Source: a virus
Virus record (IMG/VR): IMGVR_UViG_3300046369_001589
Span: 1-38,151 of that record
Strand: one strand, 5' to 3'
DNA: 38,151 nucleotides
In this document: piece after piece, positions 1 to 38,151 of the stretch
Numbering within the stretch: the first letter of the stretch is position 1
Layout of the letters: each line of letters starts with the position of its first letter
Position numbers and translations under genes: made by a program
Notes under the pieces: model-generated
Told to the model about the DNA's origin: nothing
Seen by the model: only the letters and a program-made list of their open reading frames with translations
The model's database searches: none

Positions 1-1
1 T

Positions 2-1051
2 AGAATTAAAACCGCGCAAACATGCAGCTGGACATATTGGTGCAATTATAAATTAAAACTTCCAGATACAGGTAATGATGGATCTAGTAGAGGAACTATT
101 TGCCATAATGTATTTGAGTTATTGGGAACTAAACATAAAAAAGAATTTAATCAAATTATAGAAGATGGCACAATATGGAACACTAAAGCTGTAGCATCTC
201 AAGTAAAAAAAGAAGCTGAAGAACTATCTGTAAATGATTCTGAAAACCTAGAATTGATTGACGAAATGATAGTTAATGGCTTGAGGTGTGATTTTTTTGG
301 AGACATCGAAGATAAACCTGTTAAGGCGGAGTCTGAGCAATTTTTTGACCTCGAAATAAATAAACCTGAGAAAAATGTAAGATACGCAATAAGAGGTTAT
401 ATCGATAAACTGTTTGTCTATAAAGATAACTCTGTAATCATCAGAGACTTCAAAAGTAGCAAATCAGTTTTTAAAGGTAAAGATATAACAGATAATTTAC
501 AAAACTTAATTTATTGTTTGGCAGTTAAACATCTTATGCCTGAAACAAATCCACAAAGCGAATTTTTGTTTTTAAGATTTGACTTAGATAAAGACTTGCT
601 TGGAAACTATGGAAAAGGTTATGTAAAAATGGATAAGATTACCCAAGAAGAGCTTGAGGGTTTTGAATATCAACTAACTCAATTTCAAGAATACTTAGAT
701 AATTTTGATGAAGAGACTGCTAAATCAAATTTTGCAGCTCTACAAGATTTTCCTAAAGATGGAACGTTTGGCGGCCCCTTAGCCTGCGGAAAAGATGGAT
801 ATAAAATGTCTAAAGGCGAACCGATTTTAGATAAAAATGGAGAACCCATAAAAGCTTTTATTTGTCCATATCGCAAGCCTATGGAATACTATGCTTTAAA
901 AGATTCCGAAGGGAAAATTAAAAAAACTGCATTTGTTGATTCGAGACACGACCTTGAACCTGAAGATGGAGACGAAATTGTAAAAATGAATTATGAAGGC
1001 TGTCCGCACTGGGAAAACAAACAAAAACTAGATGATTTTTTAGATGTATAA
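2..1051 (+). CDS. PD-(D/E)XK nuclease, RecB/Cas4-like (5' end outside window)
   Basis: The reading frame is open from base 2 with no stop, so the start lies left of the window; 349 codons are visible. A TTG at 122 could be mistaken for the start, but coding-like sequence runs upstream of it, including a cysteine pair (TCSWTYWC) and the motif RGTICHNVFELL. The order of motifs fits Cas4/AddB-type nucleases: N-terminal Cys, a His motif, then GYIDKLF and IIRDFKSSK as the Asp...Asp-x-Lys catalytic core, then a C-terminal Cys cluster (ACGKDG, CPYRKPMEYY, GCPHWE). That arrangement often binds an iron-sulphur cluster around the nuclease. The likely role is single-strand or end processing in replication or recombination. 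Its last 8 bases overlap the Nudix gene, so the two are probably co-translated. Family is fairly sure; substrate is unknown. Confidence 0.8.
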   Translation, partial: RIKTAQTCSWTYWCNYKLKLPDTGNDGSSRGTICHNVFELLGTKHKKEFNQIIEDGTIWNTKAVASQVKKEAEELSVNDSENLELIDEMIVNGLRCDFFGDIEDKPVKAESEQFFDLEINKPEKNVRYAIRGYIDKLFVYKDNSVIIRDFKSSKSVFKGKDITDNLQNLIYCLAVKHLMPETNPQSEFLFLRFDLDKDLLGNYGKGYVKMDKITQEELEGFEYQLTQFQEYLDNFDEETAKSNFAALQDFPKDGTFGGPLACGKDGYKMSKGEPILDKNGEPIKAFICPYRKPMEYYALKDSEGKIKKTAFVDSRHDLEPEDGDEIVKMNYEGCPHWENKQKLDDFLDV

Positions 1052-1439
1052 AGCGGCAGGAATTATTTTAACTTTTGGAAAACTCATTCTTCTCGGCAGA
1101 AGAAGTTCTTTTGCGGCAAGCTTTCAAGGATATTGGTCTATGCCCTGCGGATTAATCGAAGCATCGGAAGATCCAAAAGTAGGAGCCATAAGAGAAGTTT
1201 ACGAAGAGACCTTGATAGATTTAAATGAAAAAGATGTAAAGTTTTTAACTTCTTATAATATGGACGAAGAAAATAAATTTGCAGTTTTCCACGCGTCATT
1301 AAATGACTTAACCTTTCCAAACGAAAAAGCTCAAGATTTTTTTGAACACGATGAATGGGGATTTTTTAATATAGAAGAAAACTCATTGCCAACACCCATG
1401 ACAGATAACACAATAAATTCAATTTTAAAATTAAAATGA
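1044..1439 (+). CDS. Nudix hydrolase
   Basis: A 131-residue single-domain Nudix protein. The Nudix box G-x5-E-x7-REVYEET is present (about residues 36-57), with the metal-binding REVxEE core intact. The Gly usually found two residues after EE is replaced by Leu. The family hydrolyses nucleoside diphosphates linked to another moiety, such as oxidised dNTPs, NDP-sugars or ADP-ribose, and the substrate cannot be read from sequence. It begins inside the end of the nuclease gene (8-base overlap) and its stop overlaps the Gmd start as ATGA. Placement beside a GDP-mannose enzyme makes an NDP-sugar substrate possible, but dNTP sanitation is equally plausible. Confidence 0.85.
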   Translation: MYKAAGIILTFGKLILLGRRSSFAASFQGYWSMPCGLIEASEDPKVGAIREVYEETLIDLNEKDVKFLTSYNMDEENKFAVFHASLNDLTFPNEKAQDFFEHDEWGFFNIEENSLPTPMTDNTINSILKLK

Positions 1440-2470
1440 AAAAAGTTTTAGTAACAGGAGTAACAGGTCAAGACGGTAGTCACATGGTAGACTATCTTCT
1501 GCAAAACACAGATCATAAAATCTATGGCACGGCACGACGCTTAAGTGTCAAAAATCACGAAAATATTTTGCACTTACAAAATGAACCGCGATTTGAGTTG
1601 ATTGACATGGATTTAAACGACGCACATAGTATTCGTGATATAGTCATTGATTTACAACCAGATTTTTTTATCAACTTTGCTGCACAGTCTTTTGTAGCTG
1701 GAAGTTGGAACTATCCAATACAAACATGGGAAACAGATTCTAATGCAGTGCTACATATTTTAGAATCAATTAGAAGGTTCTCTCCGCACTGTAGATTTTA
1801 CAATGCTGGAAGCAGTGAAGAATTTGGCGATGTAGTTTTCTCTCCCCAAAATGAATCTCATCCACTGTTACCTCAATCTCCTTATGGTGCGGCGAAATGT
1901 GCTGCGAGACATATTGTTAGGGTCTACAGAGAGTCTTATGGTTTATATGCTATACAAGGTTGGTTATTCAATCACGAAGGGAAAAGGCGCGGATTAGATT
2001 TTGTTACTAGAAAAATCACTCATGGTATTGCAAAAATAAAAACTCAAATAGAAAACAATCAAAAAATAACGCCTCTTACTTTAGGAAATATTGAAGCCAA
2101 GAGAGACTGGAGCGACGCAGAAGATTTCATGGACGGGGTTTGGTTAATGCTTAATCAAGATCGTCCAAAAAATTATGTGCTTGGAAGCGGTGAAATGCAT
2201 AGCGTAAGAGAATTTCTTGAAGAAGCTTTAAGTTGCGCTAATATTAAATATGTTAAATCGGGTAAAAATGAAGAAGAAAAATATCTTACAGAAAACAAAG
2301 AAATACTATTTGAAGTTAACCCAAAATTTTATCGACCAGCAGAAGTTCACAAATTATGCGGAGATCCATCTTTAGCAGAAAAAGAATTAGGATGGAAAAG
2401 AAAAACAAATTTTAAAAAATTAGTGCAAAAAATGTACGAGAATGATTACAATTTATTGTGTAACACATAA
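1436..2470 (+). CDS. gmd: GDP-mannose 4,6-dehydratase
   Basis: A full-length (344 aa) short-chain dehydratase that should convert GDP-D-mannose to GDP-4-keto-6-deoxy-mannose, the entry step to GDP-fucose, GDP-rhamnose and related sugars. Visible evidence: NADP-binding TGVTGQDGS at residues 7-15, the SSE active-site segment at 126-128, the catalytic YGAAK (Tyr150, Lys154), the NHEGKRRG and GNIEAKRDW motifs typical of Gmd, and FYRPAEVHKLCGDPS near the C-terminus. All catalytic positions look intact. No fucose synthase or reductase is visible in this window. In a phage it may alter host surface polysaccharide or glycosylate virion parts. It is coupled to the Nudix gene by an ATGA overlap and followed 2 bases later by a structural gene. 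Confidence 0.93.
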   Translation: MKKVLVTGVTGQDGSHMVDYLLQNTDHKIYGTARRLSVKNHENILHLQNEPRFELIDMDLNDAHSIRDIVIDLQPDFFINFAAQSFVAGSWNYPIQTWETDSNAVLHILESIRRFSPHCRFYNAGSSEEFGDVVFSPQNESHPLLPQSPYGAAKCAARHIVRVYRESYGLYAIQGWLFNHEGKRRGLDFVTRKITHGIAKIKTQIENNQKITPLTLGNIEAKRDWSDAEDFMDGVWLMLNQDRPKNYVLGSGEMHSVREFLEEALSCANIKYVKSGKNEEEKYLTENKEILFEVNPKFYRPAEVHKLCGDPSLAEKELGWKRKTNFKKLVQKMYENDYNLLCNT

Positions 2471-2472
2471 TT

Positions 2473-3891
2473 ATGAAAGAAGACTCTTATTCAGCAAAAC
2501 GTCCAGGACCGAAAAGTTCTGCGCAAACACCCGCAAAAAAATCCGAAAAACGCAAAGGTTCCAGCAAGAACAAACCTGGAAGTGCAGCCAAAAAAGGCAG
2601 CTCGATCACTTTCTCTGATAAAGTTGTAGAAGCTTTAAAAACAAAAGTTAAAGAGCATAATGACAAATACAGTAAAAAAGTAACTTTATCTCAACTTAAA
2701 AAAGTATATCGCAGAGGAGCTGGAGCTTTTTCTTCTAGTCATAGACCCGGAAAAACTAGAGGTCAATGGGCAATGGCAAGAGTAAATATGTTTCTCAAAA
2801 TGGTTAGAGGTGGAAAAGTAAAAGATAGCTACAGAAAAGCTGATCAAGATATTTCCAAGGCTTCGGCGAATGTTTTAATAGATGATGGAATAAGAGATGA
2901 AATCAATCTATTCACAGAAGAAGATTTTATTCAGGCTAAGTTAGATATCTATAATAATCAATTACAAGAAGATCCAGAATTCACAGATGAAATGTGGAGT
3001 ACAATTTTTATTGATATAGAAGAACTTGGCTTTGAAGAAATAATCGACGAAGAAAGCTGGGCTAAAAAAGCTAATGAAGGTAAAAAATTAAATAAACCAT
3101 TCAGAACTCCAAAAGGCCCCAAAAAGTTTTCAGTCTATGTAAAAAACGAAAAAGGTAATGTTGTTAAAGTTAATTTTGGTGATCCAAATATGGAAATTAA
3201 GCGCGACGACCCGAATAGACGTAAAAGTTTTCGAGCAAGACATAATTGCGAAAACCCTGGTCCAAAAACAAAAGCTCGTTATTGGAGCTGTAAAATGTGG
3301 GAACGCAAAAAAAGCGTAACAGATTATACAAAAGGCGAAGAAATTGAAGAGTCTACAGAAGCTTCCTCAGATTACATGGAAAAAGCGTTCATGGATCATT
3401 GCTCAAAATACGATGAAGATCTTGTTAATACAGCTGGGATGGATAAAGATAAAACTTATGCTGCATGCGCAATGCAATACAAAAAAATGAAAAGCTCTTT
3501 ATACGAAAAAGGAGAAGCGGGTTTAACTGAAAAGCAAAAAAAATTACCTAAGCCAATCCAAGATGCAATTCTTAAAAAACAAGGAGAAACTTCTGATGCA
3601 GGACTCTGGGAAAATATTCAAAAAAAGAAAAAAAGAATGGGCAAAAACTATAAAGCTGCAAAGCCAGGAGATAAAGATTACCCGTCAAAAGAAGCTATTA
3701 AAAAAGCTCAATCTAAAAAAATGAAAAAGGATTATGCTGCAGAAGATTTCAAGCCTCATATGATGTATGACCCGAAAACAGGCAAAGGCTATAAAGCGAA
3801 GACCATGGAAGATCATTTGAAAATGAAAAAAATGGGCTATACTCATGAAAAACCTAATTCTTCCAACGGCGGACATCACGAAGAAAAATAA
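2473..3891 (+). CDS. Virion-associated / prohead accessory protein (cyanophage-like modular protein)
   Basis: A 472-residue Lys-rich modular protein. After a disordered basic N-terminus (residues 1-45) it has a module with LKKVYRRGAGAF and GQWAMARVNMFLKM (about 70-110), resembling the DUF5824 segment of marine T4-like phage head proteins. A second module around 240-275 contains FGDPNMEIKRDDPNRRKSF and a Cys pair (HNCENPG, YWSCKMW), also recalled from cyanophage prohead-associated proteins. Further on come an FMDHC...YAAC motif shared with two other proteins of this window, then GLTEKQKKLPK, and a final module with HMMYDPKTGKGYKA and HLKMKKMGYTH. The repeated linking of short modules suggests an adaptor in the capsid or injected with DNA. 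Function is inferred from family resemblance only. Confidence 0.6.
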   Translation: MKEDSYSAKRPGPKSSAQTPAKKSEKRKGSSKNKPGSAAKKGSSITFSDKVVEALKTKVKEHNDKYSKKVTLSQLKKVYRRGAGAFSSSHRPGKTRGQWAMARVNMFLKMVRGGKVKDSYRKADQDISKASANVLIDDGIRDEINLFTEEDFIQAKLDIYNNQLQEDPEFTDEMWSTIFIDIEELGFEEIIDEESWAKKANEGKKLNKPFRTPKGPKKFSVYVKNEKGNVVKVNFGDPNMEIKRDDPNRRKSFRARHNCENPGPKTKARYWSCKMWERKKSVTDYTKGEEIEESTEASSDYMEKAFMDHCSKYDEDLVNTAGMDKDKTYAACAMQYKKMKSSLYEKGEAGLTEKQKKLPKPIQDAILKKQGETSDAGLWENIQKKKKRMGKNYKAAKPGDKDYPSKEAIKKAQSKKMKKDYAAEDFKPHMMYDPKTGKGYKAKTMEDHLKMKKMGYTHEKPNSSNGGHHEEK

Positions 3892-3893
3892 AT

Positions 3894-4490
3894 TTGAATT
3901 TAATTGATAGCAAGGACAGGACAGTGTTAATACTGTCTCATTTCTGGACACCAATTAATATTACTACAGCAAAAGAAGGTATTAGAAAATTAATATCTTC
4001 AGGATCATCTTCGCATAAAAATCCCTCTGTTAAAGCTCTGAGTTTCTCAGGAGAACCTTTATTGTGGGAAGATTGGATTGATTCATCTCGAGCATCTTAC
4101 TATAAGAGTCAACCATTTCTCTCTTCTTCTAATGCATTATACCCCGTTCCAACCATTTTGTTGACAACCGCAAAATGGGTTTATCAAACCAAGAACAAGC
4201 CTAACTTACGCTATTTATATAAAAGATATAAAGGTCGTTGTCAAATTTGCGGTGATAAGTTTGACATGAAAGATATGACAATAGAGCATATTTACCCAAA
4301 AAGTAAAGGAGGCACAAAAGAAAGTTATAATGTTACGCTTACTTGTCAAACCTGTAATTGCAAGAAGGCGGCAATTTATCCATATACAAATAAAGAAGGA
4401 AAAGAGCTTAAGCCCGCCAACCCATATCCATTCTTTCACCCATTTCAGCGAGAGCGAGAAGAGTGGAAACCTTTTTTGTTTAGATCTTAA
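3894..4490 (+). CDS. HNH endonuclease
   Basis: A 198-residue HNH nuclease. The C-terminal domain shows two zinc-binding pairs (CQICG and CQTCNCKK) flanking EHIYPKSKGG and the central Asn of YNVTLTC, the normal beta-beta-alpha-metal layout with Glu-His in place of the more common Asp-His. The N-terminal part (SHFWTPINITTAKEGIRKL) matches the N-terminal extension of the family often seen beside phage packaging genes. The longest form starts at TTG 3894, two bases after the previous stop. A GTG at 3924, preceded by AAGGACAGG, has the better ribosome site and would give 188 residues. Possible roles are packaging-associated cleavage or a free-standing homing-type enzyme; sequence does not decide. 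Confidence 0.85.
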   Translation: MNLIDSKDRTVLILSHFWTPINITTAKEGIRKLISSGSSSHKNPSVKALSFSGEPLLWEDWIDSSRASYYKSQPFLSSSNALYPVPTILLTTAKWVYQTKNKPNLRYLYKRYKGRCQICGDKFDMKDMTIEHIYPKSKGGTKESYNVTLTCQTCNCKKAAIYPYTNKEGKELKPANPYPFFHPFQREREEWKPFLFRS

Positions 4491-4595
4491 TTTTTTGGCA
4501 TACTATTAGCAATACTTTAATAGTAAATACTTGAATTTAGTGATTTAAGAGACAAATTTACACACTAGTTTATAACACTTAAAAAAAGAGACAAA

Positions 4596-5021
4596 ATGGC
4601 ATACTACTTAAAAAAACAATATCAACCAAAATTTATTTCTGATACATTTAAAAATATATTTGATGACTTATTAGATAATGATGAGTTTAAAAGCTTAGAT
4701 GATTATCCAGTACAAGCAAATGTTATTTCCAAAGAAAAAGAAACCGTAATAGAACTTCTTACTCCTGGCATACCAAAAGAAGATATAAACATCGACTGTC
4801 AAGCTGATAAATTAATTGTTTCTTATCAAAGCCCAAAAGAAGAATCTATCGAAGGAAAATATACTCAACAACAAATATTTAAAGATGGATTTAAAAATAC
4901 ATTTAAAATAAGCTCTGAATTGGATCAAGAAAAAATATCAGCAAAAATGAATAATGGCATATTAGAGATTACAATACCAAGAAAAAAAGAAAAATCAAAG
5001 ACTAGAATAAAAATTACTTGA
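4596..5021 (+). CDS. hsp20: Small heat-shock protein (Hsp20 / alpha-crystallin)
   Basis: A 141-residue ATP-independent holdase chaperone. The alpha-crystallin domain spans roughly residues 38-135: ETVIELLTPGIPKEDINI is the first strand pair, and NNGILEITIPRKK is the conserved closing motif (A-x-x-x-N-G-I-L-x-I-x-x-P). Such genes are common in marine T4-like phages and are thought to protect virion or replication proteins. A 105-base gap precedes it, holding the direct repeat AAGAGACAAA (about 4547 and 4587) and a TATAAC box at 4571. Its own promoter is therefore possible but weak. The stop codon lies inside the -35 box of the next gene's promoter. Confidence 0.9.
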   Translation: MAYYLKKQYQPKFISDTFKNIFDDLLDNDEFKSLDDYPVQANVISKEKETVIELLTPGIPKEDINIDCQADKLIVSYQSPKEESIEGKYTQQQIFKDGFKNTFKISSELDQEKISAKMNNGILEITIPRKKEKSKTRIKIT

Positions 5022-5046
5022 CAAACGATAGTTTTTGTTTTATAAT
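5018..5046 (+). promoter_or_regulatory. Sigma-70-type promoter for the beta-barrel gene
   Basis: TTGACA at 5018-5023 and TATAAT at 5041-5046 are separated by exactly 17 bases, a perfect consensus match. The ATG at 5061 follows the -10 box by 14 bases, so the transcript leader would be only about 8 bases. The stop of the Hsp20 gene is embedded in the -35 hexamer. Confidence 0.85.
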
Positions 5047-5060
5047 CTGGAGTTTTAATT

Positions 5061-5714
5061 ATGAAAACCAAACTAATAACAGTTACTGCTCTTGTAGCAG
5101 CTTTTTTTATTAACGCAGTCCATGCTGGATCAGGCGCCGTTTCCTTGGGTTATGGCACCGATACATTCAGTAAAGGTTCGCTTTTGACCGAAGAAAGTAT
5201 TTCGGCTTCAGTATCTTATGGCGCAGAAGTCGAAAGTCTGAACGTAGAAGGCTCAGTTTCATCTTTTGACGAGCTCTCTGATGGAAAGAGTGTTTATATT
5301 TTCTCTGGCGGCGTTTCCAGCGCAATTGGAGACTTATTAAACGTTTATGTCGGACTTGAGCATGAAGAAATCATCGATGGAGGCAGTCAACTTGATGCAG
5401 CCCTTGAATTAAGTCTTAATTATGCCTTATCCCCGTATTTTTTAATTCTTAGAGATACTAGCGATAATAATTATGTATTTGAAGGTGGAGCTTCTCATAC
5501 TTTTGACCTGAACTTCGCAGACTTGACATTGGCTGGCGCTTTAGGTAATTCCGATAGATACGGCATTGAAGATAATGATTATTATTCTCTCGGATTATCT
5601 TTATCAAAAACCTTGACAGATTCAGTTCAAGCTTCTGCTGGATACGATCGAGTAGACTCAGACTCAATTGACGGAGAAGACGTACTTTCCGCATCATTCA
5701 CCTTTTCTTTCTAA
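5061..5714 (+). CDS. Signal-peptide outer-membrane beta-barrel protein
   Basis: A 217-residue exported protein. It starts with a classic Sec signal peptide (MKTKL, hydrophobic core, cleavage after AVHA at about residue 22). The mature part is rich in Gly, Ser, Asp and aromatic residues in alternating beta patterns, with about eight amphipathic strands. It ends SASFTFSF, a terminal aromatic residue as in the beta-signal recognised by the Bam machinery. I infer an 8-stranded outer-membrane barrel. No enzymatic motif is visible and I do not recognise the exact family. It has its own consensus promoter and a very short leader, and shares a unit with the following membrane protein. A phage-encoded barrel could mask a receptor (superinfection exclusion) or change permeability; that is speculation. 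Confidence 0.7.
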   Translation: MKTKLITVTALVAAFFINAVHAGSGAVSLGYGTDTFSKGSLLTEESISASVSYGAEVESLNVEGSVSSFDELSDGKSVYIFSGGVSSAIGDLLNVYVGLEHEEIIDGGSQLDAALELSLNYALSPYFLILRDTSDNNYVFEGGASHTFDLNFADLTLAGALGNSDRYGIEDNDYYSLGLSLSKTLTDSVQASAGYDRVDSDSIDGEDVLSASFTFSF

Positions 5715-5721
5715 TTTAATT

Positions 5722-5961
5722 ATGAAAAATACAATAGATACAATCAAAAATTACGCAGGAGGAGTTACCAGTGTCCTGCTCTCTATTATCGGATTGCTCG
5801 TTGTCGCCCAGGTCGTATTTGGCGCAGGAGCACCCATTAATGTTATTGGCAACCTTCAGGATGTTGTCACAGGATTCGTAGGAGAAGGGGCTTCCTTAGC
5901 GGGAATTATCACTCTTTTGCTTATCGTTGCGCTTTTTAAGCAAAAAAGCGATAAAGATTAA
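5722..5961 (+). CDS. Small two-helix membrane protein (holin-like candidate)
   Basis: A 79-residue protein starting at ATG 5722, seven bases after the barrel gene's stop; the longer open frame from 5668 lies inside that gene and is not the likely start. Two hydrophobic segments are clear: residues about 17-38 (VLLSIIGLLVVAQVVFGAG) and about 52-72 (ASLAGIITLLLIVALF). A Gly/Val-rich linker joins them and a charged tail KQKSDKD ends the protein. Size and topology resemble class II holins or small pilin-like and membrane-stress proteins. There is no lysis enzyme next to it, and a second holin-like gene lies at 32804-33238. It is followed by a strong terminator, so it ends the barrel unit. Confidence 0.6.
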   Translation: MKNTIDTIKNYAGGVTSVLLSIIGLLVVAQVVFGAGAPINVIGNLQDVVTGFVGEGASLAGIITLLLIVALFKQKSDKD

Positions 5962-5984
5962 ACTTTATCTAATATAATGTTCCT

Positions 5985-6013
5985 AAAGCCGCTCAGAAAT
6001 GGGCGGCTTTTTT
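5985..6013 (+). terminator. Rho-independent terminator
   Basis: The stem AGCCGCTC (5987-5994) pairs with GGGCGGCT (6001-6008), with one G-T wobble and a six-base AGAAAT loop. AA/TT extends the base of the stem and a run of six T follows at 6008-6013. It closes the barrel/membrane-protein unit just before the next promoter. Confidence 0.88.
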
Positions 6014-6035
6014 GTTGGCGCGATTAAAAAACTTC

Positions 6036-6064
6036 TTGACAAATTAATCAAATAGTGTAATAAT
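6036..6064 (+). promoter_or_regulatory. Promoter for the DUF1549/DUF1501 operon, leaderless type
   Basis: TTGACA at 6036-6041, a 17-base spacer and AATAAT at 6059-6064. The ATG at 6071 begins seven positions after the last base of the -10 box (six bases between), so transcription should begin at or next to the start codon. No Shine-Dalgarno sequence is present. Confidence 0.78.
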
Positions 6065-6070
6065 TTTATT

Positions 6071-8341
6071 ATGAAAAAACTACTTTTACTATTATTATCA
6101 TCAATTTACTGTTTCGCTGATACTCTTTATTTTAATAACGGAAAAGATTTAAAAGGAGATATTCTTGAGGCAAATGCAACTCACGCTTTAATAAAAAGAG
6201 CAAGTGACCTGCAATTATTTAGAATAGCAATAGATTCTCTTACAGAAGATAATCAAGCTTATATCAAAAACAACTTCCCGCCAAGCCACGAAGCTTTGCC
6301 GAAATTTAAAAAACCACTATCAGATAAAGATTTAAATACCCATGCAAGATATATTGATAGTTTAATTGAAACAAAATTACGATCATATAACCTCAAACCA
6401 AACAAAGAAGTTGATGATGCTACATTTTTGCGCAGATCTTATTTAAAGGTTATCGGAAGAACTCCGTCGTTAACGGAAGTAGACACCTTTTTAAATAGTA
6501 AAGACAAAAACAAAAGATCAAAATTAATAGATCAACTATTAGGCAGCGAAGGGTATGTGAGTCATTGGTTCAACTTCTGGGCTGATATATTAAGAATAAA
6601 AGATAGATTAAATAATAGAGTATCAGGTATACCATATAAAAATTATGTAAAAGAATTTATATCAAATAATAGACCATATGATGTTTGGGTAAGAGAAATG
6701 CTTTCTTCATCTGGAGCTTTATGGGAAAGAGGTAATGAAGGAGTTAGTTACTTTGCGCGAGATGTAAACATGCCCCTCGACAATATGGCCAATACAGTTC
6801 GCATCTTTCTTGGCACTAGTCTTGAATGCGCCCAGTGCCATGATCATCCATTTGATCGCTGGACACAAAAACAATTCTACGAAATGGCTGCGTTCACAAG
6901 CGGTTCGACAAATCTAAGAAGAAGAGGTGTTGATAATTTAGGTCAATTTAATAGATTGGTTAATACAGAACAAAGAAGGCTAGAGCAAGCAGGTGAGCCG
7001 CAAAAATCTAGACAGCTAAGAAATGAATCTAGGGGCATTCAAGACATTCTTCAAACAGGTCTAGATAGCCTGGGTTCAGGAAAAATTAATTTACCAAATG
7101 ACTATCAATATGATAACGCAAAGCCGAGCGAAATGTTATCTGGAAAAACAATTTTTGGAAAAGAAATCGACATAAAAACAAAAGCTCCTCAAGCAGGGTC
7201 TCGAGAAATATATGCAAATTGGCTTGCAACAGATTCGAATCCTAGATTTACAGCTGTTATTGTAAATAGGTTATGGAAAGAAGCTTTTGGACTAGCTTTA
7301 ATTGAGCCAATTGATAACATGTTTGATGATACATTAGCTACAGATCCAAAACTTCAGCTACATTTGGAAAAAGTTATGGTAGCTTTAGATTACGATTTAA
7401 AAGAGTTTTTAAGGGTATTATATAACACAAAAACTTTTCAGCGTCAATCTGTAATAAGAGATGTTATCCCAAAAGATAATAAAGATCAGTCTATGCCTGT
7501 AGATGTAAAATGGATTATCGCAGGACCAAATTCTGAAAAACAATCTCACAACGCTATTCCATATTTCTATCAAGGGCCAATGCTTGAAAGAATGAGTGGC
7601 GAACAAGTCTGGGATTCATTAGTAAATTTAACGTTTAACGATATAGATTCTAGAAAACTTCAGCAAAACACAAAAGGTTACGAAGAGTTTCAAAACTTTT
7701 CGGCAATGACTGGTGAAGAATTATTTCAAGATCTTATGGCCAAAATAAATAAAACCGAAAGGCCAAAAACAGCAAATAAACCAAAATTCACAGAACCAAT
7801 AAATACAGATTGCCCAATTAAACCAGGCAGAGCTATTGATCCAACTTTATTAGCTCTTAATGAAAACGGAGAGACGGTTGCATTTTGCTGCGAATCTTGT
7901 GTTGATAAATTTAAATCCCAGCAACAAACCAAGAAAGACGATTACAAGCAAAACTTTGTAAAAGATCGTAATTCCGTAAGAGCTTCTGAATTATCTTCTC
8001 CTGCTCCCGTAGGGCACCTTATTCGTGAGTTTGGTGGTTCAGATAGGGAGCAGATCGAAAACTCAAATAAAAGCGCCTCTGCAACCCAGGTACTCAATTT
8101 GCTTAACGGTTTTGTAGAAACAAGGTTATTAAAAAATAAAAACTTTGAAATTATTAAAGCAGTGCAATCTCAAAAATCTTTAGATGATAAAATTAAAGTT
8201 GGATTTAGATATATTTTAAATAGAAATCCATCCTCAAAAGAAATATCATTATTTAAATCGTCATTAAAAGACAAGAAAGAGGTATATAAAGAAATAATCT
8301 GGACTTTAATAAACACACACGAATTTATATTTATAAAATAA
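6071..8341 (+). CDS. DUF1549/DUF1553 exported protein with CxxCH motif and YHS-like insert
   Basis: A full-length 756-residue protein of a family typical of Planctomycetota, Verrucomicrobiota and Lentisphaerota. It has a Sec signal peptide (residues 1-16, ending CFA), then a short beta-rich domain (LYFNNGKDLKGDILEA, about 18-70). DUF1549 follows at about 90-290, with FLRRSYLKVIGRTPS, HWFNFWADILR and PYDVWVREML, and a cytochrome-c-like CAQCH at Cys253, Cys256 and His257. DUF1553 has SREIYANWLATDSNPRF, VNRLWKEAFG and a final INTHEFIF. Between the DUF1553 blocks, Cys581 and FCCESC (Cys606, 607, 610) form a YHS/TRASH-like metal-binding insert. The gene stands under its own promoter and is followed 22 bases later by DUF1501. 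Biochemical function of the family is not established. Presence between phage genes is the striking point. Confidence 0.9.
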   Translation: MKKLLLLLLSSIYCFADTLYFNNGKDLKGDILEANATHALIKRASDLQLFRIAIDSLTEDNQAYIKNNFPPSHEALPKFKKPLSDKDLNTHARYIDSLIETKLRSYNLKPNKEVDDATFLRRSYLKVIGRTPSLTEVDTFLNSKDKNKRSKLIDQLLGSEGYVSHWFNFWADILRIKDRLNNRVSGIPYKNYVKEFISNNRPYDVWVREMLSSSGALWERGNEGVSYFARDVNMPLDNMANTVRIFLGTSLECAQCHDHPFDRWTQKQFYEMAAFTSGSTNLRRRGVDNLGQFNRLVNTEQRRLEQAGEPQKSRQLRNESRGIQDILQTGLDSLGSGKINLPNDYQYDNAKPSEMLSGKTIFGKEIDIKTKAPQAGSREIYANWLATDSNPRFTAVIVNRLWKEAFGLALIEPIDNMFDDTLATDPKLQLHLEKVMVALDYDLKEFLRVLYNTKTFQRQSVIRDVIPKDNKDQSMPVDVKWIIAGPNSEKQSHNAIPYFYQGPMLERMSGEQVWDSLVNLTFNDIDSRKLQQNTKGYEEFQNFSAMTGEELFQDLMAKINKTERPKTANKPKFTEPINTDCPIKPGRAIDPTLLALNENGETVAFCCESCVDKFKSQQQTKKDDYKQNFVKDRNSVRASELSSPAPVGHLIREFGGSDREQIENSNKSASATQVLNLLNGFVETRLLKNKNFEIIKAVQSQKSLDDKIKVGFRYILNRNPSSKEISLFKSSLKDKKEVYKEIIWTLINTHEFIFIK

Positions 8342-8362
8342 AAACTAAAACCAAATAAAATT

Positions 8363-9646
8363 ATGAAAGTAGATGAATTAGGAAGAAGAGAATTTATTGC
8401 GTATGCCGCAAAAGCGTGCTTTGGAGTAGGCTTAATGCCTATGGCCGGAGCTTATATACATAACAATGTTAGCGCCCTTGAGCCTGCATCCAGAATACCA
8501 ACAGCTAGACACGTTATATATTTAAATATGTCAGGAGCCATGTCTCACCTTGATACTTTTGGGCCAAAGCCTGATGCGCCAGATATTCAGGGGCCGACAA
8601 AATCTATTCCAACTAGTGCAGACGGAGTGATTTTATCAGAAAATTTACCAAAAACCGCACAGTTTATGCATCATGGTGCAATTATTAAAACTATGAATAC
8701 TAGTCAGGGAGCTCATGAACAAGCGAGTTATCTTATGCATACCAGTTACCTCAAAAGAGGCACTATTGTGCACCCAACATTTGGTAGCTGGGTTTCTAAA
8801 CTTGGAGGTGCAATAAATAGAACCATTCCATCCAATGTTAAAATTGGCGGAGGAGGAGGTGGAGCAGGATTTCTAGAATCTAAATATGGCGCCTTACCAA
8901 TCAATAATCCAGCCGCAGGATTATCTAATAGTAAAATGGCATCATATCTAGATCACGAGCATTTTCAAAGCAGAATATCTATCGCAGAGGCATTAAATGA
9001 GAATTTTTCTACTCAGTTTCCTCAAAAACAAGTTAGAGCTTACTCTGATCTATATAAAGATGCAGTTAAATTAATGAATAGTGACGATTTAAACGCTTTC
9101 GATATAACAAAAGAAACAGTAGCAACAAGCGAGCTTTACGGTCAAACTAATTTCGGAAAAGGTTGTTTATTAGCAAGAAGATTGGTTGAAAACGGTGTTA
9201 GATATGTCGAAGTAACGCGAGGAGGATGGGATACTCACGATAACAACTTTGATAGAGTAGCAGCGAATTGCGCAGACATAGATCAGGCTTTAAGCGGATT
9301 ACTTTTTGATTTGAACAGAAGAGGTCTGCTTTCGGAGACTTTGGTGGTATTAACTTCTGAATTTGGAAGAACCCCAAATATTAACGGTAGAGACGGAAGA
9401 GATCATTGGCCTTACTGCTTTACCGCATTTCTTGCAGGAGGCGGAATCAAAGGCGGTATGACTTACGGGGAAACCGATAAAACAGGAAGATCTCCTATAG
9501 AAGGCAAACCAATCAAGCCAGAAGACTTGAATGCAACTATTGCTCATACTTTAGGACTTCCTCTAAATGACTACCAGTATTCTCCTTCTGGAAGGCCATT
9601 TACAATAGCTCATAAAGGTGAACCTTTACTTGATATATTGGCTTAA
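8363..9646 (+). CDS. DUF1501 protein (Tat-exported, alkaline-phosphatase/sulfatase-like fold)
   Basis: A 427-residue protein matching the partner that almost always accompanies DUF1549/DUF1553 proteins in the PVC phyla. The N-terminus carries a twin-arginine-like signal (GRREFIAYAAK, Arg8-Arg9, then a hydrophobic stretch to about 38). Family motifs: MSGAMSHLDTFGPKP, QGAHEQASYLMHTSY, GGWDTHD (residues 287-293), SEFGRTPN (about 332-339) and GRDHWPYCFTAFLAGG. The conserved Asp/His residues of GGWDTHD and GRDHWP resemble metal sites of the alkaline-phosphatase superfamily, but activity is unproven. A GGGGGGAG run sits near residue 168. It shares the promoter of the upstream gene and is closed by a palindromic terminator, so the two form a self-contained cassette. 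Confidence 0.92.
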   Translation: MKVDELGRREFIAYAAKACFGVGLMPMAGAYIHNNVSALEPASRIPTARHVIYLNMSGAMSHLDTFGPKPDAPDIQGPTKSIPTSADGVILSENLPKTAQFMHHGAIIKTMNTSQGAHEQASYLMHTSYLKRGTIVHPTFGSWVSKLGGAINRTIPSNVKIGGGGGGAGFLESKYGALPINNPAAGLSNSKMASYLDHEHFQSRISIAEALNENFSTQFPQKQVRAYSDLYKDAVKLMNSDDLNAFDITKETVATSELYGQTNFGKGCLLARRLVENGVRYVEVTRGGWDTHDNNFDRVAANCADIDQALSGLLFDLNRRGLLSETLVVLTSEFGRTPNINGRDGRDHWPYCFTAFLAGGGIKGGMTYGETDKTGRSPIEGKPIKPEDLNATIAHTLGLPLNDYQYSPSGRPFTIAHKGEPLLDILA

Positions 9647-9665
9647 TATTATATATTAGCTTAAT

Positions 9666-9693
9666 AAAAAAGCCCCCATTTGGGGGCTTTTTT
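9666..9693 (+). terminator. Bidirectional terminator between convergent units
   Basis: A 28-base perfect palindrome: A6-GCCCCCA, a TT loop, then TGGGGGC-T6. On either strand a GC-rich stem is followed by six U. It can therefore end the plus-strand DUF1501 unit and the minus-strand nrdB transcript coming the other way. Confidence 0.93.
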
Positions 9694-9739
9694 GTAGAAT
9701 AAAGAATTAACTTAATAACTTTGCAAACTTATTCCGAGA

Positions 9740-10753
9740 TTAAAAATCATCCTCAAGAGCTCCACTTTGCTGGTATTCTCTAACCCTGCGCTCAAAGAAA
9801 TTACCCATCGCTTGAACATCAACTACTTCACTAAGCCAAGGAAAAGGATTTTTGTCGCTAGGAAAACGGTAATCTAATCCAATACCTTCAAGCCTGCGAT
9901 TACCAATATAATGCATATAGTCAACAAACATATCTGCATTCAACCCAAGGATACCAGTGGGTAAAACATCATGAGCGTATGCGATCTCAAGCTCAACAGC
10001 TTTTTTCATATGTTCTACAAATTCATTTTGAATTTCTTCTGTCCAAATCTCAGGGTTTTGCTCTATTAAAGTATTAATTAAATATGTACCAAATGCAATA
10101 TGAGAGCTTTCATCTCTTAAAGTATATTTGATTTGATCAGAGATTCCTTGCAGTTTGTTTTGTCGACCCAGCGCCAAAAGCATAGCGAATCCACTAAAGA
10201 AAAATGTTCCTTCGCATACTATCCAATAAGTTAGAAAGTTTCGAAGAATTTCTTGCTTACCTTCTGTAGTATGAGGATCAAAGTCTTGACGACTAATATC
10301 ATTAGTGATTTCCATTAAAAAATCATCCTTAGCTTTAATACTTGGAATCGTTTCGTATGCAGCGAAAACCTCCTCTATATTTAGATCGAGGCTATCGCAC
10401 ACATATACTACCGTGAGATTGTGAAGACTTTCTTCAAAAGCCTGACGAAGAATGTACTGACGACACTCAGCATCAGTAATAAATCTAAAAGCCGAAAGAA
10501 GCAAGTTATTGCCAACCAAAGACTCAGATCCAGCAAAGAACCCAAGGCAGCGTTTAACGAGTAATTTTTCATCTTCTGTGATTTCATCATTTTTCCATTG
10601 TTTAATGTCATTCTGCATACTGATTTCAGTAGGCATCCAGTTATTTGCACAACTTTTTAAAAATAAATCCCACGCATACTTATGCTTGTGAGGTAAAATT
10701 CTATTTACTCCAGCAATGTTTTCTGTTAATAATTGTCCTGTTTTATTTTCCAT
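9740..10753 (-). CDS. nrdB: Ribonucleotide reductase class I small subunit, R2c-like (no radical tyrosine)
   Basis: A 337-residue R2 subunit that should form the metal cofactor needed by NrdA to make dNTPs. The start at 10753 (MENKTGQ) is chosen because a consensus promoter overlaps the longer frame (10771). All six metal ligands are visible: Glu77, Glu108, His111, Glu181, Glu215, His218. The radical site, four residues after His111 in E-x-x-H-x-x-x-Y, is Val115, not Tyr. The overall sequence closely resembles the Chlamydia trachomatis R2c as I recall it (Glu ligand first, Phe at the radical site), which uses a Mn/Fe cofactor. The C-terminal tail (GALEDDF) for docking to NrdA is present. It is transcribed from its own promoter rather than with nrdA. 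Confidence 0.93.
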   Translation of the reverse strand: MENKTGQLLTENIAGVNRILPHKHKYAWDLFLKSCANNWMPTEISMQNDIKQWKNDEITEDEKLLVKRCLGFFAGSESLVGNNLLLSAFRFITDAECRQYILRQAFEESLHNLTVVYVCDSLDLNIEEVFAAYETIPSIKAKDDFLMEITNDISRQDFDPHTTEGKQEILRNFLTYWIVCEGTFFFSGFAMLLALGRQNKLQGISDQIKYTLRDESSHIAFGTYLINTLIEQNPEIWTEEIQNEFVEHMKKAVELEIAYAHDVLPTGILGLNADMFVDYMHYIGNRRLEGIGLDYRFPSDKNPFPWLSEVVDVQAMGNFFERRVREYQQSGALEDDF

Positions 10754-10761
10754 ATATATTA

Positions 10762-10790
10762 ATAATACCAAATTAAGATAACGATGTCAA
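10762..10790 (-). promoter_or_regulatory. Promoter for nrdB, near-leaderless
   Basis: On the minus strand TTGACA (10790-10785) is followed by exactly 17 bases and then TATTAT (10767-10762). The ATG at 10753 comes eight bases after the -10 box, leaving a leader of about one or two bases. The box lies directly after the subtilase stop. Confidence 0.85.
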
Positions 10791-10792
10791 TT

Positions 10793-12103
10793 TCAATTTG
10801 GATTATTATTTATTTCATCTAAAAACTTTTGATCCCAATCCACATATTCTATTTCTCCACATTGAGATAAAACAAAAAATAAAATTAATGAAGCTAACAC
10901 TACTCCTCCTATTATAAAATATTTAATCTTAGAAGGTTTTTCAGGCTTTGGCACAGGTTCTGGTTCAGGATCTTCAGGTTCTGGCTCAGGCTCTGGTTCA
11001 GGATCTTCAGGTTCTGGCTCAGGCTCTGGTTCAGGATCTTCAGGTTCTGGCTCAGGCTCTGGTTCTGGATCTTCAGGTTCTGGCTCAGGCTCTGGTTCAG
11101 GATCTTCAGGTTCTGGCTCAGGCTCTGGTTCAGGATCTTCAGGTTCTGGCTCAGGCTCTGGTTCAGGATCTTCAGGTTCTGGCTCAGGCTCTGTTTTTTC
11201 ATCTTCTCCGAATATCATTTCTTTTGGGTCAATTATACCATAGCCCCAAGAACTATCTCTGCCAATAATACCTTTATCATCTGCGCAACTAGACAAAAGA
11301 TCTCTAATTTTTTTCAAATCATATTGCTCATTGTCTGCTTTAAACTTAGAAATTAATAACGCAACAACTCCAGCGACAAATGGGCAAGCCATAGAGGTTC
11401 CGCTTAAGCTTGCATATTCATTATTTAAATAAGTACTGTATACTCTAACTCCTGGAGCTGCAATTTCCACCTGCTTACCTCTTGAGGAAAAATGTGCGAC
11501 ATTGTCATATTTATCAAATGCTGCAACAGCAATACATTCTTCATATGCTGCGGGGTAATTGACTCCACCATATCCACTATTACCTGCTGCGCAGATTATG
11601 GGAATATTTTTCTGGTGAATTTCCTTAATCACATTATGAACTTCTGGATATGGAAAAGCCGACCCTAGAGATAAACTTATGATATCAACATTTTGCTCCA
11701 AACAGTATTCTAATGCACTTTTTAATGATAACATACTACCTGAACCACTATTACTTAAACCTTTGATGCATAAACATTTAGATTTAGGCGCAACACCCAC
11801 CATTCCAAATTCATTATTCTGCGCTGATATAATTCCAACACAATGAGTTTGATGTCCATGCAAGTCTTCAATTGCTTCTCCATCAATACAACTAACGCCT
11901 TCAATTGCATTTGATCCTATATCCTGATGAACAGGTAGACCTGTGTCAATTACAGCAATTTTTACATTCTCACCTTGATATTTTTTCCATATATCAGGTA
12001 TGTTCAATTTTTTTATACCCCATCCATCTACTTGACTCAATGAGGAAACAACTTTTTCTATTGTAAATTCTGGTAAACTAGTAATATCTTCTTTCATATC
12101 CAT
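10793..12103 (-). CDS. Subtilisin-like serine protease with acidic Pro-Glu repeats and C-terminal membrane anchor
   Basis: A 436-residue S8 peptidase. The catalytic triad is complete: Asp53 in IAVIDTG, His84 in HGHQTHCVG, Ser237 in SGTSMACPF, with oxyanion Asn175 in CAAGNSG. There is no signal peptide, as in intracellular subtilisins. After the catalytic domain (about 30-295) comes a tail of [11 protein letters not shown] units (about 305-390), then a basic PKPEKPSK segment, one membrane helix ([17 protein letters not shown]) and a short acidic end. It should therefore be anchored in the inner membrane by its C-terminus with the protease on a long stiff acidic stalk, probably facing the cytoplasm. 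It lies between nrdA and nrdB. A processing role on phage or host proteins is guesswork. ATG 12097 is an alternative start. Confidence 0.9.
10950..11191 (-). repeat. 33-bp minisatellite encoding the Pro-Glu stalk
   Basis: Seven near-identical 33-base units begin at 10968, 11001, 11034, 11067, 11100, 11133 and 11166 (each beginning GGATCTTCAGG on the plus strand). Copies differ by almost nothing, for example one C/T-type change before 11067. The unit is 11 codons long, so changes in copy number keep the subtilase frame. Confidence 0.95.
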
Positions 12104-12122
12104 AAAGGATACACTTTTGATA

Positions 12123-12392
12123 TTAGCTTAATGCTTCTAGTATGTTTGAATATTTTTCAATGTCAATAGCAACTCTAATAGATTCGTCAGCTTCCGGATT
12201 TAAGCTTAAATACTTTTTACCTCGATCAATAATTTCTTCAAGTGTTTGAATATAAGCGGTTTCCGCGAAATCTCTCTGTTGTCTATAATTCCAAGCCTCT
12301 ATATTAGAGTTGATTTTTTCTAAATCTTTACGAATTAATTTACATCTTACTATAGCTTCTTTAAATGCTTTTAAATGTTTATGTCTATTCAT
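12123..12392 (-). CDS. Hypothetical protein, helical, coupled to nrdA
   Basis: An 89-residue protein starting [10 protein letters not shown]. The start at 12392 overlaps the nrdA stop by one base (TAATG), the arrangement used repeatedly in this genome, and is preferred over the longer frame from 12443, which lies within nrdA. It is charged and almost wholly helical ([20 protein letters not shown], then [19 protein letters not shown]), suggesting a short coiled coil or helical hairpin. No family recognised. Translational coupling suggests it is made with NrdA. Confidence 0.7.
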
Positions 12393-14806
12393 TATTGACA
12401 ACTTTCGCAAGTGCCACCATTTTTCATAGCTTCGATACTGCAAGCAGTAGCTTCAGTAGTCTTTTCTTCAGTATTTGCTTTTTCTACCTTGGATGCAGCT
12501 CTGTTACGAAGATAATAAGTTGTTTTTAATCCTGCTTCCCAGCAAGACATATAAACATCATTTAAATACTTTAATGAAGTAGATTTATTATAAAGATTGA
12601 AACTTACAGCCTGATCTATCCATTTTTGTCTAGTTGCATTACATTCAATCAATTTAAACATATCACGATCAAAAGCAGTTTTATATTTTTCTTTTAATTC
12701 AGATGGAATATCTCCGTTCAATAATGAAAGATCGCCGTCAACGCTTTTTACAAGCTTGGCAGTTTCACTATTCCACAGACCAGCATTTTTCATATCATTA
12801 ATAAAATGTTCATTCGTAATAAAGAAATTACCGCTCTTATTTTCGTATACAAATAATACAGAAAAATTGGGCTCTATACTTTGCTCTACGCCATTGATAT
12901 AACCAATAGTAGCTGTCGGAGCAATAGCCATAACATTACTATTACGCATACCATTTTGCGAGATACTTTCCCTAACAATACCCCAATCAAGAGTAGTCTT
13001 AGGTTCAAACTGATTGCCCTTGTATTTCATGAGGTCTGCATAAGAATCAATTGGAAGTTTATTCTGACTCCACAATGAACCCTCGAAAGTCTGGTATTGA
13101 CCCTTTTCTTTGGCCAATAAAGAGCTTGCATAAATCGCATGATATGAATAAAACTCAAACAATTTATCATTAAATTCTACAGCTTCATCACTATCAATAT
13201 TAATATTCATTCTATGACAAATATCATGTAATGCCATCATACCTAAACCAATAGGGCGATGTTTTAAATTACTATTCTCCGCTTCTTTAGTTGGATAAAA
13301 ATTAAGATCCACAACACTATCTAAAGCTCTAATAGCAGTATGTATTGTATTTTGTAATTTATCATAATCTAAAGTATTATCATCATTTAAATGATTTAAA
13401 AGATTAACTGATCCGAGATTACAAACGGCGGTTTCTCCAACGCTTTTCTTTTCTCCTTTTTCGTACTCAGAAGACTTTGTATGAAGAGTGATTTCCGTAC
13501 ATAGATTACTGCTATGAACAACACCTTCGTGTTGGTTTGTATATCTAATATTGCATGGATCTTTGAAAGTATTCCACGGATGAGAAGTTTCAAATAATAC
13601 CTTGAGCATTTTCTTCCATAATTCTTTCGCGGGGGTTACTCTGTAATTTTTAATTAAACCCTCTTCCGCTTGATTGCACAGATCATTATACTTCTTGTCA
13701 AATTCTTGACCAAATAAATCATGCAACCCAGATTCTTTAGGGTCAAAAAAGTACCAAACATCTTCATTCTGAACTCTGCGCATAAACTCGTCCGGAACCC
13801 AAGAAGCTGTATTCATATCATGACATCTTAATCGATCATCTCCAGTGTTTCTTCTTAAATTCAAGAAATCCTCAAAATCTAAATGCCAAGGTTCTAGGTA
13901 AGCGCAGCCAGCGCCTGGCCTTTTGCCGCCTTGATTAACTGCAACTAAAAGATCATTGTATATCTTTAACCAAGGAACAAGTCCGCTGGAAATTCCATTT
14001 GTTCCTTTAATATGCGAACCTGTTGATCTAAAAGGAGTTACATCAAGACCTAGTCCTCCAGCATATTTACTTTTACGCGCTTCTTGCCAAGCTCCATCAA
14101 AAATACCATCGATACTATCGTCAAAAGTATTTAAATAACAAGAACTTAATTGAGAGCGTACGGTTCCACTATTGAAAAGCGTTGGGGTTGAAGAAGTATA
14201 AAGAAATTGACTAAACATATCATAATACTTGATAGCCCACTCTTCTTTATTTTCTTCATTAAGAGCGAGACCCATCGCGACTCGCATCCAAAAAGATTGT
14301 GGCGCCTCCATAATTTTACCCTCTTCTCGTATAAAATATCTATCAGCGAGAATTTGTATGCCCAAGTATTTGAACGAAAGATCTCTGCGGATTCTAATTG
14401 CTTCTGAGAGTTTATTTAAATCATACTCTAACATTCTGCTATTTAATTTTTCAGTTTTAACGAGTCTTTTGATTCCTTGCATAAAACTCTTTCTGTACTG
14501 CAGTCTAAAAATATCTGAATCCACACCTTCTTTAAATACCTCTTTATATACCGTATTTAACAATAACCTGGCTGCAGCATGACTATAGTTTGGCTCTTTC
14601 TCGATTTTTTCTCGAGCGCTTAAAATAAGAGCGGTATCAATTTCTTTTGTTGTGATTTTATCGTACAACTGAAGCTGTGCATCAAGCACAATTTCGCTTA
14701 CAGACACGTCGGATATGTCTTCGCAAGCGCGCTCCACATTTGCATTAATTTTGTCTACTATAAACTCTTGAAGTCTTCCGTTTCGTTTTTTTACTTTAAT
14801 ATCCAT
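12392..14806 (-). CDS. nrdA: Ribonucleotide reductase class I large subunit
   Basis: A complete 804-residue NrdA that reduces ribonucleoside diphosphates to deoxy forms. An ATP-cone regulatory domain occupies residues 1-92 (VKKRNGRLQEF), so allosteric activity control by ATP/dATP is likely. Active-site residues are all present: Cys223 (QLSSCYLNT), Asn434, Cys436 and Glu438 in SSNLCTEIT, and Cys462 (AVCNLGS). The radical-transfer tyrosine pair in TTYYLR and the C-terminal redox pair Cys800/Cys803 (GGTCESCQ), which accepts electrons from thioredoxin or glutaredoxin, are also there. No intein or intron is seen. It has its own minus-strand promoter, divergent from the replicase operon. Confidence 0.97.
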   Translation of the reverse strand: MDIKVKKRNGRLQEFIVDKINANVERACEDISDVSVSEIVLDAQLQLYDKITTKEIDTALILSAREKIEKEPNYSHAAARLLLNTVYKEVFKEGVDSDIFRLQYRKSFMQGIKRLVKTEKLNSRMLEYDLNKLSEAIRIRRDLSFKYLGIQILADRYFIREEGKIMEAPQSFWMRVAMGLALNEENKEEWAIKYYDMFSQFLYTSSTPTLFNSGTVRSQLSSCYLNTFDDSIDGIFDGAWQEARKSKYAGGLGLDVTPFRSTGSHIKGTNGISSGLVPWLKIYNDLLVAVNQGGKRPGAGCAYLEPWHLDFEDFLNLRRNTGDDRLRCHDMNTASWVPDEFMRRVQNEDVWYFFDPKESGLHDLFGQEFDKKYNDLCNQAEEGLIKNYRVTPAKELWKKMLKVLFETSHPWNTFKDPCNIRYTNQHEGVVHSSNLCTEITLHTKSSEYEKGEKKSVGETAVCNLGSVNLLNHLNDDNTLDYDKLQNTIHTAIRALDSVVDLNFYPTKEAENSNLKHRPIGLGMMALHDICHRMNINIDSDEAVEFNDKLFEFYSYHAIYASSLLAKEKGQYQTFEGSLWSQNKLPIDSYADLMKYKGNQFEPKTTLDWGIVRESISQNGMRNSNVMAIAPTATIGYINGVEQSIEPNFSVLFVYENKSGNFFITNEHFINDMKNAGLWNSETAKLVKSVDGDLSLLNGDIPSELKEKYKTAFDRDMFKLIECNATRQKWIDQAVSFNLYNKSTSLKYLNDVYMSCWEAGLKTTYYLRNRAASKVEKANTEEKTTEATACSIEAMKNGGTCESCQ

Positions 14807-14817
14807 ATTGTCTAATC

Positions 14818-14846
14818 ATATTAACATTTAGCGTGTCTCATGTCAA
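14818..14846 (-). promoter_or_regulatory. Promoter for nrdA
   Basis: Minus-strand TTGACA (14846-14841), 17-base spacer, TAATAT (14823-14818). ATG 14806 follows eleven bases later, giving a leader of only about four or five bases. It is divergent from, and close to, the replicase promoter at 14881. Confidence 0.8.
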
Positions 14847-14880
14847 TAGGAATATAATCCTGTTAACAACTTTTTATGGC

Positions 14881-14909
14881 TTGACATTTGAAAGAATTTG
14901 TTATAAAAT
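14881..14909 (+). promoter_or_regulatory. Promoter for the replicase operon, leaderless type
   Basis: TTGACA at 14881-14886, 17 bases, TAAAAT at 14904-14909; TATAAA at 14902 is an alternative with a shorter spacer. ATG 14917 begins eight positions after the box, so the mRNA should start at about the A of the ATG. The position rules out a start at 14833. Confidence 0.78.
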
Positions 14910-14916
14910 ATTAGGC

Positions 14917-15690
14917 ATGTTACCTTTATTCAAAAGTCACTTTTCTATTGGAAAGAGCATATTAACACTTGACGATCCAATTACACATAAAGAAGGAAAA
15001 TCAGATAGTGTTTTCGATATAGCTACAGAAAATAATTTAAAAGAAGTCGTTTTAGTCGAAGATTCGCTGACAGGATTTCTTCAAGCCAAAAAGCAGGCTG
15101 ATCAGCTAGGTTTAAAACTTGTTTTCGGCTTGCGGATCACTATGAAAGAAGACGCTTCAATTAACCCCAAAGAAGAAGCTCAACAATCAGCGCATAAGAT
15201 TGTAATTTTCGCGAAGAACGCCAAGGGTTGCACACTTTTAAATAAGATTTACAGCGAAGCTCATACCGAAAATTTCAATTCTGTTGACTCAAAACTACTA
15301 AAGAAACATTGGAATGACAAAGATCTTTTATTAGCTATTCCATTTTATGATTCATTTATATTTAACAATTTAACTAAATTTTGTAATTGCACTCCTAGTT
15401 TTTCTTTTTGTAAACCAACTCTATTTATCGAAGATAATTCTTTACCATTTGATAATTTAGTAACAAAAAGAGTGGAAGAATATGCAAATAAAAATAAATT
15501 AAAAACACAATTAACAAAAAGTATTTATTATAAAAATAAAAAAGATGTAAAAGCTCTACAAACATATAAATGTATAACAGGTAGAAGCTTTGGAAATAAA
15601 ACATTATCAAAACCAAACTTAGATCACTTCGGTAGCAATGAATTTTGCTTCGAGAGCTGGAAGGAAAAAAATGAAAGAATCACTGCTTAG
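14917..15690 (+). CDS. DNA polymerase III alpha, separate PHP-type N-terminal module
   Basis: A 257-residue protein corresponding to the N-terminal PHP region of DnaE, encoded as its own gene. Family features: the SHFSIGKSIL segment in place of the usual His-x-His PHP start, then LKLVFGLRIT, HKIVIFAKNAKGCTLLNKIYSEAHT and LLLAIPFYDS. It ends near GSNEFCFES, where DnaE would continue into the polymerase domain. Most PHP metal-binding histidines appear lost, so a structural role is more likely than phosphoesterase activity. The start at 14917 is set by the promoter at 14881-14909. Its last 20 bases overlap the exonuclease gene. It should assemble with the polymerase encoded at 16315. Confidence 0.75.
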   Translation: MLPLFKSHFSIGKSILTLDDPITHKEGKSDSVFDIATENNLKEVVLVEDSLTGFLQAKKQADQLGLKLVFGLRITMKEDASINPKEEAQQSAHKIVIFAKNAKGCTLLNKIYSEAHTENFNSVDSKLLKKHWNDKDLLLAIPFYDSFIFNNLTKFCNCTPSFSFCKPTLFIEDNSLPFDNLVTKRVEEYANKNKLKTQLTKSIYYKNKKDVKALQTYKCITGRSFGNKTLSKPNLDHFGSNEFCFESWKEKNERITA

Positions 15691-16315
15691 ATTTCAAAAG
15701 AATAAAAAATATTTACTGTTTGATTATGAAACATGTAATTTAAATCTTGTGTCGAATAATAAACCATGGCAATTAGCATTTCTTGTTATAGAAAATAATA
15801 AGATTGTAGAATCAAAAGATTATTGGTTAAAATGGGAGGAATTAAATGTGTCTCCTGAAGCCGCAAAGATTACTGGTTTTACAGAAGCGAAGTACAAGAA
15901 AAAAGCTTCGTGCCCAAAAGCTGCGCTAGATCATTTGGAGAAATATTTATATGATGACTCCTATCTTAAAGTTGGTCACAACTTACTTGGCTTTGATGTT
16001 TATATGCATAATGTTCATCGCAAATTGATTGATGAAAATGCAGAGACTGATTTCAGCTATACAGAGCATCTCGTAGACACTCTTTGTCTCGCGAAAGCTC
16101 TTAAAAAGAGAATTAGGTTAGATAAAGATGATAATTTTCTAGCGTGGCAATACAGACTTAACCACTTGATTGAAAGAGGTTTAAGTTGCAACCTAAAGCA
16201 GTGCTGCAAAGATTTTGATGTTGACTTTGATGAAAAAAAATTGCATGATGCTCTATATGACATTAGAGTTAACTACGAAGTATTCAAAAAAATGATATGG
16301 GAGATAGAAGTATAA
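15671..16315 (+). CDS. DEDDh 3'-5' exonuclease (proofreading, DnaQ/PolC-exo-like)
   Basis: A 214-residue proofreading-type exonuclease. The catalytic set is complete: Asp18 and Glu20 in LLFDYET, Asp109 in GHNLLGFD, and His192/Asp197 in HDALYD. The start at 15671 has a strong ribosome site (GGAAGG seven bases before ATG) and is preferred to an upstream ATG at 15638 inside the PHP gene. The gene sits between the PHP and polymerase parts of a DnaE-type replicase, and its stop overlaps the polymerase start by one base (TAATG). The protein should correct errors of that polymerase in trans, mirroring the order in PolC, where the exonuclease is inserted in the PHP region. Confidence 0.9.
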   Translation: MKESLLRFQKNKKYLLFDYETCNLNLVSNNKPWQLAFLVIENNKIVESKDYWLKWEELNVSPEAAKITGFTEAKYKKKASCPKAALDHLEKYLYDDSYLKVGHNLLGFDVYMHNVHRKLIDENAETDFSYTEHLVDTLCLAKALKKRIRLDKDDNFLAWQYRLNHLIERGLSCNLKQCCKDFDVDFDEKKLHDALYDIRVNYEVFKKMIWEIEV

Positions 16316-18873
16316 TGAGTTTTACAGAACAATTTACAGATTACCAAGACTGTGCGCCTCCAGGCGTAAGACTACCAGAAATTAAAATTGAAAAGAAGTA
16401 TTATGAAATGCTTGAAGCATCAGAAGATATTTCTAATTTAGATTTCCTTAGAAAACTATGCCATAAAGGAGTATATGATAGAGGAATCGATAAATTTAAA
16501 AATAAACAAGAATACTTTGATAGAGCAAAATCAGAACTAAAGATATTAGATGAGTTAGGATTTATAGATTATATTCTATTAAACTGGGATATTCTTAATT
16601 TTTGCCACGAGAGTGATATTCCAACTGGACCAGGCAGAGGATCTGCTGCAGGATCTTTAGTATTATACTTGATTGGAGTAACTAACGTTGACCCAGTAAA
16701 ATATAGTTTATTCTTTGAAAGGTTTGTGTCAAAAAGTCGTGCTCGCAAAATTGACAAGGATGGAATTACTTATCTTGATGGAAGTTTATTGGCTGACGTA
16801 GATAATGACATTGCCTATGAAAGAAGAGCGGAGGTTATTCAATACATTGAAGACAAGCATCCTTGTCGTACCGCAAAAATATTAACATTAAATACTCTTA
16901 GTGGTAAACTATGCATTAAGGAATGCGGTAAAATAGTTGGAGAATTCTCAGAGCAACAAGTAAACGAAGTGAGTGATACTATACCGAAACGATTTGGGAT
17001 AGTATTACCAATTCACTCTGCTATAGAGGAAAGTGAAAAATTCGCTGATTGGACTGCGGAAAATCCAGAGGTATTTGAAATAGCTCTTAAACTAGAGGGT
17101 TTAAATAAAAATACTGGAGTTCACCCAAGTGGAATCGCGATTTCTTATCAAGAGATTACAGATATTTGTCCTCTGCAAAAATCAAACGATGGCGCTTTAG
17201 TTACAGGATACGATATGAATTGGGTCGCGGAGCTAATGGTTAAGTTCGATATTCTTGGATTAAGAACTTTGAGCGTAATATATGATGTTTGTAAAAATTT
17301 AGATTTAGATATATCATCTGTCGATTTAAATGACAAAGATATCTTCAAGCCTTTACAAGGCCTGAAAACTCCTCATGGACTTTTTCAGCTTGAATCTGAC
17401 ACTAACTATAGGGTGTGTAAAAAAATTAAACCAAAAGATCTTGAGCAACTCAGCGCTGTAATAGCGATAGGTAGACCAGGAGCCTTGGAATTCCTTGACA
17501 ACTATGTAACTTATTCCGAAACAGAAGAAGCGCAGGTTATACATGATTTTTTTACTGATGTATTGGATTATACAGGAGGTATTCCTTTATACCAAGAACA
17601 ATTGATGCAAATGGCGGTAAAGGTTGGTTTTACGCTTGATGAGGCGGAGCAATTAAGAAGAATTGTGGGTAAAAAGAAAGTCGATAAAATGCCTGCTTGG
17701 AAAGCTAAAATCGAAGAAAAAGTTCAAGAAAATGATTTACCACGAGAGGTGTCTCAAATACTTTGGAGTGTTGCAGAAGATAGTGCAAATTATTCTTTTA
17801 ATAAGTCTCACTCTCTCGCTTACGCAACGCTGTCTGCTTGGACGACATATCTTAAGTTCAATCACCCTCAACAATTTTTCATCTCTTTATTGAAGATGAC
17901 CAAATACGAGCCTTCTCCTCAGGAAGAAATATCAAAAATCTCTAAAGAGTTATCGAATTTCGGAATTAAATTACTGTCTCCTGATTTAGCCAAGTCTGGA
18001 ATGGACTTTTCTATCGAAGGTAAAAACATAAGGTTTGGACTAAACAGTATCAAGGGAGTAAGCGAGAAGTCACTACAATCACTCAGAGACTTTCGCTCAA
18101 GCGAGACGCCAACTAAATACGATATCTTTCTTGCAGCTAAACAAGCAGGATTAAATATTGGAGTATTAAGCGCCCTTATTCAAGCTGGCGCTCTCGAAAG
18201 TAAAGGTAAACACAGATCGCTTATGGTACTTGAAGCTCAGGCATTTAATCTTCTTACAGATAGAGAAAAACGTAATTTTATTTCTTTAGGAGAACAATAT
18301 GAGTATAAACTGTTGAATTGTATTGCAGACGCCAAAAAAGGAGATCTTGTTGGAGATGATGGTAAACCATTAATGAAAGAATCTAGATTTAAAACATTTA
18401 AAAAGAAATATGATATCTATAAAGAAATTTACGATAAAAACAAAAACTGTCAAAATTTCGCTAATTGGTATTTTGAAACAGAATTATTGGGCTATAGCCA
18501 TAGCTCCTCCCTTAAAGCATGCTTTATTGATGCGTATGATTCCTTAAGAGACTCCAGAGATCTTCAGGTGATGCATACAGAAGATAAAGGTAAATTTATA
18601 GGTGTTGTTGAAGACTGCATTAAGAGAACGTCTAGAAACGGCAATAAATATATGAAACTGTCAATTACAGATGAACATGGAAAGTATGATGCCATGCTTT
18701 TAAACTCCAGAAGAGGAAACTTTTACGATCGATATTTCGAATCAGACAAAAAAACCCCAACCAAGAAAAATATTATTATAGCATACGGCAGAAAAGCAGA
18801 AGACATTATATTTTTAGATTCTATAAATATTATGGATGAAAAGATATACATGAAAATGTCTGAAGTGAAGTAA
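16315..18873 (+). CDS. dnaE: DNA polymerase III alpha subunit, polymerase core with OB domain
   Basis: An 852-residue C-family polymerase lacking the PHP region, which is encoded upstream. Core motifs: PGRGSAAGSL (residues 106-115), the catalytic aspartates in ADVDNDIAYERR (Asp161, Asp163, Asp165; the family usually has PDxDxDF), VHPSGIAI, YDMNWVAELMVKFDILGL, GLFQLES, AIGRPGALE, QLRRIVGKKK and NKSHSLAYATLSAWTTY. The C-terminal part (about 755-845) is an OB fold (GKFIGVVEDCIKRTS, KLSITDEHGKYD). It should be the replicative polymerase of the phage. The start at 16315 (TAATG overlap, GGGAG upstream) is preferred to 16297. No clear beta-clamp or clamp loader gene is in the window. Confidence 0.95.
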   Translation: MSFTEQFTDYQDCAPPGVRLPEIKIEKKYYEMLEASEDISNLDFLRKLCHKGVYDRGIDKFKNKQEYFDRAKSELKILDELGFIDYILLNWDILNFCHESDIPTGPGRGSAAGSLVLYLIGVTNVDPVKYSLFFERFVSKSRARKIDKDGITYLDGSLLADVDNDIAYERRAEVIQYIEDKHPCRTAKILTLNTLSGKLCIKECGKIVGEFSEQQVNEVSDTIPKRFGIVLPIHSAIEESEKFADWTAENPEVFEIALKLEGLNKNTGVHPSGIAISYQEITDICPLQKSNDGALVTGYDMNWVAELMVKFDILGLRTLSVIYDVCKNLDLDISSVDLNDKDIFKPLQGLKTPHGLFQLESDTNYRVCKKIKPKDLEQLSAVIAIGRPGALEFLDNYVTYSETEEAQVIHDFFTDVLDYTGGIPLYQEQLMQMAVKVGFTLDEAEQLRRIVGKKKVDKMPAWKAKIEEKVQENDLPREVSQILWSVAEDSANYSFNKSHSLAYATLSAWTTYLKFNHPQQFFISLLKMTKYEPSPQEEISKISKELSNFGIKLLSPDLAKSGMDFSIEGKNIRFGLNSIKGVSEKSLQSLRDFRSSETPTKYDIFLAAKQAGLNIGVLSALIQAGALESKGKHRSLMVLEAQAFNLLTDREKRNFISLGEQYEYKLLNCIADAKKGDLVGDDGKPLMKESRFKTFKKKYDIYKEIYDKNKNCQNFANWYFETELLGYSHSSSLKACFIDAYDSLRDSRDLQVMHTEDKGKFIGVVEDCIKRTSRNGNKYMKLSITDEHGKYDAMLLNSRRGNFYDRYFESDKKTPTKKNIIIAYGRKAEDIIFLDSINIMDEKIYMKMSEVK

Positions 18874-18888
18874 ATCACGTGTAAAAAA

Positions 18889-21369
18889 ATGAAGATGACC
18901 CCAAAACCTAATTTTACGCCTAGAGCGCAACAAGCAATTAACGAAGCAAAAAAGGTCGCAGAGAAATATGCCCACGACCTTGTATCTTTAGATCATTTAT
19001 TTTATGGAATGGTTAAGCTTAGTGCTGGAATTTTAAGCGAAATACTATTTTTATTAAATATAGACCAAAAATTATTATTAGAAAACGTCGATTCTTTCTT
19101 TGCAAAAGATTTTTATGAAGAAGATATTTTTTCACCAAAAGGTGGCAATGAATCAAATGATCCTGTATTTGATGAGCATTTTCATCTTGTATTAAAAGTA
19201 TCTTCATCTATTAGCGAAAAACTTGGCCATGAGTATGTTGGTATAGAGCACATATTATTGGCTTTACTGAAATACGAGCACTCAAGTATTTCTGCTTATT
19301 TTAAAGCCTTCAATGCTTCTGAAGATGATGTTATTGAAGAGGTTCGAGAATATTTACATTTATCTAAAGAAAACTCGCTCAAAAATAAAGAAGAAACCAA
19401 AAAAACTGCAACCACAGCGCCAGTCAAGGATTCATCATTACAAACTCTTGAAAAACACGCCACCAATCTTAACGCAATGGCGCAAAGAGGAAAGTTTGAT
19501 AATATTGTAGGCAAAAATACTGAAATCGCAGAAGTGTGCGAAATTTTATGCAGAAGAACCAAAAATAATCCTGTATTACTCGGCTCTCCAGGGGTTGGAA
19601 AAACTGCAATTGTTGAAGGTTTAGCTCAAAGAATACAAAAATCTACTTGCCCAGACTTTTTATTGGGTAAAATTATTTATGCATTAGACTTAGGATCATT
19701 AATTGCGGGTACAAAATATCGAGGTCAATTTGAGGAAAGATTAAAAAAGATAATTGACGAAGCAAAAAAGAACCCAAATATTATACTTTTTATTGACGAA
19801 ATACATACTCTAGTTGGAGCTGGTAGTGCAGAAGGCAGTATGGACGCCGCAAACCTTTTAAAACCATTATTGGCTCGCGGAGAGTTGAAATGCATTGGCG
19901 CAACAACGCAAGACGAATATAAGAAAACAATTCTTAAAGATGGAGCGTTAGACAGAAGATTTCAATCTGTAGAAGTTATAGAACCAACAAAAGAAGAAAC
20001 AAAAGAAATTATACATGGTATAAAAAGTAAATACGAAGACTTTCATACTATTCAATATTCTGATGAAGTAGTTGATTTAATCGTAGATTTATCTGCAAAA
20101 TATATTTTAGACAAGCAATTCCCTGATAAAGCAATTGATATTATGGATCAAGCAGGTTCTAAAGTAAAAATAAAAAATATTTCTAGACCAGATGAAGCAA
20201 AAAAAATTGAAAAACAATTAGAAGATCTTGCTGTAAAAGACTCGCAACTACAAATGATGGGAACAATGTCAATCGAGCTAGAAGATAAACAATTAGATCT
20301 GCTCGAAAAATATGACAAAATAATAGAAGCTTGGGCAAGAAAAACTTTAAAATCTAAAATACAAGTTAAAAAAGAAGATATTTATCAAGTTATTTCTGCA
20401 AGAACAGGAGTGCCTGTATCAGAAATGTCTAAAAAAGATTCGCAAAGAATGTTGTCTTTATTTAAAATGCTCAACAAAAAGATCGTTGGACAAACAGAAG
20501 CATTAGAAGAAATTTCAGAATCAATTTTAAGATCTAAATCTGGACTTCAAGAGACAAATAAACCTGTCGGAAGCTTTCTTTTGGTTGGCGCAAGTGGCAC
20601 AGGTAAGACTTATACTGCCAAATGCATCGCAGAGCACATATACGGGGGCAAGGATAAGCTTATACAGATCGATATGAGTGAGTACTCGGAAAAGATATCA
20701 TCTAGCCGTTTAATAGGCGCCTCGCCAGGTTATGTGGGTTATGAAGAAGGAGGAGACTTAACAGAAAAAGTTAGACGAAATCCTTATAGCGTAATATTAT
20801 TTGATGAAATCGAAAAAGCTCACCCAGAAGTTCTTAATATTTTGCTTCAAATTCTAGAAGAAGGTTTTGTAACAGACAATTCCGGCAGAAAGATTAACTT
20901 TAACAATAACATTATCATTTTGACGGGTAATATTGGTAGCGAAAAGCTCGAAAAGCCATCAATTGGATTCTCTGCAAATACAGATCATTTATCAAACAAA
21001 AATAAAATAAAAAATGAACTTAAAGTATTTTTTAGACCAGAGTTCTTGAATAGATTAAATGAAATTATTGTATTTAAAGATTTTGAGATTGATCAACTTG
21101 TGCAAGTCACAAAGCTAGAACTAAATAAACTAGGCGATAAGCTCTCAGAGAAGGGTATAGAGCTTTCTTATACTCCTAGCCTATCAAAGTATCTCGCAGA
21201 AAAAGCGAAAGAACAAAAGATGGGTGCTAGACCAATTAAAAGACTAATACAGAAAAATATCGAAAACACTTTATCCACGCTGTTACTAGATAAATCTCTA
21301 ACAGAAGGATCGAAGATTAAATTTTCTATATCAAAAGAAGATATTAAATATACTATTACGGAAGAATAG
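18889..21369 (+). CDS. clpC: ClpC/ClpA-like AAA+ unfoldase
   Basis: An 826-residue two-ring Clp ATPase. Two N-domain repeats (about 8-75 and 95-155) are followed by AAA-1 (Walker A GSPGVGKT at 232-239, Walker B ILFIDEIH), a short middle region (about 430-480, shorter than the ClpB propeller), and AAA-2 (Walker A GASGTGKT, Walker B VILFDEIEKA, FRPEFLNRL sensor region). An IGF tripeptide (KPSIGFSAN) falls at the place of the ClpP-docking loop. That argues for a ClpC/ClpA-type degradation partner rather than the ClpB disaggregase. No ClpP is visible here, so host ClpP would be used. It follows the polymerase gene by 15 bases and probably shares its transcript. Its end overlaps a convergent gene by 14 bases. 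Confidence 0.9.
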   Translation: MKMTPKPNFTPRAQQAINEAKKVAEKYAHDLVSLDHLFYGMVKLSAGILSEILFLLNIDQKLLLENVDSFFAKDFYEEDIFSPKGGNESNDPVFDEHFHLVLKVSSSISEKLGHEYVGIEHILLALLKYEHSSISAYFKAFNASEDDVIEEVREYLHLSKENSLKNKEETKKTATTAPVKDSSLQTLEKHATNLNAMAQRGKFDNIVGKNTEIAEVCEILCRRTKNNPVLLGSPGVGKTAIVEGLAQRIQKSTCPDFLLGKIIYALDLGSLIAGTKYRGQFEERLKKIIDEAKKNPNIILFIDEIHTLVGAGSAEGSMDAANLLKPLLARGELKCIGATTQDEYKKTILKDGALDRRFQSVEVIEPTKEETKEIIHGIKSKYEDFHTIQYSDEVVDLIVDLSAKYILDKQFPDKAIDIMDQAGSKVKIKNISRPDEAKKIEKQLEDLAVKDSQLQMMGTMSIELEDKQLDLLEKYDKIIEAWARKTLKSKIQVKKEDIYQVISARTGVPVSEMSKKDSQRMLSLFKMLNKKIVGQTEALEEISESILRSKSGLQETNKPVGSFLLVGASGTGKTYTAKCIAEHIYGGKDKLIQIDMSEYSEKISSSRLIGASPGYVGYEEGGDLTEKVRRNPYSVILFDEIEKAHPEVLNILLQILEEGFVTDNSGRKINFNNNIIILTGNIGSEKLEKPSIGFSANTDHLSNKNKIKNELKVFFRPEFLNRLNEIIVFKDFEIDQLVQVTKLELNKLGDKLSEKGIELSYTPSLSKYLAEKAKEQKMGARPIKRLIQKNIENTLSTLLLDKSLTEGSKIKFSISKEDIKYTITEE

Positions 21370-21880
21370 GTTTGATGGGATCATCTAGATCCTCATCTTT
21401 TTTCGACATTGGATCTTCAAATTTCTCTCCAGGATTATTGTGGAGGTCAGGAGAAACATCATCTTTTTTATCATTAAAAATAGACATACAAGCAGCAAAA
21501 CGATCACCCTGAATTGGATATCTTTTTTTCATATTAGCGTCAAGAATGCAGCGAGTGATAAATTGATCACCGCTTTCCTGAGCGGTAGGAACAGGGTATC
21601 TCTTGTCTTCGTTTGATAGAAAATTATTTTCTCCTTCCCCACTATCTCTTTCTTCTGCTTTTGGAAATATTTTTTCATACTCAGCATACCTGACCGCTTG
21701 ATCAATTAATTCATATGCCTGAGTAATATTCTTTCTGACCCAATCTTCCAATTCAGTATCTTCTTTTACTTGCTCATACATAACCCTAGCCTTTTTCCAG
21801 ATGTGGAATAATTCGGATTTCGTGATTCTATTAGAATCTTTAGAGTTTGAAAGAGAATTGTTTTTAGGTATATCGCTCAT
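21356..21880 (-). CDS. Hypothetical virion-region protein with paired-Cys F-x-T-R-C motif
   Basis: A 174-residue hydrophilic protein, last gene of the capsid run. A helical N-terminal half (LFHIWKKARVMYEQVKEDTELEDWV, about 25-70) is followed by a compact segment at residues 107-135 with FITRC, nineteen residues, then RFAAC. This motif recurs with the same Cys spacing in the 50-residue gene at 33486. The C-terminus is acidic and Pro-rich, probably disordered. Motifs of this sort appear in phage head-associated proteins, but no function is known to me. Its end overlaps the convergent clp gene by 14 bases with no terminator visible between them. Confidence 0.65.
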   Translation of the reverse strand: MSDIPKNNSLSNSKDSNRITKSELFHIWKKARVMYEQVKEDTELEDWVRKNITQAYELIDQAVRYAEYEKIFPKAEERDSGEGENNFLSNEDKRYPVPTAQESGDQFITRCILDANMKKRYPIQGDRFAACMSIFNDKKDDVSPDLHNNPGEKFEDPMSKKDEDLDDPIKPILP

Positions 21881-21895
21881 AAGATTGTATTACAC

Positions 21896-22399
21896 TTAAT
21901 AACCGCTAGCTTGACCTGTTGCAGGTGCATCATCTCCAAAAACTTGATTTGGTTTTGCGCCATACAAATTATATGCATAAACTAATTCCTTCATTCTTCC
22001 TTGAGAAGCTAGATATGCATCATGATAACTTTTTGCAGTTACATTTTTATTGGATTTTTGAATCATGGAATCGCCTTCCTTGATAACTTGGAAGTCTGGA
22101 CTTCCATCGCTACCATCAATTCCTCTTAATACCCTGCGATGAGCTTTGCGATTATATTCAGAAATATACATTTCGCGCAAAATAGATTGCTCTTCGAGTT
22201 GAAATCCTTCTGGATTTTCTCCGCTAAAAGAAGTAAAGATTAAATTATTTAATTCACCAAGATGACCTTCAAGCCATCCTGAAACTAAATTAATTTCAGT
22301 TGTTCTTGCAGTACCATGTTCATGAAAGCCAATTTCTTGATCGTAAATATCTACTGCTAATTTACCGATACTAGTTCCTGGAATTGGATCATGAGCCAT
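21896..22399 (-). CDS. Hypothetical structural-region protein
   Basis: A 167-residue soluble protein (MAHDPIPGTS), four bases downstream of the SAP-like gene. It has an acidic N-terminal half with IYDQEIGFHEHG and LVSGWLEGHLGELNNLIF, then ISEYNRKAHRRVLRGIDG. Position two genes after the capsid protein suggests a head-completion or neck (connector) protein, since such genes usually follow the major capsid gene. No family recognised and no catalytic motif seen. Confidence 0.6.
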   Translation of the reverse strand: MAHDPIPGTSIGKLAVDIYDQEIGFHEHGTARTTEINLVSGWLEGHLGELNNLIFTSFSGENPEGFQLEEQSILREMYISEYNRKAHRRVLRGIDGSDGSPDFQVIKEGDSMIQKSNKNVTAKSYHDAYLASQGRMKELVYAYNLYGAKPNQVFGDDAPATGQASGY

Positions 22400-22403
22400 A
22401 TTA

Positions 22404-22823
22404 TTATCCTCCTAAATAATCGAGAACTTCTTTATGCTGCGGATTATTTGGGTCAAGCTTAATAGGTTCGCCCATAATTTGCACACTGCCTTGACCGTAT
22501 AAGCTAGAATCGAAAGCTTTTTTAATTTTATTTCTAAGTACAGTTTTATTACCAGATGGAAATACTCCAACTTTTACAGCAAATGCTTGTAAATCAGTTA
22601 GATTCATTTCTTGAATCATTTCGGCAAAAACTCTTTTATCATTTGTTTTAAATGGATTGATTTTTGGAATTCCTAAAACGTCTTCCAATTCTCTGGCTTT
22701 GGCTACTTGATCTTCGTAGCTTTTACCATTTGTTTGTTGAAGTTGCTCAAGCTTTACTTGCTTCTTAGCTGTTGATTTTTTCGAAGCAGTAGACTTGCTC
22801 GTTGCTGTTTTTTTCTTTGCCAT
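22404..22823 (-). CDS. Basic SAP-like domain protein
   Basis: A 139-residue protein with a Lys/Ser/Thr-rich tail at residues 1-25 (AKKKTATSKSTASKK), like histone-type or DNA-condensing tails. A helix-turn-helix segment follows (LTDLQAFAVKVGVFPSGNKTVLRNKIKKAF, about 75-105, cited in part) that fits the SAP motif pattern of two helices joined by a Gly-rich turn, usually DNA-binding. It ends with an extended Pro/Asn-rich part. AAGGT before the ATG serves as ribosome site. Directly downstream of the capsid gene and its terminator, it may bind DNA in the head. That is inference. Confidence 0.6.
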   Translation of the reverse strand: MAKKKTATSKSTASKKSTAKKQVKLEQLQQTNGKSYEDQVAKARELEDVLGIPKINPFKTNDKRVFAEMIQEMNLTDLQAFAVKVGVFPSGNKTVLRNKIKKAFDSSLYGQGSVQIMGEPIKLDPNNPQHKEVLDYLGG

Positions 22824-22892
22824 AATTTATACCTTTTACCTTGTAGAAAATAATACACACATATTGTGCATATATATAATAAATAATTAAAA

Positions 22893-22923
22893 TAAAAAAT
22901 CCACCCCAGTTTCCTGAGGTGGA
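22893..22923 (-). terminator. Terminator after the major capsid gene
   Basis: On the minus strand TCCACCTCAG, loop GAAA, CTGGGGTGGA forms a 10-bp stem with one T-G wobble, followed by TTTTTTA. It lies about 32 bases past the capsid stop. Genes further downstream need read-through or a new promoter in the 22824-22892 gap. Confidence 0.88.
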
Positions 22924-22954
22924 CTTTTATAAAACGTTAATTTTATGTTAAAAA

Positions 22955-24091
22955 TTAAACGATAAGACCAAGCAACACGCGGTCATCGATGATCATACGA
23001 CCCTCTTCAAGAGAACCATAGTAACCAACTTTGGATTGACGTGTTACGAATTGATCGTCGGCTACGAGAGAGAACTCGTCTCCGGACTCGGAATCGGTAG
23101 CTACTGCGCGAATCATAGACTCACGGCTAAGATCAACACCAACAAGGATTTGTTCGTCTGCTTGCGTAAAGGTTGTCTTAGGAGGGGTTGTTCCAACCGA
23201 ATAGTGGTCATCATAAGAGATGCCTTGAGAAGCAGTGCCAAACACTTTATTCCATGCTTGATCAACACCCATTTCATTGTACTCTTGAATGGATACGCCA
23301 TAGAACTCAGGAATTCCAGCGCTGTTGAAGATAGCATCACGCATGCTGTCTGTACCAGCAATATCTGTATTACTACCTTGAGTATTAATTGGATTGTAAG
23401 CTAAACCGCGAATTTCTTCTACAATTTCAGGAGAAACAAGAAGATCTGTGATTCCACGTCCACGACGCTCAGCAGGTGTTCCACCATTCCAAGAAGTATT
23501 AATTCTTTTAGCCTTAGTGAACAACTTATTCAGGTCGGAAAGCAAGAAGCGTCCGGCTTGAGCAGAACGAAGAACATGATTCTCCGCATCAGTTGAAGAA
23601 TTTGTGCTTGCTTTAGCCAATGCAGTCATGATCATGCTGGCAGAAGTTTTTTCTTGCTTAAGAAGAATTTCTTGTGCCATGCGTGTGAATGTCTTGCTAA
23701 CAACGTCAAGTCTGGAACGAGAAGCGTAACGCTTGTCGAAGCTCAATGCGCTGTCGAGAGTATAAGTTGTGAACTTAAGCTCGCTTTGCGAAGGAGCGAC
23801 TTGGTTTGTTGGAAGACCTCCTGGAACGGATTGACTCCATACTTGGATGTAATCTTCGTCTGTAATGTCGTGGTAAAGATCCAAAGGAATACTTGGGCTC
23901 TCGTCACTGTTAAACTGAAGGCTTGTAAACATATTGCTTACAGTAGGAGCTGCGTTAACAACTTCTGCCAAAACTGGACCGATGAATTCAGCCAATGCAG
24001 TTTGAGCTTCATAAGCAACATCACGATTCTTGGAAGCCATAGCTTTAATAAGCTCGACTTGCTCGGGTGTTTTTTCTAAAGTAATTTTCAT
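22955..24091 (-). CDS. Major capsid protein (HK97-fold, probable)
   Basis: A 378-residue protein that should form the head shell. The start at 24091 (MKITLEKTPEQ) has AAAGGA upstream and lies 18 bases after the decoration gene's stop; the longer frame to 24163 overlaps that gene and is rejected. An N-terminal helical arm (about 1-45) is followed by a body containing IPLDLYHDITDEDYIQVW, SFDKRYASRSRLDVVSKTF and SMRDAIFNSAGIPEFYGVSI, ending with VGYYGSLEEGRMIIDDRVLLGLIV (cited in part). Position right after protease-scaffold and decoration genes and before a strong terminator supports the call. No long delta-domain is present, as expected when a separate scaffold exists. Confidence 0.85.
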   Translation of the reverse strand: MKITLEKTPEQVELIKAMASKNRDVAYEAQTALAEFIGPVLAEVVNAAPTVSNMFTSLQFNSDESPSIPLDLYHDITDEDYIQVWSQSVPGGLPTNQVAPSQSELKFTTYTLDSALSFDKRYASRSRLDVVSKTFTRMAQEILLKQEKTSASMIMTALAKASTNSSTDAENHVLRSAQAGRFLLSDLNKLFTKAKRINTSWNGGTPAERRGRGITDLLVSPEIVEEIRGLAYNPINTQGSNTDIAGTDSMRDAIFNSAGIPEFYGVSIQEYNEMGVDQAWNKVFGTASQGISYDDHYSVGTTPPKTTFTQADEQILVGVDLSRESMIRAVATDSESGDEFSLVADDQFVTRQSKVGYYGSLEEGRMIIDDRVLLGLIV

Positions 24092-24108
24092 TTTCTTTAA
24101 TTCCTTTC

Positions 24109-24738
24109 TTAGAAGCTGATTTTGCAGAGAAACTTTGTTGCATCGCTGTCTACGGCTATACAAGTACCAACAGACGAACCTGCTGATGAGTTACTCAATT
24201 GGCCGTTAGCTCCAACATACAATGCTTCACCAACTGAAGGCTCTTCGCTTGTAGTAAATGCAGTTTTCTTTAATAAAACTAATCCGCGAGTCAAAACAGG
24301 AACTGTTTGACCAGGAAGAACTGCTTGAGCTTCGTCCAATTTTTGTTTATAATAGAGAAGTTTTTCTCCGTTTTCGTCGTAAGCCAAGGTTTCACGAAGT
24401 GTGATACCTAAAGCTACGTCGCCAGCACTTGTAGCAGCGTCAACTGTCATACCGTTAAACGGGTATGCGTTATATCCGATGTGTGCACTTGTAGGAGTAG
24501 CGCCCAAGTAATCTCTGAGTTTTCCAGAGGTAGCTAGGCCGCTATCCGCGTTGTACATATCACCAGGTAATTCAGCCGCTCTTACGGACACAACAACGCC
24601 AGCATCCCACTTGCCAATAGATACGCTTGCAGAACTCTCAACCCAATCGGTGAGTGTATCCCCTGTATCTACTTCAAGAGAGAACAAGTTGACAACGTCA
24701 TGTTCACTGTAGTCTCGGTATGGTAGTATTCTTTTCAT
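24109..24738 (-). CDS. Probable head decoration protein
   Basis: A 209-residue, beta-rich, Gly/Ser/Val-rich protein without Cys pairs or membrane segments. It has a central segment GYNAYPFNGMTVDAATSAGD and a C-terminal block (GLVLLKKTAF, SVGEALYVGANGQLS, GTCIAVDSD, FLCKISF) of the kind seen in capsid-cementing proteins of the beta-tulip type. It sits between the protease-scaffold and capsid genes, where decoration proteins usually lie, with AAAGGA before the ATG. It should bind the outside of the expanded head. A minor capsid or vertex protein is the alternative. Confidence 0.6.
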   Translation of the reverse strand: MKRILPYRDYSEHDVVNLFSLEVDTGDTLTDWVESSASVSIGKWDAGVVVSVRAAELPGDMYNADSGLATSGKLRDYLGATPTSAHIGYNAYPFNGMTVDAATSAGDVALGITLRETLAYDENGEKLLYYKQKLDEAQAVLPGQTVPVLTRGLVLLKKTAFTTSEEPSVGEALYVGANGQLSNSSAGSSVGTCIAVDSDATKFLCKISF

Positions 24739-24758
24739 AAATTTTTTTCCTTTATATG

Positions 24759-26369
24759 TTAGTATGAAATTTTAACAGATTCCTTGAAAGTTTTTGCGAA
24801 ACGATCGCGAAGAGATTCGCCTTCAGAAGAGGTTTCGTTATTATTAACGACAGCAGCTTCTTCAACTTCAAGACTATCCAAAGCTTCTTCTACATCTTCT
24901 GAACTTTCAACTTCTTGAGTTTCAGATGCTTCAGATGCTTCTGATACTTCAGGTTGTTCTTCTACAGAAGCTTCAGCTGTTTGAGCGATACGCTTCTCAA
25001 CTTCTTGAGCCACGCGATCTTCAAATGCTTTTTGTTCTGTAGCGATAAATTCTTTATTTTTATGTTTCCAAACCTTAGCGAGCTTTTCTTGATAACCAGC
25101 GAAACTTTCGTCGCTACCATCGAGATCTGCAAGCTCAGATGCCAAGATTTTAGAATCATCTTCATCAAGCTCATAAACTTCATTTAATGCTTCCATGCGT
25201 GCATTAAACAAAACTTCTGCTTCACGTGCAGCGTTATCTTCTTCAAGAGCGCTGAGTTTTTCTTTTGTTGCTTGAAGCTGGCTTTCAACTTCTTGAACTT
25301 TTTCTTGAAGAGAGCTTTGTGCTTGAACAGCTTCTTCTTTTTCAGCTTTAGCTTTTTCAAGATCGGCGACATACTGCTCGCCTTTCTCACGGATAGCTTC
25401 GATAAACACTTTAGAAATGCTTGCGACACTTTCCTCAGAGAAATCTTGCTTGCCAAGCTTTTCGTCTAAAGCTGCTCGGAATTCATTTATGATTTGATCT
25501 TTGTCCATAATATTATAATTATCGGTTTCTTTGTTTAGTACATTTTCTTCAGACGATTGGGAAGTTTTTTTGCTTTTTGTTATTATTCTGTCAATCGGCT
25601 CGGGTCGATCTCGCTTAACCTCTTGAGGTTTATTGTCTTGCACAATTAATCCTTTTACGTCTGCGGCAGGGTTTGATGTAAAACCTATGCCTAAAGGATA
25701 TATGTCTCCCACGATTAATCGATTAACTTTTCTACCATCTTGCAGAACTCCTCTGCCACCTAAAGATTTTAAATATGAAGAATATGCTTTTATTTCGTCT
25801 GGATCAGAGATAATTGTTGATTCAAATAAATCATCTCCTCCTACAGAAATTACATAATCATTAAATCCCACCTCCCAGCTCGCAGACACTGTTCCAAAGT
25901 AATCGCTGTCTGAATCTGTAGAGTTCATCACTAAATCTGCAAATTCTTTACTTGCTGTTCGATACACAACGGCAGCCAATGCGATATTATATGCATTATC
26001 TTCAATCAAAGCTTCGTCGTCCGTCATCAGCTCTGAGTTTTGACCGTATCTTGAAAATCCCGCAGATACTATATGACCTACAATTTTATCTCTATCATGT
26101 TCAATGTTTGTAGGTTTGTGAACGAAATAGTCTTTTATTGCTACTGCAGCCTCACTATTTATTCCGTCTCCATTTTTATTAAATTTATTTACAACTGCAG
26201 CGTTAAATGCTACGCCAAGCAAATCTATATTTTTATCTAAATCAATATTTTTTGGAATAAGAGGTCTAAGAGACTCTATTGATGCCTTGCTGATATTTGA
26301 TTCCTCAATGTCGCTAGAAGCAAAAACAACTCCATCAAATTTTGTTGTGTATTTATACGGTTTTTTCAT
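24759..26369 (-). CDS. Prohead protease fused to scaffold protein
   Basis: A 536-residue two-part protein. Residues 1-245 form a prohead protease of the serine type: His91 in TNIEHDRDKIVGHI and a Ser in FGTVSASWEVGF (162/164), followed by YPLGIGFTSNPAA. A linker (about 250-290) leads to a long coiled coil (about 330-400, LEKAKAEKEEAVQAQSS, QLQATKEKLSALEED) and a very acidic Ser/Glu tail with Glu-Ala-Ser repeats (EQPEVSEASEASETQEV), ending with a basic RDRFAKTFKESVK. The C-terminal part is a scaffold expected to fill the prohead, be cleaved by the protease domain and leave before packaging. An internal ATG at residue about 288 (NIMDKDQIINEF) could give scaffold alone, as in lambda Nu3; no strong ribosome site was confirmed. 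Confidence 0.85.
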   Translation of the reverse strand: MKKPYKYTTKFDGVVFASSDIEESNISKASIESLRPLIPKNIDLDKNIDLLGVAFNAAVVNKFNKNGDGINSEAAVAIKDYFVHKPTNIEHDRDKIVGHIVSAGFSRYGQNSELMTDDEALIEDNAYNIALAAVVYRTASKEFADLVMNSTDSDSDYFGTVSASWEVGFNDYVISVGGDDLFESTIISDPDEIKAYSSYLKSLGGRGVLQDGRKVNRLIVGDIYPLGIGFTSNPAADVKGLIVQDNKPQEVKRDRPEPIDRIITKSKKTSQSSEENVLNKETDNYNIMDKDQIINEFRAALDEKLGKQDFSEESVASISKVFIEAIREKGEQYVADLEKAKAEKEEAVQAQSSLQEKVQEVESQLQATKEKLSALEEDNAAREAEVLFNARMEALNEVYELDEDDSKILASELADLDGSDESFAGYQEKLAKVWKHKNKEFIATEQKAFEDRVAQEVEKRIAQTAEASVEEQPEVSEASEASETQEVESSEDVEEALDSLEVEEAAVVNNNETSSEGESLRDRFAKTFKESVKISY

Positions 26370-26385
26370 TTAAGCAAATATACAC

Positions 26386-28257
26386 TTAGTTTATAAACAT
26401 GGGAGTAAAGGTTGTTGTTATGTTTTCTGTTTTAACTTCCATCATATCATTATAAAGCTTAACCATCCAATTACCAAGTACTAATGCAGAATAAGAGTCT
26501 TTTCTTGCTTTTTCTGGCCCAGTTTGCCTTTTTAAACTTGGAGGTAAATCAAAATTTTGTGTTCCTCCTGCAGAAGTCGTAATCTGAATTAAAGAGCATT
26601 GAGTCTTTACTAAATTCATCATATCAAATTGATGTTCAACGAAATCAATCATTTTTGCTTCTTTAGTTTGACGCTCTGCGCTTTGAGATGTTCGCAGAAA
26701 TTGTATTTTATCAATTGGTATCTTTTTTCTGCGCTGTGCATTATAATTATCATCGATTGCTCGAGATGCAAATAATATTCTGCGGTGATCAAAATTAGAT
26801 TGTAAAAATTCGTTTGCTCTACGAATCCATTGGCTGGTTGGTTTGCGCAAATAACATATTGTACCATTATCAAGATTATATTCTTTTTTTCCTTCGCGCA
26901 ATTTTTCTTGATAATTTTCTATATCATCAAAATTTGTATTTATACATTTTATATTTATTTTATTTTCCTTAAACAATAGACTTTCATTTGCTGCATTGAT
27001 AAATTGTACTCCTCCATTATAGTCACCAACAATAGATACAATATTAAAATTCTTTAACAAGAAATAAAAATAATATATATGTTGTTTTAAATTTGCTCCA
27101 CTTAAAGCATAACTATGAACAACGATACCCATTTTCTTTTCCTCGTCCAACTTCAAAACCATCATAGCAAAATCATCGCTGCTTTCACTCTCTGCCCAAC
27201 TCGGATCAAATGCCAAGATATACTTTGCACCAGGTTCTCCAGCAATTTCTGTGCATGGATTTTCTCCATCTTTTAATGTACAAGCTGCCATTTTCGATGT
27301 TTTGAAATATCCAGAACTATCATCAGTAAAAATAGCTCCAAACTCTCGATCGAACTGACTTTGACTCATTGTTGATTTGGCTTGATTGATCAAGTTCTGA
27401 TCATACAACTGCTTGGGGGCGCAGTCATAACTAAATTGCATGATAGTTCTATGAGCGTCACCTTTTCTTTGTCCACCAGTTTGAATCAATTCTTCAAATT
27501 GCTCGTATGCTTTATACATATACTCAAATTTATAACTTGCAGAAGAAAGTGCGATCAATTTATTGTTTGGCCAGGTATGACGATCAGATTCCTGCATTTT
27601 GCCCTGCTTGATTAGGTCAGTTTCTATGTTGTATAATTCTTCTCGCTGAGTAGGATTTTCAACAACACTCAAGAACGGTATAATAACCTCATTGTAAATT
27701 CTTTCGGGCATCAGAGCAAACTCATCAATAATAATTCTATGAAAACGAAATCCCCGCAATTTTTCACCATCACCAAGAGGTAGAGCTCGTATTCTAGAGC
27801 TACCAATTTCCAGCAGCCATTCATCATTACTTTTTGACTTGTGAGTAATGCACTGATTTAAATATAATGCTTGAGGCTTTGAAGCAATATCTTCTATTTT
27901 TTTGAATATCATTTTCGCCTGACGAAATGATTTAGAGAGAATACCGATTTCAACGCCCTGATTTAAAATCGCATCAAGGTATGCATAAATGGCTGTGGTA
28001 AATGATTTACTCATTCCCCGACTCCAAACACCCATAAAGTAATCTGTCGTAAACATAGCTTTGATCGCCATATGCTGAAAAGGAAACAATTTAACTCCGC
28101 TAACAAGATCCGCGGTAAATGTAATATTTTCTCTTAAAAATTTATACAGTAAAATCTTTGCCTCCTGATCCTCAAGATAACCTTCCATTTTCAGAAGCTC
28201 TTCATTAAAGTCGTCAGAATCTTTTCTTGATATTTGTTTTCCTTGTTCCCAAGCCAT
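26386..28257 (-). CDS. terL: Terminase large subunit
   Basis: A 623-residue packaging motor and nuclease. The ATPase domain has a deviant Walker A, SRGMSKSF (79-86), as in other large terminases lacking the standard GxxxxGK[ST], and Walker B RIIIDEFA (Asp178, Glu179). A LSSASYKFEYM segment matches the coupling motif region. The C-terminal RNase-H-type nuclease shows ILAFDPSWAE, VGDYNGG and a late MIDFVEHQFDMM. It pumps DNA into proheads and cuts concatemers. The start at 28257 overlaps the ERCC4 nuclease stop by one base (TAATG), tying translation of the two. Confidence 0.95.
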   Translation of the reverse strand: MAWEQGKQISRKDSDDFNEELLKMEGYLEDQEAKILLYKFLRENITFTADLVSGVKLFPFQHMAIKAMFTTDYFMGVWSRGMSKSFTTAIYAYLDAILNQGVEIGILSKSFRQAKMIFKKIEDIASKPQALYLNQCITHKSKSNDEWLLEIGSSRIRALPLGDGEKLRGFRFHRIIIDEFALMPERIYNEVIIPFLSVVENPTQREELYNIETDLIKQGKMQESDRHTWPNNKLIALSSASYKFEYMYKAYEQFEELIQTGGQRKGDAHRTIMQFSYDCAPKQLYDQNLINQAKSTMSQSQFDREFGAIFTDDSSGYFKTSKMAACTLKDGENPCTEIAGEPGAKYILAFDPSWAESESSDDFAMMVLKLDEEKKMGIVVHSYALSGANLKQHIYYFYFLLKNFNIVSIVGDYNGGVQFINAANESLLFKENKINIKCINTNFDDIENYQEKLREGKKEYNLDNGTICYLRKPTSQWIRRANEFLQSNFDHRRILFASRAIDDNYNAQRRKKIPIDKIQFLRTSQSAERQTKEAKMIDFVEHQFDMMNLVKTQCSLIQITTSAGGTQNFDLPPSLKRQTGPEKARKDSYSALVLGNWMVKLYNDMMEVKTENITTTFTPMFIN

Positions 28258-29174
28258 TATATTTCTCCTTTGTCTATGTAGTACTGTAAATCAACATTCC
28301 ATAATTTTTTACCAAGAGTCAATAACTTAGGAATGAAATATTCAGATCTTTCTCTTGAGCCAGTAAATACAAACTGACAATTGTCCGAAAACTTATGAGA
28401 AAATTGTCTCATATTATGATAAATATATTTTAAATTTGATTTATGAGAGCATTTTGGATTATTTTTTTGTATCTGCTCAAGGTCACTCTCAACAACCACA
28501 AACAAGTAACTATCAAAATCTTTAGCTCTCTGTAATTCTCTATCAAATCTATCTAAATTGTTTTTACTCATTGTGGATTTGAAATCTCTTTCGCTTTTTC
28601 TGTCCACAAAAGTATAATTGTAATGCTCTCCCCCTGTAGCGTAATCACCAAACTCTAACTTCATAGATTCTTGATTTGGAAATGATAAGGGTTGCTGTTC
28701 GCGCGTATCAATAAATATTGTAATATCGGGGTCAGCATCATCTTTCCACTCTAAAGGTAATCTAGACCCAAACATGGGCTTTATATCAGCCATCTCGCAA
28801 GCAGATGTATATGAACCAAAATGTTTTTTGTATATATCAATCGGCGGCAATTCATTTATCTTTAATTCAAGATGATTTGGTGCGCATTTTAAATCCTTGT
28901 CTGCAATTCTTTTTTTGAGTAAAGTAAGAATATATTTTTTTACTGTGTCAGGTTCTGTTTTTTCGCACCATGCAATCAATTGATCTCTATTTGCAAAATC
29001 TCTAGAGAAGTAATCTTGTTTGTTTTTAAACGGCAGAGGTTCGCCAGTTAATAAATTATTTCTTGGATAATATTGAGTATAGTATTCAGCGAGGATCAAA
29101 TTATGAACCTTTAGATGTGCATGCAAACTTCTTTCTGATGAAAACTCCTGAGAGCATACTTTACATACATTCAT
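28257..29174 (-). CDS. ERCC4/XPF-type nuclease with N-terminal C2H2 zinc finger
   Basis: A 305-residue protein combining a classical zinc finger (Cys4, Cys7, His20, His24: CKVCSQEF...HAHLKVH) with an ERCC4 nuclease domain (about 148-270). The nuclease motifs are IFIDTREQQPLSF (Asp156, Glu159), FGDYATGG (Asp177) and VDRKSERDF (Asp191, Lys193, Asp197), matching the XPF/Mus81 GDxn-ERKx3D signature with Asp for Glu. No helix-hairpin-helix tail is seen. The family cuts branched or flapped DNA. Lying just before TerL and coupled by ATGA and TAATG overlaps on both sides, it could resolve branches in concatemers before packaging, as T4 gp49 does by a different fold. That role is inferred. Confidence 0.82.
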   Translation of the reverse strand: MNVCKVCSQEFSSERSLHAHLKVHNLILAEYYTQYYPRNNLLTGEPLPFKNKQDYFSRDFANRDQLIAWCEKTEPDTVKKYILTLLKKRIADKDLKCAPNHLELKINELPPIDIYKKHFGSYTSACEMADIKPMFGSRLPLEWKDDADPDITIFIDTREQQPLSFPNQESMKLEFGDYATGGEHYNYTFVDRKSERDFKSTMSKNNLDRFDRELQRAKDFDSYLFVVVESDLEQIQKNNPKCSHKSNLKYIYHNMRQFSHKFSDNCQFVFTGSRERSEYFIPKLLTLGKKLWNVDLQYYIDKGEI

Positions 29175-29845
29175 AATTCACAGTCATGAACCTTTAACCA
29201 TTCTTTTGGAAATCTTCTACGCTTACCAAGCAATTCTTTTCTTTGTCCGAGCCAAAAAAGACTAACAAATATTCTTGGAACTCTAAAACCAATACCATCT
29301 GAATTAATAACTTTTGGAGTTTCTGAATATAATCTACGATACAGAATTTTATTGCTTATATTTTTCATCTTACAACCCTCAATCAATATGTTCCTATTCA
29401 TCGGTCTATCTATATCATCATAATCAGTCCAATTACCCAAATCAATACAAGCTCCATCAAAAAAATATTTAAAATTATTTTCAAAAATACAATTTTTAAA
29501 AGATAGATTTTTTATTCCTCCTTTAGCAGTAATATGTTGCTTCGTGCCTTGCGAAATAAATGTGCAGTCCTCAAAGGATATATTTCTTCCGCGAACCATA
29601 TCGACACAATCCTCATATCCACCAATAATTTCACAATTTTTGACTGTTACATCGTTACAGAAAGATAATTTCAATCCTTCGGCCACACCACTTCCATCGA
29701 TTGTACAAGAATCAATCATTAAAGAGTATGGCTCTTGACCAACTCTCCAAGCAAACGATAATGCGTTTCCACCATTAAACTTGTCTTTTGCCTTGTCTGG
29801 GCTGGAAGCGGCAAAGTGTTTGTTTTTTATTATTTTTTCTTTCAC
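29171..29845 (-). CDS. Right-handed beta-helix (pectate-lyase-like) protein
   Basis: A 224-residue protein made of short parallel beta-helix turns: SLMIDSCTIDGSG, LKLSFCNDVTVKNCEIIGG, GRNISFEDCTFISQG, IKNLSFKNCIFENN and RNILIEGCKMKNIS each fit the x-x-I-x-x-C/N ladder of pectate-lyase-type helices. No catalytic lyase residues can be assigned. The chosen start is GTG 29845, preceded by AAGGAAGA and overlapping the upstream stop by one base (TAGTG); the ATG at 29890 would overlap the upstream gene by 46 bases. A beta-helix next to packaging genes is odd: such folds usually occur in tail spikes. It could bind or cleave carbohydrate, or be structural. Confidence 0.7.
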   Translation of the reverse strand: MKEKIIKNKHFAASSPDKAKDKFNGGNALSFAWRVGQEPYSLMIDSCTIDGSGVAEGLKLSFCNDVTVKNCEIIGGYEDCVDMVRGRNISFEDCTFISQGTKQHITAKGGIKNLSFKNCIFENNFKYFFDGACIDLGNWTDYDDIDRPMNRNILIEGCKMKNISNKILYRRLYSETPKVINSDGIGFRVPRIFVSLFWLGQRKELLGKRRRFPKEWLKVHDCEL

Positions 29846-30897
29846 TATATTATATCTTCCTTTGAAACTCCAAGCACTCTTGCCTTCCAATCAGGCATAG
29901 ACTCTATATTTTCTGCTTCTTTTTTTGCGGCTTTCTTTTGAAGTTGTGCAATTTTGATCATAACTTTTCGCTCTTCTTCGTCCTGAAAAAGTTGCACAAG
30001 AGATAATATGCTTGCGTTTTGCTTGTGCATACTTGATATTCTCTTGGATCGATCTCCCTGCAGTTTTTGAATCAAAGACTCCATTCGCTTTTCGCACTGA
30101 TTATATTCTTCGCTTTTTGTTTTCAGTAGTTCTGCTAAACGCACAGTTAAATCTTGTTGATCTTCGGCGTCATCAAACATTCTATTCAATTTATTGATTG
30201 CATTTTGGATATTCTTTAAATGAATGTAATCCATACAAACATTAATATATAAATTAATTTCGTCACTACTCAAGTCTGGCTTGTCCCATGTAGCTCTTAC
30301 AAATTCAGCTTCAAACAAATCTCTATCATCTTGACTATTATAATTATTAATCACTTGAATAAATCTAGGAGATGCAACAAAAGAGCCTAATGACTCAATA
30401 GCTTTTCTTTCTCCAATACTTAATTTAGATTCATCAATTTGTTTTTGACAGCAATCATTTATTTTTTTTATTATTTTACTAACAGCTTTAGGTGGAGAAT
30501 ATTTTCTGTTTACTGCGCTTTCTGAAGGATGTATTTGCAAAGCGTCTTGACCGTGGATATATTCAAGAATAGTTGAATACTCCTTGGATACTTGTGGATT
30601 TCTAAGCTCTGGATACAAGATAGATGTAATTTGATTGCAGCTCATACCATCTAAACAAGATTGACTGATAAATTCTTTCTGCTCTTCAGTTAAGATGATA
30701 TCTTCCTTGGGATAGATGTGCTTTGTTTCATATTCTATTTCTTGATCTGCAAGAAAAGCTCTAACTAATCGGCCCTGCTTGCTTCTTCCATCGATATTTC
30801 CATCTTCAGGAAATACTAGTCTTGTTAATTGAGTAAGATCATTAACTACAGGAGCTTGATCTCGTATCAATTGTTTTTGATCTTCTGTTAACTCCAT
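29845..30897 (-). CDS. Hypothetical protein with duplicated N-terminal domain; small-terminase candidate
   Basis: A 350-residue protein. Two similar stretches stand in tandem at the N-terminus: LTEDQKQLIRDQ...LTRLVFPED...GRLVRAFLADQ (residues 3-52) and LTEEQKEFISQS...ITSILYPEL...STILEYIHGQ (about 69-115). They look like an HTH-type unit duplicated within the gene. The rest is helical with a long coiled coil (about 245-330, LAELLKTKSEEYNQCEKRM, KIAQLQKKAAKKEAE). DNA-binding heads plus a coiled coil, three genes upstream of TerL, fit a small terminase or packaging recognition protein, but there is no direct family match. Its start overlaps the sigma-like gene by 10 bases. Confidence 0.5.
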   Translation of the reverse strand: MELTEDQKQLIRDQAPVVNDLTQLTRLVFPEDGNIDGRSKQGRLVRAFLADQEIEYETKHIYPKEDIILTEEQKEFISQSCLDGMSCNQITSILYPELRNPQVSKEYSTILEYIHGQDALQIHPSESAVNRKYSPPKAVSKIIKKINDCCQKQIDESKLSIGERKAIESLGSFVASPRFIQVINNYNSQDDRDLFEAEFVRATWDKPDLSSDEINLYINVCMDYIHLKNIQNAINKLNRMFDDAEDQQDLTVRLAELLKTKSEEYNQCEKRMESLIQKLQGDRSKRISSMHKQNASILSLVQLFQDEEERKVMIKIAQLQKKAAKKEAENIESMPDWKARVLGVSKEDII

Positions 30898-31628
30898 TTT
30901 GGTGGTTCTGTATTAGGAATAATGTCTTCGGTCTTCAATATTTCTTGAGCTTTTTGTTTAAAAATTTTCTTTAAGTTCTTGATTTGCTTGTATCCAGCTT
31001 TTCTACCTTTTTCGCTTGTTTTGTATCCCATTTTTTTGGCAACATCTTCTTCTTCCATATTTTGGATGAACAATAAATCATAAACCGCATATTGTTTTGA
31101 AGATAATTGTTTTTTCATGTGTTCATTTAGCTTATCTCTACAAGCGATAATGTCGAAGTTAGGGTCTTCCATTGCTCCGACTTCATGAGTATGATTTTCT
31201 AAAGCTAGAGCCATTTTTATGCCATAGGCAGGTTTTTTAGTACGTTCCCACTTTGCGTACAATGGACACGAGGAATCCTGTAATCCAGTCTTTGTAAATC
31301 CACACAAGCATGAAGCTCCATCTTTTCCTGGAGCAGATTGATTAAATGGACAATTCAGACAGGGCCTTACAAAATTACTATAATTATTACGCAAGATGTT
31401 TTTCATCTGATTAGTAATAATCTTATTGATCCAGGGCTTTAACGATCTTCTTTGATCCCACTGATCCCATTTTTTAAATATATGAGCCTTTATGATTTGC
31501 TCGACATCTTCGAAACTAAACCAAGCGAGTGAATCCAGGAACCACTTGCCTCGCCTTTTTCTTATTTCAATATCTATTTCTTGCGATTTATCTTCGTATG
31601 TAAATTTACGATTTTCTTGGTCGTCCAC
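30888..31628 (-). CDS. Sigma-70-family-like factor with inserted Cys cluster
   Basis: A 246-residue protein if started at GTG 31628; a TTG at 31688 is possible but would overlap the upstream gene by 83 bases. Residues about 38-88 resemble sigma region 2 of ECF-type factors (FEDVEQIIKAHIFKKW, RSLKPWINKIITNQMKNILRNN). Residues about 172-230 resemble region 4 (LSSKQYAVYDLLFIQNMEEEDVAKKMG, then basic helices). Between them is a cluster of five cysteines (90, 93, 107, 109, 121: CLNC, CLC, SSC) able to bind zinc or an Fe-S cluster. I infer a phage sigma factor for late genes. It follows a zinc-ribbon/AT-hook gene with 23 bases overlap. Late promoters it might read are not obvious. Confidence 0.65.
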   Translation of the reverse strand: MDDQENRKFTYEDKSQEIDIEIRKRRGKWFLDSLAWFSFEDVEQIIKAHIFKKWDQWDQRRSLKPWINKIITNQMKNILRNNYSNFVRPCLNCPFNQSAPGKDGASCLCGFTKTGLQDSSCPLYAKWERTKKPAYGIKMALALENHTHEVGAMEDPNFDIIACRDKLNEHMKKQLSSKQYAVYDLLFIQNMEEEDVAKKMGYKTSEKGRKAGYKQIKNLKKIFKQKAQEILKTEDIIPNTEPPKWS

Positions 31629-31965
31629 GCTTTTTCTTTTTTGGAGTTTGTGACGCTTTCTCTTCCTTAAATTCTTCGAACTGATCAAGTGGAATGATAT
31701 CTTTTAAGCTAAATTTATTATTATCTACTTCAATTGAATATGATAATTTAGATATATGCGGAACTTCATAAACATCGGATCCGTCCGGATCGTCGATGAT
31801 TATATTTTTCGCAACGGATCTTTTAGGGCTAGAGAGCCTTTGGGATTCGCCACTCTTTTTCGCAGACAGTATACTTAATGATTCTCCACAACCCCCACAA
31901 AATTTTGGGGCACTTATAGAGTACATGTTTTTAAAACCACAATGAGGACAATATGAGAAAGCCAT
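31606..31965 (-). CDS. Zinc-ribbon protein with AT-hook tail
   Basis: A 119-residue protein. The N-terminus is a zinc ribbon with two pairs (CPHCG at 6-10 and CGGCGES near 23-29). A middle acidic part (IIIDDPDGSDVYEV) is followed by a C-terminal KKKKRGRPRKS, which contains the RGRP core of an AT-hook that binds the minor groove of AT-rich DNA. It lies directly before the sigma-like gene and overlaps it. A transcription co-factor role is a reasonable inference. No enzymatic motif seen. Confidence 0.65.
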   Translation of the reverse strand: MAFSYCPHCGFKNMYSISAPKFCGGCGESLSILSAKKSGESQRLSSPKRSVAKNIIIDDPDGSDVYEVPHISKLSYSIEVDNNKFSLKDIIPLDQFEEFKEEKASQTPKKKKRGRPRKS

Positions 31966-31989
31966 ATAATATAATATATATTTTTTATA

Positions 31990-32580
31990 TTATATCAAAT
32001 ATCCGCTCATTATTCTTGCTTGTTTCCTTAAAAAGTGCTCTGCGTCTTCGCTCCAGCGTCGTTGCTCCTTTACATATTCTAAAATTATAATTCCAATTAT
32101 TTTTCCATTTAATGTTTTGATTGGTCGTGCAAACATACTACGAACTCCCTTGCCTTGAAGAAATGCGCGAAAACTTATATCTTCTTCATATTTATCAACA
32201 TCTTTACAACGAAAAGTTTCTTCTTGAGAGATCGATTTTATTAAACCATGAAAATTTGATATTCTAATGTTTTGAAGTTGAGATGATTCAACAGATATTC
32301 CTTCGCTAACAGCTTCATATGTGCAACTTAATTTCTGTTGACTTCGTCCAGAGAAATAATGTTCGCCATTGTGAAATTCTAAAATATAAGCTCTATCTGA
32401 TCCAGTTTCATTTAGTACATATTGCAATGCAGTGACTACATTTCCATGCAATTGAGGGTCATAATTTAATTGTTTATGTTTACGTTCGTCGTAACGCAAT
32501 TTTAACCACACACCAAGAACAGCTGTTGCAGCAGAAACCACACCAGTCAGCACGCTAATTATATCAAGTCCAGAATTCAT
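31990..32580 (-). CDS. Membrane-anchored GAF-domain protein
   Basis: A 196-residue protein with one N-terminal membrane helix (about 7-27, ISVLTGVVSAATAVLGVWL), then a basic juxtamembrane stretch (KLRYDERKHKQ) and a GAF-like domain (about 45-196). The GAF features are SDRAYILEFHNGEHYFSG, CTYEAVSEGIS, KGVRSMFARPIKTLNGKIIGIIILEYV and a final helix SEDAEHFLRKQARIM. GAF domains bind small ligands or mediate dimerisation. No output domain follows. It starts inside the stop of the u-spanin-like gene (ATGA), as the third member of a coupled membrane-protein cassette, so a part in lysis timing or sensing is possible. Ligand unknown. Confidence 0.65.
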   Translation of the reverse strand: MNSGLDIISVLTGVVSAATAVLGVWLKLRYDERKHKQLNYDPQLHGNVVTALQYVLNETGSDRAYILEFHNGEHYFSGRSQQKLSCTYEAVSEGISVESSQLQNIRISNFHGLIKSISQEETFRCKDVDKYEEDISFRAFLQGKGVRSMFARPIKTLNGKIIGIIILEYVKEQRRWSEDAEHFLRKQARIMSGYLI

Positions 32581-32807
32581 TTTCTAATATATTTTACACC
32601 TACAGACAATATAAACACTAATATTAATAACAATATGAAATAAAATAATGGATCATATATATTGTATTCAACGATAGATTCTGTAGTAGGTTCAATATCA
32701 GAAGATAAAATGTTTTGTGATTGTGTTTTTTTTGATGAAGGTGGGTTTTTTGTGAGTTTACCAACGCATCCGTTGAGTAAAAACAATATAAGAAACAAAA
32801 ACCTCAT
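32577..32807 (-). CDS. Small lipoprotein with C-terminal membrane helix (u-spanin-like candidate)
   Basis: A 76-residue protein starting at ATG 32807, which overlaps the upstream stop as ATGA; a longer frame to 32927 lies inside the upstream gene. It has a lipoprotein signal (MRFLFLILFLLNGC, lipobox LNGC, lipidated Cys14), a short Ser/Pro/Thr/Gln-rich linker, and a C-terminal membrane helix (about 53-71) ending KYIRK. Lipid anchor at one end and inner-membrane helix at the other is the plan of unimolecular spanins such as T1 gp11, which fuse the two membranes at lysis. The ~38-residue linker is short for the job. Neighbour to a holin-like gene supports the idea; alternatives are a superinfection lipoprotein. 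Confidence 0.55.
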   Translation of the reverse strand: MRFLFLILFLLNGCVGKLTKNPPSSKKTQSQNILSSDIEPTTESIVEYNIYDPLFYFILLLILVFILSVGVKYIRK

Positions 32808-33238
32808 CGTCTCTTGCTTGGAATCGCGTAGAATCCAACAACCATAAAACACAAATCCATAAATGACGCGAGCATTAAACCGCCAGTCATTTTTACCATT
32901 TCCCAGTCTTTTCCTCCGAATATCCAACCAAAAAAACCGATACCCGAGCGATCTCCTTTTGGAACAATCAAATTATATTCTATATGTGGATTAAATGCAT
33001 AATATATCATCAAAAAACACATTGTAAAAGTAATAGCCATAAAAAGTATACGCCGAGTCACTTTAACAAAAGGATCTTTCGCGTTTTCAATTTGACTATC
33101 TATTAATGCTTGCATCATTTTTTCATCTTTTGCCGCGAGAGCTAATTGATCTTGTCGCTTTTGATCTAGCCATGCATTTATAAGGTTACAAGCGAGCTTT
33201 ATTCCTGCTCCAATAATAGTATTCAATATCGGACCCAT
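32804..33238 (-). CDS. Membrane protein, holin-like candidate
   Basis: A 144-residue protein (MGPILNTIIGAG). The ATG at 33238 is preferred to a GTG at 33253. It has an amphipathic or short hydrophobic N-terminal segment (about 3-20), a charged helix (WLDQKRQDQLALAAKDEKMM), a basic KVTRR, and two definite membrane helices (about 64-83, ILFMAITFTMCFLMIYYAF, and about 117-138, GGLMLASFMDLCFMVVGFY). The layout recalls three-helix holins of the gene-transfer-agent type. Coupled by ATGA to the lipoprotein gene. TATATA six bases before the ATG could serve as -10 for a leaderless mRNA, but no good -35 is seen. Confidence 0.6.
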   Translation of the reverse strand: MGPILNTIIGAGIKLACNLINAWLDQKRQDQLALAAKDEKMMQALIDSQIENAKDPFVKVTRRILFMAITFTMCFLMIYYAFNPHIEYNLIVPKGDRSGIGFFGWIFGGKDWEMVKMTGGLMLASFMDLCFMVVGFYAIPSKRR

Positions 33239-33294
33239 ATATTGTATATACACTCTATAAATTTAAAAAATAAAAAATATGTGTAACATAATAC

Positions 33295-33489
33295 ATGTCG
33301 CATCAATCAATTCTTCAATTATTAAGCCAAAATTTAAATTCATATCAATCAACTCGTTGGCTAAAAACAGAAAATGATAAACTTGATGGCGCAACACCCG
33401 CCGCTCTTATGATGGAAAATCAAGTTGACGAAGTTATCAGAATTTTGCCCGAAGAAATAAAAAGAATAAAAGCAAAAAAGAAAGATTAA
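33295..33489 (+). CDS. Stand-alone MbcA/ParS/Xre-type antitoxin C-terminal domain protein
   Basis: A 64-residue protein whose core TRWLKTENDKLDGATPAALM matches the toxin-binding domain pattern W-L-x-T-x-N-x-x-L-x-G-x-T-P (PF09722 family), followed by VDEVIRILPEEI. Normal antitoxins of this family have an N-terminal HTH and sit beside a RES-domain toxin. Here neither is present: no HTH, no toxin gene in the window. A phage antitoxin mimic that neutralises a host RES toxin is one reading; a conserved phage protein using the same fold for other purposes is another. Its end overlaps the convergent 50-residue gene by 4 bases. Confidence 0.65.
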   Translation: MSHQSILQLLSQNLNSYQSTRWLKTENDKLDGATPAALMMENQVDEVIRILPEEIKRIKAKKKD

Positions 33490-33638
33490 TTCTTGGATTT
33501 TTTTCGCGTAAGCTGTTTATAGCAAACCGCGATTCTTTGCTTGTTATCCTTGAATTCATTTTTAGACTCTAATTGAGAAATACAACGAGTCATGAATTTA
33601 CTATTTTTTTCGTTTTTATTTGGAGATGGTAAAGGCAT
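33486..33638 (-). CDS. Small 50-residue protein with F-x-T-R-C ... R-x-A-x-C motif
   Basis: A gene only 50 codons long. ATG 33638 overlaps the stop of the preceding fibre-like gene by one base (TAATG), the coupling used elsewhere in this genome. The protein is almost wholly the motif FMTRC, nineteen residues, RIAVC (Cys19, Cys39), with a Lys-rich tail. The 174-residue protein at 21356-21880 has FITRC and RFAAC with the same spacing, and the 472-residue protein at 2473-3891 has a related FMDHC...YAAC. Real coding is supported by this homology and by the overlap. It may be a small metal- or disulphide-stabilised virion module. Function unknown. Confidence 0.7.
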   Translation of the reverse strand: MPLPSPNKNEKNSKFMTRCISQLESKNEFKDNKQRIAVCYKQLTRKKSKN

Positions 33639-34279
33639 TATGAAATAATGTTTGCGTGAACATTAGCTGTGACATCAATACTTCTAACTGGATATTTATT
33701 ACTTCCATAGTTAGGTTTGTATACAAAATCAGGGAATGTCACGTTCAAACTGCTTGAAGTTGTTTGAATTTGCGCTTGTTCTTCTTTTATTACTGTTGAA
33801 GATGTTCGACCGCTAATTCCCTGGCGAAAAACTATCGCATCTATTTTAAAAGTTGATCCAACTGGCTGAACCGTAAGAGAATCATAGTTTTCTAAACGAT
33901 GCTTTTTTGACTTATTATTCTGGCCATAAGAAAGATCCTGAAGACCTAGGTCGCCACCAACCAATAAATAACCAAGATTTTTAGGTTTATATATGAAAAA
34001 ATCATGATCAGTAGGTGCAAAACTCGCATGAGAAGCCTTGACCAACTGTATTTTCACATGTATCAATGCTGTGCTATGTATGTTGAATAAATCACCTCTG
34101 TTAATGGGAAGAGTTTGATTTGTAGCATTATATTGTGTTCCTTCAGAAGCGCCGCCAATAATCGAGCTAATAGGAGCCTTGTATGTTCCGCCATTTGGTT
34201 TTTGAATAATGATAAAGTCACTATTATCAAATTCATTAGACCCTAATTCAGGTAAGTCTTCAATTTTAATATCTGCCAT
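33638..34279 (-). CDS. Probable virion/tail protein
   Basis: A 213-residue beta-rich protein. The N-terminus (IKIEDLPELG, NSDFIIIQKPNGGTYKAPISSI) is the kind of short attachment segment found at the start of many phage tail-fibre and baseplate-fibre proteins. The body has FIYKPKNLGYLLVGGDLGLQD and SSTVIKEEQAQIQTTS, and the C-terminus is strand-rich (VRSIDVTANVHANIIS). No enzymatic motif. Assignment rests on the N-terminal pattern and on lying with the lectin-like gene at 35135. Moderately uncertain. Confidence 0.5.
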   Translation of the reverse strand: MADIKIEDLPELGSNEFDNSDFIIIQKPNGGTYKAPISSIIGGASEGTQYNATNQTLPINRGDLFNIHSTALIHVKIQLVKASHASFAPTDHDFFIYKPKNLGYLLVGGDLGLQDLSYGQNNKSKKHRLENYDSLTVQPVGSTFKIDAIVFRQGISGRTSSTVIKEEQAQIQTTSSSLNVTFPDFVYKPNYGSNKYPVRSIDVTANVHANIIS

Positions 34280-34333
34280 TTTATTTTTTACACAATTAAT
34301 TAGAAAACCCGCGAATTAATTTATTATATATTA

Positions 34334-34528
34334 ATGAATAATCATTTAAGCATTATAAGTATTTTGTTGCTGATATTTTATATGATGTGGTTTATGTGGG
34401 ACCAAAATAAATTAATACAAAATCAACACGAGGAAATCCGCACGCTACAACAACAAGTTATATTTCACAATCTGTACAACATCAGAACACAGTCGCCAAG
34501 TCAAAATCCACTATATCAACAAAATTAA
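34334..34528 (+). CDS. Small single-pass membrane protein
   Basis: A 64-residue protein with one N-terminal membrane helix (about 5-22, LSIISILLLIFYMMWFMW), then a short coiled coil (NKLIQNQHEEIRTLQQQV) and a Gln/Asn/Ser-rich tail. The topology (helix then periplasmic coiled coil) is like inner-membrane spanins or Rz-type proteins but shorter. A TATTAT box at 34322-34327 stands six bases before the ATG, the spacing found at other leaderless starts here, although the -35 is weak. No family recognised. Confidence 0.55.
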   Translation: MNNHLSIISILLLIFYMMWFMWDQNKLIQNQHEEIRTLQQQVIFHNLYNIRTQSPSQNPLYQQN

Positions 34529-34569
34529 AATTAAACTTTAAAAACTAATTAATATATATAATATAAGTT

Positions 34570-34845
34570 ATGACAGAAGAAAATACAAATACATCAGAAC
34601 AAGAAAACGCCCCGAATAACGATGCAGTTGTTGCAGTCGCAAATAAGCTGCTACAAAATGTAAATTTATCTGAGGCATTATCTTTAGTTTCTCTTAGCGC
34701 AGTTATTCAACTTGTACAAAATCAAGTAATGACACAAGCAAATGAAGCGGTTTCTAAAATGAGCGATGAAGAAATCAAAAATCTTCTTAATCCTCCAGCT
34801 GCAGAAGGTGGAGATGATGATTCTACGGAAGACTCCGAAGAGTAG
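34570..34845 (+). CDS. Small acidic hypothetical protein
   Basis: A 91-residue acidic protein. A disordered N-terminus (TEENTNTSEQENAPNN) is followed by a helical core (AVVAVANKLLQNVNLSEALSLVSL, about 19-45, cited in part) and MSDEEIKNLLNPP, with a Gly/Asp/Glu tail. TATAAT at 34557-34562 stands seven bases before ATG with no convincing -35. Its last 23 bases overlap the convergent gene at 34823-35134, and a terminator hairpin lies 50 bases past its stop. Function not recognised. Confidence 0.6.
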   Translation: MTEENTNTSEQENAPNNDAVVAVANKLLQNVNLSEALSLVSLSAVIQLVQNQVMTQANEAVSKMSDEEIKNLLNPPAAEGGDDDSTEDSEE

Positions 34846-35134
34846 AGATAATATAGTTTAAGTTGTCGTAGTTAATACGATCCGTTCTGATATTAGAGCC
34901 CGGTGTAGTTTTGATGCTATATCCGGGCTCTTTTTCTTTATTAGTGATTAAATAAGATACAAAATCATGTGCGCCATTTGATTTTAACCAATTCCAATAG
35001 ATTGTGCGAGTTCCAGGTTCGCATTCGACCAATACATCTTCGAAAATATAAGTACGCGCAAACAAAGTAACATCCCGAAAGCAAGATACAACGCTCGGAG
35101 GTTCACTTAAGCAAGATTCTATGATCAATTTCAT
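34823..35134 (-). CDS. Hypothetical protein
   Basis: A 103-residue protein starting at ATG 35134, directly abutting the upstream stop (TAAATG). It contains LIIESCLSEPPSVVSCFRDVTLFA (in part), RTIYWNWLKSNGAHDFVSYLI and a basic/Asn-rich C-terminus. Mixed alpha/beta composition, three cysteines in the N-terminal part, no membrane segment. It follows the lectin-like gene, so it could be a fibre chaperone or small tail protein. Its last 23 bases overlap the convergent gene ending at 34845. No family recognised. Confidence 0.55.
   Translation of the reverse strand: MKLIIESCLSEPPSVVSCFRDVTLFARTYIFEDVLVECEPGTRTIYWNWLKSNGAHDFVSYLITNKEKEPGYSIKTTPGSNIRTDRINYDNLNYIISTLRSLP
34895..34935 (+). terminator. 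Terminator hairpin inside the opposite-strand gene
   Basis: AGAGCCCGG (34895-34903) pairs perfectly with CCGGGCTCT (34923-34931) over a 19-base loop, followed by T5 and CTTTATT. It would end the plus-strand transcript from 34570. The same bases encode PGY...TPG near the end of the minus-strand protein at 34823-35134. Confidence 0.65.
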
Positions 35135-36361
35135 TTATGCAATAGAAATACCCCATTTACCACTTAAATATTCTCTAACATAATTTCTATCTGCAGAATC
35201 AACAGAATTTATAACTATTAATTCACCAATACTGCATGGAAATGATTTACCTCCTCCACGATTTGCAAATATTCTAAACAATGGATTTGGAAAAATTTCA
35301 GCATTTGAAGTTAGATCGATTTTTTTATTACCATCACTACTATTTCCATTTCGATAACCTTTCATAGTAACATATTTTTGATTGCTAGCAGGATAAAGAT
35401 TTGCTTCATAAGTAATTTCTAGGATTTGTGGATTGAAATTTCTATTTTCCATAAAACGATTTTTAATTAAATTATGACCGCTAGGAAATGTAGCTGTCCT
35501 TGTCATAGTTCTGCCCGGGTTATTTTGTCCATTAGCGAGCCAATGATCCCTACCCCAATGTTCTTTTGTTCGAGTATCTCCAGCGGCAACTTGATTGTTA
35601 TATGCATTAATTAAATCTGTGTGATCATCAACATATCGCGCGTAATCATTACCTTCGTATTTTATTCTTCCAAGAAATCCATGAGTACTAGAACCCCAAC
35701 CCGAATTACCACCAGCATCTAATTGAAAAGATCCAAGTTCTGCACTTGCATACCCCATGGACAGCAAACTTGCGTCCTGCACAACCTTATTGTAATTTTG
35801 AGACTTCATAACAACGAATAAAGTGAAATTTCCATGGCTTACTGGGTTATTATGTAGAGTTGTTGCGCCTGCTGAAAACCCAAATCCACGATATTCTTGA
35901 GTGGCAAATAAGCATTTTACATCAAAACCCCCTCTTGCAGACCCACCAGGAAGATCAGTTAGCTGCGGATTAAAGATCGCAGGTTTACCATTTATGGCAT
36001 AAGTATCATTTCCGGCAGAATAAAATGGATTACCATCATATTTATCAGATTGGTAAACCTTGGCAGATCCGTTAGCGTTAAATTCATAACCTATAAGAAT
36101 ATCTGGTCTGGTCACAAAATGATAAGGATTTATTTTACTCGTCCACTTCAAAACAGGCCTCGCGTTTCCTGATGCACTAGACCAGCTACCGGGATTAGAA
36201 GTTGCATTTGCAGTTGCCTGGTTTACGCTAGTATAATGATAGCTAGACCAATTTATTGGAGCAGCTGTAACAATTGTACTTATATCTTGAGCGTCCAGCC
36301 AATACAAATACTTTTGTCGTATAAAAGCTTCGTCTGCTAAAGATATATTTGTTAAATTCAT
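35135..36361 (-). CDS. LamG/ConA-like lectin-fold protein, probable receptor-binding or tail protein
   Basis: A 408-residue protein. KYLYWLDAQDISTI opens a concanavalin-A-like domain: such domains begin W-L-D-A-x-D, continue with a bound-sugar-type sheet and a NGKPAIFNPQL segment, and end as here with IGELIVINSVDSADRNYVREYLSGKWGIS (in part). In between are HGNFTLFVVMKSQNYNK and many Gly/Ser/Asn/Tyr residues. Such domains bind carbohydrate and are common in PVC-group surface proteins as well as phage tails. No signal peptide, consistent with a virion protein. The start overlaps the PhoH stop by ATGA, and the next gene abuts at TAAATG. Confidence 0.68.
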   Translation of the reverse strand: MNLTNISLADEAFIRQKYLYWLDAQDISTIVTAAPINWSSYHYTSVNQATANATSNPGSWSSASGNARPVLKWTSKINPYHFVTRPDILIGYEFNANGSAKVYQSDKYDGNPFYSAGNDTYAINGKPAIFNPQLTDLPGGSARGGFDVKCLFATQEYRGFGFSAGATTLHNNPVSHGNFTLFVVMKSQNYNKVVQDASLLSMGYASAELGSFQLDAGGNSGWGSSTHGFLGRIKYEGNDYARYVDDHTDLINAYNNQVAAGDTRTKEHWGRDHWLANGQNNPGRTMTRTATFPSGHNLIKNRFMENRNFNPQILEITYEANLYPASNQKYVTMKGYRNGNSSDGNKKIDLTSNAEIFPNPLFRIFANRGGGKSFPCSIGELIVINSVDSADRNYVREYLSGKWGISIA

Positions 36362-37086
36362 TTTTTTTGTAGTTTTTTAATTATAAATTTTAATATTTCG
36401 CTTCGTTTGATATCCTCTGCTCCGAAATGAAAACAGTGAATTCCTTTGCTTACACTTTCTTCGTCATTAAATAACGAATACATATCTGCAAATCCACTCT
36501 TGCCATTGATATCACTCTGCATTGGATCACCACAAATAATTAATTTACTGCCGCGACCAAGCCGCGTCATTAATGTTGTTAATTCTTTGAATGTAAAATT
36601 CTGCGATTCATCCGCGATAACAACTTCATCGAGCCAACTTGCTCCGCGAAGATAATTAATTGGCATGCCTTTTACTATTTCTTTGTTTTTTAATATACTT
36701 GCTTGGCCAGGAATTAATAATTCATCTAATTTTTCATTCATTGGCATCATGTATGGATTGATTTTTTCAGCCATCTCTCCAGGTAATGCACCCAAACTCT
36801 TTTCTCCACTCTCTGCAATTGTGCGAACATATGTAATGCCGCGTTCATTATTCATATTGTATAATTGTAATGCACCATATATTGCTATATATGTTTTACT
36901 AGTTCCGGCTGGGCCGCTGATAAATACTATCTTTGATTCTTTATCGAATATGATTTTTAATAAATCCAGTTGTTTTTCAGTTAGATTGACTTTTTTTAGC
37001 TTGATATTTGTTTTATGCAAATCAAGTTCTATTTTCTGAATCTCCTGCTCGTCCGTTATTTCGGGTTTTTTACGTCTTCGAGGCAT
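36358..37086 (-). CDS. phoH: PhoH-family ATPase
   Basis: A 242-residue P-loop ATPase. Start at 37086 (MPRRRKKPEI) is chosen; a longer frame to 37191 has no ribosome site and encodes unlikely sequence. Walker A GPAGTSKT (about 58-65), a VVIADESQN Walker B and ICGDPMQSDI sensor motif are intact, with LGALPGEMAEKI typical of PhoH. Widespread in marine phages; links to RNA or phosphate metabolism are proposed but unproven. A TATAAT-like box lies about 65 bases upstream with a poor -35, and a hairpin lies between it and the ATG. Confidence 0.93.
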   Translation of the reverse strand: MPRRRKKPEITDEQEIQKIELDLHKTNIKLKKVNLTEKQLDLLKIIFDKESKIVFISGPAGTSKTYIAIYGALQLYNMNNERGITYVRTIAESGEKSLGALPGEMAEKINPYMMPMNEKLDELLIPGQASILKNKEIVKGMPINYLRGASWLDEVVIADESQNFTFKELTTLMTRLGRGSKLIICGDPMQSDINGKSGFADMYSLFNDEESVSKGIHCFHFGAEDIKRSEILKFIIKKLQKK

Positions 37087-37102
37087 TTTACTAAAAATAA
37101 AT

Positions 37103-37120
37103 ACACTATTTTGAAATAGT
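37103..37120. other. Short perfect hairpin in the phoH upstream gap (37087-37323)
   Basis: CACTATTT, TG, AAATAGTG is an 18-base palindrome with a 2-base loop, 17 bases before the phoH start. The 237-base gap also holds a GC-rich island (GGCACCCCCCGCCGCTACC, about 37187-37205), unusual in this AT-rich genome, and GGGTAGGGTTAGG near 37240. I see no gene or tRNA in the gap. Confidence 0.5.
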
Positions 37121-37323
37121 GGTCCGATTTTTTTTTGATCCAACAATATATTATAATAAATGATGTTGTGTTTCATATTGAAAAAAGGCACCCCCCGCCG
37201 CTACCACAGAAAACAATGCCAAAATGAATTCATTTAATGGGTAGGGTTAGGCTCTCTAATTGTGAATAACTTTATGTTTTTTTTTCTTGCAATTCGCTTG
37301 CTTGTATGTTACCTTTTAGGTAT

Positions 37324-37515
37324 ATGATTAAGACAAATAGTAAAGTAAACGGCTTCATTGCCAAAGTAAATATAATTGACCGCAAGACAGGCGAGCTGAT
37401 CAGCTCAAATGTAATGATGAAATGCGAACACCACGCAACAATTGAGGATCTAAATAAAGATCTTGCCAAGTTTGGACTGCCTCGGAAGTTTGAGCTTGTC
37501 GAATGGATAAGCTAA
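37324..37515 (+). CDS. Small hypothetical protein
   Basis: A 63-residue protein (MIKTNSKVNG). ATG 37324 with TTTTAGG just upstream is preferred over ATG 37306. A compact alpha/beta pattern is visible: GFIAKVNIIDRKTGELIS as a beta hairpin, then HATIEDLNKDLAKFGL as a helix, then KFELVEWIS. No Cys pairs or membrane segment. First of three small plus-strand genes at the right edge, divergent from phoH; such small genes are often early host-takeover proteins in phages. Confidence 0.6.
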   Translation: MIKTNSKVNGFIAKVNIIDRKTGELISSNVMMKCEHHATIEDLNKDLAKFGLPRKFELVEWIS

Positions 37516-37568
37516 AAATAATTCACTTTTTGCTTGCAATTGCATAAAAAATTTCTTAAAGTAATACT

Positions 37569-37811
37569 ATGATAGACAACAATAACACACTCGCACAAGT
37601 TAGAAAACAATTAGACTCCAAGCTTGATCTTGGACTCGCACTCTCTAAAGCAGAAGGCAACCTAAACTTTTTGGCTCAGCAATCAAATTCTGACGCCTCA
37701 AAGATTGGCATCACCGAAGGCATGGCGATTATGGACGCCTTGCACGCTGTGCAACAAGCTCGCAAAGCATGGCAAAACATTCTGCATAATGAAGTTGCAG
37801 ACAGAAAATAA
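37569..37811 (+). CDS. Small helical hypothetical protein
   Basis: An 80-residue, nearly all-helical protein (LAQVRKQLDSKLDLGLALSK, then ITEGMAIMDALHAVQQARKAW). A possible promoter TTGCAA (37534-37539), 17 bases, TAAAGT (37557-37562) ends six bases before the ATG, the same geometry as the better leaderless promoters here. No family recognised. No ribosome site of note. Confidence 0.6.
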   Translation: MIDNNNTLAQVRKQLDSKLDLGLALSKAEGNLNFLAQQSNSDASKIGITEGMAIMDALHAVQQARKAWQNILHNEVADRK

Positions 37812-37814
37812 AAC

Positions 37815-37843
37815 TTGACTTTCAACCTTTAATAGTTAATAAT
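37815..37843 (+). promoter_or_regulatory. Promoter for the last gene, leaderless type
   Basis: TTGACT (37815-37820), 17 bases, AATAAT (37838-37843), then six bases to ATG 37850. Both the -10 sequence and its distance to the ATG are identical to the promoter at 6036-6064. Confidence 0.72.
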
Positions 37844-37849
37844 AAAATT

Positions 37850-38151
37850 ATGCGAAAAGTAACAGCACAAATTAAAGCAGCCTTCGAGCAAGGCATCTCT
37901 CTCAAAGTAGGCAACACCAAGACAAACGGCAAAACCGTTTGGCTACATGGTAACGCCATCATTAAACGCGATCCTGACGGACTCGTGCGTTGGTCGCTCG
38001 CAGGTTGGAATACATCAACCACACGCGACCGAGTCAACGGCATAGCTAACGCCGGAGTCAGACAGGAAGACTTCGAGCCTGTCCTAAACGGTGAGATCAT
38101 TGACTCATCCGATTGGTTCGCAGCTCCTAATTCATTGCCCGATCCAATCGT
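37850..38151 (+). CDS. Small conserved phage-type protein, 3' end outside window
   Basis: An open frame from ATG 37850 runs off the window after 100 codons. It contains TVWLHGNAIIKRD, LVRWSLAGWNTSTTRDRVNGI and VLNGEIID, a pattern I recall from short uncharacterised phage proteins that read xxLHGNxIA...GWNTxTTRxRLN. The coding direction is supported by the promoter at 37815 and by the protein pattern; a minus-strand frame over the same bases (37822-38100) is a shadow. GC content is higher than average here. Function unknown. Confidence 0.72.
   Translation, partial: MRKVTAQIKAAFEQGISLKVGNTKTNGKTVWLHGNAIIKRDPDGLVRWSLAGWNTSTTRDRVNGIANAGVRQEDFEPVLNGEIIDSSDWFAAPNSLPDPI

Follow-up and report, generated by a model that had tools for sequence, protein, structure and literature searches.

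Do three adjacent genes for a PHP protein, a DEDDh exonuclease and a DnaE-type polymerase, activities that usually reside in one or two proteins, encode a replicase core divided into subunits, a PolC-like chain dispersed over several genes, or the product of false stop codons? This question is raised by a viral sequence of 38,151 nucleotides (positions 1 to 38,151 of IMG/VR record IMGVR_UViG_3300046369_001589, hereafter the window), which has the following features in the region of interest.

14917..15690, + strand: gene for a free-standing PHP protein of 257 aa with a degenerate metal site; probable structural/adaptor subunit
15671..16315, + strand: gene for a DEDDh 3'-5' exonuclease of 214 aa with DnaQ/epsilon fold; probable proofreader
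16315..18873, + strand: gene for a C-family (DnaE-type) polymerase of 852 aa without PHP, comprising palm/thumb, fingers, (HhH)2 and a C-terminal OB-like region
15671..15690, + strand: 20-bp overlap of the PHP and exonuclease genes, read from the sequence; probable translational coupling
16313..16317, + strand: TAATG stop/start overlap from exonuclease to polymerase, read from the sequence
15683..15694, + strand: N-terminal LLRF peptide of the exonuclease, immediately preceding the nuclease fold; putative docking peptide (speculative)

The original prediction described a DnaE-type replicase whose PHP, exonuclease and polymerase are encoded separately within one operon. Open reading frames and domain matches agreed on this assignment, and both junctions, the 20-base overlap followed by TAATG, proved correct when re-read from the sequence. 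The PHP gene starts at a conserved ATG at 14917, the GTG at 14833 being only a mechanical ORF start; similarly, the exonuclease starts at a conserved ATG at 15671, and its mechanical ORF start (15638) lies further upstream. The polymerase ATG at 16315 has one base in common with the exonuclease TAA. This -1 overlap was identical in most relatives. The 20-bp overlap was preserved in many of them, and otherwise a cargo gene overlapped both PHP and exonuclease.

Occurrence in related phages

The three-gene replicase typifies a large family of uncultured phages, mostly marine. A survey of gene order in other viral contigs, proposed as a check of the original prediction, showed that the layout recurs: of 121 related contigs with sufficient upstream sequence, 119 carried PHP, exonuclease and polymerase one after another, each as its own gene. 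In the first scan, all 77 IMG/VR loci that reached far enough upstream had separate ORFs in this order, as did 11 more contigs binned in MAGs and 31 of 33 additional, more distant contigs. The three proteins are separate polypeptides that are inherited together. Entire cargo genes (SET, IMPDH, cupin) were often inserted between members of the trio, and PHP and exonuclease in particular were frequently parted in this way. Two deep relatives had PHP and/or exonuclease located away from the polymerase. For example, PHP of L195 was found approximately 5.4 kb from the polymerase, beside genes for a DnaB-like helicase, a primase and a PDDEXK protein, and no exonuclease was found within this 31-kb contig; neither PHP nor exonuclease was found in the 16.7-kb contig of L192. 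No natural fusions of the trio genes occurred among the 119 contigs. Also, neither the end of PHP nor the start of the polymerase carried intein fragments, and an intein was rejected as the origin of the gene split.

Polymerase

Pfam matches of the polymerase included DNA_pol3_alpha (1e-61), DNA_pol3_finger (9e-34) and HHH_6 (3e-15). When its profile was compared with structures, Taq DnaE (6e-112) and E. coli DnaE (4e-99) were matched far better than PolC (7e-7). Fingers and HhH followed in DnaE order, with the C-terminal OB region as a weak second match. In the alignment, D161, D163, D165 and D312 corresponded to E. coli D401, D403, D405 and D555 and are invariant; D161, D163 and D312, which make up a Pol-beta-like palm D-x-D and the third Asp, were invariant in 109-110 of 110 sequences. 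The alignment to DnaE begins at the end of PHP, confirming that the polymerase starts where DnaE leaves this domain. Thus, the polymerase is a DnaE homologue without an in-chain PHP, a domain held to be universal and reported to occur in every C-family polymerase (PMC12926913). Its dN/dS was 0.048. As a separate observation, split inteins cut the polymerase in L197, L102 and L219. In a tree restricted to cellular DnaE (mostly Proteobacteria) and phages, where branches are long, split genes were in part concatenated and depth relations are therefore unsure, the three-gene family formed one clade on a long stem. This single long-stemmed clade, together with the dispersed genes of deep relatives, suggests that the gene split is a derived clade trait and not visibly an intermediate.

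PHP protein

The PHP protein matched Pfam PHP above the cut-off (9e-7) and residues 61-292 of PHROG_405 (DnaE; 2e-14), and its fold was matched by Foldseek to the PHP domain of Taq and E. coli DnaE. HHalign of this protein against phage PHP gave a probability of 96% (2.9e-9). The remainder of the DnaE N terminus is covered by the PHP gene. As originally suspected, the metal residues are degenerate, and the ligands were absent in all 105 distinct PHP sequences. Judged against the nine ligands of an active PHP (HHDHEH[C/H]DH), of which the Cys position gave no confident alignment, there was no canonical ligand set at the seven alignable positions (HxH, DH, E, H and the last H region); these read L/I-x-K, E48 with the H deleted, R73, K94, S/T202 and Y204. 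The median dN/dS was 0.053, showing strong purifying selection, so that PHP is no relic. Based on these residues, PHP of the phage trio appears catalytically dead yet strongly conserved.

Exonuclease

The exonuclease matched RNase_T of Pfam (3e-14) and PHROG_192, 'DNA polymerase exonuclease subunit' (1e-19). DEDDh residues D18, E20, D109, H192 and D197 were invariant (101-102 of 102 sequences) and dN/dS was 0.024. The fold resembled E. coli epsilon (2ido/2gui, TM 0.81), although the exonuclease profile had no sequence match in the PDB at 1e-3. E. coli epsilon holds PHP via a C-terminal tail, whereas the phage exonuclease lacks a tail of the kind that joins the two. At the other end of the protein, L5, L6 and R7 were invariant in all 77 main-clade sequences with an aligned N terminus, and we speculate that LLRF might serve as a docking peptide.

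Comparison with known systems

Like the DnaE1-type E. coli Pol III core (alpha-epsilon), the phage trio combines DnaE-type palm/thumb, fingers and HhH with an inactive PHP and a separate DEDDh exonuclease. However, PHP of DnaE1 belongs to the alpha chain and that of the phage has its own gene; besides, E. coli dnaE and dnaQ form no such operon. A separate PHP gene immediately upstream of a PHP-less DnaE gene is also present in Rhodococcus phage Grayson (gp102/gp103) and Microbacterium phage MortySmith (gp54/gp55), but these are two-gene systems with no intervening exonuclease and with different cut points. Moreover, Grayson PHP retains the HxH...DH...E residues and looks active, whereas the ligands of the trio PHP are lost. 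Both phages are located in other parts of the tree, which indicates independent splits, the three-gene form being a separate clade; the PHP/polymerase boundary was cut at least three times in phages. Group 2.2 jumbo phages, with their minimal split Pol III alpha (Iyer et al. 2021, PMC7824862), likewise distribute a C-family polymerase over several genes. In these, however, the cut is within the catalytic part, the genes are far apart, PHP is missing and PolB is also present (PMC7824862). In Pbunavirus (Pseudomonas phage R26, gp28/gp27), a 3'-5' exonuclease gene overlaps the start of the DnaE gene, but the 1035-aa polymerase keeps a (degenerate) N-terminal PHP-like region.

The trio as a probable phage replicase

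Neither PolA nor PolB was detected in 12 long contigs (116-211 kb), each of which had exactly one C-family gene. This observation suggests that the trio is likely the phage replicase. A DnaB-like helicase was present in 11 of the 12, and G001 additionally carries a DnaG-like primase and a RecA-like gene. The Pfam search found no beta clamp, which counts against a replicase core with regard to processivity. Sequence distances of PHP and of the exonuclease each correlated with those of the polymerase at 0.94, a value that shared descent alone could produce. An AF2 model of PHP plus polymerase, built with 23 relatives as a single chain read from DNA (stops as Gly, the out-of-frame exonuclease region as linker), had low confidence (pLDDT 50, pTM 0.42). 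For PHP-exonuclease, the model was derived from L030, where the two genes share a reading frame, interrupted by a stop; the domains were folded and pTM was 0.57, with an interface that was not confident (14 sequences).

In E. coli, loss of PHP ligands accompanies a trans-acting epsilon exonuclease, and PHP serves as a structural scaffold on which the stability and activity of the polymerase depend (PMC3666897). The same pattern is seen in the phages, which lost the PHP ligands (105/105) and kept DEDDh. We consider it probable, at roughly 70%, that the trio forms a DnaE-type polymerase III core belonging to the phage itself, whose subunits come together in trans with the dead PHP as adaptor; physical assembly, stoichiometry, the adaptor role and replication of the phage genome are inferred here. 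The 852-aa subunit would synthesize DNA and the DEDDh exonuclease would proofread. PHP would pack on the palm/thumb, as DnaE PHP does within a single chain, and may help bring the exonuclease close to the 3' end, a role that the inactive PHP of E. coli alpha plays for epsilon. Gene overlaps probably couple translation, such that the subunits would be produced together. The dispersed layout of L195, the contig of L192 and the missing epsilon-like tail of the exonuclease weigh against this reading.

Several other explanations were considered. PHP may be a separate replication protein, such as a helicase/primase adaptor or a regulator, with the polymerase working with the exonuclease alone. The neighborhood of PHP in L195, 5.4 kb from the polymerase, and the cargo genes that often part PHP from the exonuclease are in line with this possibility, but we regard it as unlikely: PHP adjoins the exonuclease-polymerase pair in nearly all members, supplies exactly the domain missing from the polymerase, and is reported in all C-family polymerases and stabilizes E. 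coli Pol III (PMC12926913, PMC3666897). A role of the trio in repair or as an accessory polymerase, with the host replisome copying the phage genome, would fit the lack of a Pfam-detectable clamp, the existence of DnaE2-type repair polymerases (PMC12926913), and the fact that all these phage records are listed in IMG/VR as linear and are perhaps incomplete. This is quite improbable, as the trio polymerase is the sole one detected in the 12 long contigs, alongside phage helicase, primase, RecA and ribonucleotide reductase genes, and conservation was high (59-92% in the first scan).

The original prediction also raised a PolC-like layout split into genes, or a step on the way to PolC. PolC does contain PHP, DEDDh exonuclease and C-family polymerase, and at first sight the gene order recalls its domain order. 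Nevertheless, PolC is one chain whose exonuclease interrupts PHP and whose OB is N-terminal (PMC3919608), whereas the phage PHP is uninterrupted, the OB-like region is C-terminal and the polymerase is DnaE-type (6e-112 vs 7e-7); with the family forming a single long-stemmed clade whose deep relatives have dispersed genes, both versions are highly improbable. The chance that the stops at 15690 and 16315 reflect sequencing or assembly errors, or that the genes are decaying, is practically negligible. The unusual layout is the sole point in favor of it; false stops were ruled out by cargo genes at the junctions and by over 100 contigs, assembled independently, in which the ORFs are likewise separate, and all three genes are under purifying selection.

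Implications

In the literature searched, which covered few subscription papers, we found no account of a C-family polymerase whose PHP is encoded by its own gene, and novelty is not proven. E. coli Pol III unfolds in a cooperative manner, and it is less stable and less active when PHP is mutated. Beyond the in-trans core, a more tentative and rather doubtful idea is that the freed PHP became a dedicated, exchangeable replisome adaptor, which would dock polymerase and exonuclease reversibly and perhaps, considering the L195 layout, helicase/primase; the replisome might then switch between synthesis and proofreading by exchanging subunits instead of doing so inside a single, cooperatively folding chain. 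A phage clade with a separately encoded, dead and conserved PHP offers a natural experiment on the purpose of this domain, and the scaffold hypothesis becomes directly testable by adding or omitting one small protein.

Organization of the probable replicase genes

The window is a linear virus record from IMG/VR, 38,151 bp long. Its probable C-family replicase was encoded by three genes that overlap one another, with start sites chosen from alignments with relatives:

14917–15690, + strand, PHP gene, start ATG 14917
15671–16315, + strand, DEDDh exonuclease gene, start ATG 15671
16315–18873, + strand, C-family polymerase gene, start ATG 16315 within TAATG

The sequence GGAAGGAAAAAA lies before the exonuclease ATG at 15671, and a gene for a Clp-type AAA+ ATPase is found downstream of the polymerase, from 18889. 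Just upstream of PHP, genes for the large and small subunits of ribonucleotide reductase (12392–14806 and 9740–10771, − strand) are divergent from the plus-strand replicase operon. A subtilase gene (Peptidase_S8, 2e-47) occupies 10793–12103 on the − strand; its product bears a long tail of EPEPEPEDP repeats and has a hydrophobic stretch at the C terminus. At 6071–9646, a PSCyt2/PSD1 (DUF1549/DUF1553) protein is followed by a DUF1501 protein. This gene pair is typical of Planctomycetes and Verrucomicrobia; DUF1501 was found in 10 of 12 long relatives, and the pair in a phage is possibly a host clue or possibly a conserved auxiliary function.

Conservation of gene order

A first IMG/VR scan gave 169 contigs with polymerase relatives, from which 80 loci were retained. 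Except for three loci in which the contig edge was reached before PHP, all (77 of 77) had the order PHP-exonuclease-polymerase on one strand and in separate reading frames, with identities of 59–92% for polymerase, 40–84% for PHP and 41–97% for exonuclease. The trio was also present in 11 further contigs among those binned in bacterial MAGs (polymerase identity as low as 46%; one additional contig, a duplicate of locus L076, was excluded), and two further scans seeded by distant members yielded 33 new contigs, 31 of which had the same order. Many contigs came from differing samples and assemblies and some were near-copies of each other; distinct sequences numbered 105 for PHP, 102 for exonuclease and 110 for polymerase. 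We found that many members had a whole gene inserted at the PHP/exonuclease or exonuclease/polymerase junction, mostly with stop/start overlaps retained. The PHP/exonuclease junction is a cargo site, occupied in individual loci as follows:

L003 6872–7378, SET domain
L017 6869–7378, SET domain
L034 6392–7366, IMPDH/GMP reductase
L051 6503–7375, Cupin_8/JmjC-like cupin
L055 6927–7340, cupin

It follows that the trio is made as separate polypeptides. Sequencing errors creating false stops at 15690 or 16315, a concern of the original prediction, are excluded by the same separate frames in relatives and by the cargo genes at the junctions.

Properties of the three proteins

The free-standing PHP protein has the PHP fold, and at all alignable positions its metal ligands were substituted or deleted: L/I and K replace H-x-H, E replaces D-H with the H deleted, R replaces E, K replaces H, and S/T and mostly Y replace D-x-H. 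SIGKSIL, EDSLTGF, PFYDSF, LPFD and PNLDH are near-invariant motifs of this protein. Median dN/dS by simple Nei-Gojobori (9–13 close pairs) was 0.053 for PHP, 0.024 for exonuclease and 0.048 for polymerase, pointing to strong purifying selection on the trio genes.

The polymerase profile covered palm, thumb, fingers and HhH of DnaE structures (Taq 6e-112, E. coli 4e-99) and matched PolC at only 7e-7. In the alignment, its invariant D161, D163, D165 and D312 fall on D401, D403, D405 and D555 of the E. coli enzyme. Visual comparison paired its N-terminal LPEI...FLRKLC with LPQF (278) ...YLVKRAKEG (291) of E. coli, and the end of the PHP gene falls close to the position equivalent to Taq residue 249, which together place the split at the PHP/palm junction. 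Thus, both the degenerate PHP metal site and a polymerase beginning where DnaE leaves PHP, as originally predicted, were borne out. Besides, the polymerase gene was interrupted by apparent split inteins at NYSFNK/SHS in contigs L197 (4980–8867, where the pieces flank a probable homing endonuclease of 298 aa) and L102 (4977–7964), and at GRG/SAAG in contig L219 (4959–8036).

The exonuclease retains D18, E20, D109, H192 and D197, resembles E. coli epsilon in fold (TM 0.81) and ends with the nuclease fold, without a C-terminal tail. Its N-terminal LLR motif is invariant within the main clade and might, speculatively, be a docking peptide.

Known phages and deep relatives

It has been reported that PHP is universal in C-family polymerases (PMC12926913), with PHP, palm, thumb and fingers in one polypeptide (PMC3666897). 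Jumbo phages have another kind of split enzyme, without PHP (PMC7824862), and of one marine group of jumbo phages, 51.9% carry DNA_pol3_alpha, layout not given (PMC9123017). No published report of the gene trio was found in a partial coverage of the literature. In INPHARED, 1325 records had C-family matches, none covering 80% of the window polymerase; tblastn gave no exonuclease match at 1e-3 and one PHP match (4e-3). Most of 13 known phages compared had PHP joined to polymerase, or had the gene divided inside the palm or by homing endonucleases. The two with a separate PHP gene, as in the three-gene family, were Rhodococcus phage Grayson (gp102 PHP, 303 aa; gp103 polymerase, 942 aa) and Microbacterium phage MortySmith (gp54, gp55); these genes carry plain DnaE annotation and set a precedent for cutting off PHP. 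The three-gene family formed a single clade (SH-aLRT 100) in a tree of 56 polymerases, and Grayson and MortySmith were placed elsewhere, beside phages with fused PHP, which suggests, with the caveat of long branches, that PHP and polymerase were split independently at least three times.

Twelve relatives of 116–211 kb, possibly incomplete records, had no PolA or PolB by Pfam. Each had a single DNA_pol3_alpha gene and a single trio-family PHP gene, and 11 had a DnaB-like helicase. One of them, G001, also had primase-like, RecA-like, PDDEXK nuclease and ligase-like genes. A Pfam search confined to the bacterial beta clamp found none. Among deep relatives, contig L099 has the exonuclease 2.5 kb ahead of the polymerase. 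L195 has PHP ~5.4 kb upstream of the polymerase, adjoining RecA-, helicase-, primase- and PDDEXK-like genes, and no trio-family exonuclease within its 31-kb contig; similarly, PHP of L238 (5977–6669, − strand) adjoins helicase, primase, PDDEXK and RecA-like genes apart from the polymerase. In L192 the polymerase is alone in 16.7 kb, PHP and exonuclease being absent there. Within the replication module, PHP therefore counts as a gene in its own right.

Proposed assembly

The E. coli PHP domain is inactive and bears the epsilon binding site (PMC3919608); it stabilises the polymerase, and loss of PHP ligands accompanies the presence of an epsilon homologue (PMC3666897). E. coli Pol III has the same division of labour as the phage trio, except that the phage PHP is supplied in trans. 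AF2 models of artificial single chains, with stops read through as linkers, gave pTM 0.57 for PHP-exonuclease and pLDDT 50 for PHP-polymerase, values too low to speak for or against contact. The analysis shows how the genes are laid out, which residues they keep, the selection on them and the lack of a further detected polymerase; assembly and the adaptor role are inferred. Based on the likeness to E. coli, we propose, with a probability of about 0.7, a three-subunit core in which PHP would pack onto the palm/thumb and, as an adaptor, would help hold the exonuclease.
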